From: Eubacteriaceae bacterium
Lineage (GTDB): Bacteria > Bacillota > Clostridia > Eubacteriales > Eubacteriaceae
Direction of reading: 5' to 3'
DNA length: 64,000 bases
Assembly: GCA_012522805.1 (NCBI GenBank)
Contig: JAAYJS010000019.1
Span: 1 to 64,000, forward strand
The notes beneath the pieces were generated by a model. The model saw only the letters and a list, made by a program, of their open reading frames with translations. It was not told the DNA's origin and did no database searches. The position numbers and the translations under genes were made by a program. Positions 1-64,000 of this stretch are shown in pieces (within the stretch, counting starts at the first letter, position 1; each line of letters begins with the position of its first letter).

Positions 1-521
1 GACGTGGAACCGTCGCCACCGGAAGAATTGAACGTGGAATCGTACACGTAGGCGACGAAGTCGAAATCGTCGGAATCCAAGAAAAGAAAAAAACCGTCGT
101 AACCGGCGTTGAAATGTTTAGAAAACTCTTAGACGAAGGCCGCAGCGGCGACAACATCGGTGCTCTCTTAAGAGGAATCGAAAGAACTCAAATCGAAAGA
201 GGACAAGTCCTTGCAAAACCGGGTTCCATTCAACCCCACACCCACTTTATGGGCGAAGTATACGTTTTAACCAAAGAAGAAGGCGGACGTCACACCCCGT
301 TCTTTGACGGATACAGACCGCAATTCTACTTTAGAACCACCGACGTTACCGGCAATATCAAACTACCGGAAGGCGTCGAAATGGTTATGCCCGGCGACAA
401 CATCAGCATGGAAATCAGCTTAATCACACCGATCGCTATCGAAGAAGGTTTACGTTTTGCTATCCGTGAAGGCGGCAGAACCGTCGGATCCGGAGTAGTT
501 GCAAAAATTATTGAAAATTAA
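1..521 (+). CDS. tuf: Elongation factor Tu, C-terminal part (5' end outside window)
   Basis: EF-Tu carries aminoacyl-tRNA to the ribosome as a GTP complex. Reading opens at base 3 and runs without a stop to TAA at 519-521, so only domains 2 and 3 are present and the GTPase domain lies beyond the left edge. Recognisable family stretches are TGRIERG in domain 2, the [20 protein letters not shown] segment, HTPFF, the [14 protein letters not shown] strand and the ending [11 protein letters not shown]. Nothing is unusual in the visible part. A hairpin with a T-run follows at 594-629. Confidence 0.97.
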
Positions 522-593
522 AACAATAAATTTTTAAAATCTAAAGTAGTGTGTTAGAATAAAAGATTTCCGACACGCTACCTTTCTAATACA

Positions 594-629
594 AAAAACG
601 GCAAACTCGTGAAGAGTAAGCCGTTTTTT
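594..629. terminator. Rho-independent terminator after tuf, usable from both sides
   Basis: AAAAAACGGC pairs with GCCGTTTTTT, with a short inner ACTC/GAGT stem. The A-run on one side and T-run on the other let it end both the rightward tuf transcript and the leftward methyltransferase operon. Confidence 0.85.
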
Positions 630-678
630 CTTTGGGGATATTTTGCAACAGCCCCTTGTCATTGCAAAATATCTTTGT

Positions 679-1482
679 TTATTTTGATTCAAAATTCTTT
701 TTAAAGGATGTGGTATAGTTTCGACAGAACATATCTTTTCCAAGCAACAGTTCTGTTGCTTTCAAAGATTCAATCAGCGCCGTATTAAGCGGGTCGACAA
801 CGGCGGAATCCATACCCAATGCCATAGCGAGGGTTAAGAAAGTGCGATTGATCAGCTCACGCTTCGGCAAACCGAAGGAAATATTCGAAAGACCGCCGGT
901 AATATGGGCATCGGGATGGTCTTCTTTAATTTTACGAATGCAATCAAAAGCTAAGAGACCGGCTTTGTAATCTGTGGAAACACTCATAATGAGGGGGTCG
1001 ACGAATACTTTGGAGTCATCGAGACCTATCTTTTGAGTTGCATTAAAGATAATATCCAAGGCTTCCATGCGTTCTTCGATACTTTTGGGCATACCGGACT
1101 TGGATTCGTCCATGGCGAGGGCAATGACGCAGGCACCCCTTTCCTTGATGAGGGGTAAAAGAAGATCTAACTTTGCTTTGTCCGCATTAATCGAGTTAAC
1201 CATAGGCGTTTGTTTAACAACATTGATGGTCTTTTCTATGGTTGTAGGAGCTGAGGAATCCAAGCAAATGGGTGTATCACAGACCTCCTCTACGATACCG
1301 ATCAGCCACATCATGTCGTCGAGTTCTCTCGAGGGGTCGGTGCCCGCATTTACATCGATAAAGTCCGCACCTGCTTGGGCTTGTTTCGTTGCGATGTCGG
1401 CAATGGCATCCCTGTCTTTAGCTAAGATAGCTTTTTGAATGGCGGGGATGGTACCGTTAATTTTTTCACCTATAAAAATCAT
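679..1482 (-). CDS. Pterin-binding methyltransferase (methyltetrahydrofolate:corrinoid protein type)
   Basis: At 267 residues this matches the compact TIM-barrel pterin-binding family shared by AcsE/MeTr, the MetH folate domain and O-demethylase methyltransferase II. Seen: GEKING near the N-terminus, the DVNAG strand, LDSS, the VNSINADK strand and SNISFGLP near the C-terminus, all in the order of that family. The expected role is moving a methyl group between a cobalamin-bound corrinoid protein and tetrahydrofolate in the cytoplasm. It is the last gene of the minus-strand operon, nine bases after the UroD-like methyltransferase. ATG at 1482 is preceded by a weak AAGGTG. It could be a dihydropteroate synthase only by fold; the neighbours argue for corrinoid chemistry. 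Confidence 0.85.
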   Translation of the reverse strand: MIFIGEKINGTIPAIQKAILAKDRDAIADIATKQAQAGADFIDVNAGTDPSRELDDMMWLIGIVEEVCDTPICLDSSAPTTIEKTINVVKQTPMVNSINADKAKLDLLLPLIKERGACVIALAMDESKSGMPKSIEERMEALDIIFNATQKIGLDDSKVFVDPLIMSVSTDYKAGLLAFDCIRKIKEDHPDAHITGGLSNISFGLPKRELINRTFLTLAMALGMDSAVVDPLNTALIESLKATELLLGKDMFCRNYTTSFKKNFESK

Positions 1483-1491
1483 GGGTTCACC

Positions 1492-2637
1492 TTAGGACCA
1501 TTCATTGGCTGCTTTAAACATGGCGACAATATTTTCTCTGGTTGCGCTTTCAGGGATATCACATCCGGCTGTAACAATGAGACCCTCGGGACCGATATCA
1601 TCAATCAAGCGGGTCACATAATCATAAACTTGTTCCGGCGTACCGGCGGTCAACAATGTTGCGGGGACATCACCCATAAAGCATGTTTTAGGCAGTTTTT
1701 TACGGGCAGCCCTTAAATCGGTCATACCGTCGGTATTGAGGATGTATTTGCCTTCTTCCAATTCGCCGAAGCGTTCGATATCTCGGTTCCAATTTTGGTC
1801 TAAATGCAGGACTGAAATTTTTCCTGCATGTATTACTTGTTCAGCAGATTTCTTCATATAGGGCCATACCAATGTATCCCAGATTTTAGGGGAGACCATG
1901 GCACTGGCTGTCCGCCATCCACCTGTCCAAGCACCAACAACATCTCTATTGGTTTTTACTTTTTCTAAACCCGCTTCAGTTTCCGCATATTTTTCTTCAA
2001 AAATAGCATCGCAGACTTCTTTGACCTTGTCTAATTGTGTATAACAATCGAGGAGTAATTCCGACATAGACCTCATACCGCTTAACCATTCAAAGGGTAT
2101 CATGGTGGTGGGACATCTAAAATCTTGTGTAATCGGATAGCCCATGTCTTTGTATTTATTAAATATTGTTTCTTGAGATTCTGCAAAAATTTTTAAATAT
2201 TTGTTCATATAGTCGATATCGATGATATTAGGAATAATATTTTTCTTTGCAAAATTTCCGAAACCTTCTTTAATAATTTCGTCATATTGGTCGGAATCAA
2301 TTAATTTCTTTTCCTGAACCTGCCAGACTGTATTTTCGCCGATATCTATTCCAGGGATAAGAACCTTTGAGTACCATAACATGCTAATTTGCACAACCAT
2401 GTTCAGTCCGGTTGGTATAGAATTAACTAGATTAATTCCACCGCACTCATCATCTATTTCATGAATAAAATCTATCGTTTTATAAGTCCCCTTAACGGGA
2501 TCGGCAACCAGTTCGGCTATTGTCATTCCGCTAAGAATAGCGCCGACTGCGGGGCCGGAAAAACTTGTTAATGGTCTTTTATTTTTAAAATTGATCGCAT
2601 CTATCAATAGTTGATAGTTGTCATCATATTTACTCAT
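1492..2637 (-). CDS. UroD-family corrinoid methyltransferase (substrate- or cofactor-side component)
   Basis: A 381-residue uroporphyrinogen-decarboxylase-fold protein of the MtaA/MtbA/methyltransferase I kind, not a haem enzyme judging by context. The start is ATG 2637, behind GGAGCGATAAA, which overlaps the stop of the corrinoid gene as ATGA; an upstream in-frame start at 2655 lies inside that gene and has no site of its own. Family members hold a catalytic zinc that activates a thiol or ether substrate. Here the candidate ligands are His278-x-Asp280 in VLHLDQNW and Cys359 in TAGCDIP, an H-x-D variant of the better known H-x-C pattern. The substrate is unknown. The operon provides the corrinoid acceptor upstream and the folate transferase downstream. 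Confidence 0.85.
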   Translation of the reverse strand: MSKYDDNYQLLIDAINFKNKRPLTSFSGPAVGAILSGMTIAELVADPVKGTYKTIDFIHEIDDECGGINLVNSIPTGLNMVVQISMLWYSKVLIPGIDIGENTVWQVQEKKLIDSDQYDEIIKEGFGNFAKKNIIPNIIDIDYMNKYLKIFAESQETIFNKYKDMGYPITQDFRCPTTMIPFEWLSGMRSMSELLLDCYTQLDKVKEVCDAIFEEKYAETEAGLEKVKTNRDVVGAWTGGWRTASAMVSPKIWDTLVWPYMKKSAEQVIHAGKISVLHLDQNWNRDIERFGELEEGKYILNTDGMTDLRAARKKLPKTCFMGDVPATLLTAGTPEQVYDYVTRLIDDIGPEGLIVTAGCDIPESATRENIVAMFKAANEWS

Positions 2638-3254
2638 TTTATCGCTCCTTCGCATAAATCAACGGCATCTTGAGCGTTGACACCGTAGGCATCGGCACCG
2701 CTGTAATCGACGATGGTTTCATCCACAGGGCCGCCGCCGATCACAATTTTAACTTGATCTCTTAAACCGCTGTCTTTAACGGCATTAACCGTGGCCAGTA
2801 TCGAGTCGTAGCAACTTGCCAACAAGCAGGAAAGAGCTAAAACTTTGGCGTCGGATTCCTTTAAGGCATCGACAAATTTTTGCGGCGGTACATCAACGCC
2901 TAAATCTACAACTTCAAAACCGCTTGCTTTAAGCATGTTGCCGACAATGTCCTTACCGATATCGTGGACGTCGTTTTCAACGGTACCCAAAACAACTTTG
3001 CCTTTATACTCAACATCTCCCTGTTTTAAATGGGGTTCCAACAAAGCGGCTACTTCCTTAAAAAGAACACCGGACATAATTAAGTCGGAAACGTAGTATT
3101 CTTCATTGGCAAATTTTTCACCGACAATCACCATACCTTCTTGACATTCTGCCAAAATTTCCTTAGGGTCTTTGCCCGCCGCCAATTCCTTTTCCACTTC
3201 CTGTGGCAATTCCTCCATTTTTAATTCCGCAAGATAGGTTGTAATGTTACTCAT
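2634..3254 (-). CDS. Corrinoid (B12-binding) methyl-carrier protein 1
   Basis: A 206-residue two-domain corrinoid protein. A helical cap (roughly residues 1-80) is followed by a Rossmann B12-binding domain with DVHDIGK, the DxHxxG signature whose histidine is the lower cobalt ligand, then DLGVDVP and a GGGP phosphate loop. It shuttles a methyl group on cobalt between the two methyltransferases encoded downstream. ATG 3254 is chosen because GGAGGAG lies seven bases before it; an in-frame ATG at 3269 would place that site inside the coding region. It is clearly paralogous to the protein at 5320-5961. Confidence 0.93.
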   Translation of the reverse strand: MSNITTYLAELKMEELPQEVEKELAAGKDPKEILAECQEGMVIVGEKFANEEYYVSDLIMSGVLFKEVAALLEPHLKQGDVEYKGKVVLGTVENDVHDIGKDIVGNMLKASGFEVVDLGVDVPPQKFVDALKESDAKVLALSCLLASCYDSILATVNAVKDSGLRDQVKIVIGGGPVDETIVDYSGADAYGVNAQDAVDLCEGAIK

Positions 3255-3281
3255 AAGTTTCTCCTCCATTTTATAAGTACT

Positions 3282-3734
3282 TTAGTGATGATGTTCATGA
3301 TCGTGATGATGGTGATCATGATTATGATCGTGTTCGTGGTGGTGTTCATGCGAGACATGAACTTCGATATCGTACAGATCGCAGATCTGTTGAATCGCCT
3401 GGTTTAAGGCTTCGTTCTCGCTTTCTTTGGTTGCTCCGGCAATCACGGAGTTTAAAGTAATTTGCGAATCGTTGCTCTTTTTTTGCTCGTAAGCATCGCC
3501 CACAATGTGAATGCGACCCTTAGCTTCGGTTAAACTTGCTTTAATATAACCTTTGTCGGTATCGATGATTGCTTTGATATGTCCAATAATCAATTTTTCA
3601 GCCGATTGATTAAGAGCATCGGCAAAGGTTTCTATTAATGTGATGAGAATTTTTTTTGAGGTCTCCAAATCCAAGTCTTTTGAATCGTCGATTGTGATAA
3701 TCGCTGCAAAGGGTTGAAAATCGATTTGTAACAT
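3282..3734 (-). CDS. Unknown protein with histidine-rich metal-binding tail
   Basis: 150 residues. The first 120 or so form a mixed alpha/beta region with no motif I can name securely. The last 26 residues hold 16 histidines mixed with aspartate and glutamate, the type of tail that binds zinc, nickel or cobalt in HypB-, UreE- and CobW-associated proteins. Its ATG abuts the stop of the CobW-like gene, and AGGTGG sits inside the end of that gene, so the two are translationally linked. Because the GTPase next door lacks the usual CobW C-terminal domain, this protein may supply that half of a split CobW. That is inference. A metal store or metal donor for the UroD-like methyltransferase would also fit. 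Confidence 0.8.
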   Translation of the reverse strand: MLQIDFQPFAAIITIDDSKDLDLETSKKILITLIETFADALNQSAEKLIIGHIKAIIDTDKGYIKASLTEAKGRIHIVGDAYEQKKSNDSQITLNSVIAGATKESENEALNQAIQQICDLYDIEVHVSHEHHHEHDHNHDHHHHDHEHHH

Positions 3735-4295
3735 TTAATCCACCTGGCTCTCTTCAATCTCAACGCCGGGTTGCTGTGAGTTGATAAAATCATGAGATTT
3801 TTGCACATCTTCCGGCGGGGCTAAACCGACTTTGGAAATGATGACCTTGTCTGCATTTTGAATGCCGGTTTCCGTCAAAGGGCCTATGACTTCAATCAAC
3901 ATACCGATTCGTACCGCATCGATTATCATTACATTATAGATTTCATCTCTTTGAAGCCCGCAATCCTTTAGTATCGCTAAGACTCCCTTGATATCCGCAA
4001 CGCCGGAGGGTTCAATGCAAATCAGGTCGACATTGAAATCTTTTAATAACATATCGACGGCAGTGTGCAAACCTGCGTTCATGGAACAGCAAATGCAGCC
4101 GTCAAATAGCTCGGTTACCTCCATGCCATTATTAGCATATTCTATGTTATCAACACCGAATTCGGAAATCTCGTTGACGATGACGGCACATTTTTTTCCG
4201 TTTTTAATCCATTCTTTTGTTTGATTTAAAAGATGGGTGGTTTTACCGGATCCTAAAAAGCCGGATACAATATAACATTTTATTTTGTTATTCAT
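3735..4295 (-). CDS. Short CobW/COG0523-type P-loop GTPase
   Basis: 186 residues, only the GTPase half of a normal CobW protein of more than 300. Visible motifs: Walker A GFLGSGKTT at 12-20, the family metal site GCICC at 66-70, and EPSGVAD near 96 as the Walker B/switch region. The guanine-specificity motif reads SKVG (154-157) where family members have (N/S/T)KxD, so base selectivity may be changed. COG0523 proteins use GTP hydrolysis to hand metal ions, often zinc or cobalt, to client enzymes. This one opens the corrinoid operon, behind GGGGAGCGAA, and is followed without a gap by the histidine-tailed protein. A role in metal or cobalamin loading of the methyltransferases is inferred from position only. 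Confidence 0.88.
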   Translation of the reverse strand: MNNKIKCYIVSGFLGSGKTTHLLNQTKEWIKNGKKCAVIVNEISEFGVDNIEYANNGMEVTELFDGCICCSMNAGLHTAVDMLLKDFNVDLICIEPSGVADIKGVLAILKDCGLQRDEIYNVMIIDAVRIGMLIEVIGPLTETGIQNADKVIISKVGLAPPEDVQKSHDFINSQQPGVEIEESQVD

Positions 4296-4329
4296 TTCGC
4301 TCCCCGTTTGACATTATTTAAATCTTTCT

Positions 4330-4342
4330 GTACTAGTACGTA
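4330..4342. promoter_or_regulatory. Second GTAC-type operator candidate in the CobW operon leader
   Basis: GTACTAGTAC (4330-4339) is a perfect palindrome overlapping TACGTA (4337-4342). It lies in the leader between the promoter and the CobW start and resembles the sites at 4410-4419 and 5976-5987, so it may be a further GntR site. Confidence 0.6.
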
Positions 4343-4409
4343 TGTGTTGTTCAAAAAAAATATCTTTAATTTATCTCCTCCAATTTAACCATTTGTAATA
4401 AAGCATACG

Positions 4410-4458
4410 GGTACGTACCGCTTGCCATTAATATAGCATCTAATTTAATGGTTGTCAA
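4410..4458 (-). promoter_or_regulatory. Promoter of the CobW-methyltransferase operon with downstream palindromic operator
   Basis: On the minus strand TTGACA (4453-4458) and TATATT (4430-4435) are 17 bases apart. The perfect 10-base palindrome GGTACGTACC (4410-4419) lies about 10 to 20 bases downstream of the -10 box, where a bound repressor would block initiation. Its core is shared with the site in front of the corrinoid protein 2/GntR operon. Confidence 0.8.
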
Positions 4459-4519
4459 ACATTTTAGAGAAAATAAATAAAATATCTACCAAATAAGTCG
4501 ATCGTCAACGTTTAAATTC

Positions 4520-4555
4520 AAAAGACCGGATATCCTAAGAGATAGCCGGTCTTTT
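4520..4555 (-). terminator. Terminator of the corrinoid protein 2/GntR operon
   Basis: AAAAGACCGG pairs with CCGGTCTTTT around a 16-base loop; on the minus strand the stem ends in a T-run. It separates the GntR operon from the promoter of the CobW operon. Confidence 0.8.
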
Positions 4556-4592
4556 AGCGAATAGGGTTTTAGTAGAAATTTTAGCGAGCAAT

Positions 4593-5318
4593 CTAAAAAA
4601 TATTACTACTTTTATCTACCTTTGGTAAAGAAGCCTTGAGGCTGAGGTATTTTGGTCGAATATAGAAAATCGTGTATTGCACGATTTTTTTGGTGGAAGT
4701 ATTTTTGATTGTCTCCATTATTTTAAATAGGGGTTCGTTGTCTTGAAATTCCAATTTATTTTTGAGTTCTTCGTTTGGTAGCTCGATACCAATTTCCAAG
4801 GTTTTGTCTAGAACAAAGGCCAGTTTCTCTTCTAAGGGTTTTAAATAATTGGCAAATTTCAACATATCTTCAATGACCGGCTGGTTTGGTAAATATTCAA
4901 AATATACGTACTCTAAAGCTATGGGTTGTTCTTTGGAGGATAAGAGACGGACAACTTCGACAATTTTATCGTTTTCTTCCAAATTTAGTTTTTTTTCTAT
5001 CCCTTTGGGAGTGTCCTTGATGGTGACAGATAATAACTTCACCTTGTCGATATGGGTTTTTAATCCGTCGTATTTATTAAATTTAAATTGAAAAATATCC
5101 GTATCCGGTTTGCAAATATAATTGCCTTTACCAGGTACCGAATAAACATAGCCTTCGTTAGATAATAGAGAAAGACTCTTACGAATCGTCATACGTCCTG
5201 CATCGTATATCTTCATTAATTGTGGTTCCGATTCTAGCTTTTCGCCGGGCTTTAAGTCGCCTTTTAAAATTTTTTCTTTGATACTGGAAACAATTGATAA
5301 ATATAGAACGTCGCTCAT
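4593..5318 (-). CDS. GntR-family transcriptional regulator, HutC/UTRA subfamily
   Basis: 241 residues. The N-terminal winged helix (about 10-75) shows the GntR pattern IKEKILKGDLKPGEKLESE followed by RMTIRKSLSLLSNEG and VPGKGNYI. The remaining part (about 85-235) has the layout of a UTRA small-molecule-binding domain, including the strand LEYVYFEYLPN. It follows corrinoid protein 2 with one base between the stop and its ATG. Such regulators usually repress a catabolic operon until an inducer binds. GTAC palindromes in front of both corrinoid operons make it the likely regulator of both and of itself. The inducer is unknown but is probably related to the methyl donor. Confidence 0.92.
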   Translation of the reverse strand: MSDVLYLSIVSSIKEKILKGDLKPGEKLESEPQLMKIYDAGRMTIRKSLSLLSNEGYVYSVPGKGNYICKPDTDIFQFKFNKYDGLKTHIDKVKLLSVTIKDTPKGIEKKLNLEENDKIVEVVRLLSSKEQPIALEYVYFEYLPNQPVIEDMLKFANYLKPLEEKLAFVLDKTLEIGIELPNEELKNKLEFQDNEPLFKIMETIKNTSTKKIVQYTIFYIRPKYLSLKASLPKVDKSSNIF

Positions 5319-5319
5319 C

Positions 5320-5961
5320 TTACTTCTCTAATTTGTATCTTTCCGTTAAATAATTTTGACAATATTGAAGTCCAAGAAATAGATCGTCGGACATAAAGTC
5401 TATGTGGGGAATATCGATATGACCACTGTGGGTAACAGCACCCCCCAAAATTAACTTCGTATTGTCAAGCAATTTTTTGTCCTTTAAAGATTGTGCAAGT
5501 TCTTTAATGTGAGGGATAGAGTTGGCCATAACGCAGGAAACGGCAATAATATCCGGTTTTTCAATTTGGGCGTGTTTTATAAATTCGGCCACAGGTACAT
5601 CAACTCCTAGGTTAATCACTTCTATGCCGTAATTTTTCAAGGCATCGATTAATAAATCTTTTCCAAGATCGTGAATGTCTTCATAAATCGTGCCGATCAA
5701 TACTTTTCCTTGTACGCGAAATTCCGGTACATTGTTGTCACAAGCGTGAGCTGCAGAAAAAATATCTTTTGCGATCATCCCTGATACGATTAAATCTGCT
5801 AAATAGCATTCTTGTTTGGCATATTTTTCGCCTACGATTTGAAGGCCTTTCATGACTTGTTCGTAAAGATCTCCTTTAGTAATTCCTTGGGAGATCAACT
5901 CTTCGGTTTTGGATTCTGCATTTTTAACATCTAACTCGGCGATATAATCTTTTAGATCCAT
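5320..5961 (-). CDS. Corrinoid (B12-binding) methyl-carrier protein 2
   Basis: 213 residues with the same two-domain plan as the protein at 2634-3254: helical cap with ISQGITKGDLYEQVMKGLQIVGEKYA, then the B12 domain with DIHDLGK (lower-ligand histidine), NLGVDVP and LGGAVTHSG. ATG 5961 has AGGAG eight bases upstream. It is cotranscribed with the GntR regulator instead of a methyltransferase. It may serve a methyltransferase elsewhere, or share the enzymes of the neighbouring operon. Confidence 0.92.
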   Translation of the reverse strand: MDLKDYIAELDVKNAESKTEELISQGITKGDLYEQVMKGLQIVGEKYAKQECYLADLIVSGMIAKDIFSAAHACDNNVPEFRVQGKVLIGTIYEDIHDLGKDLLIDALKNYGIEVINLGVDVPVAEFIKHAQIEKPDIIAVSCVMANSIPHIKELAQSLKDKKLLDNTKLILGGAVTHSGHIDIPHIDFMSDDLFLGLQYCQNYLTERYKLEK

Positions 5962-5972
5962 TTTTTTCTCCT

Positions 5973-6019
5973 GTACGTATCAGTACGAATCATTATACCA
6001 CAATTTTACTTGAAGTAAA
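5973..6019 (-). promoter_or_regulatory. Promoter and operator of the corrinoid protein 2/GntR operon
   Basis: Minus-strand TTTACT (6014-6019) and TATAAT (5992-5997) are 16 bases apart. Directly downstream, CGTA-TCAG-TACG (5976-5987) is an inverted repeat that overlaps the expected start site and shares GTACGTA and GTACAG with the sites at 4330 and 4410. Confidence 0.78.
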
Positions 6020-6064
6020 GTTTTCAAATTTCAGCCTTTAGTGCAGCATGAACAAGTTCAAAAG

Positions 6065-6093
6065 AAAAAAACCACCTTATCTAGATAAGGTGG
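6065..6093 (-). terminator. Terminator after tRNA-Val
   Basis: Nine-base perfect stem CCACCTTAT/ATAAGGTGG around CTAG, with seven A residues on the plus strand that give a T-run for leftward transcription. Confidence 0.9.
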
Positions 6094-6107
6094 CAGTGTG
6101 GTTTAAA

Positions 6108-6183
6108 TGGTGATTCCGATTGGGCTTGAACCAACGACCTCTACGATGTCAACGTAGCGCTCTTCCAGCTGAGCTACGGAATC
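6108..6183 (-). tRNA. tRNA-Val (anticodon GAC)
   Basis: Full cloverleaf on the minus strand. Acceptor GATTCCG pairs with CGGAATC, the anticodon stem CTACG/CGTAG encloses TTGACAT, the T loop is TTCAAGC, and CCA is encoded. It reads GUC and GUU valine codons. Confidence 0.95.
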
Positions 6184-6561
6184 AATGCATTTATTATTAT
6201 ACTTGAGATGCCATGCTTTGTAAAGGGGATATTAATAAAAGATTGGCTTTTTAGAGTGTCCAAGAGATATTATAAATCAAAAAAATCACCGACAACTGGA
6301 CCCTCAATATGAACGGTCATGATTGTATGTCGTTAGTATAACGTGCTCTCATTTCTTTCTGATATATGATACTTTTGACACTCGCTTATAACGCTTTGCA
6401 ACTTTGTGTAAGATAAGCTGCATGTCCGTAAGAGGTATTTACCATTTGAACGAACCGCTCATTTCAGATACACCATATGATTCATAAGAACACCCCTATA
6501 TTTGAGAGTAGATTCTCAAATATAGGGGTGTTCTTAGTAAATCGTATTTCTGAAGTTTAGC
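6184..6561. other. Gene-free stretch between tRNA-Val and guaB
   Basis: No open frame with a ribosome-binding site was found on either strand. The only structure seen is the long hairpin at 6485-6536. The rest is AT-rich with scattered stops. Confidence 0.6.
6485..6536. repeat. 23-bp perfect inverted repeat downstream of guaB
   Basis: Arms 6485-6507 and 6514-6536 match perfectly around the six-base loop GTAGAT. It lies 25 bases after the guaB stop and probably ends that transcript, but the minus-strand exit lacks a clear T-run, so a stability hairpin or small repeat element is also possible. Confidence 0.85.
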
Positions 6562-8070
6562 TTATTTGATCGGCTCTACACTTTTGTCTTTGAGGACCAC
6601 ATCGTGGGCGCCGCCTTCTACGATGGAGGTGGAGGAGACCAATGTCAATTTAGCATTTTTTTGAAAATCCGGAATAGTGATGGAGCCGCAATTACACATG
6701 GTAGAGCGTATTTTACTCAAGGTTAAGCCGACATTATCGGCTAGGCTACCCGCATAGGGCACGTAGGAGTCCACCCCTTCTTCAAAGGATAGTCCACTGT
6801 CGCCACCCATATCGTAACGCTGCCAGTTACGGGCACGGCTGGAACCTTCCCCCCAGTATTCTTTCATATAGTTGCCATTGTAAGCTACTTTTCTGGTAGG
6901 GCTTTCATCAAAGCGGGCAAAGTAACGACCCAACATAACAAAGTCTGCTCCCATCGCTAAGGCTAGGGTAATATGGTGATCGTATACGATACCGCCATCG
7001 GAACAAATCGGAATGTAGATACCGGTTTCTTTGAAATAATCATCTCTGGCTTGAGCAACTTCAATGACCGCTGTGGCTTGCCCTCTACCGATACCCTTTT
7101 GTTCTCTGGTAATACAGATAGAACCGCCACCGATACCGACTTTGATAAAATCTGCTCCGGCTTCCGCTAAGAATCGAAAGCCGTCGCTGTCTACGACATT
7201 ACCGGCACCGACCTTTACTTTATCACCATATTTTTTACGCACCCAATCCAAGGTGATCTTTTGCCATTCCGTATACCCTTCCGATGAATCGATACACAGC
7301 ACATCGGCCCCGGCTTCTACCAGCGCAGGAACTCGGTCGGCATAATCTTTGGTATTGATACCGGCTCCGGTTAAATAGCGTTTGTTAGCATCTAAGAGTT
7401 CTAAAGGATTATTTTTATGGGAGTCGTAATCTTTTCTGAAAACAAAATATTGCAAGCGACCGTCCTTGGAAACGATGGGCAAAGCGTTGAGTTTATGTTC
7501 CCACAATATATCGTTAGCTTCACTTAAAGTTGTACCCTCGGGAGCGGAGACAATATCTTTTAGTGGTGTCATAAAGCTTTTGACCTTTTCAGACAAATCC
7601 ATACGACTTAATCGGTAATCTCGGCTGGTGACAATGCCAATAAATTTGCCGCTGTGGGTACCGTCGGATGTTACGGCTACGGTGGAATGGCCTGTTTTTG
7701 CTTTAAGATCGACGATGTCTTTTAAGGTTGACTCCGGGGTGACGTTGGAATCGCTGGGAACAAAACCTGCTTTGTGAGATTTAACTCGGCGAATCATGGC
7801 GGCTTCGTTTTCGATAGATTGCGAACCGTAAATAAAGGAGATACCACCTTGTTTAGCCAGGGCGATAGCGGTATTTTCACCGGAGACGGATTGCATAATC
7901 GCAGACGTCATTGGAATATTCAAATAATATTCAGGCTCCTCGCCTTTTTTGTATTTGACTAAAGGTGTTTTGAGAGAGACTTTTTCTGGCACGCAATCGA
8001 CACCGGAATAATTGGGAATTAATAAATATTCATTAAAGGTACGAGACGGTTCATCAAAATAATAAGCCAT
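6562..8070 (-). CDS. guaB: Inosine-5'-monophosphate dehydrogenase
   Basis: Oxidises IMP to XMP with NAD, the committed step to guanine nucleotides. 502 residues from ATG 8070, which has GGAGG five bases upstream; an in-frame start at 8103 lacks a site. Barrel residues frame two CBS repeats (about 100-220). The catalytic loop is seen as [10 protein letters not shown], with the cysteine that forms the thioimidate. It continues with [10 protein letters not shown] and the flap [17 protein letters not shown] replaces the more common ICTTR, a small variation. It is a single-gene unit with its own promoter at 8149-8177 and a hairpin downstream. Confidence 0.96.
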
Positions 8071-8101
8071 GCTTTCCTCCAGTTTTAGTTTTTTATGCGT
8101 C

Positions 8102-8177
8102 ACCTACACGTAGGTTGTGAATCAAACAATAGGTTTTGGTTTTGGTTCAGTATAAAGATTAAAAAGGGCATTGTCAA
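8102..8177 (-). promoter_or_regulatory. guaB promoter with leader inverted repeat
   Basis: Minus-strand TTGACA (8172-8177) and TATACT (8149-8154) are 17 bases apart. In the leader, ACCTAC-AC-GTAGGT (8102-8115) is an inverted repeat about 30 bases downstream of the expected start site. It may be an operator or small hairpin. No guanine riboswitch core was recognised. Confidence 0.72.
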
Positions 8178-8299
8178 GAAAAGAACTTGTAAGCAAAAGA
8201 TGTAGGAGATCAATTTGTAGCATTCGTTTTTAGTTTTGGCGGGCAGATCTTTTTTATCCCGGCATTTAAGTGTATAATAAGACTATTGAGGAGGACAGC

Positions 8300-10495
8300 A
8301 TGATAAAAATTTCCGGTGTTGCAGAACAAATTATTTTTCATAACGAGAGCAACGGGTATGCCGTTGTTGATTTTGACATTGATGGAGAAATGGAAACCGT
8401 CGTTGGCTGTTTTGATCGTCTTCAGGAAGGCGATTATCTGGAAATGGATGTCGAAAGCATTGAACATCCCATTTACGGCACCCAATATAAAATGTTAAAT
8501 TATCGTTTTGCTTTACCTACAACCCAAGAAGGCTTGGTGCGCTATCTCGGCTCCGGATTATTGCCCGGTATAGGTGAAAAAAATGCCCAGGAAATTGTTA
8601 AGATCTTTGGAGACAACACGCTTCAAATTTTTGATGAACAACCCGAAGCTTTACTTCAGGTACGGGGCATCGGTAAAAAGACCTACGAAAAGATGATGGC
8701 CGCCTATGTGGAACATAAAAGCGTCCGAGAAATGCTCATTCAACTCCACGAGTATGGTATTTCAACAACCAATGCTTTAAAGATTCACAATGTTTACAAA
8801 GATCGAACGGTCTCTATTTTATTGGAAGATCCTTATCAAATCGTACAGACGGTGCGGGGTATCGGCTTTCGAACGGCCGATCAAATTGCCTCACAATTAG
8901 GAATCGATAAAGAGAACCCTCAGCGCTTATATGCGGGGATTGCCTACGTCTTATCCATGTGCTATACAAAGGGCAATACCTTTATGCAGGAAAGCGAACT
9001 CATAGAAAATGCTGCTACAATCTTGGAAGTACCCCAAGAGGATATTGCCCTACAAATACAGGAGTTGGTTTTAACCGGCGAAATCATCATGGATAAGGTG
9101 CAGGACGTTAAAGTTTATTATCCGACAGAATTGTATATGGCGGAAGAATCCGTCGCTGTAAACTTAATTCGTTTGCTGAAATCTCCGATAGAAGACAGAT
9201 TCATGGATTTAGATCATAGTATCCGCGAATATGCGGCATTGAACGACATCACTTTGGACGAAACGCAACGCGAAGCCATTCAGGAGGCGGTGGCCAACAG
9301 CATTCTGGTTATAACCGGCGGGCCCGGTACAGGTAAAACAACCATTATTAAGGGAATTGTACGTTTGTTCGAAGAAATGTCTTTTAAAATAGCCTTAGCT
9401 GCACCGACGGGACGTGCGGCAAAGCGAATGTCGGAAACAACCGAACGGGACGCAAAGACAATCCATAGGCTCTTAGACTATCATTACAGTGACGATCGCA
9501 TTCCATATTTTCAAAGAGATGAAGACTCCCCACTAGATTACGATGTCATCATCTTAGATGAAGTATCGATGATAGATATTCAACTGATGAACGGATTCTT
9601 AAAAGCCTTGCGTCAGGGCACTCGTCTCATCATGGTAGGGGATAGCGATCAATTGCCCTCCGTGGGGCCTGGCAACGTTTTGCAAGACATCATTCACTCC
9701 GGGGTTGTTAAGGTTATCCGATTAGAACGCATATACCGTCAGTCGGAAAAAAGTATGATTGCCATCAACGCCCACGACATCAACGAGGGCATTGTACCAA
9801 ATATCGACAACGAGTCGGACTTCGTATTGATTAAAAGACATGAACAAGATGCAGCCTTACAGGATATTTTAAGCTTAGTAAAATGGCGACTGCCCAATCG
9901 TTTTGGATACGACCCCATGGAGCAAATACAAATCATATCACCCTTCAAAAAAGGTAAACTGGGGGTAGTCGCCCTGAACAAAGCTTTACAAGAGGTACTC
10001 AATCCACCCGCTGCCGATAAAAAGCAAAAATCCTTCGGAGAAATGATTTTTCGAGAAGGCGACAAAGTCATGCAAATTAGAAATAACTACCAATTAAAAT
10101 GGGTGGATACATTTGAAGAAGGCGAAGGGGTTTACAATGGCGATATTGGAGAGATTTTAAAAATCGATGAAACAGAAAAACAAATCGAAATTCTTTTCAC
10201 AGACGATAAAAGAGCTTTGTATGAATTTGACCAACTGGACGAATTAACCCATGCTTACGCCATGACCATTCATAAAAGCCAAGGAAGTGAGTTCCCGGTG
10301 GTCATTATGCCTTTATTGAGTGGTTCGACGGACTTCTTAGATCGCAAACTTTTGTACACAGCGGTGACCAGAGCTAAAAAGTTATTGATTTTAATTGGTC
10401 AACCCAACAACTTTGGCAGAATGGTACATGCAAGCCAAGCCATACAAAGGCACACAAATCTATCTGAAAGAATGATGAAGTACAATCAGCTATGA
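8300..10495 (+). CDS. recD2: RecD2-type ATP-dependent DNA helicase
   Basis: A 5'-3' superfamily 1B helicase acting in DNA repair and replication-fork handling. 731 residues from ATG 8300 behind GAGGAGG; an in-frame upstream start at 8270 has no site. The N-terminal region carries helix-hairpin-helix-like stretches (VRGIGKKTYEKM and VRGIGFRTADQIA), typical of RecD2 and absent from RecBCD RecD. Walker A is GGPGTGKTT near 340, Walker B ILDEVSM near 415, then VGDSDQLPSVGPG, and the C-terminal UvrD_C2 motif TIHKSQGSEFP. TATAAT at 8273-8278 may be the -10 box. It overlaps comF by four bases. Confidence 0.95.
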   Translation: MIKISGVAEQIIFHNESNGYAVVDFDIDGEMETVVGCFDRLQEGDYLEMDVESIEHPIYGTQYKMLNYRFALPTTQEGLVRYLGSGLLPGIGEKNAQEIVKIFGDNTLQIFDEQPEALLQVRGIGKKTYEKMMAAYVEHKSVREMLIQLHEYGISTTNALKIHNVYKDRTVSILLEDPYQIVQTVRGIGFRTADQIASQLGIDKENPQRLYAGIAYVLSMCYTKGNTFMQESELIENAATILEVPQEDIALQIQELVLTGEIIMDKVQDVKVYYPTELYMAEESVAVNLIRLLKSPIEDRFMDLDHSIREYAALNDITLDETQREAIQEAVANSILVITGGPGTGKTTIIKGIVRLFEEMSFKIALAAPTGRAAKRMSETTERDAKTIHRLLDYHYSDDRIPYFQRDEDSPLDYDVIILDEVSMIDIQLMNGFLKALRQGTRLIMVGDSDQLPSVGPGNVLQDIIHSGVVKVIRLERIYRQSEKSMIAINAHDINEGIVPNIDNESDFVLIKRHEQDAALQDILSLVKWRLPNRFGYDPMEQIQIISPFKKGKLGVVALNKALQEVLNPPAADKKQKSFGEMIFREGDKVMQIRNNYQLKWVDTFEEGEGVYNGDIGEILKIDETEKQIEILFTDDKRALYEFDQLDELTHAYAMTIHKSQGSEFPVVIMPLLSGSTDFLDRKLLYTAVTRAKKLLILIGQPNNFGRMVHASQAIQRHTNLSERMMKYNQL

Positions 10496-11229
10496 GAATG
10501 AACAAAAAATTGGAGAGATGGCTCAAACAGACTCTCTATGTACCGGGTGGACATTGCCCCGTTTGCAGACGCATTTTGTTTCAAAAGGATATGTGGGTAT
10601 GCCCCCTTTGCAAATCGGAATTAAAGCCGGTTGCTGGACATGTTTGCCATCGTTGTGGAAGACCGTTGTTTAAACATGAAGGCGAAACCTGTGGACGTTG
10701 CAGCGATGCACAAACTTTTTATTACAATGGCGGTTATGGCCATTGGCTGTACCGAGAGGGTGTCGCCAAAATGGTTCAAAGATGCAAGTTTTATAATGAA
10801 AAAGAGCTCGCTTATTGGATTGGAGAGGAGATGGCAAAGGGTTGGTTACTCAAATACCCCTCTGTTCAGATCGATGTGGTCATCCCGGTACCTTTACACC
10901 ACAACCGCTTTAAGGATAGAGGCTACAACCAAAGCGAATGGCTATGCAAAGGGATGCTGGCAACATTGGCTTTGCCCGAATCGGTTTTAAATACCAAGGT
11001 GCTGATCAGAACTAAAGACACAGCGCATCAACCGGGCAAGGGTCGGCAAGCACGCATTGAAAACGTTCGGGACGCCTTTCGAGTTGTGGATAGCCATACA
11101 ATTCAAGATAAAAATATTTTAGTTGTCGACGATGTCTTGACAACGGGTGCAACCTTAAGGGCCTGTGGCGCTTTATTAAAAGAAAATGGAGCAAAAATAC
11201 TATATTCCTGTGTAGCAGCCATTGATTGA
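10492..11229 (+). CDS. comF: ComF-like phosphoribosyltransferase family protein
   Basis: 245 residues. The N-terminal half holds four CxxC-type pairs (CPVC, CPLC, CHRC, CGRC) typical of the ComF zinc-binding domain. The C-terminal half is a type I phosphoribosyltransferase fold with the PRPP-binding motif VVDDVLTTGAT near 210-220. ComF supports DNA uptake in naturally competent bacteria, but homologues are widespread without proven competence, so that role is not asserted. The ATG overlaps the recD2 stop (ATGA), so both are translated from one message, a grouping consistent with DNA processing. Confidence 0.92.
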   Translation: MRMNKKLERWLKQTLYVPGGHCPVCRRILFQKDMWVCPLCKSELKPVAGHVCHRCGRPLFKHEGETCGRCSDAQTFYYNGGYGHWLYREGVAKMVQRCKFYNEKELAYWIGEEMAKGWLLKYPSVQIDVVIPVPLHHNRFKDRGYNQSEWLCKGMLATLALPESVLNTKVLIRTKDTAHQPGKGRQARIENVRDAFRVVDSHTIQDKNILVVDDVLTTGATLRACGALLKENGAKILYSCVAAID

Positions 11230-11273
11230 TTGGCTTTTGTATGATAAATGAACAATGATTGAATGGAGTAGAA

Positions 11274-12155
11274 ATGATAAAATTATTAATTGACTCAATG
11301 TGCAACATGAGAGATGAACTTTTACAAGAGTCCTTTGTGGATTTTGTCTCATTAAATGTCATCATTGATGGTAAACCCTATAGAGATAAGAAGGAAATCG
11401 ACTTGGCTCAAATTCACGATTTCATGCGCCAAGGTATCGTGCCGACAACTTCTCAAGTTAACCCCGGTGATTTCAGAGAAAAATTCATCGAATCTGCCCA
11501 AAAAGGCGAAGAATTGATTTACTTATCTTTTTCATCGAAGATGTCCGGTTCCTATGCGACAGCAAAGCTGGTTCTGGAAGAAGTACAAAAAGAATATCAA
11601 GATTTTAAGTGCCGCATTGTCGACTCCACCCAAAGCGGTGGCGGTATCGGTTTAATTGCAGAGAAACTGATCGAAGCGATTCACCAAGGAATGGGCTTAG
11701 ACCAATTGGCAGACTATGCCAACCGCATCAAAGAGCATGTCAATTTCTTTTTTACCGTACAAGACTTGGACTGGCTTTCCAAAGGTGGCCGCATCTCTAA
11801 AGGTGTTTCCTTTATTGGTGATTTACTTAAAATCAGACCCATCGTTTATGTAGACGATGGCGAACTGAATGTCGTAGCCAAGGCCAGAGGCGATAGAAAG
11901 GCGGTTTCTATAGTCGTGGACAAAGTGATGTCCAACATCGAAATAGATGAGGATACTTTTTTTGATATGGCTTATAGCGATCCGGAAGAAAGTAAAGGCA
12001 TTATTGAATTGACAAAAGCTAAACTATTGGAATACGGTTTTAAAATCAGAGACGCTATACCCATTGGTACCGTATTGGCAGCTCACTTGGGAATAAAGGG
12101 AGTGGGACTGTATTATTGGCAACAAAACCCTAAAAAGTTTTTATTGGAAAACTAG
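11274..12155 (+). CDS. DegV-family fatty-acid-binding protein
   Basis: 293 residues. DegV proteins bind a fatty acid between two domains and can feed fatty acids to the FakA kinase. Seen: LLIDSMCN at the start (family DSTCDL), SSKMSGSYATA (family SSGLSGTY), VDSTQSGGGIG, and DLDWLSKGGRIS. ATG 11274 has GGAG five bases upstream; an in-frame TTG at 11259 lacks a site. It follows comF after 44 bases and may be read from the same promoter. Confidence 0.93.
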   Translation: MIKLLIDSMCNMRDELLQESFVDFVSLNVIIDGKPYRDKKEIDLAQIHDFMRQGIVPTTSQVNPGDFREKFIESAQKGEELIYLSFSSKMSGSYATAKLVLEEVQKEYQDFKCRIVDSTQSGGGIGLIAEKLIEAIHQGMGLDQLADYANRIKEHVNFFFTVQDLDWLSKGGRISKGVSFIGDLLKIRPIVYVDDGELNVVAKARGDRKAVSIVVDKVMSNIEIDEDTFFDMAYSDPEESKGIIELTKAKLLEYGFKIRDAIPIGTVLAAHLGIKGVGLYYWQQNPKKFLLEN

Positions 12156-12392
12156 CTGTGGCAGTTACAACGCCGTTTAAAAAAGCGGGTATTTGTGAAG
12201 ACACTGCCATTCATTTAGAAATGGGACGGCTACCTTTCAGTATTGTGTTGGAGGTAGCCGATAAAATGGATTGGTTTGTTTCTGTAGCATCAGGAAAGTA
12301 AGAACATAAGACACTTAAGGACAACTGTCTGCAAAGAATTGGGAAATTCACTAAGAAATACTTAAGAATTTGATATTTGTGTCAAAAAAGAC
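12156..12392 (+). other. Intergenic stretch after degV
   Basis: No gene seen. A nine-base stem CGGCTACCT/AGGTAGCCG (about 12227-12261) and a seven-base TGGCAGT/ACTGCCA pair (12159-12209) are present but neither is followed by a T-run. Confidence 0.5.
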
Positions 12393-12600
12393 TTGTCATT
12401 GCTACAACACTCGTGTATACTTACAAAGGTTGACGTTGAACGATGAAGTAAGAGGTTGCTGTTACTAAATCAGGTCATTCTTATGGAGTAATCCAATCGA
12501 AGAATTGGATGAATCATTTTGCCGAAAGGCGCTTTTTTAATTAGAGAAAGTGAAACACCCGGCAAAGTGGCGAAAATGTCGCAATAAAAAATTAGGAGGC
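12393..12600 (+). promoter_or_regulatory. Promoter and leader of the S10 ribosomal superoperon
   Basis: TTGTCA (12393-12398) and TATACT (12416-12421) are spaced by 17 bases. The transcript then has a leader of about 180 bases before rpsJ. Near 12520-12540 a GCC-GAAA-GGC stem-loop is followed by a T-run, consistent with an attenuator, but the stem is short. Ribosomal operons of this type are often fed back by one of their proteins. Which protein would act here cannot be read from the sequence. Confidence 0.65.
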
Positions 12601-12605
12601 AAATC

Positions 12606-12914
12606 ATGGCAAAACAAAAGATTAGAATTCGTTTAAAGGCATTCGATCACATGTTGTTGGATCAATCCGCAGAACGTATTGTAGAAACTGCAAAAAGGAC
12701 AGGAGCAAAGGTTTCAGGACCGATTCCACTTCCTACAAAAAAGGAAATTGTGACCGTCCTAAGAGCCGTTCACAAATACAAGGATGCCAGAGAGCAGTTT
12801 GAAATACGTACGCATAAACGAATGATTGATATCATCGACCCCACACCGAAAACAGTAGACGGCTTAATGCGTCTCAATTTACCGGCCGGCGTCGATATCG
12901 AAATCAAACTCTAG
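12606..12914 (+). CDS. rpsJ: Small ribosomal subunit protein S10
   Basis: 102 residues, full length. Starts [13 protein letters not shown] and contains GPIPLPT, the conserved loop. S10 sits in the 30S head and is also the NusE transcription factor. First gene of the superoperon; AGGAGG precedes ATG 12606. Confidence 0.98.
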
Positions 12915-12964
12915 TCAACTGTAGAATTATGATCACACCGTGATCCACTGATCCAGGAGGAATT

Positions 12965-13594
12965 ATGAAACAAGCATTAATTGGTAAAAAAGTCGGAATG
13001 ACACAAGTTTTCAAGGAAAATGGTGAAATTGTTCCGGTTACTGTTATAGAAGCAGGACCCTGCGTGGTTCTTCAGAAGAAAACCATAGAAGTAGATGGGT
13101 ACGAAAGCGTCCAATTGGCATATGGTGATGTTAAAGAAAAACATGTCACCAAACCGGTCCAAGGACAGTACAACAAAAACGGAGTTCCGTTTAGAAAAAT
13201 CATTAAAGAGTTCAGACTGGACGATGTTGCCACTTTGGAAACAGGCCAAGAATTAAAAGTCGACATTTTTGAAGCCGGAGACAGAGTAGACATCTCCGGG
13301 AAATCCAAAGGTAAGGGTTTCCAAGGAAACATCAAACGTCATGGACAAGCCAGAGGTCCAATGTCCCACGGTTCAAAATATCACCGCAGACCGGGTGCCA
13401 TGAGTGCATCTGCATCTCCCGGTGAAGTGCCGAAGGGAAAGAATTTGCCGGGCCAAATGGGTAATAAAAATGTTACCACATTGAACTTGGAAGTTGTTCA
13501 AGTAGATGCTGAAAATAACTTGCTTTTAGTTAAAGGTGCCGTACCGGGATCCAGAGGTTCCGTCGTCACGATTAAAACAAGTGTCAAAGCATAA
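12965..13594 (+). CDS. rplC: Large ribosomal subunit protein L3
   Basis: 209 residues, usual length. Seen: IGKKVGMTQVF at the start, GKGFQGNIKRHG and the extended loop GPMSHGSKYHRRPGAMSASASPG that reaches toward the peptidyl transferase centre. AGGAGG precedes the ATG. A 50-base spacer after rpsJ shows no terminator. Confidence 0.98.
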   Translation: MKQALIGKKVGMTQVFKENGEIVPVTVIEAGPCVVLQKKTIEVDGYESVQLAYGDVKEKHVTKPVQGQYNKNGVPFRKIIKEFRLDDVATLETGQELKVDIFEAGDRVDISGKSKGKGFQGNIKRHGQARGPMSHGSKYHRRPGAMSASASPGEVPKGKNLPGQMGNKNVTTLNLEVVQVDAENNLLLVKGAVPGSRGSVVTIKTSVKA

Positions 13595-13615
13595 CCTTTG
13601 GAAGGAGAAAATACA

Positions 13616-14239
13616 ATGCCTAAAATGGATGTTTTAGATATACAAGGAAAAGTTGTGGGCGATGTAGAGCTCAGCGAAACGATCTTTGGCATCGAACCAA
13701 ACGAACCGGTTGTGCACCAAGTCGTCGTCGCATTATTAGCAAATAAACGTCAAGGAACCAAAAACGCCAAAACGCGCTCGGAAGTAAGAGGCGGTGGTCG
13801 TAAACCTTGGAGACAAAAAGGAACTGGACGTGCAAGAGTGGGCAGTATCCGCTCACCCTTATGGCGAGGCGGTGGCGTTATCTTTGCACCGAAAGCGAGA
13901 GACTACTCACAAAAAGTAAATAAAAAAGTTAGAAATTTGGCTATGCGTTCTGTATTCTCAGCGAAATACCAAGATGAAGAATTGCGCATTATCGATACAT
14001 TGGACTTCGAAAAACCAAAAACAAAAGATATGATCAATGTGCTGAATGCTCTGAATGCCAAAAAAGCTCTGATTGTACTACCGGAAAGAAATGACAATGT
14101 TGTTTTATCCGCCAATAATATACAAGGTGCCGCAACGACAACCGTCAACGAACTCAACGTCTATGATATGCTCAAATACGATGTGTTGGTCATGACAAAA
14201 GGCGCTTTGGAAAAAATTGAGGAGGTATACGCATCATGA
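13616..14239 (+). CDS. rplD: Large ribosomal subunit protein L4
   Basis: 207 residues from ATG 13616 with GGAG eight bases upstream; an in-frame start at 13598 precedes the ribosome-binding site and is rejected. The exit-tunnel loop [16 protein letters not shown] is intact. L4 lines the peptide exit tunnel. The stop overlaps rplW (ATGA). Confidence 0.97.
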
Positions 14240-14526
14240 AAGATCCTCGAGATATCATCATTCGTCCAATCGTCACAGAACGTTCCTTGGACGACACAGC
14301 AGAAAGAAAATACACATTTGTGGTCAATAAAAAAGCCAACAAAGTCGAAATAGCCAATGCAGTGGAAAGCATTTTTGACGTTCAAGTTGAAAAAGTAACC
14401 ACCATGAATATGGTTGGCAAATTTAAAAGAATGGGACGTTATGAAGGAAAACGCCCGGACTGGAAAAAAGCCATCGTTAAATTAACAGAAGATAGCAAAA
14501 CCATCGAGTTTTTCGAAGGCGTCTAG
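14236..14526 (+). CDS. rplW: Large ribosomal subunit protein L23
   Basis: 96 residues. Starts [15 protein letters not shown] and has the [14 protein letters not shown] strand. L23 stands at the tunnel exit and docks trigger factor and SRP. It overlaps rplD by four bases and so is translationally coupled. Confidence 0.97.
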
Positions 14527-14567
14527 TCAGCACCCGATAAGCAGAACACAGAGGAGGTTAGCGAATA

Positions 14568-15401
14568 ATGGGTATTAAAGTATATAAACCGACGTCACCT
14601 GGACGTAGAAATATGAGTGTCAACACCTACGCAGAGATCACGAAGAAAGCACCTGAGAAAACTTTGTTGGCACCCATCAAGTCTAAAGCGGGACGCAACA
14701 ACAGAGGTGTTATCACCGTTAGACATCATGGTGGCGGCGCAAAAAGAAAATATAGAATTATTGATTTTAAAAGAAATAAAGACGGTGTACCGGGCAAAGT
14801 TGCCTCCATTGAGTACGATCCCAATCGTACAGCAAACATCGCTTTAATCAATTATGTAGACGGCGAAAAAAGATATATCCTGGCACCGAATAAACTTAAA
14901 GTCGGCGATATGATTAAATCCGGCCCGGATGCAGAAATTAAAATTGGTCATTGCTTACCATTGAGCAAAATTCCCGTTGGTACGAGTATTCACAACATCG
15001 AATTAAAAGCAGGAAAAGGCGGACAAATGGTACGTTCAGCTGGATCCAGCGCAAGATTGCTCGCGAAAGAAGGCAATTACGCTACTTTGCGTTTACCTTC
15101 CGGGGAAACCAGAATGGTTCGTCTTGAATGTCGTGCGACGATCGGAACTGTTGGAAATGTAGATCATCAAAACGTACGAATCGGTAAAGCGGGTAGAAAA
15201 CGCCACATGGGTATTCGTCCTACTGTCAGAGGTTCCGCGATGAACCCCAACGATCACCCCCACGGCGGTGGTGAAGGTAGAACGCCCATCGGTATGCCCA
15301 GTCCTATGTCACCTTGGGGTAAACCGACCTTAGGTTACAAGACCCGTAAGAAGCAAAAAACTTCTGATGCACTAATCGTAAGACGTCGTAACCAAAAATA
15401 A
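14568..15401 (+). CDS. rplB: Large ribosomal subunit protein L2
   Basis: 277 residues, full length. [22 protein letters not shown] and the C-terminal [14 protein letters not shown] segment near the peptidyl transferase centre are present, including the conserved histidine. AGGAGG precedes ATG. Confidence 0.98.
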
Positions 15402-15415
15402 TGGAGGAGTAAACG

Positions 15416-15697
15416 ATGAGTAGATCAATTAAAAAAGGACCTTATGTAAGCGAGAAATTGCTTGCTAGAATAGAAGAAATGAACGAGACTGGGGACAAAA
15501 AAGTATTGAAAACATGGTCTCGAAGCTCTACCTTATTTCCACAAATGGTTGGTCACACCATTGCAGTACATGATGGTAGAAAACACGTACCGGTGTATGT
15601 AACTGAAGATATGGTCGGCCATAAACTGGGCGAATTTGTTCCCACAAGAACTTTCCGTGCACACGCAGGCGAAAAGAAATCTACGTTGCAGAAATAG
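15416..15697 (+). CDS. rpsS: Small ribosomal subunit protein S19
   Basis: 93 residues. Begins [10 protein letters not shown] and contains [29 protein letters not shown] in the expected order; 30S head protein contacting S13. GGAGG before ATG. Confidence 0.98.
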
Positions 15698-15708
15698 TGG
15701 AGGGGTAA

Positions 15709-16044
15709 ATGGAAGCAAGAGCAACAGTAAAATACATACGTGTATCCTCAACCAAGGCAAAATTGGTTGCAGACATGATTCGTGGCAAAAAATTAGGTGA
15801 AGCCTTAAATGTATTGGCATTAACACCGAATAAAGCCGCTAAAGTTATCGAAAAAGTCGTATTGTCGGCAGCAGCCAATGCTGAAAACAATTATGAAATG
15901 GACCCTACCAAATTGTACATTGCAGAAATCAATGCCAATCAGGGGCCAACCATTAAGCGTTACAGAGCTAGAGCCCGCGGGAGTGCCTCGGTGATTAAAA
16001 AGAGAACTTCTCATATTACAGCGGTATTGAAAGAACAAGAATAG
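15709..16044 (+). CDS. rplV: Large ribosomal subunit protein L22
   Basis: 111 residues. Seen: [17 protein letters not shown] and the hairpin tip [16 protein letters not shown] that forms part of the exit-tunnel constriction. No drug-resistance-type insertion in the loop. GGAGG before ATG. Confidence 0.98.
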
Positions 16045-16055
16045 GAGGAATAGGT

Positions 16056-16766
16056 TTGGGTCAAAAAGTTAACGCACATGGTATGCGAGTCGGCATCATT
16101 AAAGACTGGAACGCCAAGTGGTATGCGAACGATAGAGATTTTGCGGATAATTTAATTGAAGATTACGAAGTTAGAAAATACATAAAAGAAAGCCAATACC
16201 AAGCCGGCATCTCCAAGATTGTCATTGAGCGCTTTGGTAATAAAGTAAAAATCCATATTTACACGGCAAAACCGGGTATGATCATTGGTAGAGGCGGAGC
16301 AGGCATTGAAGCACTTCGTCTGGAACTGGAAAAGAGAACCGGAAAAGTCATCTTCTTAAATATCATTGAAGTTAAAAATATCGATTTGGATGCCCAATTA
16401 ATTGCGGAAAACATTGCAGGACAATTAGAAAGAAGAATCTCCTTCCGTCGTGCTATGAAACAAGCGATGCAACGCACGATGAGAGCCGGAGCTAAGGGTG
16501 TTAGAACAGCCGTAGGCGGACGCTTAAACGGCGCAGAAATGGCACGTAGAGAACATTACGCACAAGGAAATGTACCTTTACACACATTAAGAGCTGACAT
16601 CAACTACGGTTTTGCAGAAGCGGATACAACCTATGGAAAATTAGGTGTTAAAGTTTGGGTCAACAAAGGCGAAATCTTAACAGGTCGCGAAGACATCATC
16701 GCGGAAACAGAAGAAAGACAAGCGAAAAGAAGCAAACGTAGAGCTCCTAAAAAAGAAGAAAATTAG
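16056..16766 (+). CDS. rpsC: Small ribosomal subunit protein S3
   Basis: 236 residues with the TTG start at 16056 ([13 protein letters not shown]), behind AGGAGG. The KH domain shows [12 protein letters not shown]; the C-terminal domain has [14 protein letters not shown] and GAKGVR. It lines the mRNA entry site. The lysine-rich tail is ordinary. Confidence 0.97.
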
Positions 16767-16783
16767 GATAGGAGGAATGGATT

Positions 16784-17221
16784 ATGTTAATGCCTAAACG
16801 TGTTAAACGTAGAAGAGTACATAGAGGAAGAATGAAGGGCAAAGCGACCAGAGGTATCAAAATTACTTATGGTGACTATGGCCTTAGAGCGCTGGAACCC
16901 GGATGGATAACCTCAAACCAGATAGAAGCCGCACGTGTCGCTATGACGCGATATACCCGTAGAGGTGGCCATGTTTGGATTAAAATATTTCCCGACAAAC
17001 CTGTCACGGCAAAACCCGCTGAAACCCGAATGGGTTCCGGTAAAGGATCTCCTGAGTATTGGGTAGCGGTTGTAAAACCGGGGCGCATCATGTTTGAAAT
17101 TGGTGGCGTCAGTGAAAAAGCTGCTAAAGAAGCGATGCGACTTGCCCAACATAAGCTGCCTATCAAAACCAAAATGGTTTCAAAAGCCGATCAGGAAGCT
17201 CAGGAAAATGCAGGTGAGTAA
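16784..17221 (+). CDS. rplP: Large ribosomal subunit protein L16
   Basis: 145 residues. [19 protein letters not shown] and [17 protein letters not shown] are characteristic. AGGAGG favours ATG 16784 over the ATG two codons later. L16 supports A-site tRNA binding on the 50S subunit. Confidence 0.97.
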
Positions 17222-17223
17222 AA

Positions 17224-17427
17224 ATGAAAGCAAGACAATTACGTGAATTATCAAATGCAGAATTAGAAACGAAGTTAGCCGACTTGAAGGAAGAGTTGTT
17301 CAATCTGCGTTTTCAACATGCAACCGGACAATTGGAAAATCCTTTAAGAATTCGTGAAGTCAAAAAAGACTATGCTCGCGTTAAGACCATTATGACAGAA
17401 CGCGCTAGTCTGGAGACCACAGCGTAA
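17224..17427 (+). CDS. rpmC: Large ribosomal subunit protein L29
   Basis: 67 residues. [30 protein letters not shown] is the two-helix L29 fold near the tunnel exit. ATG follows the rplP stop within three bases. Confidence 0.97.
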
Positions 17428-17447
17428 GAAAGTAGGAGGCAAATTTG

Positions 17448-17702
17448 ATGGAACGAAATGAAAGAAAAACCCGTGTCGGCCGTGTTGTCAGCGATAAAAT
17501 GGACAAGACGATCGTTGTAGCGGTTGAAACCTTTAAAATCCACCCTTTATATAAAAAGAGAATCAAGAAAACAGTTAAATTTAAAGCGCACGATGAAGAA
17601 AACCAATGTAGTATTGGCGATGTGGTTCGCATCATGGAAACCAGACGCCTAAGCAAAGACAAACATTGGAGACTAGTTAACATCGTTCAGAAGGCACTAT
17701 AG
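17448..17702 (+). CDS. rpsQ: Small ribosomal subunit protein S17
   Basis: 84 residues from ATG 17448 ([13 protein letters not shown]), behind [20 protein letters not shown] and [20 protein letters not shown] are typical. A TTG one codon earlier is less likely. Confidence 0.96.
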
Positions 17703-17714
17703 GAGGTTGTGGCG

Positions 17715-18083
17715 ATGATACAACAGGAAAGCAGACTAAAAGTAGCTGACAATACCGGTGCCAAAGAGCTTTTATGCATCCGCGTTTTAGGCGGAACCAA
17801 TCGCAAATATGCCAACATCGGCGATGTGATTGTATGCTCAGTTAAACATGCTGCACCCGGTGGAGACGTTAAAAAAGGCGATGTAGTCAGAGCAGTTATT
17901 GTACGCTCCAAAAAAGGTGTCAGACGTAATGACGGAACCTATATAAAATTTGATCAAAATGCGGCGGTCTTAATTAAAGAAGACCAAACCCCTAAAGGAA
18001 CCCGTATATTTGGTCCAGTCGCTAGGGAACTGCGCGAGAAAAAATACATGAAAATTTTGTCTCTTGCTCCCGAAGTACTGTAA
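17715..18083 (+). CDS. rplN: Large ribosomal subunit protein L14
   Basis: 122 residues from ATG 17715 ([17 protein letters not shown]), eight bases after GGAGG; a GTG at 17709 is the alternative. The C-terminal segment AREL and SLAPEVL complete the family pattern. It forms an intersubunit bridge. Confidence 0.97.
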
Positions 18084-18095
18084 TCGGAGGTAAAC

Positions 18096-18422
18096 ATGGC
18101 TAAAATGCATATTAAAAAAGGAGATACGGTTCAAGTTATCTCCGGTAAAGACAAAGGAAAAAAAGGCGAAGTCCTGAGAGTATATCCTTCCGAAAACAGA
18201 GTGAGTGTCAAAGATGTCGCTATGATGTCAAAACATAAAAAACCGACACAAATGATGCAACAAGGCGGGATCATCCGTATGGAAGGTAAAATACATGCAT
18301 CCAATGTATTATTGTATTGTGATTCCTGCGACAAGGGCGTGCGTACCGGCATTAAAGTATTAGAAGACGGTAGCAAAACACGTTTTTGTAAAAAGTGTGA
18401 CAAAACACTTGGCGGCAAATAA
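18096..18422 (+). CDS. rplX: Large ribosomal subunit protein L24
   Basis: 108 residues. The KOW motif [20 protein letters not shown] is at the N-terminus. The C-terminus carries two CxxC-like pairs (CDSC, CKKC), a zinc-type form. L24 starts 50S assembly. Confidence 0.96.
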
Positions 18423-18433
18423 AGGAGTTCATA

Positions 18434-18976
18434 ATGTCAAGAATGTTTGAAAAATATTCCGGTGAAGTCGTTCCGGCGATGAAGGAAAAATTTGGATATA
18501 AAAATGCTATGGAGGTTCCTAAACTCGTTAAAGTTATCATCAACATGGGTTTAGGAGATTGCAAAGACAATACCAAAGCTTTGGAAGCCGCAGTAAAGGA
18601 ATTAGGCGATATATCTGGTCAGAGACCGGTGGTTACAAAAGCCAAAAAATCCGTTGCTAACTTTAAAGTTCGTGAAGGTCAAAACGTCGGTGCGAAAGTT
18701 ACCTTGAGAAGAGATAGAATGTACGAGTTTTGCGATAAACTCTTCAATATTGCTCTTCCCAGAGTACGTGACTTCAGAGGCTTGTCGGATTCCAGTTTTG
18801 ATGGACGTGGCAACTACGCTTTTGGTATCAAAGAACAATTGATATTTCCAGAAATCAACTACGATGATATCGAACAAATCAGAGGAATGGATATTATCAT
18901 TGTAACAACAGCAAAAACAGACGAAGAAGCCAAAGAGCTACTCAGACTTTTAGGCGTACCGTTTAAAATCAACTAA
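18434..18976 (+). CDS. rplE: Large ribosomal subunit protein L5
   Basis: 180 residues. [36 protein letters not shown] and [19 protein letters not shown] are diagnostic. It binds 5S rRNA. GGAG before ATG. Confidence 0.98.
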
Positions 18977-18987
18977 GGAGGTATGTA

Positions 18988-19173
18988 ATGGCTAAAAAAG
19001 CAATGAAAGTAAAACAGCAAAGAAAACAAAAATTCTCAACCAGAGAATATAATCGTTGTCGTATTTGCGGAAGACCCCGTGCCTACCTTAGAAAGTTTGG
19101 CATTTGTAGAATATGTTTTAGAGAATTAGCTTATAAAGGCGAAATTCCAGGCGTTCGCAAAGCGAGCTGGTAA
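18988..19173 (+). CDS. rpsN: Small ribosomal subunit protein S14, zinc (type Z) form
   Basis: 61 residues, the short S14 with both CRIC pairs (CRICGRP and CRICFREL) that bind zinc. No long zinc-free paralogue is visible in this window. GGAGG before ATG. Confidence 0.97.
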
Positions 19174-19188
19174 AAAGGAGGCTAACAC

Positions 19189-19587
19189 ATGTCAATGAGT
19201 GATCCGATTGCAGATATGCTAACCAGAATCCGTAATGCAAACAAAGAAGTGCATAAAACGGTGGAATTTCCCGCATCGAATGAAAAGAAGGCGATTGCCG
19301 ACATTTTATTGGAAGAGGGCTATATCAGCAAAGTAGAAGTTATAGAAGATACAAAACAAAACATCATTAAACTGACATTAAAATATGGCAGCAACAAAGA
19401 ACGTGTTATTGCCGGTTTGAAAAAAATCTCAAAACCCGGTTTAAGAGTATACGTCGGAAAAAATGATGTACCGAAAGTATTAAACGGATTGGGTGTTGCG
19501 ATAATATCCACATCATCCGGTGTCATTACAGATAAACAAGCACGAAAAGCCGGAATTGGCGGTGAAGTGCTTTGCTATGTTTGGTAG
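19189..19587 (+). CDS. rpsH: Small ribosomal subunit protein S8
   Basis: 132 residues. [17 protein letters not shown] and the C-terminal [21 protein letters not shown] are diagnostic. S8 organises the central 16S domain and often represses the spc operon. GGAGG lies seven bases before ATG 19189. Confidence 0.98.
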
Positions 19588-19596
19588 GAGGGTGCA

Positions 19597-20133
19597 ATGT
19601 CAAGAATAGGTAAAAATCCCGTTGTCATCCCTGCCGGTGTAGAAGTGACCATTGATGAGGGCAACTTAGTTGTTGTGAAAGGCCCTAAAGGGACTTTGGA
19701 AAAAAACATTCCTCAAGAAATGATCTTAACATTGGAAGACGGTGAACTGACAGTCAAACGTCCTTCAGATCGTAAACAGCATAAGGAATTACACGGCTTA
19801 AGCCGAACATTAATTTATAACATGGTGATTGGTGTCACTGAAGGATACCAAAAAAGCTTAGAAATTAGTGGTGTCGGTTATAGAGCAGAAAAAAAAGGTA
19901 ACAAATTGGTTATGAACCTCGGCTACTCCCATCCTGTAGAGATGGACGACCCCGAAGGCATAGAAACCTTATGTGAATCGGCTACTAAAATTACCGTTAA
20001 GGGAATCGATAAAGAAGCTGTAGGTGCACATGCGGCAAATATACGTGCCCATCGCCTGCCTGAACCTTACAAGGGCCATGGTATTCGCTACTCTGATGAA
20101 TATGTCAGACGTAAAGTCGGTAAGACCGGTTAA
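19597..20133 (+). CDS. rplF: Large ribosomal subunit protein L6
   Basis: 178 residues. [20 protein letters not shown], and the C-terminal [19 protein letters not shown]. It lies near the factor-binding site. GGAGG before ATG. Confidence 0.98.
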
Positions 20134-20172
20134 GCGAAGGTCATGACCGACAGGTAAGACAAGGAGAATCTT

Positions 20173-20538
20173 ATGATTAAACAAGTAATCAAAAACAAAT
20201 TACGTGTAAGAAGACATACAAGAGTCCGTAAAAAGATTTCTGGAACGTCGGAAAAACCACGTTTAAATGTTTTCAGAAGTAATAAACACATTTACGCTCA
20301 AATTATCGATGACGAAACAGGTCGTACATTGGTAACATCATCAACCTTAGATGCCGGGGTTAAAGAAGGCTTAGAAGGTGACAAAAAAACTGTCGCAAAA
20401 GTCGTCGGTGCGGATATTGCAAAAAAAGCCTTGGAGCAAGGCATTGAATCCGTATTATTTGACCGCGGTGGCTATATTTATACAGGACGCGTAAAAGAAC
20501 TCGCAGAGGGCGCTCGCGAAGGCGGCCTTAAATTCTAG
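20173..20538 (+). CDS. rplR: Large ribosomal subunit protein L18
   Basis: 121 residues. [31 protein letters not shown] is characteristic; it binds 5S rRNA with L5. GGAG before ATG. Confidence 0.97.
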
Positions 20539-20550
20539 GAGGAGATCTAA

Positions 20551-21057
20551 ATGCATCATACAAAAATTGATCCCAGCACGATGGACTTACAGGAAAGAGT
20601 TGTCTCCATTAACCGCGTCACAAAAGTTGTTAAAGGTGGACGTAATTTCCGCTTCAGCTGCATAGTAGTTGTCGGCGATGGTAAGGGTCATGTTGGTGTT
20701 GGAAAAGGTAAAGCTATGGAAATACCCGATGCCATCCGCAAAGGTATTGAAGACGCAAAGAAAGCTATGATTCGTGTTCCTCAATTGGGCACAACCATCC
20801 CCCATCAAATTATGGGTATAGAAGGTGCCGGACGCGTATTATTAAAACCAGCACCGGAAGGATCCGGCGTTATCGCTGGTGGACCCGTTCGTGCTGTATG
20901 CGAATTAGCGGGTATCCGCGATATTCGTACGAAATCCTTAGGGTCTAACAATGCACGCAACATGGTTAACGCGACAATGAACGGTCTTAAAAACTTAACG
21001 ACTGTGTATGAAGTCGCAGCAAAACGCGGCAAAACACCTGAAGAGATTTTAGGTTAG
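20551..21057 (+). CDS. rpsE: Small ribosomal subunit protein S5
   Basis: 168 residues. [26 protein letters not shown] and the C-terminal [16 protein letters not shown] are present. It takes part in decoding accuracy and mRNA unwinding. AGGAGG before ATG. Confidence 0.98.
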
Positions 21058-21067
21058 GAGGTGCGTC

Positions 21068-21250
21068 ATGGCAAAACAAATCAAAGTGACATTGAAACGC
21101 AGCATTATTGGACGCAACCAAAACCAAAGAAAAAACATTGAAGCCTTGGGCTTGAAAAAAATCGGACAGAGTATCGTTCACAACGATACGCCGCAAATTC
21201 GTGGCATGATCCGAAAAACAGCTTTTATGCTGGAAGTTGAAGAATTATAG
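21068..21250 (+). CDS. rpmD: Large ribosomal subunit protein L30
   Basis: 60 residues. [30 protein letters not shown] matches the short bacterial L30. AGGAGG before ATG. Confidence 0.97.
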
Positions 21251-21259
21251 GAGGTTACC

Positions 21260-21706
21260 ATGCGTTTACACACACTAAGACCTGCAGAAGGTTCTAGAAA
21301 AGAAAGAAAACGTCGTGGTCGCGGAACCGGTTCCGGTTTAGGAAAAACAAGCGGTAGAGGTCACGACGGCCAAAAATCGCGTTCCGGCGGCGGTGTTAGA
21401 ATCGGATTTGAAGGGGGCCAAATGCCTTTGGCAAGACGTTTGCCTAAAAGAGGTTTCAGCAACGCCCTATTCAAAAAAGATTACGTCATCATCAATTTGG
21501 CAGAACTAGAAGAACGTTTCGAAGAAAACACAGAAATTACCCCGGAAATGCTTGTCGAAACCGGAGTGATCAGCAATTTAAAAAGTGGTTTAAAAATATT
21601 AGGCGAAGGCGAATTGACCAAAGCTTTAAACATAAAAGCACATAAGTTCAGCAAATCAGCTCGTGAAAAAATTCTCTCTGCAGGAGGAAAGGCCGAGGTG
21701 ATTTGA
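21260..21706 (+). CDS. rplO: Large ribosomal subunit protein L15
   Basis: 148 residues. Glycine-rich start [35 protein letters not shown] with RLPKRGF. Overlaps the secY start by one base. Confidence 0.97.
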
Positions 21707-22965
21707 TGATTTCAACATTGAGGGATGCTTGGAAAATAACCAGTATTAGAAACAAAATCATCTACACGATGATCATGCTGTTTATCTATAGACTCGGTTC
21801 ATTTATACCGGTACCGTTTATAGATACCGCACAATTGGCAAATTTAGTCAATGACAACGGTATTTTCGGACTCTTTAATATTATCTCGGGGGGAAACTTC
21901 GAAAAGTTTACGATCTTTGCGATGAGTATCACCCCATATATTAATGCATCCATCATTATGAATCTTCTAGCCTTTGCGATACCTGCATTAGAAAACCTTC
22001 AAAAAGAAGGGGAAGCCGGTCAAAAGAAAATAGCGCAATACACACGTTATTTGACCATTGTCCTCGCTTTGATACAAGCGTTGGGGATCACCTTATCCTA
22101 CGGTAGCTTGATGACAGAAAGAACCAGCTTAAATATTTTTGTGATTGTACTATGTATTACAGCGGGAACAACTTTCCTCATGTATCTAGGCGACTTGATT
22201 ACGGAAAACGGAATCGGAAACGGTATATCTATGATCATCTTCATATCGATCGTTTCGCGTATTCCCAACTCCATCGTTGCTTTGTACGAGTATGTAAAAG
22301 TTGGAACCTTATCGATCATCGCTGTGATTGGCTTAATCATCGCTGTGATTGTTGCGGTTGTTGCGGTTGTCGCCGTCAACGAAGGTAAAAGAAAGATCCC
22401 TGTACAATATGCAAAACGTGTTGTGGGACGAAAAATGTATGGTGGGCAAAGCACTCACATACCTTTAAAGGTGAATATGTCCGGTGTTATTCCGATCATC
22501 TTTGCAAGTTCCTTGACATTATTCCCAGCTACGATTGCTAACTTTTTCCCAACTTCGGCTTTTGCCAGATGGGTTGCAAAATATCTAGCATGGGGATCGG
22601 TGGCCACGACCATTATTTATGTATTATTGATCGTTGCATTTACTTATTTTTACAATGCAGTGACCTTTAACCCCTTTGATATTGCAGATAATATCAAGAA
22701 ACAAGGTGGTTTTATACCCGGTATTCGCCCGGGAAGACCCACCAGCGAATATCTATCCGGAATAGTCAATCGCATCACCCTGTTTGGTGGATTATTCCTT
22801 GCCGCTATCGCAATCATTCCGGTTGTGGTCGGTAGGTTTGTTGGTGGCGTTCAAATACAATTTGGTGGTACCTCCTTATTGATTATCGTTGGGGTTGCCC
22901 TTGAAATTGTACAACGTCTAGAGTCTGAAATGGTTATGCGCAACTACGAAGGATTTCTTAAATAA
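21706..22965 (+). CDS. secY: Protein translocase subunit SecY
   Basis: Core channel of the Sec translocon in the cytoplasmic membrane. 419 residues with ten hydrophobic segments. The plug-region motif PYINASIIM near 85 and the large cytoplasmic loops before the C-terminal EMVMRNYEGFLK are intact. ATG 21706 overlaps the L15 stop by one base (TGATG), with GAGGTG upstream; a TTG one codon earlier is less likely. Its partner secE is at 56239. Confidence 0.97.
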   Translation: MISTLRDAWKITSIRNKIIYTMIMLFIYRLGSFIPVPFIDTAQLANLVNDNGIFGLFNIISGGNFEKFTIFAMSITPYINASIIMNLLAFAIPALENLQKEGEAGQKKIAQYTRYLTIVLALIQALGITLSYGSLMTERTSLNIFVIVLCITAGTTFLMYLGDLITENGIGNGISMIIFISIVSRIPNSIVALYEYVKVGTLSIIAVIGLIIAVIVAVVAVVAVNEGKRKIPVQYAKRVVGRKMYGGQSTHIPLKVNMSGVIPIIFASSLTLFPATIANFFPTSAFARWVAKYLAWGSVATTIIYVLLIVAFTYFYNAVTFNPFDIADNIKKQGGFIPGIRPGRPTSEYLSGIVNRITLFGGLFLAAIAIIPVVVGRFVGGVQIQFGGTSLLIIVGVALEIVQRLESEMVMRNYEGFLK

Positions 22966-22986
22966 TTGAGTAAAGGAGAAAAGTAG

Positions 22987-23637
22987 ATGAGAGTAATTAT
23001 CCTTGGACCGCCCGGTGCGGGTAAAGGCACACAAGCCGATGGTATCTGCGAACTCTTCGATATCCCTCATATATCGACCGGTGACTTATTTAGAGAAAAC
23101 TTAAAAAATGAGACGCCCTTAGGTAAAAAAGCTAAAGCTTATATGGATGCCGGAGATTTGGTACCGGACGAATTGGTAGTTGATTTAGTTGAAGATCGCA
23201 TCAAAAGAGATGATTGCCGCAAGGGCTACCTCTTAGACGGTTTTCCCAGAACGGTTCAACAAGCAAAAGCCCTGGACAAGATTAATGCTGAAAACAAGGT
23301 CAGCATTGATGCAGCTCTCAACTTGGACGTACCCTCGGATATTTTGGTAGATCGTTTAACCGGTCGTAGAACTTGTCCGACTTGTTCTACCAGCTATCAC
23401 ATTCAATACAATCCACCAAAAGTGGAAGGTGTTTGTGATAAAGATGGGACAAAATTAATTCAAAGAAGCGATGATGTCGAAGAAGTCGTCAAAAATCGAG
23501 TTAAAGTATACGAGACCAGTACCGCTCCACTCATTCAATATTACGACGATTTAGGTTTGCTTTTCACTATAGATGGGACACAACAACCGACTGTCGTTGC
23601 TGAAAAGATTAAAACTGCGCTAAAAAGCAAGGAATAA
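22987..23637 (+). CDS. adk: Adenylate kinase, zinc-lid form
   Basis: Interconverts ATP and AMP with two ADP. 216 residues. The P-loop GPPGAGKGTQ is at 8-17 and the AMP site DGFPRT near 85. The lid carries CPTC and a second CDKD pair, a Cys3-Asp zinc site usual in Gram-positive enzymes. It lies between secY and map, the common Firmicute order. Confidence 0.97.
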   Translation: MRVIILGPPGAGKGTQADGICELFDIPHISTGDLFRENLKNETPLGKKAKAYMDAGDLVPDELVVDLVEDRIKRDDCRKGYLLDGFPRTVQQAKALDKINAENKVSIDAALNLDVPSDILVDRLTGRRTCPTCSTSYHIQYNPPKVEGVCDKDGTKLIQRSDDVEEVVKNRVKVYETSTAPLIQYYDDLGLLFTIDGTQQPTVVAEKIKTALKSKE

Positions 23638-23638
23638 G

Positions 23639-24388
23639 ATGATTACAATCAAATCTCAAAGCGAGATCGATTTAATGCGAAAGGCCGGTAAGGTCGTCGC
23701 AGAATGTCATGAATTATTAGAATCAAAAATAGAACCCGGGATTACCACCCTGGAACTGAACAGAATTGCAGAGGATTTTATCAGAAAGAGCAAGGCATAT
23801 CCTACTTTTTTAGGTTATTATGACTATCCTTTCTCCATCTGCGCTTCCATCAACGAACAGGTCGTACATGGTTTCTCCAATAAAGAACCTTTGCAAGAAG
23901 GGGATATTTTGGCCATCGATCTAGGTGCGACCTTGGGAGGCTACGTCGGCGATGCAGCTCGTACCCACGGCGTCGGCAATATTTCTGAAGAAGCAAAAAA
24001 ACTGATTGCTGTAACGAGGGAATCGTTCTACAAAGGCATGGAGTTTGCCAGGGAGGGATTCCGTGTATCGGATATTTCTCATGCAATCCAAACCCATGTA
24101 GAAGAAAACGGATTTTCGGTTGTTAGAGATTATGTCGGACACGGTATCGGGCAGCAAATGCACGAGGAACCCCAAGTACCCAACTTTGGGAAACCGGGTT
24201 ACGGGCCGAGGCTTCAGGCGGGTATGTGTTTGGCAATCGAACCGATGGTTAACATCGGAGATTACAAAGTACGTCTGCTGGATGACGGGTGGACCGTCGT
24301 AACAAAAGATGGAAGCTTATCTGCCCATTACGAAAACACGATTGTGATAACCGGCAGTGGGGATCCCGAAATACTCACCCTGCTATAA
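23639..24388 (+). CDS. map: Methionine aminopeptidase, type I
   Basis: Removes initiator methionine. 249 residues of pita-bread fold. Metal ligands are seen as IDLGATLGGYVGDAARTH (two aspartates), GHGIGQQMHEEP (histidine), AIEPM and YENTI (glutamates). ATG starts two bases after the adk stop. The gene runs into the KOW protein with one base between. Confidence 0.97.
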   Translation: MITIKSQSEIDLMRKAGKVVAECHELLESKIEPGITTLELNRIAEDFIRKSKAYPTFLGYYDYPFSICASINEQVVHGFSNKEPLQEGDILAIDLGATLGGYVGDAARTHGVGNISEEAKKLIAVTRESFYKGMEFAREGFRVSDISHAIQTHVEENGFSVVRDYVGHGIGQQMHEEPQVPNFGKPGYGPRLQAGMCLAIEPMVNIGDYKVRLLDDGWTVVTKDGSLSAHYENTIVITGSGDPEILTLL

Positions 24389-24389
24389 A

Positions 24390-24689
24390 ATGAATGACTT
24401 TAAACTAGGGCAAATCGTTCGATCAAAATCCGGAAGAGACAAAGGGTGTTGGCTTTTAGTAATTGAAATCATAGATGATAAACATGTGTTAGTCGTTGAC
24501 GGTAAAGTCAGGACCTTAGAGAAACCAAAAAAGAAAAACATACGTCATTTAGCAAAGACAAAACAAATAGATGGTGCACTTATAGAAAAAATGCTCAATG
24601 GTCAGTATATAACGGATTTGGACATCAGAAATACCATCGCAATTAAAATGAATTTAATGCTGAAAGAAAAAAATGGGAAGGAGCACTGA
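24390..24689 (+). CDS. KOW-domain RNA-binding protein
   Basis: 99 residues. The N-terminal KLGQIVRSKSGRDKGCWLLV is a KOW motif like that of L14e/L6e-type proteins. The lysine-rich middle KKKNIRHLAKTK suits RNA binding. Such proteins lie between map and infA in many Clostridia and their exact role is unknown. Start ATG 24390 directly follows the map stop; an earlier in-frame start at 24357 would lie inside map. Confidence 0.88.
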   Translation: MNDFKLGQIVRSKSGRDKGCWLLVIEIIDDKHVLVVDGKVRTLEKPKKKNIRHLAKTKQIDGALIEKMLNGQYITDLDIRNTIAIKMNLMLKEKNGKEH

Positions 24690-24914
24690 ATGACAAAAAA
24701 AGATGTCATAGAAGTAGAAGGAAAGGTTGTCGAGGCATTGCCGAATACAATTTTTCTGGTAGAATTGGATAACGGGCATCAGATAACGGCACACATCTCC
24801 GGTAAGTTGCGTATGAACTACATACGTATACTCCCAGGAGATCGTGTAAAGCTCGAATTATCTCCCTACGATTTAGACAGAGGTCGTATCGTATGGCGTG
24901 GTAAGGGCCGTTAA
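24690..24914 (+). CDS. infA: Translation initiation factor IF-1
   Basis: 74 residues, an OB fold. [16 protein letters not shown], the [23 protein letters not shown] core and the ending [10 protein letters not shown] are diagnostic. The ATG directly follows the KOW gene stop (TGAATG), with AAGGAG upstream. Confidence 0.97.
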
Positions 24915-24927
24915 AAAGGAGAATAAC

Positions 24928-25041
24928 ATGAAAGTTAGACCATCCGTCAAACCAATGTGTGAAAAATGCAGAGTTATTAAGCGCAAAGGTCATGTTATGG
25001 TTATTTGCCAAAATCCTAAGCATAAACAAAAACAAGGTTAA
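24928..25041 (+). CDS. rpmJ: Large ribosomal subunit protein L36, zinc form
   Basis: 37 residues, [14 protein letters not shown] at the start, with zinc ligands CEKC, Cys27 and His32. ATG 24928 has AAGGAG upstream; stop TAA at 25039-25041. Confidence 0.97.
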
Positions 25042-25176
25042 GGATCAAATAAAAGAATTCCATTGAGGTATATGGCGTATATCTTTATAGCCATATCGGA
25101 CATAGGACTAAGTAGAGTAAACAAACTGAGGTCCTAGGTCATAGACATGACCAATATTATCAGGAGGTAACAACGT
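25042..25176 (+). promoter_or_regulatory. Structured leader before rpsM
   Basis: The 135-base spacer can form ATATGGC/GCCATAT (25070-25096), a pairing of AGGAC with GTCCT (about 25104-25135) and the tight hairpin GGTCAT-AGAC-ATGACC (25137-25152), ending close to the AGGAGG of rpsM. Two stems without a T-run suggest translational control by a ribosomal protein of the alpha operon; this is inference. Confidence 0.5.
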
Positions 25177-25560
25177 ATGGCAAGAATTGCCGGGGTCGAC
25201 CTACCCAGAAACAAGCGGGTAGAGGTAGGCTTAACTTATATTTATGGAATTGGACGTTCCGCTGCAAAAAATATTTTAGTGGAACTCAACATCAATCCCG
25301 ATGTACGCATCAAAGACTTAACAGAATCGGAAGTTAACGCACTGCGCGGAATCATCGATGAAAAATACACCGTAGAAGGTGACTTAAGAAGAGAAGTTAA
25401 TCTCAACATCAAACGCTTGGTAGAAATCGGATCTTATAGAGGTTATAGACATCGTAGAGGTCTGCCGGTTAGAGGTCAGAAAACAAAAACCAATGCACGT
25501 ACTCGCAAAGGACCTAAGAGAACCATTGCGGTTAAAAAGAAAAAGGATATAGGTGAATAG
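25177..25560 (+). CDS. rpsM: Small ribosomal subunit protein S13
   Basis: 127 residues. [26 protein letters not shown] and [18 protein letters not shown] are diagnostic. It sits at the top of the 30S head and contacts P-site tRNA. Confidence 0.98.
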
Positions 25561-25563
25561 AAT

Positions 25564-25956
25564 ATGGCGAAAAAGATAGTCCGTTCTAGAAAAAGAAAAG
25601 TCAAAAAGAATATTGAACGTGGTGCGGCGCATATTCAATCCTCATTTAACAATACGATCGTCACCATTACCGATACCCAAGGTAATGCATTGTCTTGGGC
25701 AAGCGCTGGAGAACTCGGTTTTAGAGGCTCTAAAAAAAGCACACCTTTTGCTGCGCAAATGGCAGCGGAACAAGCTGCAAAGCTCGCAATGGAACAGGGT
25801 TTAAGAACGATAGAAGTAAACGTCAAAGGACCGGGCTCCGGAAGAGAAGCAGCGATAAGAGCTTTACAGGCAGCAGGATTGGAAATTACCTTGATTAGAG
25901 ATGTTACCCCCATTCCGCACAACGGATGCCGCCCACCGAAACGTAGAAGAGTTTAA
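25564..25956 (+). CDS. rpsK: Small ribosomal subunit protein S11
   Basis: 130 residues. [30 protein letters not shown] and the ending [15 protein letters not shown]. Platform protein near the E site. Confidence 0.98.
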
Positions 25957-25974
25957 TAGGAGGTAATAGATCGT

Positions 25975-26601
25975 ATGGCTAGATATAAAGAAGCAGTCTG
26001 TCGCCAATGCCGTCGTGAAGGCATGAAATTGTACTTAAAAGGCGATCGTTGTTACTCACAAAAGTGCGCTTTTGATAAAAGAGCCTATGTGCCGGGACAA
26101 CACGGTAAAAGAAGAAGCAAACTTTCTGAATACGGTTTGCAATTAAGAGAAAAACAAAAAGTTAAGAGAATGTATGGTGTTTTGGAAAAACAATTCCGAC
26201 ACTATTTTGATATAGCAGAAAAGAAGGAAGGTATTGCCGGTGCAAACCTTTTGATTCATTTGGAAAAACGCCTTGACAACGTGGTTTATCGCTTAGGCTT
26301 AGCCACTTCCCGTCAAGAAGCTCGCCAAATGGTCCGACACGGACATTTTACCGTCAACGGTAAAAAAGTGGATATACCCTCTTACATCGTCGAAGAAGGA
26401 GACGTCATTCAAGTCAAAGCAAAAAGCAAAAAATCCAATCGTTTCAAGGATATTACTGAATCCACCGAAAACAGAGTGGTTGTACCTTGGCTCTCTGCAG
26501 ACTTGGAAAATCTCACCGGAAAGGTCATCACCGACCCGACACGCGAAGATATCGATGTTGAAATTCAAGAACATCTCATTGTAGAGCTTTATTCCAAGTA
26601 G
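25975..26601 (+). CDS. rpsD: Small ribosomal subunit protein S4, zinc form
   Basis: 208 residues. An N-terminal zinc site, CRQC with CYSQKC after it, marks the C+ form. The S4 RNA-binding domain is seen as [44 protein letters not shown] before ATG. Confidence 0.98.
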
Positions 26602-26667
26602 GATTTAATGATAAAAACATTAACCCTCTCGTTATGGATGTACTAAGAAAATTAGGAGGGTCAAAAT

Positions 26668-27627
26668 ATGATCGAATTCGAGAAACCGATTATTGATCTT
26701 GTTCATAAGTCAGACGATAAAACCTACGGAAAGTTTGTCGTTGAACCTTTAGAAAGAGGCTATGGAACGACTTTAGGAAATAGCTTAAGACGTATCATGC
26801 TTTCCTCTTTACCGGGTGCAGCGGTAACATCCGTTAAAATAGAGGGTGTTCTTCACGAATTTTCTGCAATAACCGGTGTTAAGGAAGATGTCGTAGACAT
26901 CCTATTAAACCTTAAAGATTTAGCTATTAAAATGCACACCCAAGAGCCGCGAACACTGCGTATCGAAGCAGAGGGTGAAGGAGAAGTCACAGCAGCTGAC
27001 ATTATTCTGGATTCGGACGTGGATATCATGAACCCGGATCTGCATATCGCACAATTGGCTAAAGGCGGCGCTTTGAATATGGAAATGCGCGTCGAAGTCG
27101 GTAGAGGATACATCACATCGGAACGCAATAAATTTGAAGGGATGCCAATCGGAACCCTTCCGGTGGATTCTATCTTTTCTCCGGTCAGTAAAGTTATTTT
27201 CAGAGTTGAAGATACCAGAATAGGTCAAGTGACCGATTACGATAAATTAACCATCGAAGTTTGGACCAACGGAACAACAACGCCACAAGAAGCCTTATCC
27301 TTATCCGCAAAGGTCATGAATGAACACCTGAACCTTTTTATCGATTTAACAGATCATACAAGTGATGTTGAAATCATGGTGGAAAAGGAAGAGGATGAAA
27401 AAGAACGCATTAGAGAAATGTCTATTGAAGAATTGGAACTTTCCGTGCGTTCCAGCAATTGTTTAAGACGTGCAAACATCGATACCGTCGAAAAGTTAAC
27501 GCAAAAAACAGAAGACGATATGATCAAGGTACGAAATTTAGGACGGAAGTCCTTGGCTGAAATTAAAGGCAAATTAGCCGAAATTGGCTTAACCTTAAAA
27601 CAGGAAGACGAAAAGGCAAAGGAGTAA
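26668..27627 (+). CDS. rpoA: RNA polymerase alpha subunit
   Basis: 319 residues. The N-terminal dimerisation domain has [25 protein letters not shown]. The C-terminal domain (about 250-315) has [22 protein letters not shown] and [11 protein letters not shown], which contact DNA and activators. GGAGG before ATG. Confidence 0.98.
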
Positions 27628-27629
27628 AC

Positions 27630-27971
27630 ATGGCTGGATACAGAAAACTGGGTTTAGCAAGCGATCAGCGTCGTGCCATTTTAAGAAATATGACAACTTC
27701 CCTTTTAGAGCACGGTAAGATAGAAACCACCTTGCATCGTGCTAAAGAGGTGCAAAGAATGGCAGAAAAAATGATAACCCTAGGAAAAAAAGGCGACTTA
27801 CATGCTAGACGACAAGCAGTTGCCTACCTAACAAAACAAGATGTTGCCAAACAATTGTTTGATGACATCGCACCAAAATACAGCGAACGCAATGGTGGAT
27901 ACACCAGAGTATATCGCATTGGACCACGTCGTGGCGATGGCGCAGAAGTAGCCATTATCGAATTAGTATAA
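27630..27971 (+). CDS. rplQ: Large ribosomal subunit protein L17
   Basis: 113 residues. [31 protein letters not shown] is the family start, ending in [13 protein letters not shown]. Last gene of the superoperon; a hairpin with a T-run follows at 27985. Confidence 0.98.
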
Positions 27972-27984
27972 AGCAATAGAGCAG

Positions 27985-28011
27985 GGGATTGGTGAAAACT
28001 AATCCCTTTTT
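27985..28011 (+). terminator. Terminator after the ribosomal superoperon
   Basis: GGGATT pairs with AATCCC, extended by GT/AC around GAAA, followed by five T residues. It may only partly separate ribosomal from ECF transcription. Confidence 0.75.
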
Positions 28012-28028
28012 ATCGTTAGAGGAACAGA

Positions 28029-28874
28029 ATGGATCACATCATAGAAGTACGCAATGTAACGTATCAATATCCAAGCTTAGAAAACGAAAAAAAAGAGCAA
28101 CCTGCTCTTTCAAACATCAACCTCTCCATTCAACGGGGGGAGTTCGTCGGCATTATTGGCCACAACGGCTCTGGGAAATCCACCCTTTCCAAGCTTCTCA
28201 ATGCCATCATTCTTCCCACGGAAGGGGATATCATCATCAATGGGATGAACACAAAAGATCCGGATAAACTGTGGAAGGTTCGGCAAAGTGCGGGCATGGT
28301 ATTTCAAAACCCCGACAATCAATTGGTTGCAACCGTGGTGGAAGAAGATATCGCCTTCGGACCGGAAAATTTGGGTGTACCAACCGATGAAATCTGGGAG
28401 AGAATTGATCGCGCTTTAAAAACCGTCGATATGACAGACTTTCGTAAAAAAAAGCCCCACCTTTTATCTGGAGGTCAAAAACAACGGGTAGCCATTGCGG
28501 GTATCTTGGCAATGGAACCGGAATGCATCGTCTTCGATGAACCAACCGCCATGTTAGACCCTGCAGGGCGTAGAGAAGTGATGAACACCATCAAAATGCT
28601 CAACCGAGAAAAAAATATGACCGTTTTGCATATCACACACTATATGGGCGAATTGGTCGATGCGGACAGAATTATCGTATTAGATGAAGGTCGAATTCTT
28701 TTGGAAGGAACCCCCGATGAGGTTTTCACCCAAATCGACTTGTTGAAATCTAAAGGATTGGATGTTCCGGCTATGATGGAACTGGCCCACCAATTGTCTC
28801 TAAGAGGATATCCCGTTCCCCAAAGTGTTTTGCATATAAAGGACATGGTAACAACCCTATGTCAATTCAAGTAA
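28029..28874 (+). CDS. ecfA1: ECF transporter ATPase A1
   Basis: 281 residues. One of two ATPases of the energy-coupling module that powers vitamin and metal S components. Walker [10 protein letters not shown] near 42, signature [12 protein letters not shown] near 142 and Walker B IVFDEP. It overlaps ecfA2 by 16 bases. It stands next to ecfT, the standard Firmicute layout after rplQ. Confidence 0.95.
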
Positions 28875-29731
28875 TCAATTTAGAGCATATCTATTCCAAG
28901 GGAAGCCCCTTCGAATACAAAGCCCTTACAAACATCAATCTGACGACCATTAAAGGCGAGTTTGTTGGTCTGATCGGCCATACAGGCTCCGGAAAATCCA
29001 CATTAATTCAACATTTCAATGGTTTGTTGAAACCGACATCCGGTACCATCCTGTACGACGGTATCGATATCTTTGCGAACAAGAAAAAATCTTTAAAAGA
29101 CTTACGGCGTAAAGTCGGCTTGGTTTTTCAATATCCGGAGTATCAATTATTTGAAGAGACCGTAGCGAAGGATGTGGCCTATGGCCCGGGCAATCTGGGT
29201 TACGACCAAGAAAAAATAGAATCCTTAGTGCGAGAATCCATCGAACTGGTCGGTTTAGATTACGATGAAATTGCAGAGAAATCCCCCTTCGAGCTTTCCG
29301 GAGGTCAGATGCGACGGGTAGCGATTGCAGGTGTACTGGCTATGGAGCCGGAAGTACTCATCCTCGATGAGCCCACCGCAGGCTTAGACCCCAGAGGTCG
29401 AGATGAAATACTCGGCCAGATCAAAAATCTACATAAAAAAAGAAAAATGACCGTAATCTTAGTCTCCCACAGCATGGAAGATATTGGACGATTAGTGGAC
29501 AAAATTATCGTCATGGCCAAAGGCGAAATCGTAGTATACGATACACCGGCAAAAGTATTTTCACAAGTAAAAAAACTGGAAGCCATAGGGCTGGCCGTGC
29601 CGGAAGTGACATACTTACTCCATCGCTTGAAAGAGACCTATCCGGAAATCCGGGATGACATTTATACCATGGAAGAAGCGGTTGTTGAAATAGAAAGAGT
29701 GGTTTTTAAAGGGGGGCAACATGTTCACTGA
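28859..29731 (+). CDS. ecfA2: ECF transporter ATPase A2
   Basis: 290 residues. Walker [10 protein letters not shown] near 42, signature [14 protein letters not shown] near 145, Walker [12 protein letters not shown]. The pair with ecfA1 forms the asymmetric ATPase dimer. ATG 28859 lies inside ecfA1, and its own 3' end overlaps ecfT by 11 bases. Confidence 0.95.
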
Positions 29732-30554
29732 TATTACCATCGGTCAATATTATCCCACCGATTCCATCATTCATCGTTTGGATCCCAGAACAAAAATCAT
29801 ATTAACTTTTGTTTACATCTTTCTATTATTTACCATCAACAATATACTGGGATACGCCATTGCCTTTATCTTTTTGATGACCTTAATTGCTTTAACCAAG
29901 ATACCCTTTTGGTATGTGATGAAGGGCGTCAAACCCCTTTTGGCCATCATACTCTTTACCGTGATCATCAACGTTATGATGACACCTGGAACACCTATAT
30001 GGCAGTGGGGCATCTTAAAAATATCCTACGAAGGCATGGAGTATGCTTTCCTCATGTCAACAAGACTCATCATGCTGGTCATCGGTACGTCTTTAATGAC
30101 CTTGACCACATCACCCATCGATTTAACCGAGGGCATTGAATACAGTATCAAATGGATGCCATTTGTCGGCAAATATGCCCATGAACTCTCCATGATGATG
30201 TCCATCGCCTTGCGCTTCATACCCACCTTAATGGAAGAAACCGACCGAATTATGAAAGCCCAAAAAGCCAGAGGAGCGGATTTTGAATCCGGCAACTTAA
30301 TTCAACGAGCAAAGGCACTCATACCGATATTGGTACCCCTCTTCATATCCGGATTTCGCAGAGCTGATGAATTGGCGACAGCCATGGAAGCCCGTTGTTA
30401 CAGAGGCGGGGAGGGAAGAACGCGTATGCACGTTTTGGCTTATAAAAGGAATGACCGGGTTGCATTTGTAATCTTCAGCCTATTGGCCGTATTACTGATT
30501 GGCAGTCGCTTTACAAAAATACCGACAATTGTCGAATTATTAAAAGGCCTTTGA
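29721..30554 (+). CDS. ecfT: ECF transporter transmembrane subunit T
   Basis: 277 residues with several hydrophobic segments (about 25-65, 70-90, 105-130, 245-265). The coupling helices carry KAQKARGAD and [16 protein letters not shown], the two Ala-Arg-Gly-type motifs that contact the ATPases. It links interchangeable S subunits to EcfA1A2. The lone S component at 44492-44977 is a possible client. Confidence 0.95.
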
Positions 30555-31288
30555 TGAGAAACCTAAAAATAACATTGAGCTATGATGGGACCAATTATGG
30601 TGGCTGGCAAAGGCAAATCAATGCAATGACCGTACAGGAAATGGTCGAGAAAGCTTTAAAAGCGATAACCGGTGAAAGCATCGCCATTCATGGTTCTGGT
30701 CGGACCGATTCCGGTGTTCATGCATTGGGTCAAGTCATGCACTTTAAAACCGAAAGCAGCATCCCGACAGAACGATTTGCGCTAGCCCTCAACAGTAAAC
30801 TGCCTGAGGATATTCGCGCCTTACGTGCACAGGAAATGCCCGAGGCTTTTCACAGCCGTTTTAGCGCTAAAAGCAAAGCATACTTTTATCAAATAGATCG
30901 AGATACAGTGGCTAGCCCCTTTTATCGTCGTTATGCGTGGCATCTTTCAAAACCATTAGATCTTACCGCTATGGATAAAGCGAAAGACGTCTTTTTAGGA
31001 GAACATGATTATGCCGCCTTTATGGCAACAGGCTCATGTGTCCAACATACCATACGTACCATTCACCGACTTGAATTGACGGAACACGAACAACTTCTTA
31101 GAATTCATATCGAAGGCAACGGATTTTTGTACAATATGGTGCGGATTATGGTCGGCACCTTGGTAGAAATCGGACATGGAAAAATAAAAGCGGAAAACTT
31201 ACCAAAAATCATCAATTCCAAGAACAGAAAATTGGCGGGAGCAACGGCCCCTGCTAAAGGATTATTTTTAAAAGAAGTCTATTATTAA
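30554..31288 (+). CDS. truA: tRNA pseudouridine(38-40) synthase
   Basis: 244 residues from ATG 30554, which overlaps the ecfT stop by one base. The catalytic aspartate is in GRTDSGVHALGQV. FLYNMVRIMVGTL is the second diagnostic stretch. It modifies the anticodon arm of many tRNAs. Confidence 0.95.
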   Translation: MRNLKITLSYDGTNYGGWQRQINAMTVQEMVEKALKAITGESIAIHGSGRTDSGVHALGQVMHFKTESSIPTERFALALNSKLPEDIRALRAQEMPEAFHSRFSAKSKAYFYQIDRDTVASPFYRRYAWHLSKPLDLTAMDKAKDVFLGEHDYAAFMATGSCVQHTIRTIHRLELTEHEQLLRIHIEGNGFLYNMVRIMVGTLVEIGHGKIKAENLPKIINSKNRKLAGATAPAKGLFLKEVYY

Positions 31289-31300
31289 TTGATTTTTTGT

Positions 31301-31434
31301 TTGACAATTAGATGGTTATTTTATAGAATAGAGGTTGTATGTAAATCGAAACAGCCCCTTTACATTCACTAAAAATCGGCAATTCCCCACTTTTGTCGAA
31401 GATTAAAAGCAAAAACTTAGGAGGACTTTGAAAA
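31301..31434 (+). promoter_or_regulatory. Promoter and leader of rplM-rpsI
   Basis: TTGACA (31301-31306) and TAGAAT (31324-31329) are 17 bases apart. A leader of about 100 bases follows and ends in AGGAGG. It may hold an L13-type leader structure, but I could not draw a convincing fold. Confidence 0.72.
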
Positions 31435-31878
31435 ATGATAGCGAGAGCCACAACCATGGCAAAGCCTCAAGAAATAGAACGCAAATGGTACGTCATCGAT
31501 GCAGAAGATAAAGTGTTAGGACGTTTAGCCAGTGAAGTTGCAAGCATTCTTAGAGGAAAAAATAAACCCTTCTTTACACCCCATGTGGATTGTGGAGATT
31601 ATGTCATCATTATCAATGCAGAGAAGGTTAAATTAACAGGAAAAAAACTAGAGCAAAAAATTTATCAGACTTATTCCGGCTACACTGGTGGTCGCAAGGA
31701 AGTCGTCTACTCTGAACTATTGGCAAAAAATCCGGAATTGTTGGTACGCAAAGCAATCAAGGGTATGATGCCCCGTACGAGATTGGCAAATCAAATGATT
31801 AAAAAGCTTAAGATCTACGCCGGCACCGAACATCCCCACGAAGCACAACAACCGGAAGTTTTAGAAATTAATTGCTAA
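31435..31878 (+). CDS. rplM: Large ribosomal subunit protein L13
   Basis: 147 residues from ATG 31435. [29 protein letters not shown] is the family core, reached after seven extra residues; an ATG at 31456 is the alternative start but is farther from [27 protein letters not shown] completes the pattern. Confidence 0.95.
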
Positions 31879-31895
31879 GAATAGGAGAGGAATAA

Positions 31896-32288
31896 ATGGC
31901 TAAAGTACAATATTTTGGAACCGGTAGAAGAAAAACCTCTGTTGCCCGCGTACGCTTATTACCCGGCGATGGTAAAATAACCATCAACGGTAGAGATATC
32001 ATGGACTATTTTGGATTAGATACTTTAAAAGTGATTGCGAAACAGCCCTTGGTGTTGACAGCAACCGAAAATAACTTCGATGTGATCGTCAATGTAAAAG
32101 GCGGCGGCCTAACAGGTCAAGCCGGCGCTATCCGTCACGGTATCGCTCGTGCGCTTTTAGAAGCGGACGCAAACCTAAGAGGCGAATTGAAAAGAGCCGG
32201 TTTCTTAACGAGAGACCCAAGAATGACCGAAAGAAAGAAATACGGTCTTAAAAAAGCACGTAGAGCCCCACAATTTTCAAAACGTTAA
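31896..32288 (+). CDS. rpsI: Small ribosomal subunit protein S9
   Basis: 130 residues. [16 protein letters not shown] and the C-terminal [17 protein letters not shown] tail that reaches the P-site tRNA. Its stop is followed at once by the repeat region. Confidence 0.98.
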
Positions 32289-32427
32289 GCTTTACTTGCA
32301 AATCAAACGAAAACAAAACTCCCTGGAATGCTTGCATTCAAAGGGGAGTTTTTTATTTACGTTTGATTTATTAGAACGCTAGAAATGACCGAGGCGAAGC
32401 GGAGGTTCTAGTGTTCGCAAGTAAAGC
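32289..32427. repeat. Structured intergenic repeat, copy 1 (with 11-bp terminal inverted repeats)
   Basis: GCTTTACTTGC (32289-32299) is the reverse complement of GCAAGTAAAGC (32417-32427). Inside are a 9-bp pair AATCAAACG/CGTTTGATT (32301-32309 and 32360-32368) and a terminator-like hairpin (32315-32352). A second, slightly longer copy of the inner unit follows at 32562. The terminal repeats and nested stems resemble a miniature transposable or REP-like unit; no transposase is nearby. Confidence 0.75.
32315..32352 (+). terminator. Terminator after rpsI (inside repeat copy 1)
   Basis: AAAACTCCC pairs with GGGAGTTTT; an inner GAATGC/GCATTC stem closes a TT loop; a T-run follows. Confidence 0.85.
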
Positions 32428-32561
32428 GGTGAAACAGTATATACACAAAAGATTCTTTTGTGATTCATAAAACGCTAAAACCAACTGAAGTTTAGTGAAA
32501 ACGGAATTGAGGTTATTACTGGCAGTTCATTTTACAAGTAAAGCTTAAACGAACTATCTTT

Positions 32562-32708
32562 CCCTGGAACGCTTGCATTCAAAGGGGAGTTTTTTTATTT
32601 ACGTTTGATTGATTAGAACGCTAGAAATGACCGAGGCGCAGCGGTAGCGAAGCGGAGGTTCTAGTGTTCGCAAGTAAAGCGGTAAAACAGTTTATACACA
32701 AAAGACTT
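32562..32708. repeat. Structured intergenic repeat, copy 2
   Basis: Nearly identical to 32321-32455 in direct orientation (terminator-like hairpin, ATTTACGTTTGATT, GAACGCTAGAAATGACCGAGG, TTCTAGTGTTCGCAAGTAAAGCGG, TATACACAAAAGA). It differs by an extra 11 bases in the GCAGCGGTAGCGAAGCGG stretch. The 32428-32561 spacer and 32709-32997 hold no gene I can support. Confidence 0.85.
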
Positions 32709-32997
32709 TTTTCGGATTGATTAAAAGGCAGTAATGCAAATCAGACAACAAGGCACAACAGTTCTTTTTATTCAATTTGTAGGTGTGCACCGGCATAGTT
32801 TGCACAAGATTGGGTATGGGCTTGTATCGAAGGATAAACCTCAAAAAACCAGCAGTTGAATAGAAAGAATGGTACACCAAAAGAGAACACCTCAATCAGC
32901 AGTGAATCTACCAACTAAGCTTGTTAAAACTGCAGACAAAGCACAGAACCTACCTGTATAAATATTATAAAAACATAAAAAAGTTTTCAAAAAACCG

Positions 32998-33027
32998 TTG
33001 ACTACCCATACCCCCTAAGGGTATAAT
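32998..33027 (+). promoter_or_regulatory. Promoter with CsoR-like operator before the metal ATPase
   Basis: TTGACT (32998-33003) and TATAAT (33022-33027) are 18 bases apart. Between them lies ATACCC-CCTAA-GGGTAT (33008-33024), an inverted repeat of the TACCCC/GGGGTA kind bound by CsoR/RcnR-family metal sensors. No such sensor gene is in the window. Confidence 0.78.
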
Positions 33028-33056
33028 CATAATAAGATAATCAACAGGAGGTTGTT

Positions 33057-34973
33057 ATGAATACGATGATCCATCGAATCAATTCTTTTTTAGAAGCAGG
33101 CGGCATCGTCAAAGATCTGAGCTTTCTCATTCTTTCTGCCATAGCTTTGCTTTTTTCTTTTTTAAAGATTCATTTTTTACCCTTTGATCCGGCATGGGTA
33201 GCCATATTATTATGTGGTTTGCCAATTATGTTGGAAGCTGTTGTGGGTCTAATAGGGTCCTTCGATATAAAAGCCGATGTCTTAGTAGCGATTGCTTTAG
33301 TGGCTTCGATCGTCATCGGTGAAATTTTTGTAGCCGGAGAAGTGGCGTTCATCATGCAATTAGGTGCTCTGCTGGAAGAACGAACCGTTGCTAAATCCAG
33401 AGCGGGTATCGAAAAATTGATTGCGTTGCAGCCGATGACAGCTCGTAAACTAAACGCTGAAGTGATACCGGTCGAGAACGTACAGGTTGGAGACTACCTA
33501 CGGGTACTTCCCGGCGAAACGGTGCCCGTCGACGGTATCATCACCAGCGGAGCAACCAGCATCAATCAATCGGTGTTGACCGGCGAATCCCTACCGGAGG
33601 ATAAAAATATCGGTGACAGTGTATCCAGTGGGTCTCTCAATCAATACGGTACTTTCGAAATGGAAGCAACCCGAGTAGGAGCGGACTCATCCATCCAACG
33701 CATGGTATGCTTGGTAGAATCTGCAGATACAGGTAAAGCTAAGATTACACATTTAGCGGATCGATGGGCTACTTGGATCGTAGTCATTGCTTTATTGTCC
33801 GCTGTCATCACCTACTTAGTGACCGGACAAATCATACGTTCCGTTACAATACTAGTTGTTTTTTGTCCTTGTGCTTTGGTGTTGGCCACTCCCACGGCTA
33901 TCGTAGCCGCCATTGGCAATGCATCAAAACAAGGGTTTTTAGTTAGGGAAGGCGACGCTTTAGAGCGACTGGGCACAGTCGACACGGTGGCTTTCGACAA
34001 AACCGGCACATTAACTACCGGCAACTTAAAGGTAGCGGAGGTAGTCAGCATCACCCCTAATTTATCGGATGGGGATCTTTATCGTTTAGTAGCCGGAGCA
34101 GAGCAACACTCCGAGCACCCGTTAGGACAAGCGATTGTTACTTCCTATCAAAAAGAGTATGGACAGATTCCGGAAGCAAGTTATTTTAGTATGCAGCCGG
34201 GGTTAGGCATCGCAGCGGAGGTAATGGGGCAAGCAGTCTTAGCCGGCAACCTCAATTGGCTAAAAGACAAAAGCGTTGCTCTGATGCCGGATATGTTGCA
34301 CATGAGCGAAGAGGCCATGCAGATGGGCTATACAGTCATTTACGTAGCAGTCAACGGTCAAGCGGTAGGGTACCTGACCCTTTCCGACACTGTGCGGCCA
34401 GAAAGTAAGAAACTCATTTCAGATATTCAAGCGCTGGGCTATGAACCGGTGCTCTTAACCGGTGATCACCGAGGAGTAGCCGAACGGATCGCCAAACCCA
34501 TGGGTTTTCAAGAAATACATTCTGACCTTCTACCGGAAGATAAAATTGCTAAGATTGAACAATTACAAAGCGACGGACATCGCGTAGCGATGATTGGGGA
34601 CGGCATTAACGATGCGCCGGCTCTTAAAACAGCAACAATCGGCTTAGCTATGGGCAATATCGGTTCCGACATTGCCGTGGACGCTTCCGATATCGTTTTA
34701 GTTGAAGATGACTTGGCGGCATTGCCCCATCTACTCAACCTTTCCAAACGGATGATGATGACCATTAAAAGAAATTTAGCCTTTTCCTTAGGTTTGAATT
34801 TTGTGGCGATTATTCTTGCCATGACGGGTATTTTAACACCCTTTGTCGGTGCATTGGTGCACAATGCAGGTTCCGTTGTAGTGGTCATTAATGCCGTTAT
34901 CCTATTAAACTGGCAGCAGAAACATCAAACAAAATCACAAACACAAACAGAACAAAATTATAGAATTGCATAG
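33057..34973 (+). CDS. P1B-type heavy-metal-translocating P-type ATPase
   Basis: 638 residues. Exports metal ions across the cytoplasmic membrane at the cost of ATP. Membrane helices at about 18-75 and 80-105, a TGES actuator motif near 175, the CPC metal-binding triad near 271-273, the phosphorylated DKTGT near 313, HP-type motif EHPLGQ, and GDGINDAPAL near 515. There is no N-terminal heavy-metal-associated domain. The last helices read SLGLNFVAI and HNAGSVVVVINAV, unlike the copper pattern (YN and MSSS) and unlike the ZntA pattern. The operator suggests copper, the helices do not confirm it; substrate is left open. AGGAGG before ATG. Confidence 0.9.
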   Translation: MNTMIHRINSFLEAGGIVKDLSFLILSAIALLFSFLKIHFLPFDPAWVAILLCGLPIMLEAVVGLIGSFDIKADVLVAIALVASIVIGEIFVAGEVAFIMQLGALLEERTVAKSRAGIEKLIALQPMTARKLNAEVIPVENVQVGDYLRVLPGETVPVDGIITSGATSINQSVLTGESLPEDKNIGDSVSSGSLNQYGTFEMEATRVGADSSIQRMVCLVESADTGKAKITHLADRWATWIVVIALLSAVITYLVTGQIIRSVTILVVFCPCALVLATPTAIVAAIGNASKQGFLVREGDALERLGTVDTVAFDKTGTLTTGNLKVAEVVSITPNLSDGDLYRLVAGAEQHSEHPLGQAIVTSYQKEYGQIPEASYFSMQPGLGIAAEVMGQAVLAGNLNWLKDKSVALMPDMLHMSEEAMQMGYTVIYVAVNGQAVGYLTLSDTVRPESKKLISDIQALGYEPVLLTGDHRGVAERIAKPMGFQEIHSDLLPEDKIAKIEQLQSDGHRVAMIGDGINDAPALKTATIGLAMGNIGSDIAVDASDIVLVEDDLAALPHLLNLSKRMMMTIKRNLAFSLGLNFVAIILAMTGILTPFVGALVHNAGSVVVVINAVILLNWQQKHQTKSQTQTEQNYRIA

Positions 34974-34981
34974 ATTGATAT

Positions 34982-35010
34982 AAAAAGAATCCGTTTGCGG
35001 ATTCTTTTTT
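34982..35010 (+). terminator. Terminator after the metal ATPase
   Basis: Twelve-base stem AAAAAGAATCCG/CGGATTCTTTTT around TTTG, ending in a T-run. Confidence 0.92.
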
Positions 35011-35193
35011 GTCGAAGTAGTATAGGTTGCGAAAATAGCAAAATATATTTCGTACAGTTTTAATAACCTTCATCATAAGATAAAACGTCAGGATAGACTT
35101 CCCTTTAATCCATTGATTTTTCTAAACAAAAGGGTGATAATAAAACTAATCAACGAAAATCAATTTGTGTATGAATGAGAGAAGAGGGAAATT

Positions 35194-36003
35194 ATGAATA
35201 TCGCTGTTATTACAGGTGCCTCATCGGGGATTGGTGAAGAATTTGCAAAACAAATCGATCATTTAAGAGGACTGGATGAAATTTGGTTATTAGCCAGAAG
35301 GAAAAATTGCTTGGATGCATTGGCTCAAACATTAACCCACAAAGTGAGAGTTTTTCCGGCAGATTTAACACAACCTAAGGAGTTGCGCAAATTTTACAAA
35401 GCGCTTGTAAAATCAAAAGCCCAAATAAAAATACTCGTCAACGCTGCGGGTTGCGGTAAAATTGGTTATTTTGAAAGTCTTTCCATCGAGGATCATCTCG
35501 ATGTCATAGAGATCAATTGCAAGGCTCTGGTTGGTTTCACATATTTGTGTCTGCCTTTTGTTCACAAAGGCATCATCTACCAATTGGCCTCTGTTGCCGC
35601 CTTTATACCCCAACCAAACTTTTCGATTTATGCGGCAAGCAAAGCCTTTGTACTGAGTTTTTCCAGAGCATTGAATCAGGAATTAAGAGAGAGAAATGTG
35701 CGTGTTGTAGCTGTTTGCCCTAATCCTGTCGAAACGGAGTTTTTTGAAAAAGCAGGAGATGAATGCCAAGCCTCGGCTATCAAGAAAATCGGAGTAGAAA
35801 AAGTAGAGAAAGTGGTTGCGACGGCTCTTAAAAAAAGAAAGGGCGATCTGTCCTTATCCTGCTTTTGGTCCAAAGCTATTTATATCACCTCTAAAATGAT
35901 TCCTCATCGTTTTATTTTGCCGATAGAAAAAAGACTTTTGACTACGAATCATTGCCCGATAGAAAAAAAGCTTAGTATGGACCGGAGGGCATCTTTAATC
36001 TAA
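35194..36003 (+). CDS. Short-chain dehydrogenase/reductase family oxidoreductase
   Basis: 269 residues. The Rossmann dinucleotide site TGASSGIG is at 8-15, NAAG near 87, and the catalytic YAASK near 147-151 with a serine (LASVAA) before it. DltE/YqjQ-like members of this size are common, and substrate cannot be inferred. The C-terminal 40 residues have an amphipathic, basic character that might touch the membrane. Monocistronic, between a terminator and tRNA-Arg. Confidence 0.88.
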   Translation: MNIAVITGASSGIGEEFAKQIDHLRGLDEIWLLARRKNCLDALAQTLTHKVRVFPADLTQPKELRKFYKALVKSKAQIKILVNAAGCGKIGYFESLSIEDHLDVIEINCKALVGFTYLCLPFVHKGIIYQLASVAAFIPQPNFSIYAASKAFVLSFSRALNQELRERNVRVVAVCPNPVETEFFEKAGDECQASAIKKIGVEKVEKVVATALKKRKGDLSLSCFWSKAIYITSKMIPHRFILPIEKRLLTTNHCPIEKKLSMDRRASLI

Positions 36004-36045
36004 AAATAGCATTAAAGCTGATAACGAAGAAATATTAAAAAACAC

Positions 36046-36073
36046 TTGCATTTTATGAATTACCTGATATAAT
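36046..36073 (+). promoter_or_regulatory. Promoter of tRNA-Arg(ACG)
   Basis: TTGCAT (36046-36051) and TATAAT (36068-36073) with a 16-base spacer lie about 30 bases before the tRNA. Confidence 0.7.
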
Positions 36074-36102
36074 ATATCGAGTAAGCACGAATTGTGCGAC
36101 AC

Positions 36103-36178
36103 GTGCCCATGGCTCAGCGGATAGAGTGTTCGGCTACGAACCGAAAGGTCCGGGGTTCGAATCCCTGTGGGCACGCCA
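36103..36178 (+). tRNA. tRNA-Arg (anticodon ACG)
   Basis: Acceptor GTGCCCA/TGGGCAC, anticodon stem TTCGG/CCGAA enclosing CTACGAA, T loop TTCGAAT, encoded GCCA end. The first anticodon base is expected to be edited to inosine. An integrase remnant lies at its 3' side. Confidence 0.95.
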
Positions 36179-36188
36179 TAAGACTAGT

Positions 36189-36213
36189 AAAAACGCGGGT
36201 TTCCGCGTTTTTT
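36189..36213 (+). terminator. Terminator after tRNA-Arg
   Basis: AAAAACGCGG pairs with CCGCGTTTTTT around GTTT; the T-run overlaps the end of the integrase remnant. Confidence 0.88.
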
Positions 36214-36406
36214 ATTTTACCAACTTTAGGATTTTAACCGAATTTTTAACCGAAATATTCGCGCTTGACGAATTGGTATAAAGCTCATCGATCCACCTAT
36301 TGGCCTTTTCCTTAAGACTTTCCAGCACCGTAGTGTAGGTTTCTAAGGTCATCGCAGTGGTGGAATGTCCGAGCAAAACAGAAACAACTTTTATATTTTC
36401 TCTCAT
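36212..36406 (-). pseudogene. Tyrosine recombinase (phage/ICE integrase), C-terminal remnant
   Basis: The open frame of 64 residues begins MRENIKVVSVLLGHSTTAMTLETY: the LGHSTTAMTLETYTTV stretch is the end of the catalytic domain of tyrosine integrases, with the catalytic H and Y in place. The N-terminal domain and the first catalytic Arg/Lys are missing; upstream sequence shows no continuation. It points toward the 3' end of tRNA-Arg, the usual attachment target, so this is the scar of an element that integrated there and was lost or decayed. No second tRNA 3'-end repeat was found to 37.2 kb. Confidence 0.8.
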
Positions 36407-36689
36407 TGGATCGAATAAAAGCTTGTCAGGTTTACATATTGGCGGGAAGGTCGTTTAATTCGATGCACTTTTACCGTGTGGTTGACATCGATAGACTTCA
36501 CGGATAGTTGAGAATCTATACCGGTTTGAATGGAGTAGGGTTGTTTTCATTTGAAAATTTGCTACCATTAAAATAATAGCAGATTTCAATTTGATAAGAG
36601 ATCCGCATCTAGTCTTTGATGAAGCACCGTGTGTAAAAGAGACAAAGGTTAGAATAAAAGCACAAACGATACGACAGGAAAGGATCATT
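36407..36689. other. Short non-coding stretch beside the integrase remnant
   Basis: No gene supported. Open frames here lack ribosome-binding sites and resemble nothing. It is probably part of the decayed element. Confidence 0.5.
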
Positions 36690-37070
36690 ATGGATTTTCC
36701 GAGCATTGAGAGAATAAACGAAATACTGGATGAACTTGCAGAAGAGTTACCACCTATTTTTTTTGAAAAGCTTAATTTAGGTATTGTCCTTTTAGATGAA
36801 ATGAAGCGACACCCCGCCTCACAGGGAGATGATTTATGGATTCTCGGCGAATACACCAGAGGACCCATTGGCAATGGTATCAGACTCTATTATTTGTCAT
36901 TAAAAACCGTATTTAACCGTCTGGATGAACAAAGCTTGGTAGAGAAGTTGAGGGGTGTTTTGCGACATGAATTTCGACATCATTTGGAGTTTTTATCCGG
37001 AGAGCGCGGTTTGGAGATAGAGGATGAAGCGTTTTTAAAAGCCTATCAAAATAGAAAACGTCCTAAATGA
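36690..37070 (+). CDS. Small zincin-like metallopeptidase family protein
   Basis: 126 residues from ATG 36690 with AGGA upstream. The C-terminal half has RHEFRHHLEF, an HExxH zinc-peptidase motif, preceded by LREVLRH-like helix LVEKLRGVLRH. The layout (helical start, a strand with GEYTRGPIG, RLYYLSL, then HExxH) matches the short possible-metalloprotease family PF06262. No signal peptide, so cytoplasmic. Role unknown. Confidence 0.78.
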   Translation: MDFPSIERINEILDELAEELPPIFFEKLNLGIVLLDEMKRHPASQGDDLWILGEYTRGPIGNGIRLYYLSLKTVFNRLDEQSLVEKLRGVLRHEFRHHLEFLSGERGLEIEDEAFLKAYQNRKRPK

Positions 37071-37105
37071 GAGCGTGAGCTATTAAATCATTCTGTTAAA
37101 TATTT

Positions 37106-37145
37106 AAAACCACTTATTTGAGATGATTCCCAAATAAGTGGTTTT
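37106..37145. terminator. Bidirectional terminator between the zincin and the symporter
   Basis: Fifteen-base perfect stem from AAAACCACTTATTTG to CAAATAAGTGGTTTT around ten bases, with A- and T-runs at both ends, shared by the two converging genes. Confidence 0.92.
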
Positions 37146-37191
37146 ATTTTTTTGTTTTTAAGTATGGATTGTCAATTTCATGTTCATTCGA

Positions 37192-38595
37192 TCAATACCT
37201 ACGGTATTTTTCCGGTAAGAGATCTAAATACTCCTTGGAACTATGTCGTATTTTATTTGGATTTTTAAAAAAGTCATTGGTCATGATGGTTACGACACCA
37301 CTGAGGAAGATGAGACCGATTAAGTTGGGTATGGCCATCAGTCCATTTAAAGTGTCCGAGATATCCCAAATTGCTTTTAAACCGCCTGTGGCGCCGACAA
37401 AAACCATCGGCACAAAAACAATACGGTATACTTTGATGCCGGTAGGGCCGAATAAATAATCACAGCAACGTTCTCCGTAGTAGGCCCAGCCTAAAATGGT
37501 CGAGAAGGCAAAAAGGGAAAGTCCGATGGATACGATCATACTGCCACCTGTAAAGCCGGTTTCAAAAGCTGCGGCGGTTAATGCGGCACCTTCCATTCCG
37601 CTGTCCCAGAGCCCCGAAACCAATATAACCAAAGCGGTCATGGTACAAATAACGATGGTATCCATAAACACTTCGAATACGCCCCAAATACCTTGACGCA
37701 CAGGGTGGTCGGTAGTGGCAGCGGCATGGGCAATGGGCGCGCTTCCTAATCCTGCTTCGTTGGTAAAAATACCACGAGCGATACCGAAACGCATGGTTAG
37801 CAACAAACCGGCGCCTAAAAAACCTCCGGATGCCGCTCGCCCTGTAAAGGCGGATTCAAAGATCATTTGGAAGGCTGAGGGAATGTTGGCGCGTTCGATA
37901 GCGATGATGATTAAGGACGAAATGATATATAATAAAGCCATCAGCGGTACGAGTTTTTCTGTGACCGCACCAATACGTTTAATACCTCCCAAAATGACAA
38001 TACCGATCAAAACAGCCAATACAATACCTGTAATGACGGGATTAATGCTGAAGGTCGAACGCAAAGCATGGGCGACGGAGTTGGCTTGAGTCATATTGCC
38101 GATTCCAAAAGACGCCAGTGTCCCGAATACAGCAAAGATGGTTGCCAACCACGTCAACCCCAAACCCTTTTGAATGTAATACATCGGCCCGCCGTTGTAG
38201 GAGCCGTTACTTTTTACTTCTCGATAGGTAACTGCCAATACAACCTCTGAAAATTTTGTTGCCATACCAAAAAATGCAGAGAACCAAAGCCAAAAAACAG
38301 CCCCCGGACCGCCCACGGCAATTGCCAAGGCGACCCCGGCAATATTGCCCGTGCCGACTGTTGCCGCCAAAGCCGTTGCAACTGCTTGAAAAGCTGTTAC
38401 TTCACCTTGGCCGATACCTTCAGATTTTTTAAAGATGCTGGCCAATGTATTGCGCATGATGTATGGGAATTTTGCGACTTGAACGACTTTAAGCCTAAAG
38501 GTTAAAAAAATACTGGTCGAAAGTAGTAAAATAATCATCGGCCAGCCCCATACGATTTTATTTATAAAACCATTGAATTTCAGTAAGGTACTCAT
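37192..38595 (-). CDS. Sodium:alanine symporter family (AGCS) transporter
   Basis: 467 residues with about ten membrane helices. Imports alanine or glycine with sodium. Seen: the AGCS signature region GPGAVFWLWFSAFFGMATKFSEV, GGPMYYIQKGLG and FTNEAGLGSAPIAHAAA. GAGGAGGAG precedes ATG 38595. Single-gene unit. The specific amino acid cannot be read from sequence. Confidence 0.94.
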   Translation of the reverse strand: MSTLLKFNGFINKIVWGWPMIILLLSTSIFLTFRLKVVQVAKFPYIMRNTLASIFKKSEGIGQGEVTAFQAVATALAATVGTGNIAGVALAIAVGGPGAVFWLWFSAFFGMATKFSEVVLAVTYREVKSNGSYNGGPMYYIQKGLGLTWLATIFAVFGTLASFGIGNMTQANSVAHALRSTFSINPVITGIVLAVLIGIVILGGIKRIGAVTEKLVPLMALLYIISSLIIIAIERANIPSAFQMIFESAFTGRAASGGFLGAGLLLTMRFGIARGIFTNEAGLGSAPIAHAAATTDHPVRQGIWGVFEVFMDTIVICTMTALVILVSGLWDSGMEGAALTAAAFETGFTGGSMIVSIGLSLFAFSTILGWAYYGERCCDYLFGPTGIKVYRIVFVPMVFVGATGGLKAIWDISDTLNGLMAIPNLIGLIFLSGVVTIMTNDFFKNPNKIRHSSKEYLDLLPEKYRRY

Positions 38596-38752
38596 GTCTC
38601 CTCCTCAAAGCATATAGTATTTAATATAATATACAAGCAGTTGGAATACAAATACTTTTTGAAAGTGTTTTGATTTTATGGTTATTGTGGTAGGCAATGA
38701 GAGAAACGTTTGATGAAGTAACTACCATAGAACTAGATGGTTTGCAAATAAA

Positions 38753-38781
38753 ATGCTCTAAGTAGATTCTACTTAGAGCAT
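38753..38781 (-). terminator. Hairpin after the ABC operon
   Basis: Near-perfect inverted repeat ATGCTCTAAGTAGA/TCTACTTAGAGCAT, followed on the minus strand by TTTTATTT. It ends the leftward YtrA-ABC operon. Confidence 0.82.
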
Positions 38782-38827
38782 CTTGAAAACTTTTTATTAA
38801 AAGTGTTACCGGATTGTGAGAGGATGT

Positions 38828-39649
38828 TTACTCCAAATTGAGTTTGTTTTTTAATAGATAGCTGACTAAGAAAAAAGAGCCAACTGCCAAGGCGATATTT
38901 AACAGTAGAGAGAAGATAAAGGTGGAGTTCATAAAAGAGAAGGCCATCTCTACAGTGGGGTCAATCGTGGTCTCCATGATTTGGTAGTATTTGGGCATGA
39001 ATAGTGATGCAAACAAGGATGATACCAGTTGCAACACTATCGAGATGGCGAGATATGCGCCGATGGACGTAAGAATCTTGTGTGTTCTCGAGAGTTGTCC
39101 AAAGGACATGGCCAAGTAATACATCAGAGTAGAGGAGATGGGCGATATGATCAGGTATAAGATTATAATAATCAGCGTAGAATGAAATTGGTCGCCCATA
39201 TGGAAAAGCGCCATTTCATAGCCTTGATTGATCGTGAGAAGCATATTATTCCAAGACCCCACTTGTGTGCTGAACAATGCCAACAAAGAAAGTAGCAGCG
39301 CACAGGTCGACAAGGTCGTCCATACAAAGGCTACGATCAGTTTAGCAAGAACATGTTGCTCCACCGTAGCCGGTAAGGTAAAAATCAGATAACCTTGGTC
39401 GGTTAAAAAGTTTTTGTAAAACCGCATGACAATGAGGACGCCGGTTACAACCACAACGGCAATTAAGGATAGTACATAGAAAGCCGTAAGTAGCGCGTTA
39501 AAGGAGTCATAGATGATGCTTTCTCCCGGGGGCAAACCGTAATTGAGGTTGATCACACCCATCACGATAAATACAAAAAGCGTGAGGTAAAGTGGCAGAA
39601 ATTTTTGATAAGTGCTTTTAAATTCGAGTTTAATCAATTTTGCTAACAT
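38828..39649 (-). CDS. ABC transporter permease
   Basis: 273 residues, six hydrophobic segments (about 20-40, 55-80, 105-130, 160-185, 195-220, 240-265). It has the layout of ABC-2-type permeases that accompany YtrA regulators. It overlaps the ATPase gene by seven bases. Probably exports an antimicrobial or handles envelope stress, as in other YtrA systems; substrate is not visible. Confidence 0.85.
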   Translation of the reverse strand: MLAKLIKLEFKSTYQKFLPLYLTLFVFIVMGVINLNYGLPPGESIIYDSFNALLTAFYVLSLIAVVVVTGVLIVMRFYKNFLTDQGYLIFTLPATVEQHVLAKLIVAFVWTTLSTCALLLSLLALFSTQVGSWNNMLLTINQGYEMALFHMGDQFHSTLIIIILYLIISPISSTLMYYLAMSFGQLSRTHKILTSIGAYLAISIVLQLVSSLFASLFMPKYYQIMETTIDPTVEMAFSFMNSTFIFSLLLNIALAVGSFFLVSYLLKNKLNLE

Positions 39650-40341
39650 TTAAATACCTCTCTGAATAATGCATCGACGGACAGACCTTTCTTTTCTCTA
39701 ATCTCATCAACCGGAGACTGCAACACCATCCGCCCTTCTTGAATAAAAATGACCTCATCTAAAACATTTTCAACGTCCGAAATTAAGTGGGTAGAGATGA
39801 GAACAGTGGCATCGGGGTTGTAATTTTTGATAATGGTGTTGATGATATAGTCCCGAGTAGCCGGGTCGACACCGCCTATCGGCTCATCGAGCAAATAAAG
39901 CTGGGCGTTTCTACTCATCACCATAACCAGTTGAACCTTTTCTTTGGTACCCTTAGAAAGATGTTTAAAACGTTGTTTGGGGTCAATACGCAAATCTTCC
40001 AACATAGCTTCTGCTTTGGCACGGTTAAAATCTTCATAAAAGGTTTCAAACAAAGACAAAATATCGTTAACTGTCATCCAGTCATCAAAGTAGTTTCTAT
40101 CCGGTAAATAGGAAATGATGGCCTTTGTTTCAGGAGAAGGGGGCATACCGTTTATCAGCGCTTCGCCGCTGTCGCAGGTTAATAGGCCGTTTAAAATTTT
40201 TATCAAAGTCGTTTTTCCGCTGCCGTTGGGTCCCAGCAAACCGACGATGACGCCTTTTGGAATTTTAACGCTGAAATCATCGACAGCAACAATGGCTCCG
40301 AATTTTTTAGTTGCTTGGTTGATGGTAATAAGTTCATTCAC
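39643..40341 (-). CDS. ABC transporter ATP-binding protein
   Basis: 232 residues. Walker A GPNGSGKTT near 38, a degenerate signature LSKGTKEKVQLV near 132 (LSKG for LSGG, frequent in this subgroup), Walker B LYLLDEPIGGVD and the H-loop STHL. Partner of the downstream permease; its start overlaps the regulator stop. Confidence 0.93.
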   Translation of the reverse strand: MNELITINQATKKFGAIVAVDDFSVKIPKGVIVGLLGPNGSGKTTLIKILNGLLTCDSGEALINGMPPSPETKAIISYLPDRNYFDDWMTVNDILSLFETFYEDFNRAKAEAMLEDLRIDPKQRFKHLSKGTKEKVQLVMVMSRNAQLYLLDEPIGGVDPATRDYIINTIIKNYNPDATVLISTHLISDVENVLDEVIFIQEGRMVLQSPVDEIREKKGLSVDALFREVFKC

Positions 40342-40708
40342 TGGATGTCTCCTCTTGTGCTTCTCGAATCAATTGTCTGATTTCGTTTCGTGAAAATCCC
40401 ATACTTTCCATTTTAGTCAAAAAAGTGTCGATTTCATGAAGCGCAATGTTCTTTTTCTTTTTTTGAATCAATTCCTTGTCTTGAGTTACAAAGCGTCCGG
40501 TTGTCCGTTGACTATACACCAGACCTTCTTTTTCCAATTCCGTTAAAGCTTTCTGCATCGTATTGGGATTCACCGCTGCTATTTCAGCCAGATCTCTGAC
40601 GGAAGGGAGCCTCTCGCCGGGAACGTAACGTCCAGATACGATATGGATGACGATGTATTCCATAAGCTGGCGATAGATAGGGCTGTTCGAATCAATCCGC
40701 CATTTCAT
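40334..40708 (-). CDS. GntR-family regulator, YtrA subfamily
   Basis: 124 residues: winged helix (1-70) with MEYIVIHIVSGRYVPGERLPSVRDLAEIAAVNPNTMQKALTEL, then the short C-terminal helical segment for dimerisation that defines YtrA. First gene of the ABC operon, ATG 40708 behind AGGAGG. It very likely represses its own promoter through the inverted repeat at 40731-40750. Confidence 0.93.
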   Translation of the reverse strand: MKWRIDSNSPIYRQLMEYIVIHIVSGRYVPGERLPSVRDLAEIAAVNPNTMQKALTELEKEGLVYSQRTTGRFVTQDKELIQKKKKNIALHEIDTFLTKMESMGFSRNEIRQLIREAQEETSSE

Positions 40709-40730
40709 AATGACCTCCTTATTGTACTAC

Positions 40731-40779
40731 TGTATTATTAATGTAATACAATACTACAATAAGATTTTATGCTTGTCAA
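40731..40779 (-). promoter_or_regulatory. Promoter and operator of the YtrA-ABC operon
   Basis: Minus-strand TTGACA (40774-40779) and TAGTAT (40751-40756) are 17 bases apart. The inverted repeat TGTATTA-TTAATG-TAATACA (40731-40750) follows the -10 box directly and covers the expected start site. Confidence 0.82.
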
Positions 40780-40859
40780 TCATTTTTTTGTCACGCTTTC
40801 ATGAATTGAAGGGGAGAGTTGGAAGAGGCTATAGAAAAAATGAGTAGGAATGCTCAAAG

Positions 40860-40914
40860 AAAAAAAGCAACAGCCGGCTTTATTTTCATTTTGAACTATA
40901 AGCCGGCTATTGCC
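40860..40914 (-). terminator. Terminator after larE
   Basis: AGCCGGCTT pairs with AAGCCGGCT, extended by GCAA/TTGC; the A-run on the plus strand gives a T-run leftward. Confidence 0.88.
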
Positions 40915-40919
40915 AAAAT

Positions 40920-41729
40920 TTAGTTTTGATCGATTTGGTTCATGGCACCTCGTTGGTAACCCATTAAATCCAAATGTACCTGTTTAAAACCCAAGCCTTG
41001 CAAATAATCGATGATGGATTGCCGGTCCTGCATGATGCGTTCAAAATCCGACTCGTCGCATTCAATGCGACATGTATCCTCCAAATGTCTTAGGCGGTAT
41101 TGCTTAAGACCCAAATCCGAGAGGAAAGCTTCGCCCTTTGCAACGGCAGCCAGTTTCGCTGATGTGATGGGCGAACCGGTGGGAATCCGAGAAGCTAAAC
41201 AGGCCATGGCCGGTTTGGTAGCGGTGGGTAAATTATCATATCGGGAGAGGGCGTAAATATCTCCTTTAGTCATGCCGCTGTGCACAAAGGGGCTTAGAAT
41301 GTCTAATTCCTCTAAAGCTCTTAGGCCCGGTCTATAATCGTCAAAGTCATCGACGTTGGTACCGTCTACGACCACGTCTGCACCAATTTTTTCTGCATGC
41401 TCTTTAATGAGAGAGAAGATGGCGTGTTTGCAATGGTAACAACGATCGGGGTGGTTTTCTTTAAAGGGTTCCAGATTTAAAGGCTCAAAATGAAGTGTCT
41501 GCAGATTGACATTAAAATTCTTGCAGATTTCAAAGCAGTCCCTTTGTTCTTCTTCGGGCATCATCGAACCGAAGACGGCGATAGGGGTTATCTCTTTGGT
41601 CTTCATTTGACGGATGAGGTGCAACAACAAGGTGGAATCGACACCGCCGGAAAAAGCTAAAGCAATGCGATTGTAGGGTTCCAAAAGAGAATAAAATTTT
41701 TTCAACTTATTTTGAAGTGTTGTATCCAT
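40920..41729 (-). CDS. larE: LarE-like ATP-dependent sulfur transferase
   Basis: 269 residues from ATG 41729 behind AGGAG; an in-frame upstream start lacks a site. PP-loop pyrophosphatase SGGVDSTLL near 25-35, and ACLASRIP, the segment with the cysteine that LarE sacrifices as sulfur donor when building the nickel-pincer cofactor of lactate racemase. The rest of the pathway (larA, larB, larC) is not in the window. Homologues with the cysteine occur without a racemase, so the client may differ. Confidence 0.9.
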   Translation of the reverse strand: MDTTLQNKLKKFYSLLEPYNRIALAFSGGVDSTLLLHLIRQMKTKEITPIAVFGSMMPEEEQRDCFEICKNFNVNLQTLHFEPLNLEPFKENHPDRCYHCKHAIFSLIKEHAEKIGADVVVDGTNVDDFDDYRPGLRALEELDILSPFVHSGMTKGDIYALSRYDNLPTATKPAMACLASRIPTGSPITSAKLAAVAKGEAFLSDLGLKQYRLRHLEDTCRIECDESDFERIMQDRQSIIDYLQGLGFKQVHLDLMGYQRGAMNQIDQN

Positions 41730-41747
41730 GATGCTCCTATAATAGAA

Positions 41748-41782
41748 AGACCCAAGACAGAATGGTCTCTGCACTTGGGTCT
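41748..41782. other. Hairpin between tRNA-Gln and larE
   Basis: AGACCCAAG pairs with CTTGGGTCT around 17 bases. It may terminate tRNA-Gln transcription or structure the larE leader; the T-run is better on the plus strand. Confidence 0.5.
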
Positions 41783-41797
41783 CTTGTTTTTATTTGA

Positions 41798-41872
41798 TGG
41801 CAAGGGTAGCAGGATTCGAACCTGCGCATGATGGAGTCAGAGTCCATTGCCTTACCGCTTGGCGATACCCCT
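41798..41872 (-). tRNA. tRNA-Gln (anticodon CTG)
   Basis: Acceptor AGGGGTA/TACCCTT with one G-T pair, anticodon stem ATGGA/TCCAT enclosing CTCTGAC, T loop TTCGAAT, encoded CCA. Reads CAG. Confidence 0.94.
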
Positions 41873-41918
41873 ATGTGTCATTTATTTTAAATGATATTTA
41901 GAGGGGTTGTCAAGTTCA

Positions 41919-42686
41919 TCAAGCTAAATCTAATTCTAAAGAGATGGGACAATGGTCGGAACCCATCACCTCGTCGTGTATAGCGGCGTTCTTTACGATG
42001 CCCATGGTATTCTCTGAAACGAAAAAATAATCGATGCGCCACCCGGCATTATTTTTACGTGCATTAAAGCGGTAACTCCACCAAGAATATTGGATCGTAT
42101 CCGGGTAAAAATGTCGGAAGGTGTCCACATAGCCCTCAGAGATGAAACGGTCAATCCATTCCCGTTCTATAGGCAAGAAGCCTGAACGCTTGGCATTGGA
42201 TTTTGGGTTTTTCAAATCTATTTCTCGATGGGCCGTGTTAACATCGCCACAAAGGATGACTTTTTTACCTTGTTCAACCAAAGCGTTGGCATCTTCCAAA
42301 AAACAATTATAAAAATCCAGTTTGAAATTTAACCGCTCGTCACTTTGTTGCCCATTGGGAAAATAAATGTTGAAGAGCGTAAACTCCGGATATTCTAGAA
42401 TAATGGTGCGGCCTTCCGTATTAAAACGGGGATCCGATAAGCCGGTTCTGATGGACAACGGTTCTCTTTTATAATAAACCGCTGTACCGCTGTAGCCTTT
42501 TCTTTCAGCGGAATGAAAATAAGACTGGTAGCCCTCAATTTGTGTTAAGGTTTCATCTAATTGATGTTCATGAACTTTTGTTTCCTGAAGGCATAAGATG
42601 TCCGGTTGGGTTTCGTGCACCCATGGTAAGAAGTTTTTTTGTGCAACGGCACGCAAGCCGTTTACGTTCCAAGAATAGAGTCGCAT
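41919..42686 (-). CDS. xth: Exodeoxyribonuclease III
   Basis: 255 residues. An AP endonuclease/3' exonuclease of base-excision repair. Motifs: YSWNVNGLRA, LQETKVHE (metal glutamate), GDVNTAH, and the terminal GSDHCPISLEL with catalytic Asp and His. Full length; single gene. Confidence 0.95.
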   Translation of the reverse strand: MRLYSWNVNGLRAVAQKNFLPWVHETQPDILCLQETKVHEHQLDETLTQIEGYQSYFHSAERKGYSGTAVYYKREPLSIRTGLSDPRFNTEGRTIILEYPEFTLFNIYFPNGQQSDERLNFKLDFYNCFLEDANALVEQGKKVILCGDVNTAHREIDLKNPKSNAKRSGFLPIEREWIDRFISEGYVDTFRHFYPDTIQYSWWSYRFNARKNNAGWRIDYFFVSENTMGIVKNAAIHDEVMGSDHCPISLELDLA

Positions 42687-42777
42687 TGTGTCTCCTTGTC
42701 GATTTTTGAGTAATTATTTGATATAATACAGTTTAACACAAGATGGATATCCGAGCAAAAAATACGGGGGGTATGGT

Positions 42778-44316
42778 ATGAAGTATATTCTAGTTTTAGA
42801 TGGCGGTACAGAGTCCATTAAGGCGGTCTTGTATGACCAAAGGGGAAAGGCTGCCTATAAGAGTACCATTCGCTTGGAATTTGATAACCCGCAAATTAGA
42901 GAAATCGACCAAAACCTTTATTGGGATTTGAGTTGTCGAGCTATCCGAAATTTAACAGAAAAATTTGAGGGAGATTTAGAGGATATCATGGCCATATCCG
43001 TAACCGGAGAGGGGGGAGGTTTATTTTCCCTAGATGAGAATGGCCAGCCCTATATGCCCGCGATACTGGAAAATGATAGCCGAACGGAAGAATTGCTTTA
43101 CACCGTCAATTATAAAGTACCGGGTTGGGGAAAACGCATACATAAGGTGCTGGGCCGTAAAGTTGAACAGGGCAATACTTTGTTATTGGCGATATGGTTG
43201 CAGAAAAACCGACCGGATTTATATTTGAAATTGGACAAGATATTTTTTGCTAAAGACTGGTTAATCTATAAAATGACGAACCGCTTGGTTACCGATCGTA
43301 CCGATGCCACCGCTTGTTATGCTACCTTTGCAAATGGCCGTATCCCTACAGACTTGTTTTCCATTTTCGGTTTGGGACATTTAAAAAAATGCGTTCCGGA
43401 AATTTTACCGCCGGGTGTCGTTGTGGGGACTGTTTTGCCGGAGGTTGCAAAGAAATTGGGTTTACCTGAACATTTGCCCGTCATTTTAAGCGCAACAGGA
43501 CAGGTATCCATGGCCATCGGTGCCGGTGCTGTCAGCACACAGGACATTGCCATTGAGTTCTCCAACACCGTGCGCACAGTTGTCGTCAAACGCTTTAAAG
43601 ATTGCGATTTTAACAAACTTCACAAATCCTTTTTACATTATGGTATTGGCCAGCTTTGTTTGGAAGCCAGCAACTCACTGACGGGTATCGGAAGCATAAC
43701 CTGGGGTGAAGATGTCCTTTTAAATGGCGGCGACATCCAAAATATGGAAAAATTGGTGGAAGCGCAAGCGTCCGGTTCCGGAGGTGTTATTTATCATCCA
43801 TACGTTTCGACAGAGGGGGAGTTATCGCCCTTTTTTCACCCACATGCACAGGGCGGATTTTTGGGTATCGACGAGCATACGACAAAGGCACAGCTGCTGC
43901 GGGCTATTTACGAGGGCCTATCCTACGCAGTAAAAGACAGCATTGTGGATAACCCCGCTGGTGGGCAACTTTATTTGATCGGGGAAGGCGGTCAAAGCGA
44001 TGTCTTGCCCCAAATTTTAGCTGATGTAACAGGTAGGCGGGTAGGTGTCTATGAGGATGAAGACTATACTTCTAAAGGCGCCATGTTAACAGCTTACGTC
44101 ACCATGGGGTTATTTGAAAACTACGCCTCCGCCACGGCCTTATGTTGCCGTGTGGAGAAATTTTATGAGCCCAAGAAATCCGTTATCTATACCGAAGGTT
44201 TTCACTTGTTCAGACAATTGAGAGAAATCTATTCGAAAACATGGAGCAAACAGGAAAAGTATAAAATTTTGGTTCAAAAAACACTTGCAGAAGATGAAGA
44301 GCCGGAAAACGATTGA
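42778..44316 (+). CDS. FGGY-family carbohydrate kinase, substrate unknown
   Basis: 512 residues, the usual size for xylulokinase-like enzymes. ATP-binding LDGGTESIKAVLYD at the start, second domain signature near IGEGGQSDVLPQILADVTGRR, and YTSKGAMLTAY near the end. The mid-region AIEFSNTVRTVV stands where xylulokinases have their ATP loop. No sugar isomerase or transporter is adjacent, so the sugar is unknown. GGGGG before ATG 42778; a terminator follows at 44326. Confidence 0.9.
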   Translation: MKYILVLDGGTESIKAVLYDQRGKAAYKSTIRLEFDNPQIREIDQNLYWDLSCRAIRNLTEKFEGDLEDIMAISVTGEGGGLFSLDENGQPYMPAILENDSRTEELLYTVNYKVPGWGKRIHKVLGRKVEQGNTLLLAIWLQKNRPDLYLKLDKIFFAKDWLIYKMTNRLVTDRTDATACYATFANGRIPTDLFSIFGLGHLKKCVPEILPPGVVVGTVLPEVAKKLGLPEHLPVILSATGQVSMAIGAGAVSTQDIAIEFSNTVRTVVVKRFKDCDFNKLHKSFLHYGIGQLCLEASNSLTGIGSITWGEDVLLNGGDIQNMEKLVEAQASGSGGVIYHPYVSTEGELSPFFHPHAQGGFLGIDEHTTKAQLLRAIYEGLSYAVKDSIVDNPAGGQLYLIGEGGQSDVLPQILADVTGRRVGVYEDEDYTSKGAMLTAYVTMGLFENYASATALCCRVEKFYEPKKSVIYTEGFHLFRQLREIYSKTWSKQEKYKILVQKTLAEDEEPEND

Positions 44317-44325
44317 TCATCGACT

Positions 44326-44374
44326 AAAAAAGACTTGATATGCAAGAATATGTTCTTGTCTATCAAGTCTTTTT
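44326..44374. terminator. Terminator between the FGGY kinase and the ECF S component
   Basis: AAAAAAGACTTGATA pairs with TATCAAGTCTTTTT around about 20 bases, with T-runs in both directions. Converging genes share it. Confidence 0.88.
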
Positions 44375-44491
44375 GGTTGATGCAGAGCTCAATACTCTGT
44401 TCAGAGGCTGATTTTTGTTGTTATTACCCATTCCTTTAAAGAAGGAACTTTGATTTTCTAAACCTTAAAGCTTAGGGTTCGTTTAGTACTT

Positions 44492-44977
44492 TCAATCTTC
44501 TAACCGAAAAGCGGAAAAAGGTCTTCTCAACAATAAAAAGACAACCAAACCGACAAGAGCTTGCAAAGCATTAAAGGGTACATTGATCAGAGGAGCGGAG
44601 ATAGAACCCAGCATGAATACTTCCGCAATGTAATAAACGGCACACATCAAAACAATGGCGATGAGCATTGTACCGTATTGTTTTTTAGTGTTTTGGGCAT
44701 TCAGTATCCAGCGACCGGTTATCCAAGCCATTGAAGATTTGGCAATCATGGTGGGCAAGATATAGACGGCATAGCCGCTAAAGTAATCTGCGCTGCCTGC
44801 ACCGATGGCAGCGGCTATCCCTCCAAATACAGGCCCTAATATATAGCCGCAAAGAAAAACCGCTGCATCGCCTAAATGGACATAACCGTTGGGTATCGGT
44901 ACTTTAACGATAAAAGTAGAAATAAAAACGACGGCACTTAACAAAGCCATATAAACCATTCTTTTAGTTGTCATCAT
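44492..44977 (-). CDS. ECF transporter S component
   Basis: 161 residues with six predicted hydrophobic segments. The start MMTTKRMVYMALLSAVVF with the small-residue helix and PNGYVHLGDAAVF match the substrate-binding subunits of the PF07155 type. It would dock with EcfA1A2T made at 28-30 kb. The vitamin or metal taken up is not evident; no biosynthesis gene is adjacent. ATG 44977 has GAGGAG five bases upstream; TTG and ATG codons next to it are alternatives. Confidence 0.85.
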   Translation of the reverse strand: MMTTKRMVYMALLSAVVFISTFIVKVPIPNGYVHLGDAAVFLCGYILGPVFGGIAAAIGAGSADYFSGYAVYILPTMIAKSSMAWITGRWILNAQNTKKQYGTMLIAIVLMCAVYYIAEVFMLGSISAPLINVPFNALQALVGLVVFLLLRRPFSAFRLED

Positions 44978-45018
44978 CAAATCTCCTCGTTGCGATAAAT
45001 GTTGTTTGTTTCAATATT

Positions 45019-45042
45019 AAAACATCCCGGACGGGAAGTTTT
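45019..45042. promoter_or_regulatory. 24-base imperfect palindrome upstream of the S component
   Basis: AAAAC-ATCCCGGACGGGAA-GTTTT pairs throughout except at one position and the centre. It lies about 45 bases before the S-component start and could be an operator or a leader hairpin controlling vitamin uptake. Confidence 0.6.
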
Positions 45043-45080
45043 AATCAATTTCTTTATAAGATAATGGGTTCTAATATACA

Positions 45081-45641
45081 CTAAATTTCTTCCACAGCCA
45101 TAGAGACCGAGGTTGCAAAATTCAAGCCGGTACGCTCCGGGTTATTGGGTGAAACGATAATATCCACATTATAATCTGTTACTTGACCTGAAATGCGTTT
45201 GCCGCCATTTTCGACATCCGCCACTTGTACACCTTCTCCGATCAGTTGGCTGTAAAAAGCGGTGATATCATCGATAGAGGCATCGGAACCGTAACGTGTG
45301 CTCCAAGCAACGCCACCCTCCGGCGTGGTATACTCATTGGATTCCGTTACGCCATTTACCTTATAAGGCGGAATGAGATTGACGGGATAAGTTTTGTCAA
45401 TGACTTCGGGATCGTTGTAGATGTCGTCTTCATGTTGTGAAATGACATCCTTAATGTGGTCAGTTGGCTCAGGTTGTGGTTTAGGCTCCGGCTTCGGTGT
45501 CTCCTCAATCACGACCGGTTTGGTCGGTGTTTCCACTCCTGAATCGGGTTTTTTCGCATCCATTCTTTGTTTGACGATCGGCACGCCTGCTCCTACTAAA
45601 ATTAAGAGGGAAAGAACAATACCTATCAACTTTTTTCTCAT
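45081..45641 (-). CDS. Membrane-anchored extracytoplasmic protein of unknown function
   Basis: 186 residues from ATG 45641 behind AGGAGG; longer in-frame starts lack sites. Basic start MRKK then a hydrophobic helix (about 5-24) without a lipobox, then a proline/glutamate-rich linker (about 35-65, KPEPKPQPEP) and a globular domain of about 120 residues. The topology suggests an anchored domain outside the membrane. I recognise no family. The linker resembles cell-wall spanners. Confidence 0.78.
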   Translation of the reverse strand: MRKKLIGIVLSLLILVGAGVPIVKQRMDAKKPDSGVETPTKPVVIEETPKPEPKPQPEPTDHIKDVISQHEDDIYNDPEVIDKTYPVNLIPPYKVNGVTESNEYTTPEGGVAWSTRYGSDASIDDITAFYSQLIGEGVQVADVENGGKRISGQVTDYNVDIIVSPNNPERTGLNFATSVSMAVEEI

Positions 45642-45764
45642 GGTTGCCTCCTTGTTCATTGGTTGGCGCAAATACTTTGACATTAAAATAAAGCTACGCA
45701 CCATAACGGTAAACCGTCATTGATCTCTATTGTAACGAATTTTACTAAAACATACAAGAAAAAC

Positions 45765-45793
45765 TTGATTTTTAGAGGAGTATTCGCTACAAT
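45765..45793 (+). promoter_or_regulatory. ileS promoter
   Basis: TTGATT (45765-45770) and TACAAT (45788-45793), 17 bases apart, about 90 bases upstream of the T-box. Confidence 0.72.
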
Positions 45794-45877
45794 TAGTAAC
45801 TGAGTTTAAAGATGGCTATAGTATCTCCCGTAGGCTTAGCGATCTTGCTTTGAGAATGGATTTCAAATTTCAAATGA

Positions 45878-46099
45878 AAATAAAAGCTGGGAACAGGACG
45901 ATAAAAACGATTTCCTTATACAGAGAGAAAATCACACGCTGAGAGATTTTAAAGGATCGTTTTTATAGATCACCTGGGAGCTGTGTTTTTGAAAAAATTA
46001 GAAAACACCGGTTACACCGTTATCGTATAGAGTGGACAGGCAAGCCTGTCAAATTGGGTGGTACCGCGATGATTTCGTCCCTTATGGGGGCGTTTTTTT
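45878..46099 (+). ncRNA. T-box riboswitch, isoleucine
   Basis: Leader that senses uncharged tRNA-Ile. Stem I runs from about 45895. The specifier ATC (45969-45971) precedes ACCTGGGAG. The conserved T-box TGGGTGGTACCGCG is at 46055-46068. A terminator CGTCCC/GGGGGCG with a T-run ends at about 46099. Binding of uncharged tRNA favours the antiterminator. Confidence 0.93.
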
Positions 46100-46147
46100 A
46101 TTGATATGAATTAAATTTAGAAAGATAAACAAAGAAAGGGGAACAAA

Positions 46148-49100
46148 GTGTCAATTTTTAAACCTTTGTCGAATAAAAGTGTTAAAGAAGTAGAAGAATC
46201 TATATCGACCAAATGGGAAAAGATGGATTTGCTTCAAAAAACCATAGATAATCGAAAAGATCAAGAAAACTTTGTATTTTATGAAGGGCCGCCGACAGCC
46301 AACGGTAAGCCCGGTATTCATCACGTTTTGGCTAGAACTTTAAAAGATACGGTCTGTAAATACCACAGTATGAAGGGACGACGTGTCGTCCGAAAGGCCG
46401 GTTGGGATACCCACGGATTACCCGTCGAAATTGAAGTAGAAAAAATCTTAAACATCAGCAGTAAACCGGAAATTGAAGCCTATGGGATTGCCGAGTTTAA
46501 CGAGATGTGCAAACAATCGGTATTCAGCTACGAAAAATTGTGGCGTGAAATGAGTAACCGCATGGGTTATCTCATCGATATGGACGACCCCTACATTACC
46601 TTGGATAACGACTACATCGAGTCTGTTTGGTGGATACTCAACAAGTTTTTTAAAGAAGATTTTATTTATGAAGGGCATAAAATTTTGCCCTATTGTCCCA
46701 GATGTGGTACCGGTTTGGCCTCCCACGAAGTCGCCCAAGGTTATCAGGAAGATCAAAGCAACACCATTATCGTGGCATTTGAAAGAAAAGACGTCAAAGA
46801 ATACTTTTTAGCATGGACCACCACACCTTGGACTTTGGCCGCCAACGTCGCTTTGGCGGTACACCCCGAAGCCATTTATGCAAGAGTTAAAAGTGAGGGT
46901 GAAATTTATATTTGTGCAGCGGATTTGGTGCCTGAGCTATTGGGAGAAGATGCGGAAGTCATAGAAACCTTCGAAGGAAAAACCTTAGAAGGCATTCACT
47001 ACCATCAGCTGATGCCCTTTGTACCCAAACCGCCCAATAAAGACGCATTTTATGTTGTTTGCGCCGACTATGTCACCATCGACGAAGGAACGGGCTTGGT
47101 CCATACGGCCCCGGCATTCGGTGAAGATGACTACAAAACGGGCAAACAATACGACTTACCCGTGCTGCAACCCGTCGATGAGTCCGGTAAATACACAGAT
47201 ACCCCATGGAAAGGGCGCTTTGTCATGGAAGACGGTCTGGATTTAGACATTATTCAATGGCTGAGAGATGAGGGTAAGCTTTTCAAAAAAGAAAAAGTTG
47301 TGCATAACTACCCGCATTGCTGGCGTTGCAAAACCCCCTTGTTGTACTATGCAAAACCTTCTTGGTACATCGAAATGACCAAGATCAAAGATAAACTCAT
47401 CGCAAACAACAATGGTGTCAATTGGTTCCCGGATTTTGTGGGAGAAAAACGTTTTGGCAATTGGCTTGAAAATCTCAACGATTGGGCCATTTCCAGAAGC
47501 CGTTATTGGGGAACGCCTTTAAACATTTGGCGTTGCGACAACCCAAACTGCGAACATTTGGAATCGATAGCCTCCAGAAAAGAATTAAAAGAAAGAGCCA
47601 TCGAAGACATCGATGAAAACATCGAATTGCACCGCCCCTATGTGGACGATGTACACTTGACCTGTCCAAAATGTCAAAGCAGAATGACACGGGTGGAGGA
47701 TGTCATCGACTGTTGGTTTGACTCCGGTTCCATGCCCTTTGCACAATACCACTATCCCTTTGAAAATAAAGATACATTTGAGGACCAATTCCCGGCGGAC
47801 TTTGTCTGCGAAGGTATCGACCAAACCCGTGGATGGTTTTATTCCCTCATTGCGATTTCTACCTTTGTGACGGGTTTATCGCCCTATAGAAACGTCTTGG
47901 TCAACGATTTGATTTTAGATGCCAAAGGTCAGAAAATGAGTAAATCCAGGGGCAACACCGTAGACCCCTTTGAAATGTTTGACCGTTTCGGCGCCGATGC
48001 CTTGCGCTGGTATTTGCTCCATGTCTCTCCGGTGTGGTCGCCCACCCGTTTTGACACAGAGGGCATTCGGGAGATACAAAGCAAGTTTTTCAACACTTTG
48101 AAAAACACCTATGCCTTTTTTGTACTCTACGCCAACACAGATGAAATTGACCCGAGAAGTTTTAACGTTACATATCAGGATAGACCATTTATCGATCGTT
48201 GGATTTTGTCCAAACTCAACCACTTGGTCCAAACGGTGCGTTCGGAAATGGATCAATACGATTTGACCAAATCCGTTAGAGCCATTCAAAGTTTTATCAA
48301 CGAAGATCTATCCAATTGGTACATTCGCGTCAACAGACGCCGTTTCTGGAACAGCGAACTGAATGACGATAAAAAAGCTGTCTTCAACACCACTTACGAA
48401 GTGCTACACGTTTTGGCGAGATTATGCGCACCCTTTGCACCCTTTATTTCGGAGGAACTCTACACCGCATTAACCGGAGAAGACTCCGTCCATTTAAGTG
48501 ACTTTCCTGAAGTCGATGAAAGCTTATTGGATGATGCCATTGAAGGGCCCATGGATATGGTTCGAGATTTGGTCAGCTTAGGGCGAAGTGCCAGGGAAGA
48601 TGCACAAATTAAAGTGCGCCAACCCATCGGTAAAATTATTTTAGATCAGAAAAATAAAGATTATCTGGGAGACTTAACCGGACTGATCTTAGATGAATTG
48701 AACGTGAAGGAAATTGAATTCGACGCGGATTTAAAGGAATTCATCGATTACCAAATCAAACCTAATTTTAAAGTTGCCGGCCCGGCTTTGGGGAAAAATG
48801 TTAAATTGTTGGGTAAAGCCTTGGCACAAGCGGATGCAGCTAAGATGATCCAAGACTTGGAAGATGAAGGTTTTACAGAGATCGAAGTCGATGGCAACGT
48901 CTTAAAATTGACGCCGGATTTCTTAGATGTGCGTATTCAATCACAAAAGGGTTTCAATGTCCAAACGGCCAATAACCTCTTTGTTATCTTAGATACCACC
49001 CTGAACGAAGAACTGTTACAGGAAGGTTACGCCCGAGAGTTTATTTCTAAAATTCAACAAATGCGTAAAACCGCAGGATTAGAAATGATGGATCGCATTG

Positions 49101-49264
49101 AAATTTGCTATAATACAGACGAAACGGTAGAAGCCGCCATCAATACCCATCAAGACTTTATTATGAAAGAATGTTTGGCCAATTCTGTAGAAAAAACGGA
49201 TCGTACTTTAGAGGTCAGCGATTTAAACGGTCATGATACCGGTATCGGCATTGTCAAAGCTTAA
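46148..49264 (+). CDS. ileS: Isoleucyl-tRNA synthetase, long eukaryote-like form
   Basis: 1038 residues from GTG 46148. Class I motifs: PGIHHVLAR in place of HIGH near 56-60 and KMSKSRG near 598. The editing domain lies between them, with TTPWTLAANVAL. The C-terminal part (anticodon-binding and about 200 more residues) is longer than in the usual bacterial enzyme. The length and the HHVL variant fit the second IleRS type, which resembles eukaryotic enzymes and is commonly less sensitive to mupirocin; that last point is family knowledge, not seen here. Controlled by the T-box upstream. Confidence 0.95.
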   Translation: MSIFKPLSNKSVKEVEESISTKWEKMDLLQKTIDNRKDQENFVFYEGPPTANGKPGIHHVLARTLKDTVCKYHSMKGRRVVRKAGWDTHGLPVEIEVEKILNISSKPEIEAYGIAEFNEMCKQSVFSYEKLWREMSNRMGYLIDMDDPYITLDNDYIESVWWILNKFFKEDFIYEGHKILPYCPRCGTGLASHEVAQGYQEDQSNTIIVAFERKDVKEYFLAWTTTPWTLAANVALAVHPEAIYARVKSEGEIYICAADLVPELLGEDAEVIETFEGKTLEGIHYHQLMPFVPKPPNKDAFYVVCADYVTIDEGTGLVHTAPAFGEDDYKTGKQYDLPVLQPVDESGKYTDTPWKGRFVMEDGLDLDIIQWLRDEGKLFKKEKVVHNYPHCWRCKTPLLYYAKPSWYIEMTKIKDKLIANNNGVNWFPDFVGEKRFGNWLENLNDWAISRSRYWGTPLNIWRCDNPNCEHLESIASRKELKERAIEDIDENIELHRPYVDDVHLTCPKCQSRMTRVEDVIDCWFDSGSMPFAQYHYPFENKDTFEDQFPADFVCEGIDQTRGWFYSLIAISTFVTGLSPYRNVLVNDLILDAKGQKMSKSRGNTVDPFEMFDRFGADALRWYLLHVSPVWSPTRFDTEGIREIQSKFFNTLKNTYAFFVLYANTDEIDPRSFNVTYQDRPFIDRWILSKLNHLVQTVRSEMDQYDLTKSVRAIQSFINEDLSNWYIRVNRRRFWNSELNDDKKAVFNTTYEVLHVLARLCAPFAPFISEELYTALTGEDSVHLSDFPEVDESLLDDAIEGPMDMVRDLVSLGRSAREDAQIKVRQPIGKIILDQKNKDYLGDLTGLILDELNVKEIEFDADLKEFIDYQIKPNFKVAGPALGKNVKLLGKALAQADAAKMIQDLEDEGFTEIEVDGNVLKLTPDFLDVRIQSQKGFNVQTANNLFVILDTTLNEELLQEGYAREFISKIQQMRKTAGLEMMDRIEICYNTDETVEAAINTHQDFIMKECLANSVEKTDRTLEVSDLNGHDTGIGIVKA

Positions 49265-49286
49265 AACCATATTAGACTCAATAAAG

Positions 49287-49328
49287 AAAAACCTGTTAGT
49301 TGGTAAAAATATCATCTAACAGGTTTTT
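49287..49328 (+). terminator. Terminator after ileS
   Basis: AAAAACCTGTTAG pairs with CTAACAGGTTTTT around 16 bases. Confidence 0.9.
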
Positions 49329-49503
49329 AAAATTCTATCATATATTCTGTTTTATTTTTTGGCTAGGTAAAAACCCAAGGTGAATCTGCGCTCACTGAGC
49401 TGTAGGCAAACCATCTTCATGACTGATAAAAATCTTCGCAAGAACACACAATTGTGAGCAAGCTCCCAATGTGGTATGATTGCTCGGTTTTTGCACTTCA
49501 TAT

Positions 49504-49646
49504 AAGCCGTGCACCGTCGTGCGTGTCCTCACTCGCACACATTCAGTGTGCTCGTTTCGTACACGCCCCATAAAAACCTTTAAAAATAGCTCCCCTTGAA
49601 AGCAAGCTCTCAGATGGTGCTATTTTTTTCGGTTTTTGCACGGCTT
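49504..49646. repeat. Intergenic element bounded by 10-bp inverted repeats
   Basis: AAGCCGTGCA (49504-49513) and TGCACGGCTT (49637-49646) are perfect reverse complements. Within, AAAATAGC pairs with GCTATTTT near the right end. A 45-base stretch (AGCAAGCTC, then TTTTTGCAC) near 49461 recurs near 49602. CTCCCCTTGAAAGCAAGC is the reverse complement of a motif in the repeats at 32323 and 32569, allowing one or two changes. The 49329-49503 part holds no gene. Confidence 0.62.
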
Positions 49647-49648
49647 AG

Positions 49649-50380
49649 TTAGCGTTCAAATTCATCTTCTTTGTTTTCATGGAAAATGTCGTACATATCC
49701 CAGCCGTATTTTAAAGCGTCAATGGCGCGCAATGGGTTTTTAATCCATATCGCATCGTCAAAACTTTTTAGAACTTTTTCATCACCATAACCCCAAAGGG
49801 ATAATACGGGCAAGACACCGGCGTTTTTTGCGGTTTGATAATCCACAGAACTATCACCGACATAAATACAATCCTTAGGTTCCACACCCAATTGCTCCAT
49901 TACGTAAAACAAGGCGGTGGGGTCCGGCTTTCTGGGAAAGCAATCGCTTTGTCCAACAATGATCTTAAAAGGCCAATGAAAGAATAATTTTTCTATAATA
50001 TATTTTGCTGCATCATCGGGTTTGTTGGTTACGACAGCAAAGGGTATTTTTTGATAAGTTAAATATCGCAACAGATCTTCAATGCCTGGGTAGGCCTCGG
50101 TGTGGTTGACACATTGTCGGTTATAATAAGACATCATTAAATCCGTTATATCGTCAACAAAAGCATCGTCCTTCGGGTGGTCAGCCGGCAATGCACGTAT
50201 CATTAAGTTACGGACACCTCGGCCAATGAGTTTGCGCCCCTCTTCGTAGGAATGCGTGGGCAGCTGATGGTCTGTTAAAGCTTTATTGACAGCGTCAATC
50301 AGGTCTTCGATGGTGTCGGCCAGAGTGCCGTCTAAATCGAAAATCATCGCTTTGTATCGGTGTTTATAAACTTGTTTCAT
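49649..50380 (-). CDS. HAD-family phosphatase, phosphoglycolate phosphatase-like
   Basis: 243 residues from ATG 50380 with AAGGAG upstream. Motif I FDLDGTLADT, motif II VVTNKP, lysine RKPDPTAL and motif IV YVGDSSVDYQTAKNAG are all present, with a helical cap in between. This is the Gph/PpaX-type layout. The real substrate may be phosphoglycolate, pyrophosphate or another small phosphate ester. Confidence 0.9.
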   Translation of the reverse strand: MKQVYKHRYKAMIFDLDGTLADTIEDLIDAVNKALTDHQLPTHSYEEGRKLIGRGVRNLMIRALPADHPKDDAFVDDITDLMMSYYNRQCVNHTEAYPGIEDLLRYLTYQKIPFAVVTNKPDDAAKYIIEKLFFHWPFKIIVGQSDCFPRKPDPTALFYVMEQLGVEPKDCIYVGDSSVDYQTAKNAGVLPVLSLWGYGDEKVLKSFDDAIWIKNPLRAIDALKYGWDMYDIFHENKEDEFER

Positions 50381-50576
50381 ATTAGATTGCTCCTTTTTAG
50401 ATTGCACTTCACCTAAAAGATGTATCCGTCATTTTTATTATATCATATCGCAATAGGAATACGCAGCTATTCATGGTTTCGCCATCAACCGCTTTAGACA
50501 TCGTGATTTAAAAAGTGTATAATAAAAAGAGTTAATAGATCAAGAAGAGAGTTAAAGAGGTAAAGGTGAGGTAAAG

Positions 50577-51212
50577 ATGAAAAATTTGCTAGTAGCAAGA
50601 AAAAATAAAGCGATAGGCATTCTTAAAAAAATGGAAAAGCGCAATTTTATAGGTGTATACGTCGACACGAAGGAGGAAGCCCTCAAACAATTGATGGAAT
50701 GGGCACCTAAAGGTTCTTCTATTACCATGGGCGGTTCCATGTCTTTAAGTCAAATGGGTGTAACGCAAGAATTTTTAAATGAGCATTACGATTTTATAGA
50801 TCGAAACCTTGGCAATACCTTTGAGGAAAAAAGAGAACTCATTGCCAAAGGTATGCTGGCGGATACTTTTTTAACTTCCGTGAATGCCTTAACCCAAGAA
50901 GGCGAATTGGTTAACATCGATGGTGTAGGCAATCGCGTCGCCTTGATGGCATACGGACCTAGTCAAGTTGTCGTCGTAGCCGGGATGAATAAGGTGGAAA
51001 AAACATTAGAGGCAGCCATCGACAGGGCCCGCAACGTGGCAGCCCCGGCCAATACGGTACGACTCAATCTAAAAACGCCATGTTCTTCTATGGGGATATG
51101 CTTCGATTGCCACAGCGACGACTGTATCTGTGCCAGTACAGTCGTCACGAGGCACAGTAAATTTCCCGGACGGATCAAAGTCATTTTAGTTGGAGAAGAT
51201 TTAGGTTATTAA
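50577..51212 (+). CDS. LUD-domain protein (LutC/YkgG-like) with cysteine-rich end
   Basis: 211 residues. The LUD fold is seen from KNKAIGILKKMEKRNF through GGSMSLSQMG to VNIDGVGNRVALMAYGP and the MNKV segment. LUD proteins are linked to lactate utilisation and to anaerobic gene sets. The C-terminal part has CSSMGICFDCHSDDCICAS, five cysteines that could hold an iron-sulfur cluster, typical of the clostridial stand-alone form. No lutA or lutB neighbours. Confidence 0.88.
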   Translation: MKNLLVARKNKAIGILKKMEKRNFIGVYVDTKEEALKQLMEWAPKGSSITMGGSMSLSQMGVTQEFLNEHYDFIDRNLGNTFEEKRELIAKGMLADTFLTSVNALTQEGELVNIDGVGNRVALMAYGPSQVVVVAGMNKVEKTLEAAIDRARNVAAPANTVRLNLKTPCSSMGICFDCHSDDCICASTVVTRHSKFPGRIKVILVGEDLGY

Positions 51213-51272
51213 AAATCGAAAACCGACTGAGCTTTTAGCTGCCGGTAAAGGGTGAACAAAAATACACAACCT

Positions 51273-51298
51273 AAAAAGGACCCGAGGGTCCTTTTTTT
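51273..51298 (+). terminator. Terminator after the LUD gene
   Basis: AAAAAGGACCC pairs with GGGTCCTTTTTTT around GA. Confidence 0.92.
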
Positions 51299-51313
51299 AA
51301 TGTAAAGCATCCA

Positions 51314-52654
51314 TCACTTTCTGATACTCTTTAATAAAGACTGTAAATACATGAGGGTTAAAATTGCAACTGAAAACTCCGGTGTTAATTTTGAAATTAA
51401 ATTGCTGAGAAGCGTATCCCCCAAAGTGGTTTTTGCCCCGACATATAAGACATAAAAGGTGGTAAAATCCACGAGGGTACTGGGTTTAAAATCGACCGGT
51501 CCTTCTTTGAACACCTCGGCAATGGTCTTTTCATTTTTAATCACTTGCATGTGCATTTTGGTCAAGTTGTTTAATTTTTTTAGAATTTCAAGAATCAACC
51601 GGTCGGGTTCATAAATGGTAAGTCGTTGGATCCCCACACATCGAGCGGTAATATCGAGCATGTTTGCCAGCAAAGGCTCGTTTTTCGGATATCGACACAA
51701 GGTACACAATCTTTCAAAGGCTACACGCCTTTCCGCTTTGGTGTGATCGGGTTCCAAGTCCAGTAATCGCTCTACTTTTTGGCGTGCCGTATCATTTTCC
51801 AAAGGTTCCTTTATAAAGGCGTTAAACCTTTTGTACAAGGGATGGGGTTGATTGAAATCCACATAATAGTGTTTGCCGTGCAAATATTTAAAGGTGCGCA
51901 GCGTATCCAAATAACCCATGGTAATATTTCGGGCAATGATGTCTCTGTTGAACTCCAAGGTTAATCCTAAAAACTCCGAATTATTGATGACAGTCAATTG
52001 ACTATTATGTTCTTTGATTTTTTGTCTAAGCCCGAAGGAAGGAAACTCAACGGCAATAATGTCTTTGCAATTTTGTTTTAACAAAAGGTTGATGGGAACG
52101 TTGTCGTAAAAGGCACCGTCTATATAGGTGGCGCCGTCTATTTCCGGCAGTTTGAATATTGGCAATGCAGCGGAAGCCATTAAATAATCGTGAAGTCTGC
52201 CCTCTGGAATATCCTCTATCATCAACTCCACCGGTTTAAAGGTTTTTAAATTAACCGTCACCAAACCCAATCGAATGGGCGAGTTGCGAATTTTATCTTC
52301 GTCCAGCAACCTGACGAGGTTGCTGCGCAAGGGTGAGACATCCAGACCACCGTCGAAGATGTCCTTAATAAAATCCAGTTGTAGGGTGACGTTGGATGTC
52401 AAGGTCCCTTTGTTGATATACTTGGACATCATCGAACTGTTTAAGGCAATGACATCATTGATGGTTAATTGTTCCCAAAAATCTAAGGCGGTCTCATAAT
52501 CGTTTTGTGCAATCGCCGCCGCGTTGATCGCACCTACGGAAGTACCGACAACGGTATGGATCGGTATGTTTTTTTCTCTAAGAGCTTTCCAAACTCCAAT
52601 TTCAAAAGCACCTTTTGTGCCGCCGCCACTTAAAACCAATCCTTTTCCATTCAT
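51314..52654 (-). CDS. Patatin-like phospholipase family protein
   Basis: 446 residues. The N-terminal patatin domain (about 1-260) has the oxyanion loop GGGTKGAFEIG, the nucleophile elbow GTSVGA and the catalytic aspartate in YIDGAFYDN. The C-terminal 180 residues have no recognised motif and are predicted helical. No signal peptide, so cytoplasmic lipid or acyl hydrolysis. It follows murC with eight bases between, and may share its transcript. Confidence 0.92.
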   Translation of the reverse strand: MNGKGLVLSGGGTKGAFEIGVWKALREKNIPIHTVVGTSVGAINAAAIAQNDYETALDFWEQLTINDVIALNSSMMSKYINKGTLTSNVTLQLDFIKDIFDGGLDVSPLRSNLVRLLDEDKIRNSPIRLGLVTVNLKTFKPVELMIEDIPEGRLHDYLMASAALPIFKLPEIDGATYIDGAFYDNVPINLLLKQNCKDIIAVEFPSFGLRQKIKEHNSQLTVINNSEFLGLTLEFNRDIIARNITMGYLDTLRTFKYLHGKHYYVDFNQPHPLYKRFNAFIKEPLENDTARQKVERLLDLEPDHTKAERRVAFERLCTLCRYPKNEPLLANMLDITARCVGIQRLTIYEPDRLILEILKKLNNLTKMHMQVIKNEKTIAEVFKEGPVDFKPSTLVDFTTFYVLYVGAKTTLGDTLLSNLISKLTPEFSVAILTLMYLQSLLKSIRK

Positions 52655-52662
52655 TTAATAGG

Positions 52663-54087
52663 CTACTCTCCTTTGGTTTCTTTTTCTTTTAAAACCTCCA
52701 CTAATCGATAAGCTACTTGATTGATGTTGTAGGCACCCGCCACTAAAACCAAGTCGCCTTCTTCTACATTATCGGCTAAAAACTTGACAATGGTATCAAA
52801 CTTTGAAAAAACAACGGTGGGTGTCTGATATTTAGCTTTGATGCGTTTGGCGATGTCTTCGGAATAAATATCCCATTTGTTTTCTTCTCTATCGGAGGAG
52901 ATATCGTTCAAAATTAGAAAATCTGCTTGGGCCAACGAATCTACAAAACCGTCCAGCAAATAGTAGGTTCTGGAATAAATATAGGGTTGGAAAACAACCC
53001 AAAGCTTTCGGTGTTTGTGGTTGCGACAAGCTTCGATGACTACTTTTAGTTCCGTCGGATGGTGGGCATAATCTTCGTAAATATTCACACCATTTGCTTC
53101 ACCACAAAACTGAAAACGTCTCTTAGCACCTCCAAAATCTTTTAAAGAATTTTGGATGGACGCTAAAGGAACCTTGTAATAGTCGCAACAAGCAATGCAG
53201 GCTAAAGCATTTAAAATGTTGTAATTTCCCGGAACTTTTAATGTAAAAGAACCGTATAGTTGGTTATCTTTATAGGCATTAAATTTCGGATTGCCTTGGT
53301 CGTCAAAGATTATGCCATCGGCTCGCCATTTATTTTTTTTATCAAAACCGTAGGTCCAGATAGGTGTGGTGATACCCTGAATGGCATCTAAAACATCTTG
53401 GGAATCGCCCCAAGCGATGATCAAGCCCGACTCCGGAACGATAGATGCAAATTTCTTAAAGGAAGCCTGAATTTGAGGCAGCCCTTCAGTAAAATAGTCT
53501 AAGTGCTCCGCTTCAATATTGGTGATGATGGCAACCTGGTGTTGGGTTTCCAAAAAAGAATCGACATATTCGCAGGACTCCACAATAAAATAATCGCTTT
53601 CGCCAAGTCGTGCATTGCTTTTAAGCGCGTCTATTCTACTGCCTATGCTGATGCTGGGATCGTATCCTGCTTGTAACATCACGGTACCGATCATTGATGA
53701 TGTGGTTGTTTTCCCATGGGTTCCGGCTACACCGATGGTTTGAGGAAACACCTTGGAGAGCAACCCTAAATAGTGGGAACGCTCAACTTGTGGAATACCC
53801 AAAATTTTCGCTTGTTGTCTTTCCGGGTTATCTTCATGAATAGCGGCTGAGTAAACGACCAAACCGATTCCTGTATGAATTTGATTGCTATGGTGTCCTT
53901 TATGTACCAAGGCACCAAGTTTTTGTAGCTTTCTGGTATAGTCCGACTCATTGATATCAGATCCTTCGACACGAAAGCCTTGACCAATGGCCATTTCAGC
54001 TAAACCGCTTAAACTACTGCCGCCTATTCCAATAAAATAGATCACTTCTATGGGTTGACGGTATTCTGCTTTTAAAAACTCTCTCAT
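52663..54087 (-). CDS. murC: UDP-N-acetylmuramate--L-alanine ligase
   Basis: 474 residues from ATG 54087 behind GGGAGG; an in-frame earlier start lacks a site. First amino-acid addition in peptidoglycan synthesis. Seen: FIGIGGSSLSGLAEMA at the N-terminal UDP-binding domain, the ATP loop GVAGTHGKTTTSSM, NIEAEHLDYF, and EDYAHHPTE in the ligase domain. Length and motifs fit MurC, not Mpl. Confidence 0.93.
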   Translation of the reverse strand: MREFLKAEYRQPIEVIYFIGIGGSSLSGLAEMAIGQGFRVEGSDINESDYTRKLQKLGALVHKGHHSNQIHTGIGLVVYSAAIHEDNPERQQAKILGIPQVERSHYLGLLSKVFPQTIGVAGTHGKTTTSSMIGTVMLQAGYDPSISIGSRIDALKSNARLGESDYFIVESCEYVDSFLETQHQVAIITNIEAEHLDYFTEGLPQIQASFKKFASIVPESGLIIAWGDSQDVLDAIQGITTPIWTYGFDKKNKWRADGIIFDDQGNPKFNAYKDNQLYGSFTLKVPGNYNILNALACIACCDYYKVPLASIQNSLKDFGGAKRRFQFCGEANGVNIYEDYAHHPTELKVVIEACRNHKHRKLWVVFQPYIYSRTYYLLDGFVDSLAQADFLILNDISSDREENKWDIYSEDIAKRIKAKYQTPTVVFSKFDTIVKFLADNVEEGDLVLVAGAYNINQVAYRLVEVLKEKETKGE

Positions 54088-54422
54088 TATCAACCTCCCT
54101 GTTGATAGTCCTATTATATATCGACTGATATCCCAGCACAAGGGTTTGCGGTAGTGGTTAAATTTTGAATAAGATTTTGTTTCCTTTTATGAGACACTTT
54201 ATCATATGAAGAAAACGAGTTTTACATATCCTCAAAGATAAAACTTCTAAATTGTCATATACATGGTTAGAAGTCTCTTAGCGTTATTGAAATACTTAAG
54301 GTAGTTCTGCTAAAATAATATATCCGATCAATATCATACGATATGGTAAAAGCTGTATGCAAAGGTGTTGTGAGGGGAAATAATGGTATAAAAAAACACA
54401 TAAAGTAAAGTATCTGAAAGGC
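54088..54422. other. Gene-free stretch upstream of murC
   Basis: Holds the murC promoter side and an eight-base pair ACTTCTAA/TTAGAAGT (54242-54274) that may be a small hairpin. Nothing else seen. Confidence 0.5.
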
Positions 54423-54497
54423 TGGCACCCCCGGCGGGAATCGAACCCACAATTGTCCCTTAGGAGGGGACCGTTATATCCATTTAACTACAGGGGC
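54423..54497 (-). tRNA. tRNA-Arg (anticodon CCT)
   Basis: Acceptor GCCCCTG with CGGGGGT, anticodon stem GTCCC/GGGAC enclosing CTCCTAA, T arm GTGGG-TTCGATT-CCCGC, encoded CCA. Reads AGG. Confidence 0.92.
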
Positions 54498-54548
54498 TTA
54501 TGGATGCTAGAATAGCACAATCGAAACTTAAAATCAATGGAGATATTG

Positions 54549-54734
54549 ATGATGGAAAACTGGCAAAAGCACCTTATACTTTTCGGCTTGTTAGTTGTAG
54601 CTGCGCTGATAATGCCGATCTTTGTGACCGGATTGAGTCTGGTTCTCTCTCCTTTCATCGATCCTATATGGATCATTTTAGTTGTATTCATCGTGACAGT
54701 CCTAATAGCTTATAGAAATCGGGAGGACGAATGA
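54549..54734 (+). CDS. Small two-helix membrane protein
   Basis: 61 residues from ATG 54549 with GGAG six bases upstream. Two hydrophobic stretches (about 10-30 and 33-52) and a charged end YRNREDE. No family recognised. It lies on the opposite strand, 51 bases beyond the 5' end of tRNA-Arg, and before the OsmC pair. Confidence 0.65.
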   Translation: MMENWQKHLILFGLLVVAALIMPIFVTGLSLVLSPFIDPIWIILVVFIVTVLIAYRNREDE

Positions 54735-54866
54735 CGTATGAGTCACAGCCCTGAGAATTGACTAAAAACCTAGGAATGATATAATAAAGTTGCTAGGTAT
54801 TATATAAATGAACATGTTTTGTAATTTTATTTCATCATTGCTGAAGCAATGAGAAAGGATGATTCT

Positions 54867-55312
54867 ATGGCAGATATGAATTTTAAAGCTACGGTTCAAG
54901 TAGGCAAAGGTGAAGGCTTACAGATGACCTGTAAAGCTCGAGATTTCGAATTATTATTGGATGAACCCCCGGAATTAGGCGGTTCCGATACCGGCATGAC
55001 TCCAGTAGAGGCATTACTCAGTGCTTTGGGGGCTGTAAAGGGATCATTGCAAAACTTATTGCAGAAAAATTCAGAGTGGAATTTTCTGATTTGACTGTAG
55101 AAGTTGAAGGCGTATTGGATCCGGACGGATTGGCTGGCGTAGAAGGTGTTAAAATTGGTTTTTCAAAGATCAAAACCCATTATCATTTTACAAGCAACAA
55201 CACCAAAAAAGAAATCGCACGTCTGATCGATTATATTGAAAGTCATTGTCCGGTAATGGATTCTATGATCAGTGCACCGGAGTTTACCCACGAAGTTCAC
55301 ATTCAACAATAG
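54867..55312 (+). pseudogene. OsmC-family peroxiredoxin-like gene with a frameshift
   Basis: Two consecutive frames together give a complete OsmC/Ohr-family protein: residues to SALG in frame one, then KLIAEKF, SDLTVEVEGVLDPDG and HCPVMDSMI in the next. The break falls in the five-G run at 55028-55032. One further G would restore GGCKG with the catalytic cysteine and join both parts. The intact paralogue is 87 bases downstream. It may be a real inactivation, a homopolymer sequencing error, or slippage. ATG 54867 follows AAGGAT. Confidence 0.88.
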
Positions 55313-55398
55313 TAGACAATCACTGAAATTTTACACTGATCACAAATTTTAGGTTCTAGGCTTTCATGCTAAATCACTCAACAGAAAGAGGTAATGAA

Positions 55399-55842
55399 AT
55401 GGCTAAATTCACAAGTAAATTGGTTGTAGAATTTAAAAACGACACAGCGGTTAACTGCAAAACTGAAGAGCATTCCTTTGTCTTAGATGAACATAAGGAT
55501 GACGGTTCCAGTATTGCCATGTCTCCGGGGGAGGCTATGCTCGCTTCTCTCGGTGCATGTAAAGCTATGGTTGTCAAAAGCGTTGCTGAAAAAATGCACT
55601 TAGCTATCGATCATATTCAAGTAGAAATAGAAGGAACCATCGACCCGGATGGTTTTATGGGTCTCAATAAAGATGCAAAAATCGGTTTTTCTGACATCAA
55701 AACGCATTACTATTTGGATACGAAAGAGTCGAAAGATAAAATCGATAAAATGATTGAATATGCAGAAGATCATTGTCCTGTCATGGACACTATGGTGAAT
55801 CCCGCTGAGTTTACCCACGAAATTCACATCAACGAAAAATAA
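55399..55842 (+). CDS. OsmC-family protein
   Basis: 147 residues from ATG 55399 with AGAGGT upstream. Family motifs: MLASLGACKAM with the first conserved cysteine and HCPVMDTM with the second, giving the peroxide-reducing cysteine pair. OsmC/Ohr proteins reduce organic hydroperoxides with lipoyl or thiol reductants. A paralogue of the frameshifted gene upstream. Confidence 0.92.
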   Translation: MAKFTSKLVVEFKNDTAVNCKTEEHSFVLDEHKDDGSSIAMSPGEAMLASLGACKAMVVKSVAEKMHLAIDHIQVEIEGTIDPDGFMGLNKDAKIGFSDIKTHYYLDTKESKDKIDKMIEYAEDHCPVMDTMVNPAEFTHEIHINEK

Positions 55843-55912
55843 AAATCATATTATAAAGGCTCAGGTCTTTCTCCCAAGCGCTAAAAAAAGATTAGTTTAG
55901 TTGTTTTTTGAC

Positions 55913-55974
55913 TTGCTAAACGAAGGATATTTTGCTATACTAGTGTGAGGATTAGAGGCCGAGGGCCTTTTTTT
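55913..55974 (+). promoter_or_regulatory. Promoter-like pair followed by a short terminator-like hairpin
   Basis: TTGCTA (55913-55918) and TATACT (55936-55941), 17 bases apart, precede AGGCC-GAG-GGCCT and seven T residues within 35 bases. Either a coincidence, a very short transcript, or the end of the OsmC unit. Confidence 0.5.
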
Positions 55975-55982
55975 ATTGCATG

Positions 55983-56011
55983 TTGACAGTGGTTTATCAT
56001 TTATGTTATTC
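55983..56011 (+). promoter_or_regulatory. Promoter of rpmG-secE-nusG
   Basis: TTGACA (55983-55988) and TTATTC (56006-56011), 17 bases apart, about 65 bases upstream of rpmG. Confidence 0.65.
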
Positions 56012-56077
56012 TAGCAAGGTGACAGATGAATAAGTAATGAAAACAATGTTATAGATATCTGAAGTGGAGGTGCTATT

Positions 56078-56227
56078 TTGAGAACAAGAATAACGTTAGC
56101 ATGTACAGAATGCAAGCAAAGAAACTACGATACGATGAAGAATAAGAAAAACACACCGGATCGTTTAGAAGAAAGAAAATATTGCAAGTTCTGTAAAACA
56201 CATACAACCCACAGAGAAACAAAATAA
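56078..56227 (+). CDS. rpmG: Large ribosomal subunit protein L33, zinc form
   Basis: 49 residues from TTG 56078 with GGAGG upstream. [17 protein letters not shown], then CKFC, gives the two zinc pairs of the C+ form. First gene before secE as in most Firmicutes. Confidence 0.95.
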
Positions 56228-56238
56228 AGAGGAGTTAA

Positions 56239-56598
56239 ATGGCGGCAAAAGCTAAACAACCTAAAAAGAAAAGAACTGTTAAAACAGATACAAAACCAAA
56301 TCTAAAAAAAGATATAAAGGTTGAAACTGCCACTCGAAACGCGCCTGTAAAAACTCAAAGTGCTCCTAAAAAAACGGTTGGAAAAAAAGCGAAGACAGGT
56401 ATCTGGTTCCGTTTTACAAATTATATTAGAGGCGTTAGAACGGAATTAAAAAAAGTTACTTGGCTGAATCGCGAAGAATTACAACAAGCGTCTGGCGTTG
56501 TATTTGGCATCGTCGGTATTTCAGCGTTTACCGTTTGGGTTATGGACACAGGGTTGAGTTTTGTAGCAAAAATTTTACTTGATTTGTCGATCGGTTAG
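56239..56598 (+). CDS. secE: Protein translocase subunit SecE
   Basis: 119 residues. A lysine-rich N-terminal extension of about 55 residues is followed by the SecE core RGVRTELKKVTWLNREEL and one membrane helix. It clamps SecY. The extension is longer than the minimal Gram-positive form and is probably disordered. Confidence 0.95.
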   Translation: MAAKAKQPKKKRTVKTDTKPNLKKDIKVETATRNAPVKTQSAPKKTVGKKAKTGIWFRFTNYIRGVRTELKKVTWLNREELQQASGVVFGIVGISAFTVWVMDTGLSFVAKILLDLSIG

Positions 56599-56600
56599 TC

Positions 56601-57140
56601 ATGGGTTACGAGCAATACGAAGAGCCCCAATGGTATGTAGCCCATACCTACTCCGGTTACGAAAATAAAGTAAAGGCGAGTATTGAGGCGACAGTAGAAA
56701 ATAGAAATATGGAGGAATTAATCCTTCAGGTACAAGTACCGGTTCATGAAGTTGTGGAAGTAAAGGAAGGCAAGCGCATTTTAAAGGAAAAGAAACTTTT
56801 TCCCGGCTATGTGATTATCCAAATGTTTATGACCGATGAATCATGGTATGTGGTTAGAAACACAAGAGGTGTTACCGGCTTTGTCGGTCCGGCGTCTAAA
56901 CCGATCCCCTTATCGGAAGAAGAACTCAAAAGCATGGGTATCTTGGAAAAGAAAGTTGTCACCATCGACTTTTCCATAGGGGAAGAGGTGTCCATCATCG
57001 ATGGACCCTTCGAAGGATTTAGCGGATTTATTGAAGAGATCAATCCGGAAAAATCCATAGCAATTGTCAAAATATCGATGTTCGGTAGGGATACACCTGC
57101 AGAAGTCGCTTTTGAACAAATAAAGAAACTGAACACTTAA
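56601..57140 (+). CDS. nusG: Transcription antitermination factor NusG
   Basis: 179 residues. NGN domain ([41 protein letters not shown]) followed by the KOW segment [20 protein letters not shown]. Begins two bases after the secE stop. Confidence 0.97.
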
Positions 57141-57180
57141 GGACCTATTCTTCAATTATCATCATAAAGGAGGTGGATTC

Positions 57181-57606
57181 ATGGCAAAAAAAGTTATAGG
57201 ACTCATTAAACTACAAATCCCCGCGGGGAAAGCAACCCCGGCACCGCCTGTAGGCCCGGCATTGGGTCAACACGGCGTAAACATTATGGGATTTTGCAAA
57301 GATTTTAATGCAAGAACGGCTGATCAAGCAGGTATGTTAATTCCTGTTGTTATCACAGTATTCCAAGATCACTCGTTTACTTTCATTACTAAAACACCGC
57401 CGGCATCAACTTTGCTGAAAAAAGCAGCAGGATTGGATAAAGCATCCGGTGTTCCGAACAAAACCAAGGTGGCTACAGTCAGTCAAGCACAGGTAAAAGA
57501 AATTGCTGAATTAAAAATGCCCGACTTGAATGCAGCCAATGTAGAATCAGCCATGCGTATGGTAGCCGGAACGGCACGTAGCATGGGCATTGTCGTTGAA
57601 GAATAA
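57181..57606 (+). CDS. rplK: Large ribosomal subunit protein L11
   Basis: 141 residues. [28 protein letters not shown] is the family start; the C-terminal domain binds the 23S GTPase-associated centre and ends MGIVVE. AGGAGG before ATG. Confidence 0.98.
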
Positions 57607-57664
57607 ATTTTGGGTTTAGACCTTAAGTGGGAGGGGTTTCCCGATATCACCACAAGGAGGAAAT

Positions 57665-58366
57665 ATGAAAAGAGGAAAAAGGTATCAAGAGCTGGTAAAG
57701 AGCTATGATAAGTCTCAGCTTTATGATTTTAAAGAAGCCATTGCAATGGTTAAAAAAATGGCGAATACAAAATTCGATGAAAGTATCGAATTGCATGTTC
57801 GCTTAGGTGTCGACTCGCGTCATGCCGACCAGCAAGTAAGGGGTGCGTTGGTGCTGCCCCATGGTACGGGTAAAACCGTTAAAGTGCTGGTTGTCGCTAA
57901 AGGAGATAAACTTCAAGAAGCGGAAGAAGCCGGCGCAGATTACTTCGGTGAAGACGAATATCTAGAAAAAATCAACAACGAAGGTTGGTTTGATTTTGAC
58001 GTCATGATCACGACACCGGATATGATGGGTAAAGTAGGACGTTTAGGTCGCGTTCTAGGCCCAAAGGGTTTAATGCCCAATCCTAAATCCGGTACTGTTA
58101 CAACGGATATTAAAAAAGCAGTTGAAGATGTCAAAGCGGGTAAAGTAGAATACCGTTTGGACAAATCCAATATTATGCACGTTATGATCGGAAAAGCATC
58201 CTTTACCGAAGAGCAATTGTTGGAAAACTTAAACGTCCTTTTAGATGCGGTTAAAAAAGCAAAACCACCGGCAGCAAAGGGACAATATTTTAGATCCGTC
58301 ACCTTGACCAGTACCATGGGTCCTGGTGTCAAACTCAATGTAGCGAGCATAGCAAAAACAAATTGA
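57665..58366 (+). CDS. rplA: Large ribosomal subunit protein L1
   Basis: 233 residues. Seen: [22 protein letters not shown] and the ending MGPGVKLNV. It forms the mobile L1 stalk. Its stop codon overlaps the -35 box of the rplJL promoter. Confidence 0.98.
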
Positions 58367-58391
58367 CAAATCACTTTTTAAGTGATAATAT
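58363..58391 (+). promoter_or_regulatory. Promoter of rplJL
   Basis: TTGACA (58363-58368) and TAATAT (58386-58391), 17 bases apart, at the end of rplA. Confidence 0.85.
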
Positions 58392-58397
58392 ACTTAC

Positions 58398-58516
58398 GTT
58401 ATAAAAAAGACTGTTCATCCATAGACAGCAGGGACTAAAGTTTAAACATCCTGCCGAGGTTGAAGATAGATAAGATTTTTACGTCCTCTCTTCACCTTTT
58501 TGGAGAGGGCTTTTTT
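58398..58516 (+). ncRNA. L10 leader RNA
   Basis: A folded leader between promoter and rplJ with paired segments around CTGTTCATCC and GCAGGG and a closing terminator CCTCTC/GAGAGG (58485-58508) with a T-run. It fits the Firmicute L10 leader bound by L10(L12)4 to stop its own synthesis. Confidence 0.8.
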
Positions 58517-58553
58517 ATGCAGAAATTTCAATGCAAGGAGGTGTTGAGAGAAT

Positions 58554-59075
58554 ATGCCGAATATGGAAAAGAAACAAGCACTAGTGCAAGAAATAGTCGA
58601 AAAATTAAAGAACTCACAAGGAACTGTACTCGTAGATTATTGCGGTTTAAACGTAGCTGAAATTACCGATTTACGTAAACAATCCAGAGAAAACAATATC
58701 GACTACAAAGTTTATAAGAACACCATGGTTCGCTTCGCAGCAAAGGAAGCCGGCGTCGAAGGCCTTTTGGAACATTTAACCGGACCAAATGCCATTGCAT
58801 TTTGCGACTCCGATCCCGTTGCAGCAGCAAAGCTCATCAACAAATTTGCTAAAACTCATAAAGCTTTAGAAATTAAAGCAGGTATTGTCGAAGGGAAGGT
58901 CATTGATGTCGACGGCGTTATCAGTCTCGCTAAATTACCACCCAAAGAAGAATTGGTGGCAAAAGCATTGGGCAGCTTAAATGCACCCATCGCAGGATTT
59001 GTCAATGTATTAAATGCAAACATCAGAGGATTGGCTATTGCTTTAAACCAAATAGCCGAACAAAAACAAGCATAA
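58554..59075 (+). CDS. rplJ: Large ribosomal subunit protein L10
   Basis: 173 residues. SQGTVLVDYCGLNVAEITDLRK and the ending LNANIRGLAIALNQI are characteristic. It anchors L7/L12 dimers. AAGGAGGT lies 12 bases before ATG 58554, longer than usual. Confidence 0.96.
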   Translation: MPNMEKKQALVQEIVEKLKNSQGTVLVDYCGLNVAEITDLRKQSRENNIDYKVYKNTMVRFAAKEAGVEGLLEHLTGPNAIAFCDSDPVAAAKLINKFAKTHKALEIKAGIVEGKVIDVDGVISLAKLPPKEELVAKALGSLNAPIAGFVNVLNANIRGLAIALNQIAEQKQA

Positions 59076-59108
59076 GCTTAATCAACTTAAATATTGGAGG
59101 AAACCATT

Positions 59109-59492
59109 ATGAACGAAAAAGTTACACAATTAATTGAAGAAGTAAAAAATTTAACGGTATTGGAATTATCCGAATTAGTTAAAGCCTTAGAAGAAGAATT
59201 TGGCGTGAGCGCAGCAGCACCTGTTGGTGTCGTTGCAGCAGCAGCTGCTGCAGACGGCGACGAAGCGGCAGCCGAAGAACAAACTGAATTTGACGTTGTT
59301 CTGGCCAATGTTGGAGACAGCAAAATTAAAGTGATTAAAGTCGTTCGCGAAATCACCGGTCTTGGCTTGAAAGAAGCAAAAGCATTGGTTGATGAAGCAC
59401 CGAAGCCGATTAAAGAAGGCGCTTCTAAAGAAGAAGCAGATGAAATCAAAGCTAAACTTGAAGAAGTTGGCGCAGGCGTAGAATTCAAATAA
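59109..59492 (+). CDS. rplL: Large ribosomal subunit protein L7/L12
   Basis: 127 residues from ATG 59109 behind GGAGG. N-terminal dimer helix, alanine-rich hinge and the C-terminal [36 protein letters not shown] domain that recruits GTPase factors. A terminator follows. Confidence 0.97.
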
Positions 59493-59506
59493 GAATATTC
59501 CAACGA

Positions 59507-59532
59507 AACGCGACGAAAGTCGCGTTTTTTTG
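59507..59532 (+). terminator. Terminator after rplL
   Basis: AAACGCGAC pairs with GTCGCGTTT around GAAA, followed by more T. Confidence 0.93.
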
Positions 59533-59592
59533 TGTATTTATTGATTACTTAGGCTATAATAGAACAAATGCGTAACCTGAAAGGATCGTTAA

Positions 59593-61044
59593 ATGGTTGA
59601 GAAGAACAAAGATAAACTAGTTAAAGAAATAACATCAATGGATGAAAACTTTTCACAATGGTATACGGATGTTGTATCCAAAACAGAATTGGTAGATTAT
59701 TCGCCAGTAAAAGGGTTTATGGTTATACGTCCCTACGGGTATGCTATTTGGGAAAATATCCAAGCGGCATACGATAAACGCTTCAAGGAAACCGGTCATA
59801 AAAATATGTACTTTCCTTTATTGATACCGGAATCGTTATTAAATAAAGAAGCACAACACGTGGAGGGTTTCGCACCCGAAGTTGCATGGGTCACCCATGG
59901 TGGTAATAGAAAATTAGAGGAAAGGTTATGTGTCCGCCCAACCTCGGAAACCATTATTTGCAGTATGTATTCGAAATGGCTCCATACCTATCGTCAATTG
60001 CCGTATTTATACAACCAATGGTGTTCCGTCGTGCGTTGGGAAAAAACCACGAGACCGTTTTTGCGGACCTCCGAATTCTTATGGCAAGAAGGCCACACCT
60101 TGCATGAAACCCCGGAAGAAGCACAAGAAGAAACCATGCAAATGATTAATATTTATCGAGAAGTGGCAGAAAACGTGTTGGCAATGCCGGTGGTTGTCGG
60201 TTTGAAAAGCGAAAAAGAAAAATTTGCCGGTGCGGATAAAACCTACACCATGGAAGCTCTGATGCACGATGGACAAGCGCTGCAATCGGGGACTTCTCAC
60301 AACTTGGGTCAAAACTTTACGAAAGCCTTTGACATTCAATACTTGGACAGAAATAACGAACAAACCAACCCTTACCACACCTCTTGGGGTGTTTCAACAC
60401 GCCTGATTGGGGGTATTATCATGGTACATGGCGACGATAAAGGCCTGAACTTACCACCGGCCATCGCGCCGATTCAAGTGGTGGTTTTACCCATCGCACA
60501 ACATAAAGAAGGGGTATTGGATAAAGCTTACGAGATAAAAAAAGCCTTGGAAACAAACTTCAGAGTCGAAATTGACGACAGCGACAACTCTCCGGGTTGG
60601 AAATTCAATCAATGGGAGATGAAGGGTGTACCGATTCGTTTGGAGATTGGCCCCAGAGACATCAAAAACAACCAATGTATCTTGGCAAGACGGGACACCG
60701 GCGAAAAGATTGCGGTACCTTTAGATGAGTTAGAAACGACGTTAAAGGAATTGCTCGACGCGATCCAACAAAATTTATTCGACAAAGCTTTAAAGATGCG
60801 GGAAGAAAAAACATCCGTCGCATTGAATATGACCGAATTCGAGAAGAACTTAAAAGAAAATCCCGGATTTATCAAAGCCATGTGGTGTGGCGATGAAACC
60901 TGCGAAGACAGTATCAAAGAGGAGACCGGTGCAACCCTACGCTGCATTCCCCTAGAGGATGAGCAGGAAATTTTAGGCGAAGGCAAATGTGTTTGCTGCG
61001 ATAAACCGGCGGACAAAATGGCTTATTTCGCTAGAGCTTATTAA
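59593..61044 (+). CDS. proS: Prolyl-tRNA synthetase, archaeal/eukaryote-like short form
   Basis: 483 residues, shorter than the bacterial type that carries an editing insertion. Class II core: motif 1 region [26 protein letters not shown], motif 2 [22 protein letters not shown]. The C-terminal zinc-like domain has CGDETCEDS and CVCCDK and ends in the family YFARAY. This form occurs in a minority of bacteria, including many Clostridia. It heads a run of closely spaced genes to 63670. Confidence 0.95.
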
Positions 61045-61045
61045 A

Positions 61046-61627
61046 ATGAAAACATCTACTCAATTGATGAATCGCATACCCTTAGCTGTGGATGTGAAGG
61101 ATTTTGCAGAACAGGTTAACTGCAGAAGAAAACAACAAGTTAAAAAAATTGAAGCGCTACTCAAGGACTTGGGAGAAGAAGACGGTCCGGTAGTCATCTA
61201 TAAAAAATGTACTTTTACTCCTATGGATGAGACGCATTTTAAACTGGACGATGTACCGTTTGACAATAAAAACATATTGGAGCATTTGTCGCAAGTCGAT
61301 AATATTTTTGCCGTGATAACCAGTTGCGGTATGAATCTCCACGAAAAAACCTTAGAAAAGACCAACATGTTTGATCAATTTATTATGATGGAATTGTGTA
61401 AAGTAAGTGGTAACCAAGCTCGTCATGTTTTTGAATCCAAGGTTCAAGAAAGTTACGGACTGGAAGAAGGACGGTACTTTTTCCCCGGGGAAGACGGTTG
61501 GCAATTGGAAGATGGCAGAGGTATTTTCGCATTGATGCAAACAGAAGCCGAGGCTATGAGAATTACCTTGAACGAGCGCTGTATGGTCAGACCGCATTTT
61601 TCTTTGTATGGCTTGTATTGTGGATAA
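61046..61627 (+). CDS. Cobalamin-reactivation-like protein (MetH activation-domain family)
   Basis: 193 residues from ATG 61046, one base after the proS stop. The C-terminal half has FFPGEDGWQLEDGRGIF and CMVRPHFSLYGLY, reminiscent of the AdoMet-binding activation domain of B12-dependent methionine synthase (PGY and S-x-S-G motifs). The first half lacks a catalytic motif I know. Stand-alone relatives often accompany corrinoid methyltransferases in anaerobes, where they may help reduce or remethylate inactive cobalamin. The corrinoid cluster of this window is at 0.7-6 kb. Assignment is by pattern only. Confidence 0.68.
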   Translation: MKTSTQLMNRIPLAVDVKDFAEQVNCRRKQQVKKIEALLKDLGEEDGPVVIYKKCTFTPMDETHFKLDDVPFDNKNILEHLSQVDNIFAVITSCGMNLHEKTLEKTNMFDQFIMMELCKVSGNQARHVFESKVQESYGLEEGRYFFPGEDGWQLEDGRGIFALMQTEAEAMRITLNERCMVRPHFSLYGLYCG

Positions 61628-62168
61628 GCGACGTCTAAAGATAGAGTCTCAACTGGGCGCCTTTCCCGTTTATGATTTTCGTTGGATCGAAACCTCTCAA
61701 ATTGACTTTACACAAAAGGTGCGCACTGTTTGTGAGATGAACGATTGCGGCATGTACGGCAAGCGTTGGGTTTGTCCACCTGCTATCGGAAGCGTTCAAG
61801 CCTGCATCCAAAGGGCACAAAGCTATCCGAAGGCATTTATCTTTTCGACGGTAGCAGAACTTTCGGATGCCTATTACTTTGATGCCAGTTTAAAAAGCAG
61901 AAAAATGCACGAAGATGTGACGTACCGTATAAAAGAAATATTTGAAACCGTTTACCCCGATGTTTATGTGCTGTCCACCGGGTGTTTAACATGTCCATCC
62001 TGCACGTATCCCGAGGCATCTTGTCGTCATCCTGATATGGCATTTTCTACCATCGAAAGCCATGGCATTCATATTATGCAGTTGGCAAAACAGCTCGACA
62101 TGGATTTTGATATCGGTCCACAAATGGTTGTTTACTTTTCAATTATATTTTATTCTACGGAGGCATGA
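61608..62168 (+). CDS. DUF2284 metal-binding protein
   Basis: 186 residues. Cysteines cluster as CGMYGKRWVCPP near 47-58 and CLTCPSCTYPEASC near 125-138, the arrangement of DUF2284, thought to bind an iron-sulfur cluster. The start ATG 61608 lies inside the previous gene; a GTG at 61620 is also possible. Its function is unknown; neighbours hint at corrinoid or redox maintenance. The C-terminus overlaps no other gene. Confidence 0.82.
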   Translation: MACIVDKRRLKIESQLGAFPVYDFRWIETSQIDFTQKVRTVCEMNDCGMYGKRWVCPPAIGSVQACIQRAQSYPKAFIFSTVAELSDAYYFDASLKSRKMHEDVTYRIKEIFETVYPDVYVLSTGCLTCPSCTYPEASCRHPDMAFSTIESHGIHIMQLAKQLDMDFDIGPQMVVYFSIIFYSTEA

Positions 62169-62169
62169 A

Positions 62170-62781
62170 GTGAGCTCTGAAAGAATCAAAGGTCGAAAAA
62201 GAATCGAAGCCCAGCAAGAAAAAAGAAATCAATTGTGTTTGGAAATTTTACAGTGCCTGTATGCTCAATATCTTAGAGGATACGATTGTAAAATACACAC
62301 AGACATGATTGAAAAATACACTCGAAAATCAGAAAAAATGGGGTTGAATGTCCTCATGCCATCCAATGGAATGGATGACTATCAATACGCCCTCGCATTG
62401 TTATCCGGTAGCTTAGATGAAGAAATGGCTTTAAAGGGCACTGAAAATCCCTACGAAGAACCTTGTGGCAATATTCTGGTATTTCCGGATAAGAAAGATG
62501 AATATCCCATCTCTCAATCTTGGGCAGATGAAGCGACTTACGGCAATGCATGGGATGTATTTGACAATATTCTATTGGAGTTGGATCGAGCCAAATGTGT
62601 GGAATGTAAAATGAATTTACGCAACTTACGGTCATTGATTTGGGATGCAACCATGACTATAGAAGAAAAACAACCGTATTTTATAACCATGCTTCATTGG
62701 CTATCCACACAAGAGGAAAACATACAAATGGTTTTTGCGCCGATTTTTTTGCAATACGAAAGGTTAATCAATGATTTATAA
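62170..62781 (+). CDS. Unknown protein
   Basis: 203 residues from GTG 62170, which has GGAGG six bases upstream and begins two bases after the DUF2284 stop. Mostly charged and helical, with a cysteine pair CVEC near 163 and the stretch NPYEEPCGNILVFPDKKDEYP. No signal peptide or membrane helix. I recognise no family. It overlaps the kinase gene by 11 bases and is therefore cotranslated with it. Confidence 0.72.
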   Translation: MSSERIKGRKRIEAQQEKRNQLCLEILQCLYAQYLRGYDCKIHTDMIEKYTRKSEKMGLNVLMPSNGMDDYQYALALLSGSLDEEMALKGTENPYEEPCGNILVFPDKKDEYPISQSWADEATYGNAWDVFDNILLELDRAKCVECKMNLRNLRSLIWDATMTIEEKQPYFITMLHWLSTQEENIQMVFAPIFLQYERLINDL

Positions 62782-63670
62782 TTTCGGTTCTATAAATATC
62801 GATTACGTTTATGAAACACAACAGATCGTTCGACCGGGACAAACCATTTCTGCAAATACCAGAAAAATATTTCCCGGTGGCAAGGGCTTAAATCAATCCA
62901 TCGCTATGGCCAGAGCAGGAGCCGACGTGACCCATTTGGGTTATTACGGCAAGCAAGATGCAGTTTTTTTGGTGGAATTGTTGAAAGAAGCGGGTGTGCA
63001 AACCTACTTTTTAGAAGGCGTCGATGCAACCAACGGACATGCGTTTATTCAGGTCGATGCCTCTGGCGAAAACGCCATTGTCGTTTTTGGCGGTACCAAC
63101 CGCATGGTGGACGAGGCCTACGTTAAAAAAGTTGCAGATAAAATACAAGAAGGGGATTGGGTTATATTCCAAAACGAAATGTCCTGTACCGCTGAAATGA
63201 TGAAGGAAGTGCATCGAAGAGGTGGTAAGATCGTTTTAAACCCGTCGCCCTTTGATGAGGACATCCAAACATTTCCCTTAGAAAAAGTTTCACTTTTTTT
63301 CGTCAATAGCATAGAAGGCAAAGCCTTAACCGGAGAAGAGAGTCCGGAAACTATCTGCAAAGCGTTTGGAGAAATGTATCCACAAAGTGCCGTGGTCTTG
63401 ACCTTGGGAGAGAAAGGGGCTTTGTATTGCGACGGTATTCAAACCATCCAGCAGCCGGCGTACAAAGCCAAGGTTGTGGTAGATACCACCGGCGCAGGCG
63501 ATACCTTTACCGGTTATTTTGTAGCCGGTATCGCCCTTGGTCTTTCCGAAGAGCAAGCTTTGAAAAGAGCGGCCATTGCCGCTGCTTTGTCTGTGGAAAA
63601 AATGGGAGCGGCCTCGTCGATACCCTTATTAAAAGCTGTAGAAGATAGAGAAAAAATAACTTCAAAATAA
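62771..63670 (+). CDS. PfkB-family sugar kinase, ribokinase-like
   Basis: 299 residues. FPGGKGLNQSIAMARAG near 35-51 is the first PfkB motif and DTTGAGDTFTGYF near 238-250 the second, with the catalytic aspartate. Similarity to ribokinase is general, so ribose is likely but not certain; adjacent genes do not include a transporter. A terminator follows at 63683. Confidence 0.9.
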   Translation: MIYNFGSINIDYVYETQQIVRPGQTISANTRKIFPGGKGLNQSIAMARAGADVTHLGYYGKQDAVFLVELLKEAGVQTYFLEGVDATNGHAFIQVDASGENAIVVFGGTNRMVDEAYVKKVADKIQEGDWVIFQNEMSCTAEMMKEVHRRGGKIVLNPSPFDEDIQTFPLEKVSLFFVNSIEGKALTGEESPETICKAFGEMYPQSAVVLTLGEKGALYCDGIQTIQQPAYKAKVVVDTTGAGDTFTGYFVAGIALGLSEEQALKRAAIAAALSVEKMGAASSIPLLKAVEDREKITSK

Positions 63671-63682
63671 ATAAAAAGAAAA

Positions 63683-63717
63683 GGACCTTTCGTATCGATG
63701 CGAAAGGTCTGATTTTT
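63683..63717 (+). terminator. Terminator after the PfkB kinase
   Basis: GACCTTTCG pairs with CGAAAGGTC around eight bases, then GATTTTTG. Confidence 0.85.
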
Positions 63718-63731
63718 GAGGAATTACCCTT

Positions 63732-64000
63732 TTAAAGGGATTCCACAATCGATCCGTCAGCGGCAATTGTGATAATGGACCATGGAATCATTTTGCCGCT
63801 ATTCTGTATGGCTGTCGTAACAGCGTTTTGGAGTCCACCGCAGCAAGGCACTTGCATACGGGTTACTCTAATGGATTGGATGTCGTTATTTTTAATGATA
63901 GAGGTTAACTTATCCGCATATTGGACCATGTCCAATTTCGGACAACCGATAATGGTGACATGATCTTTCATGAAGTCCTGATGGAAGTTACCATATGCGT
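63732..64000 (-). CDS. Iron-sulfur (ferredoxin-like) protein, C-terminal part (5' end outside window)
   Basis: The frame stays open to the right edge. The visible 90 residues carry NFHQDFMK, then TIIGCPKLD and VPCCGG, the end of a family that begins with two 4Fe-4S cluster motifs (not in view) and includes cysteines in GCPKLD and VPCCGG. The N-terminal cluster motifs lie beyond base 64000. Function unknown, probably electron transfer in an anaerobe. Confidence 0.75.
   Translation of the reverse strand, partial: AYGNFHQDFMKDHVTIIGCPKLDMVQYADKLTSIIKNNDIQSIRVTRMQVPCCGGLQNAVTTAIQNSGKMIPWSIITIAADGSIVESL

Follow-up and report, generated by a model that had tools for sequence, protein, structure and literature searches.

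The G3E GTPases of the COG0523 family (e.g., YjiA, YeiR, CobW, ZigA and Nha3) share a P-loop, an ExxG motif and a CxCC motif, and stretches of histidines are common among them. YeiR and YjiA prefer Zn(II) and CobW prefers Co(II) (PMC7895991). The clients of many COG0523 GTPases are unknown (PMC9164220). For one group, subfamily 13, Haas et al. 2009 (PMC2770081) reported genes located together with mtaA/mtaB/mtaC and ramM in methanogens, related genes being the neighbours in clostridia.

The O-demethylase and Cdm systems MtvABC, OdmABC and CdmBCA associate a UroD-type methyltransferase I, a corrinoid protein and a methyltransferase II. In the MtaABC methanol clusters, methyltransferase I belongs to another family, MtaB, a zinc enzyme as cited in PMC2770081. 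Among the UroD-type enzymes, CdmB, for which there is a crystal structure, is reported to be zinc-free (PMC13222342), and a Moorella O-demethylase also works without zinc, as cited in PMC13222342.

The locus described here lies in a window of 64 kb (the whole stretch of DNA that was analysed) from a member of the Eubacteriaceae. One of its operons holds a methyltransferase I, a corrinoid protein and a methyltransferase II, as in MtvABC, OdmABC and CdmBCA. The locus differs from these systems by the addition of a GTPase and its histidine-tailed partner, a second corrinoid protein and a GntR regulator.

Gene content and organisation of the locus

The seven genes named by the initial annotation were all found again, at positions 679 to 5961:

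5961-5320, minus strand: corrinoid protein, the second of two (213 aa; B12-binding and cap domains; DIHDLG)
5318-4593, minus strand: GntR/UTRA regulator (241 aa), presumed to regulate both transcription units
4295-3735, minus strand: CobW GTPase domain of COG0523 (186 aa; PF02492, E 4e-30; no CobW_C)
3734-3282, minus strand: His-tailed partner (150 aa; GHIK domain at about residues 1-125, then a C-terminal His tail)
3269-2634, minus strand: MtgC-like corrinoid protein (211 aa; DVHDIG, so that the DxHxxG motif is present)
2655-1492, minus strand: UroD-family methyltransferase I (387 aa as called)
1482-679, minus strand: methyltransferase II of the methyl-THF:corrinoid type (NF005719, 311 bits for a cut-off of 259)

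The likely start of the UroD gene is the ATG at 2637, which forms an ATGA overlap with the stop of the preceding gene, and the stop of the GTPase gene directly abuts the start of the partner gene (TAA followed by ATG). Such overlapping or abutting genes suggest two transcription units, one with a corrinoid protein and GntR, the other with the GTPase, its partner, a corrinoid protein, UroD and methyltransferase II. This arrangement is not due to chance, as many genomes have an identical set of genes.

The GTPase and its histidine-tailed partner

The GTPase is, as first described, a GTPase-only homologue of CobW: its 186 residues match PF02492 alone, CobW_C being missing from the chain. It has kept an intact P-loop (GFLGSGKTT, in agreement with GxxGxGK[ST]), the CxCC motif (GCICC), which is intact in 70 of the 72 paired GTPases, and the ExxG motif of G3E proteins (EPSG), invariant in alignment A1. 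The CobW-related selenoprotein family (NF041053) was ruled out as an assignment, its score of 74 bits being well short of the 180 required.

Unlike that of other COG0523 members, the G4 motif of this GTPase is degenerate, with SKVG instead of NKxD, and thus departs from [NST]KxD, of which the family does accept the SKxD form (PMC7895991). Five further, related pairs carry NKxE, NKxQ or NKxK at this position. As the Asp is missing from them too, a frameshift or a sequencing error was ruled out as the origin of the odd motif. Judging from these sequences, the loss of the Asp suggests a weakened guanine specificity in the sublineage of the window, and because of this degenerate motif the nucleotide use of the window's own GTPase is uncertain.

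The partner matches no Pfam or NCBIfam model above cut-off. Its count of 16 histidines among the last 26 of 150 residues was confirmed, and such His-rich stretches reach 119 His in other members (L057), the MtaB-linked archaeal partners having very long His extensions. Its core contains an invariant G-H-[IVL]-K motif (GHIK in the window protein) and, in all members examined, stays below the cut-off of every Pfam model. The AlphaFold2 model of this GHIK domain (alignment of 7 sequences) is confident (pLDDT 81.5) and has a beta-alpha-beta-beta-beta-alpha-beta order. When compared with 350,542 PDB chains using Foldseek, its top three matches were all YjiA, although these are moderate (E 1e-3, TM 0.35-0.38) and unrelated folds come close behind. 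By this prediction, the GHIK partner is similar in fold to the C-terminal part of YjiA. Comparison of profiles with CobW_C (hhalign) gave a weak match (15%), so that the argument for a split protein relies on the fold and on natural fusions.

Several such fusions were found. In an archaeal locus (L051), the GTPase, the GHIK domain and HHHH belong to a single protein, and fusions of 359-363 aa occur in Eubacteriaceae-like relatives (L158, L159 and L169). When the structure of the L051 fusion is predicted, its match to YjiA spans the two domains (E 4e-13, with 359 aligned columns), whereas other G3E GTPases match a single domain, HypB and UreG over only about 200 columns; the orientation of the two domains in the model is unlike that in YjiA (rmsd of about 12 A). 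Most simply, the two genes would correspond to a COG0523 protein divided at the domain boundary. On these models, the best interpretation of the GTPase and the His-tailed protein is that each is one half of a COG0523-type metallochaperone. The initial description of the GTPase as "split-looking" was therefore apt, given the YjiA-like predicted fold and the single-chain fusions.

The difference from other COG0523 proteins thus lies in the presence of two proteins and in a C-terminal domain unmatched by PF07683 or any other Pfam model. In a tree, the paired GTPases are mostly separate from the full-length COG0523 members. Like subfamily 13, they co-localise with corrinoid methyltransferase genes, and the window GTPase probably belongs to the same lineage. 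No mention of a separate His-rich partner, a split architecture, a link with UroD or operons lacking a corrinoid protein was found in the text on subfamily 13 (PMC2770081). In the literature searched, which consisted of papers available without subscription, neither the GHIK partner as a distinct protein, nor the split, nor the link with methyltransferase I was found to be described. The claim that the locus encodes an undescribed system must therefore be narrowed: COG0523 proteins of subfamily 13 beside corrinoid methyltransferases were already reported in 2009 (PMC2770081), and it is for the split partner that no description was found. The pair is a real and widespread module that is incompletely described.

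Distribution and neighbours of the pair

Homologues of the partner are present in 18 of 149 close genomes. In the 20 loci fetched from close genomes, each partner adjoins a GTPase-only CobW gene within a corrinoid methyltransferase cluster. These clusters are of two kinds, with UroD and GntR or with MtaB; in one of the latter, MtaB was typed by Pfam (585 bits) and the regulator is, as a difference from the window, of the PocR/AraC type. A sample of the phylum gave 10 positives among 398 genomes, the window's own included, most of them linked to corrinoid genes. The proposal of the initial annotation would have been refuted by a pair occurring mostly away from such genes. This was not observed: in the same family, all the pairs first found are located in corrinoid methyltransferase clusters.

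Across bacteria and archaea, a GTPase-only CobW gene is next to or fused with the GHIK gene in all 77 cases (the GHIK genes of the fetched loci, one locus being counted twice as L047 and L198, and many being orthologous, so that the counts below are not independent). This supports the proposal that the GTPase and the His-tailed protein form a pair, which is real and co-inherited. The search of contigs with a GTPase profile was used for archaeal or fused cases only, as the matches listed were mostly unrelated full-length COG0523 proteins.

A UroD or MtaB gene is found within 3 kb in 57 of the 77 loci. For archaea, the corresponding number is 12 of 20 loci (within about 3 kb). In the four genomes with lists of UroD genes, all of the 10 GHIK genes are about 2.1 kb or less from one of them, while the chance of such proximity is about 1% per GHIK gene, according to our estimate for two related genomes with 7 and 8 UroD genes. 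Conversely, 10 of the 11 MtaB genes of the surveyed genomes have a GHIK gene at no more than 0.9 kb, so that all MtaB clusters surveyed but one (L177) carry the pair. MtaB was not found in the window genome.

Sixteen of the 77 pairs stand alone, with neither a methyltransferase I nor a corrinoid gene within 3 kb. Together with the very long His-rich stretches mentioned above, this could fit a general buffer of zinc or cobalt that serves no particular client and is expressed along with an abundantly produced metalloenzyme. Such a role seems unlikely, as the linkage to a single enzyme class is tight and repeated, a single genome may hold separate pairs for separate methyltransferase operons, and the operons are of the GntR or PocR type with no obvious metal-responsive regulator.

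A corrinoid gene is located within 3 kb of 48 of the 77 GHIK genes, and CobW itself carries Co(II) (PMC7895991). The pair could thus handle cobalt or corrinoid for the corrinoid protein, in a MeaB-like or CobW-like role, rather than the metal of methyltransferase I. However, UroD or MtaB occurs without a corrinoid gene (within 3 kb) in 13 loci, while only four have the reverse, three of these being at contig ends. For example, compact UroD-GTPase-GHIK sets have no corrinoid gene close by in L165-L168 and L170, the identity of UroD being confirmed by Pfam in L165 and L166. Furthermore, the MttB and MtmB methyltransferases also need corrinoid proteins and none was found beside the main family. 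No MttB gene lies within 10 kb of a strong GHIK match among 171 listed MttB genes from 27 genomes (those scoring above the weakest ones), and none of 8 archaeal MttB and 11 MtmB genes is near a strong match. Two weak, fused GHIK matches, in two genomes, are about 7 kb from an MttB-type gene, so that the exclusion of MttB holds for the main family only. A cobalt or corrinoid role is in our opinion slightly less plausible again than that of a buffer.

The constant companion of the pair is methyltransferase I, of the UroD or MtaB family, not the corrinoid protein. The proposed link with corrinoid genes is thus valid within the family, but across wider taxa it is methyltransferase I that remains constant, with or without a corrinoid protein.

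A predicted operator shared with the methyltransferase genes

Three candidate regulatory sites were found around the genes of the window:

4332..4347, no strand assigned: site upstream of the GTPase gene, predicted as a GntR operator (agrees with ACTTGTACGTATAAGT at 13/16 bases)
5969..5984, no strand assigned: predicted GntR operator upstream of the corrinoid gene 5961-5320 (13/16)
4407..4422, no strand assigned: another palindrome with TACGTA, GGTACGTACC, in the intergenic region that also holds 4332..4347 (weaker operator candidate)

The first two are the strongest ACTTGTACGTATAAGT sites of the 64 kb window and the only ones with at least 13 matches. In 15 other UroD-type loci, the same 16-base palindrome closely precedes the GTPase gene (13-16 matches) and is unique at that strength in each locus except for one extra site in L136. 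It was found neither in seven MtaB loci nor in two loci without a visible GntR gene (L172 and L173). On the basis of these occurrences, the palindrome is likely the GntR operator. The sharing of this predicted operator would mean that the pair and the methyltransferase belong to one regulon.

Predicted metal site of methyltransferase I and proposed role of the pair

In window-type UroD proteins, H284-x-D286 and C365-D366 are invariant (17 of 17, numbering of the 387-aa ORF); H284, D286 and C365 are the predicted metal ligands. CdmB, their closest solved relative (profile, E 5e-31), lacks this H-x-D...C site and has S, Q and F at the aligned positions. The zinc-ligand signature of MtaA and CmuA is H-x-C...C, and the match of MtaA (4ay7) with window-type UroD is weak (E 0.23). 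Most of the other GHIK-linked UroD groups have H-x-C-G or x-C-G, and the UroD protein beside the L051 fusion has no clear H-x-D...C. Zinc is the best guess for the metal delivered, because of this conserved site as compared with CdmB, of the zinc in MtaB and of the Zn(II) preference of YeiR and YjiA.

Comparisons of sequences and structures support the pairing, the fusions, the YjiA-like fold, the link with methyltransferase I and the shared operator. The following steps could then be proposed, in which we infer zinc, the direction of transfer, a physical complex and the need for a nucleotide. The substrate would lead GntR to switch on the whole gene set. The His-tailed partner would supply a CobW_C-like C-terminal domain, and its histidine store would gather metal, most likely Zn(II). 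The CxCC site of the GTPase would take up this metal in the nucleotide-bound form, then release it into the apo UroD-type methyltransferase (putative ligands H284, D286 and C365). This enzyme would activate the methylated substrate, whose methyl group would pass to the corrinoid protein, to methyltransferase II and to tetrahydrofolate, and thus enter the Wood-Ljungdahl pathway. This full scheme, in which a split metallochaperone of the COG0523 type serves methyltransferase I specifically, seems moderately probable. A broader proposal, that this split branch of COG0523 is the dedicated metal-insertion machine of UroD-type and MtaB methyltransferases I in bacteria and archaea, is made more tentatively. 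The initial annotation had the pair loading zinc or cobalt into the methyltransferase or its corrinoid partner. Zinc into the methyltransferase is now favoured, because methyltransferase I is the constant neighbour whether a corrinoid protein is present or not; delivery of cobalt to the corrinoid partner is less favoured.

If true, this would add a new maturation step to the use of methanol and methyl compounds, in acetogens as well as in methylotrophic methanogens. Part of COG0523 that is still uncharacterised would thereby be given clients. The pair points to a class of clients that can be assayed, the methyltransferases I of methanol and UroD-type systems, and provides genetic handles on metal delivery (the GntR operon, or the methanol operon of genetically tractable acetogens). 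It could help to explain poor metal loading if such methyltransferases are made in foreign hosts. Furthermore, GHIK is defined here as a domain without a Pfam model.

Reductive activators

The iron-sulfur activator said to be absent is indeed missing from the window operon but not from the genome, which contains two RACo/RACE genes (PF14574) elsewhere, on contigs C40 and C21 (E 6.5e-98 and 2.5e-76). The genome also encodes an acetyl-CoA synthase and is, by its gene content, that of an acetogen. With this enzyme and two activator genes, the local lack of an activator is unremarkable and was ruled out as a peculiarity of the window system. Another role for the pair would be to use GTP for assembling or gating the complex of methyltransferase I and the corrinoid protein, or to take the place of the reductive activator. 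This is very improbable: it would fit the role of the G3E relative MeaB/MMAA in the maturation of B12 enzymes (PMC9164220) and the operon without an activator, but the genome has its activator genes outside the operon, the CxCC motif and the His tails indicate metal binding, and pairs adjoin activator genes in eight loci (L051, L145, L203, L205, L206 and L215-L217), so that the pair does not replace the activator. One of the two RACo/RACE genes of the window genome is about 0.3 kb from a methyltransferase II-type gene, among folate and Wood-Ljungdahl genes (named by reading the sequence), and the other adjoins a CooC-like gene (as judged by eye).

Variants of the GTPase and its partner

The window GTPase (GTPase-only CobW type; 3735-4295, minus strand) carries SKVG at the G4 motif (NKxD), whose Asp is also missing from the GTPases of its relatives in L027, L136, L137, L172 and L173. 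Among the histidine-rich GHIK partners, those of the archaeal loci L214-L217 bear C-terminal extensions with 26-40 histidines and interspersed cysteines. Most of the histidines of the L057 protein lie within a long N-terminal stretch.

L214:7344-8093, example of the archaeal partners
L057:7584-9011, partner of 475 aa with 119 histidines

Genes adjoining the pair

MtaB, corrinoid protein and iron-sulfur activator genes adjoin the GHIK gene in three of these four archaeal loci (L215-L217). In one archaeal group (L200, L201, L202, L198/L047), the GTPase-GHIK pair repeatedly stands by itself, with no methyltransferase gene.

Several MtaB clusters possess a solo corrinoid-protein-like ORF of 128-146 aa between the GHIK gene and mtaB, which consists of the B12-binding cap domain only according to Pfam typing in L035.

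L035:9714-10121, solo ORF (equivalents in L032, L033, L040, L041, L174-L176)

Unlike several UroD-type operons, the window operon showed no DUF2284 gene. In L145, a GHIK-DUF2284 fusion with a His/Cys-rich N-terminal stretch is encoded immediately after the GTPase and activator genes.

L029:12367-12897, DUF2284 gene, UroD-type operon
L026:5420-5983, DUF2284 gene, UroD-type operon
L145:7442-8578, GHIK-DUF2284 fusion
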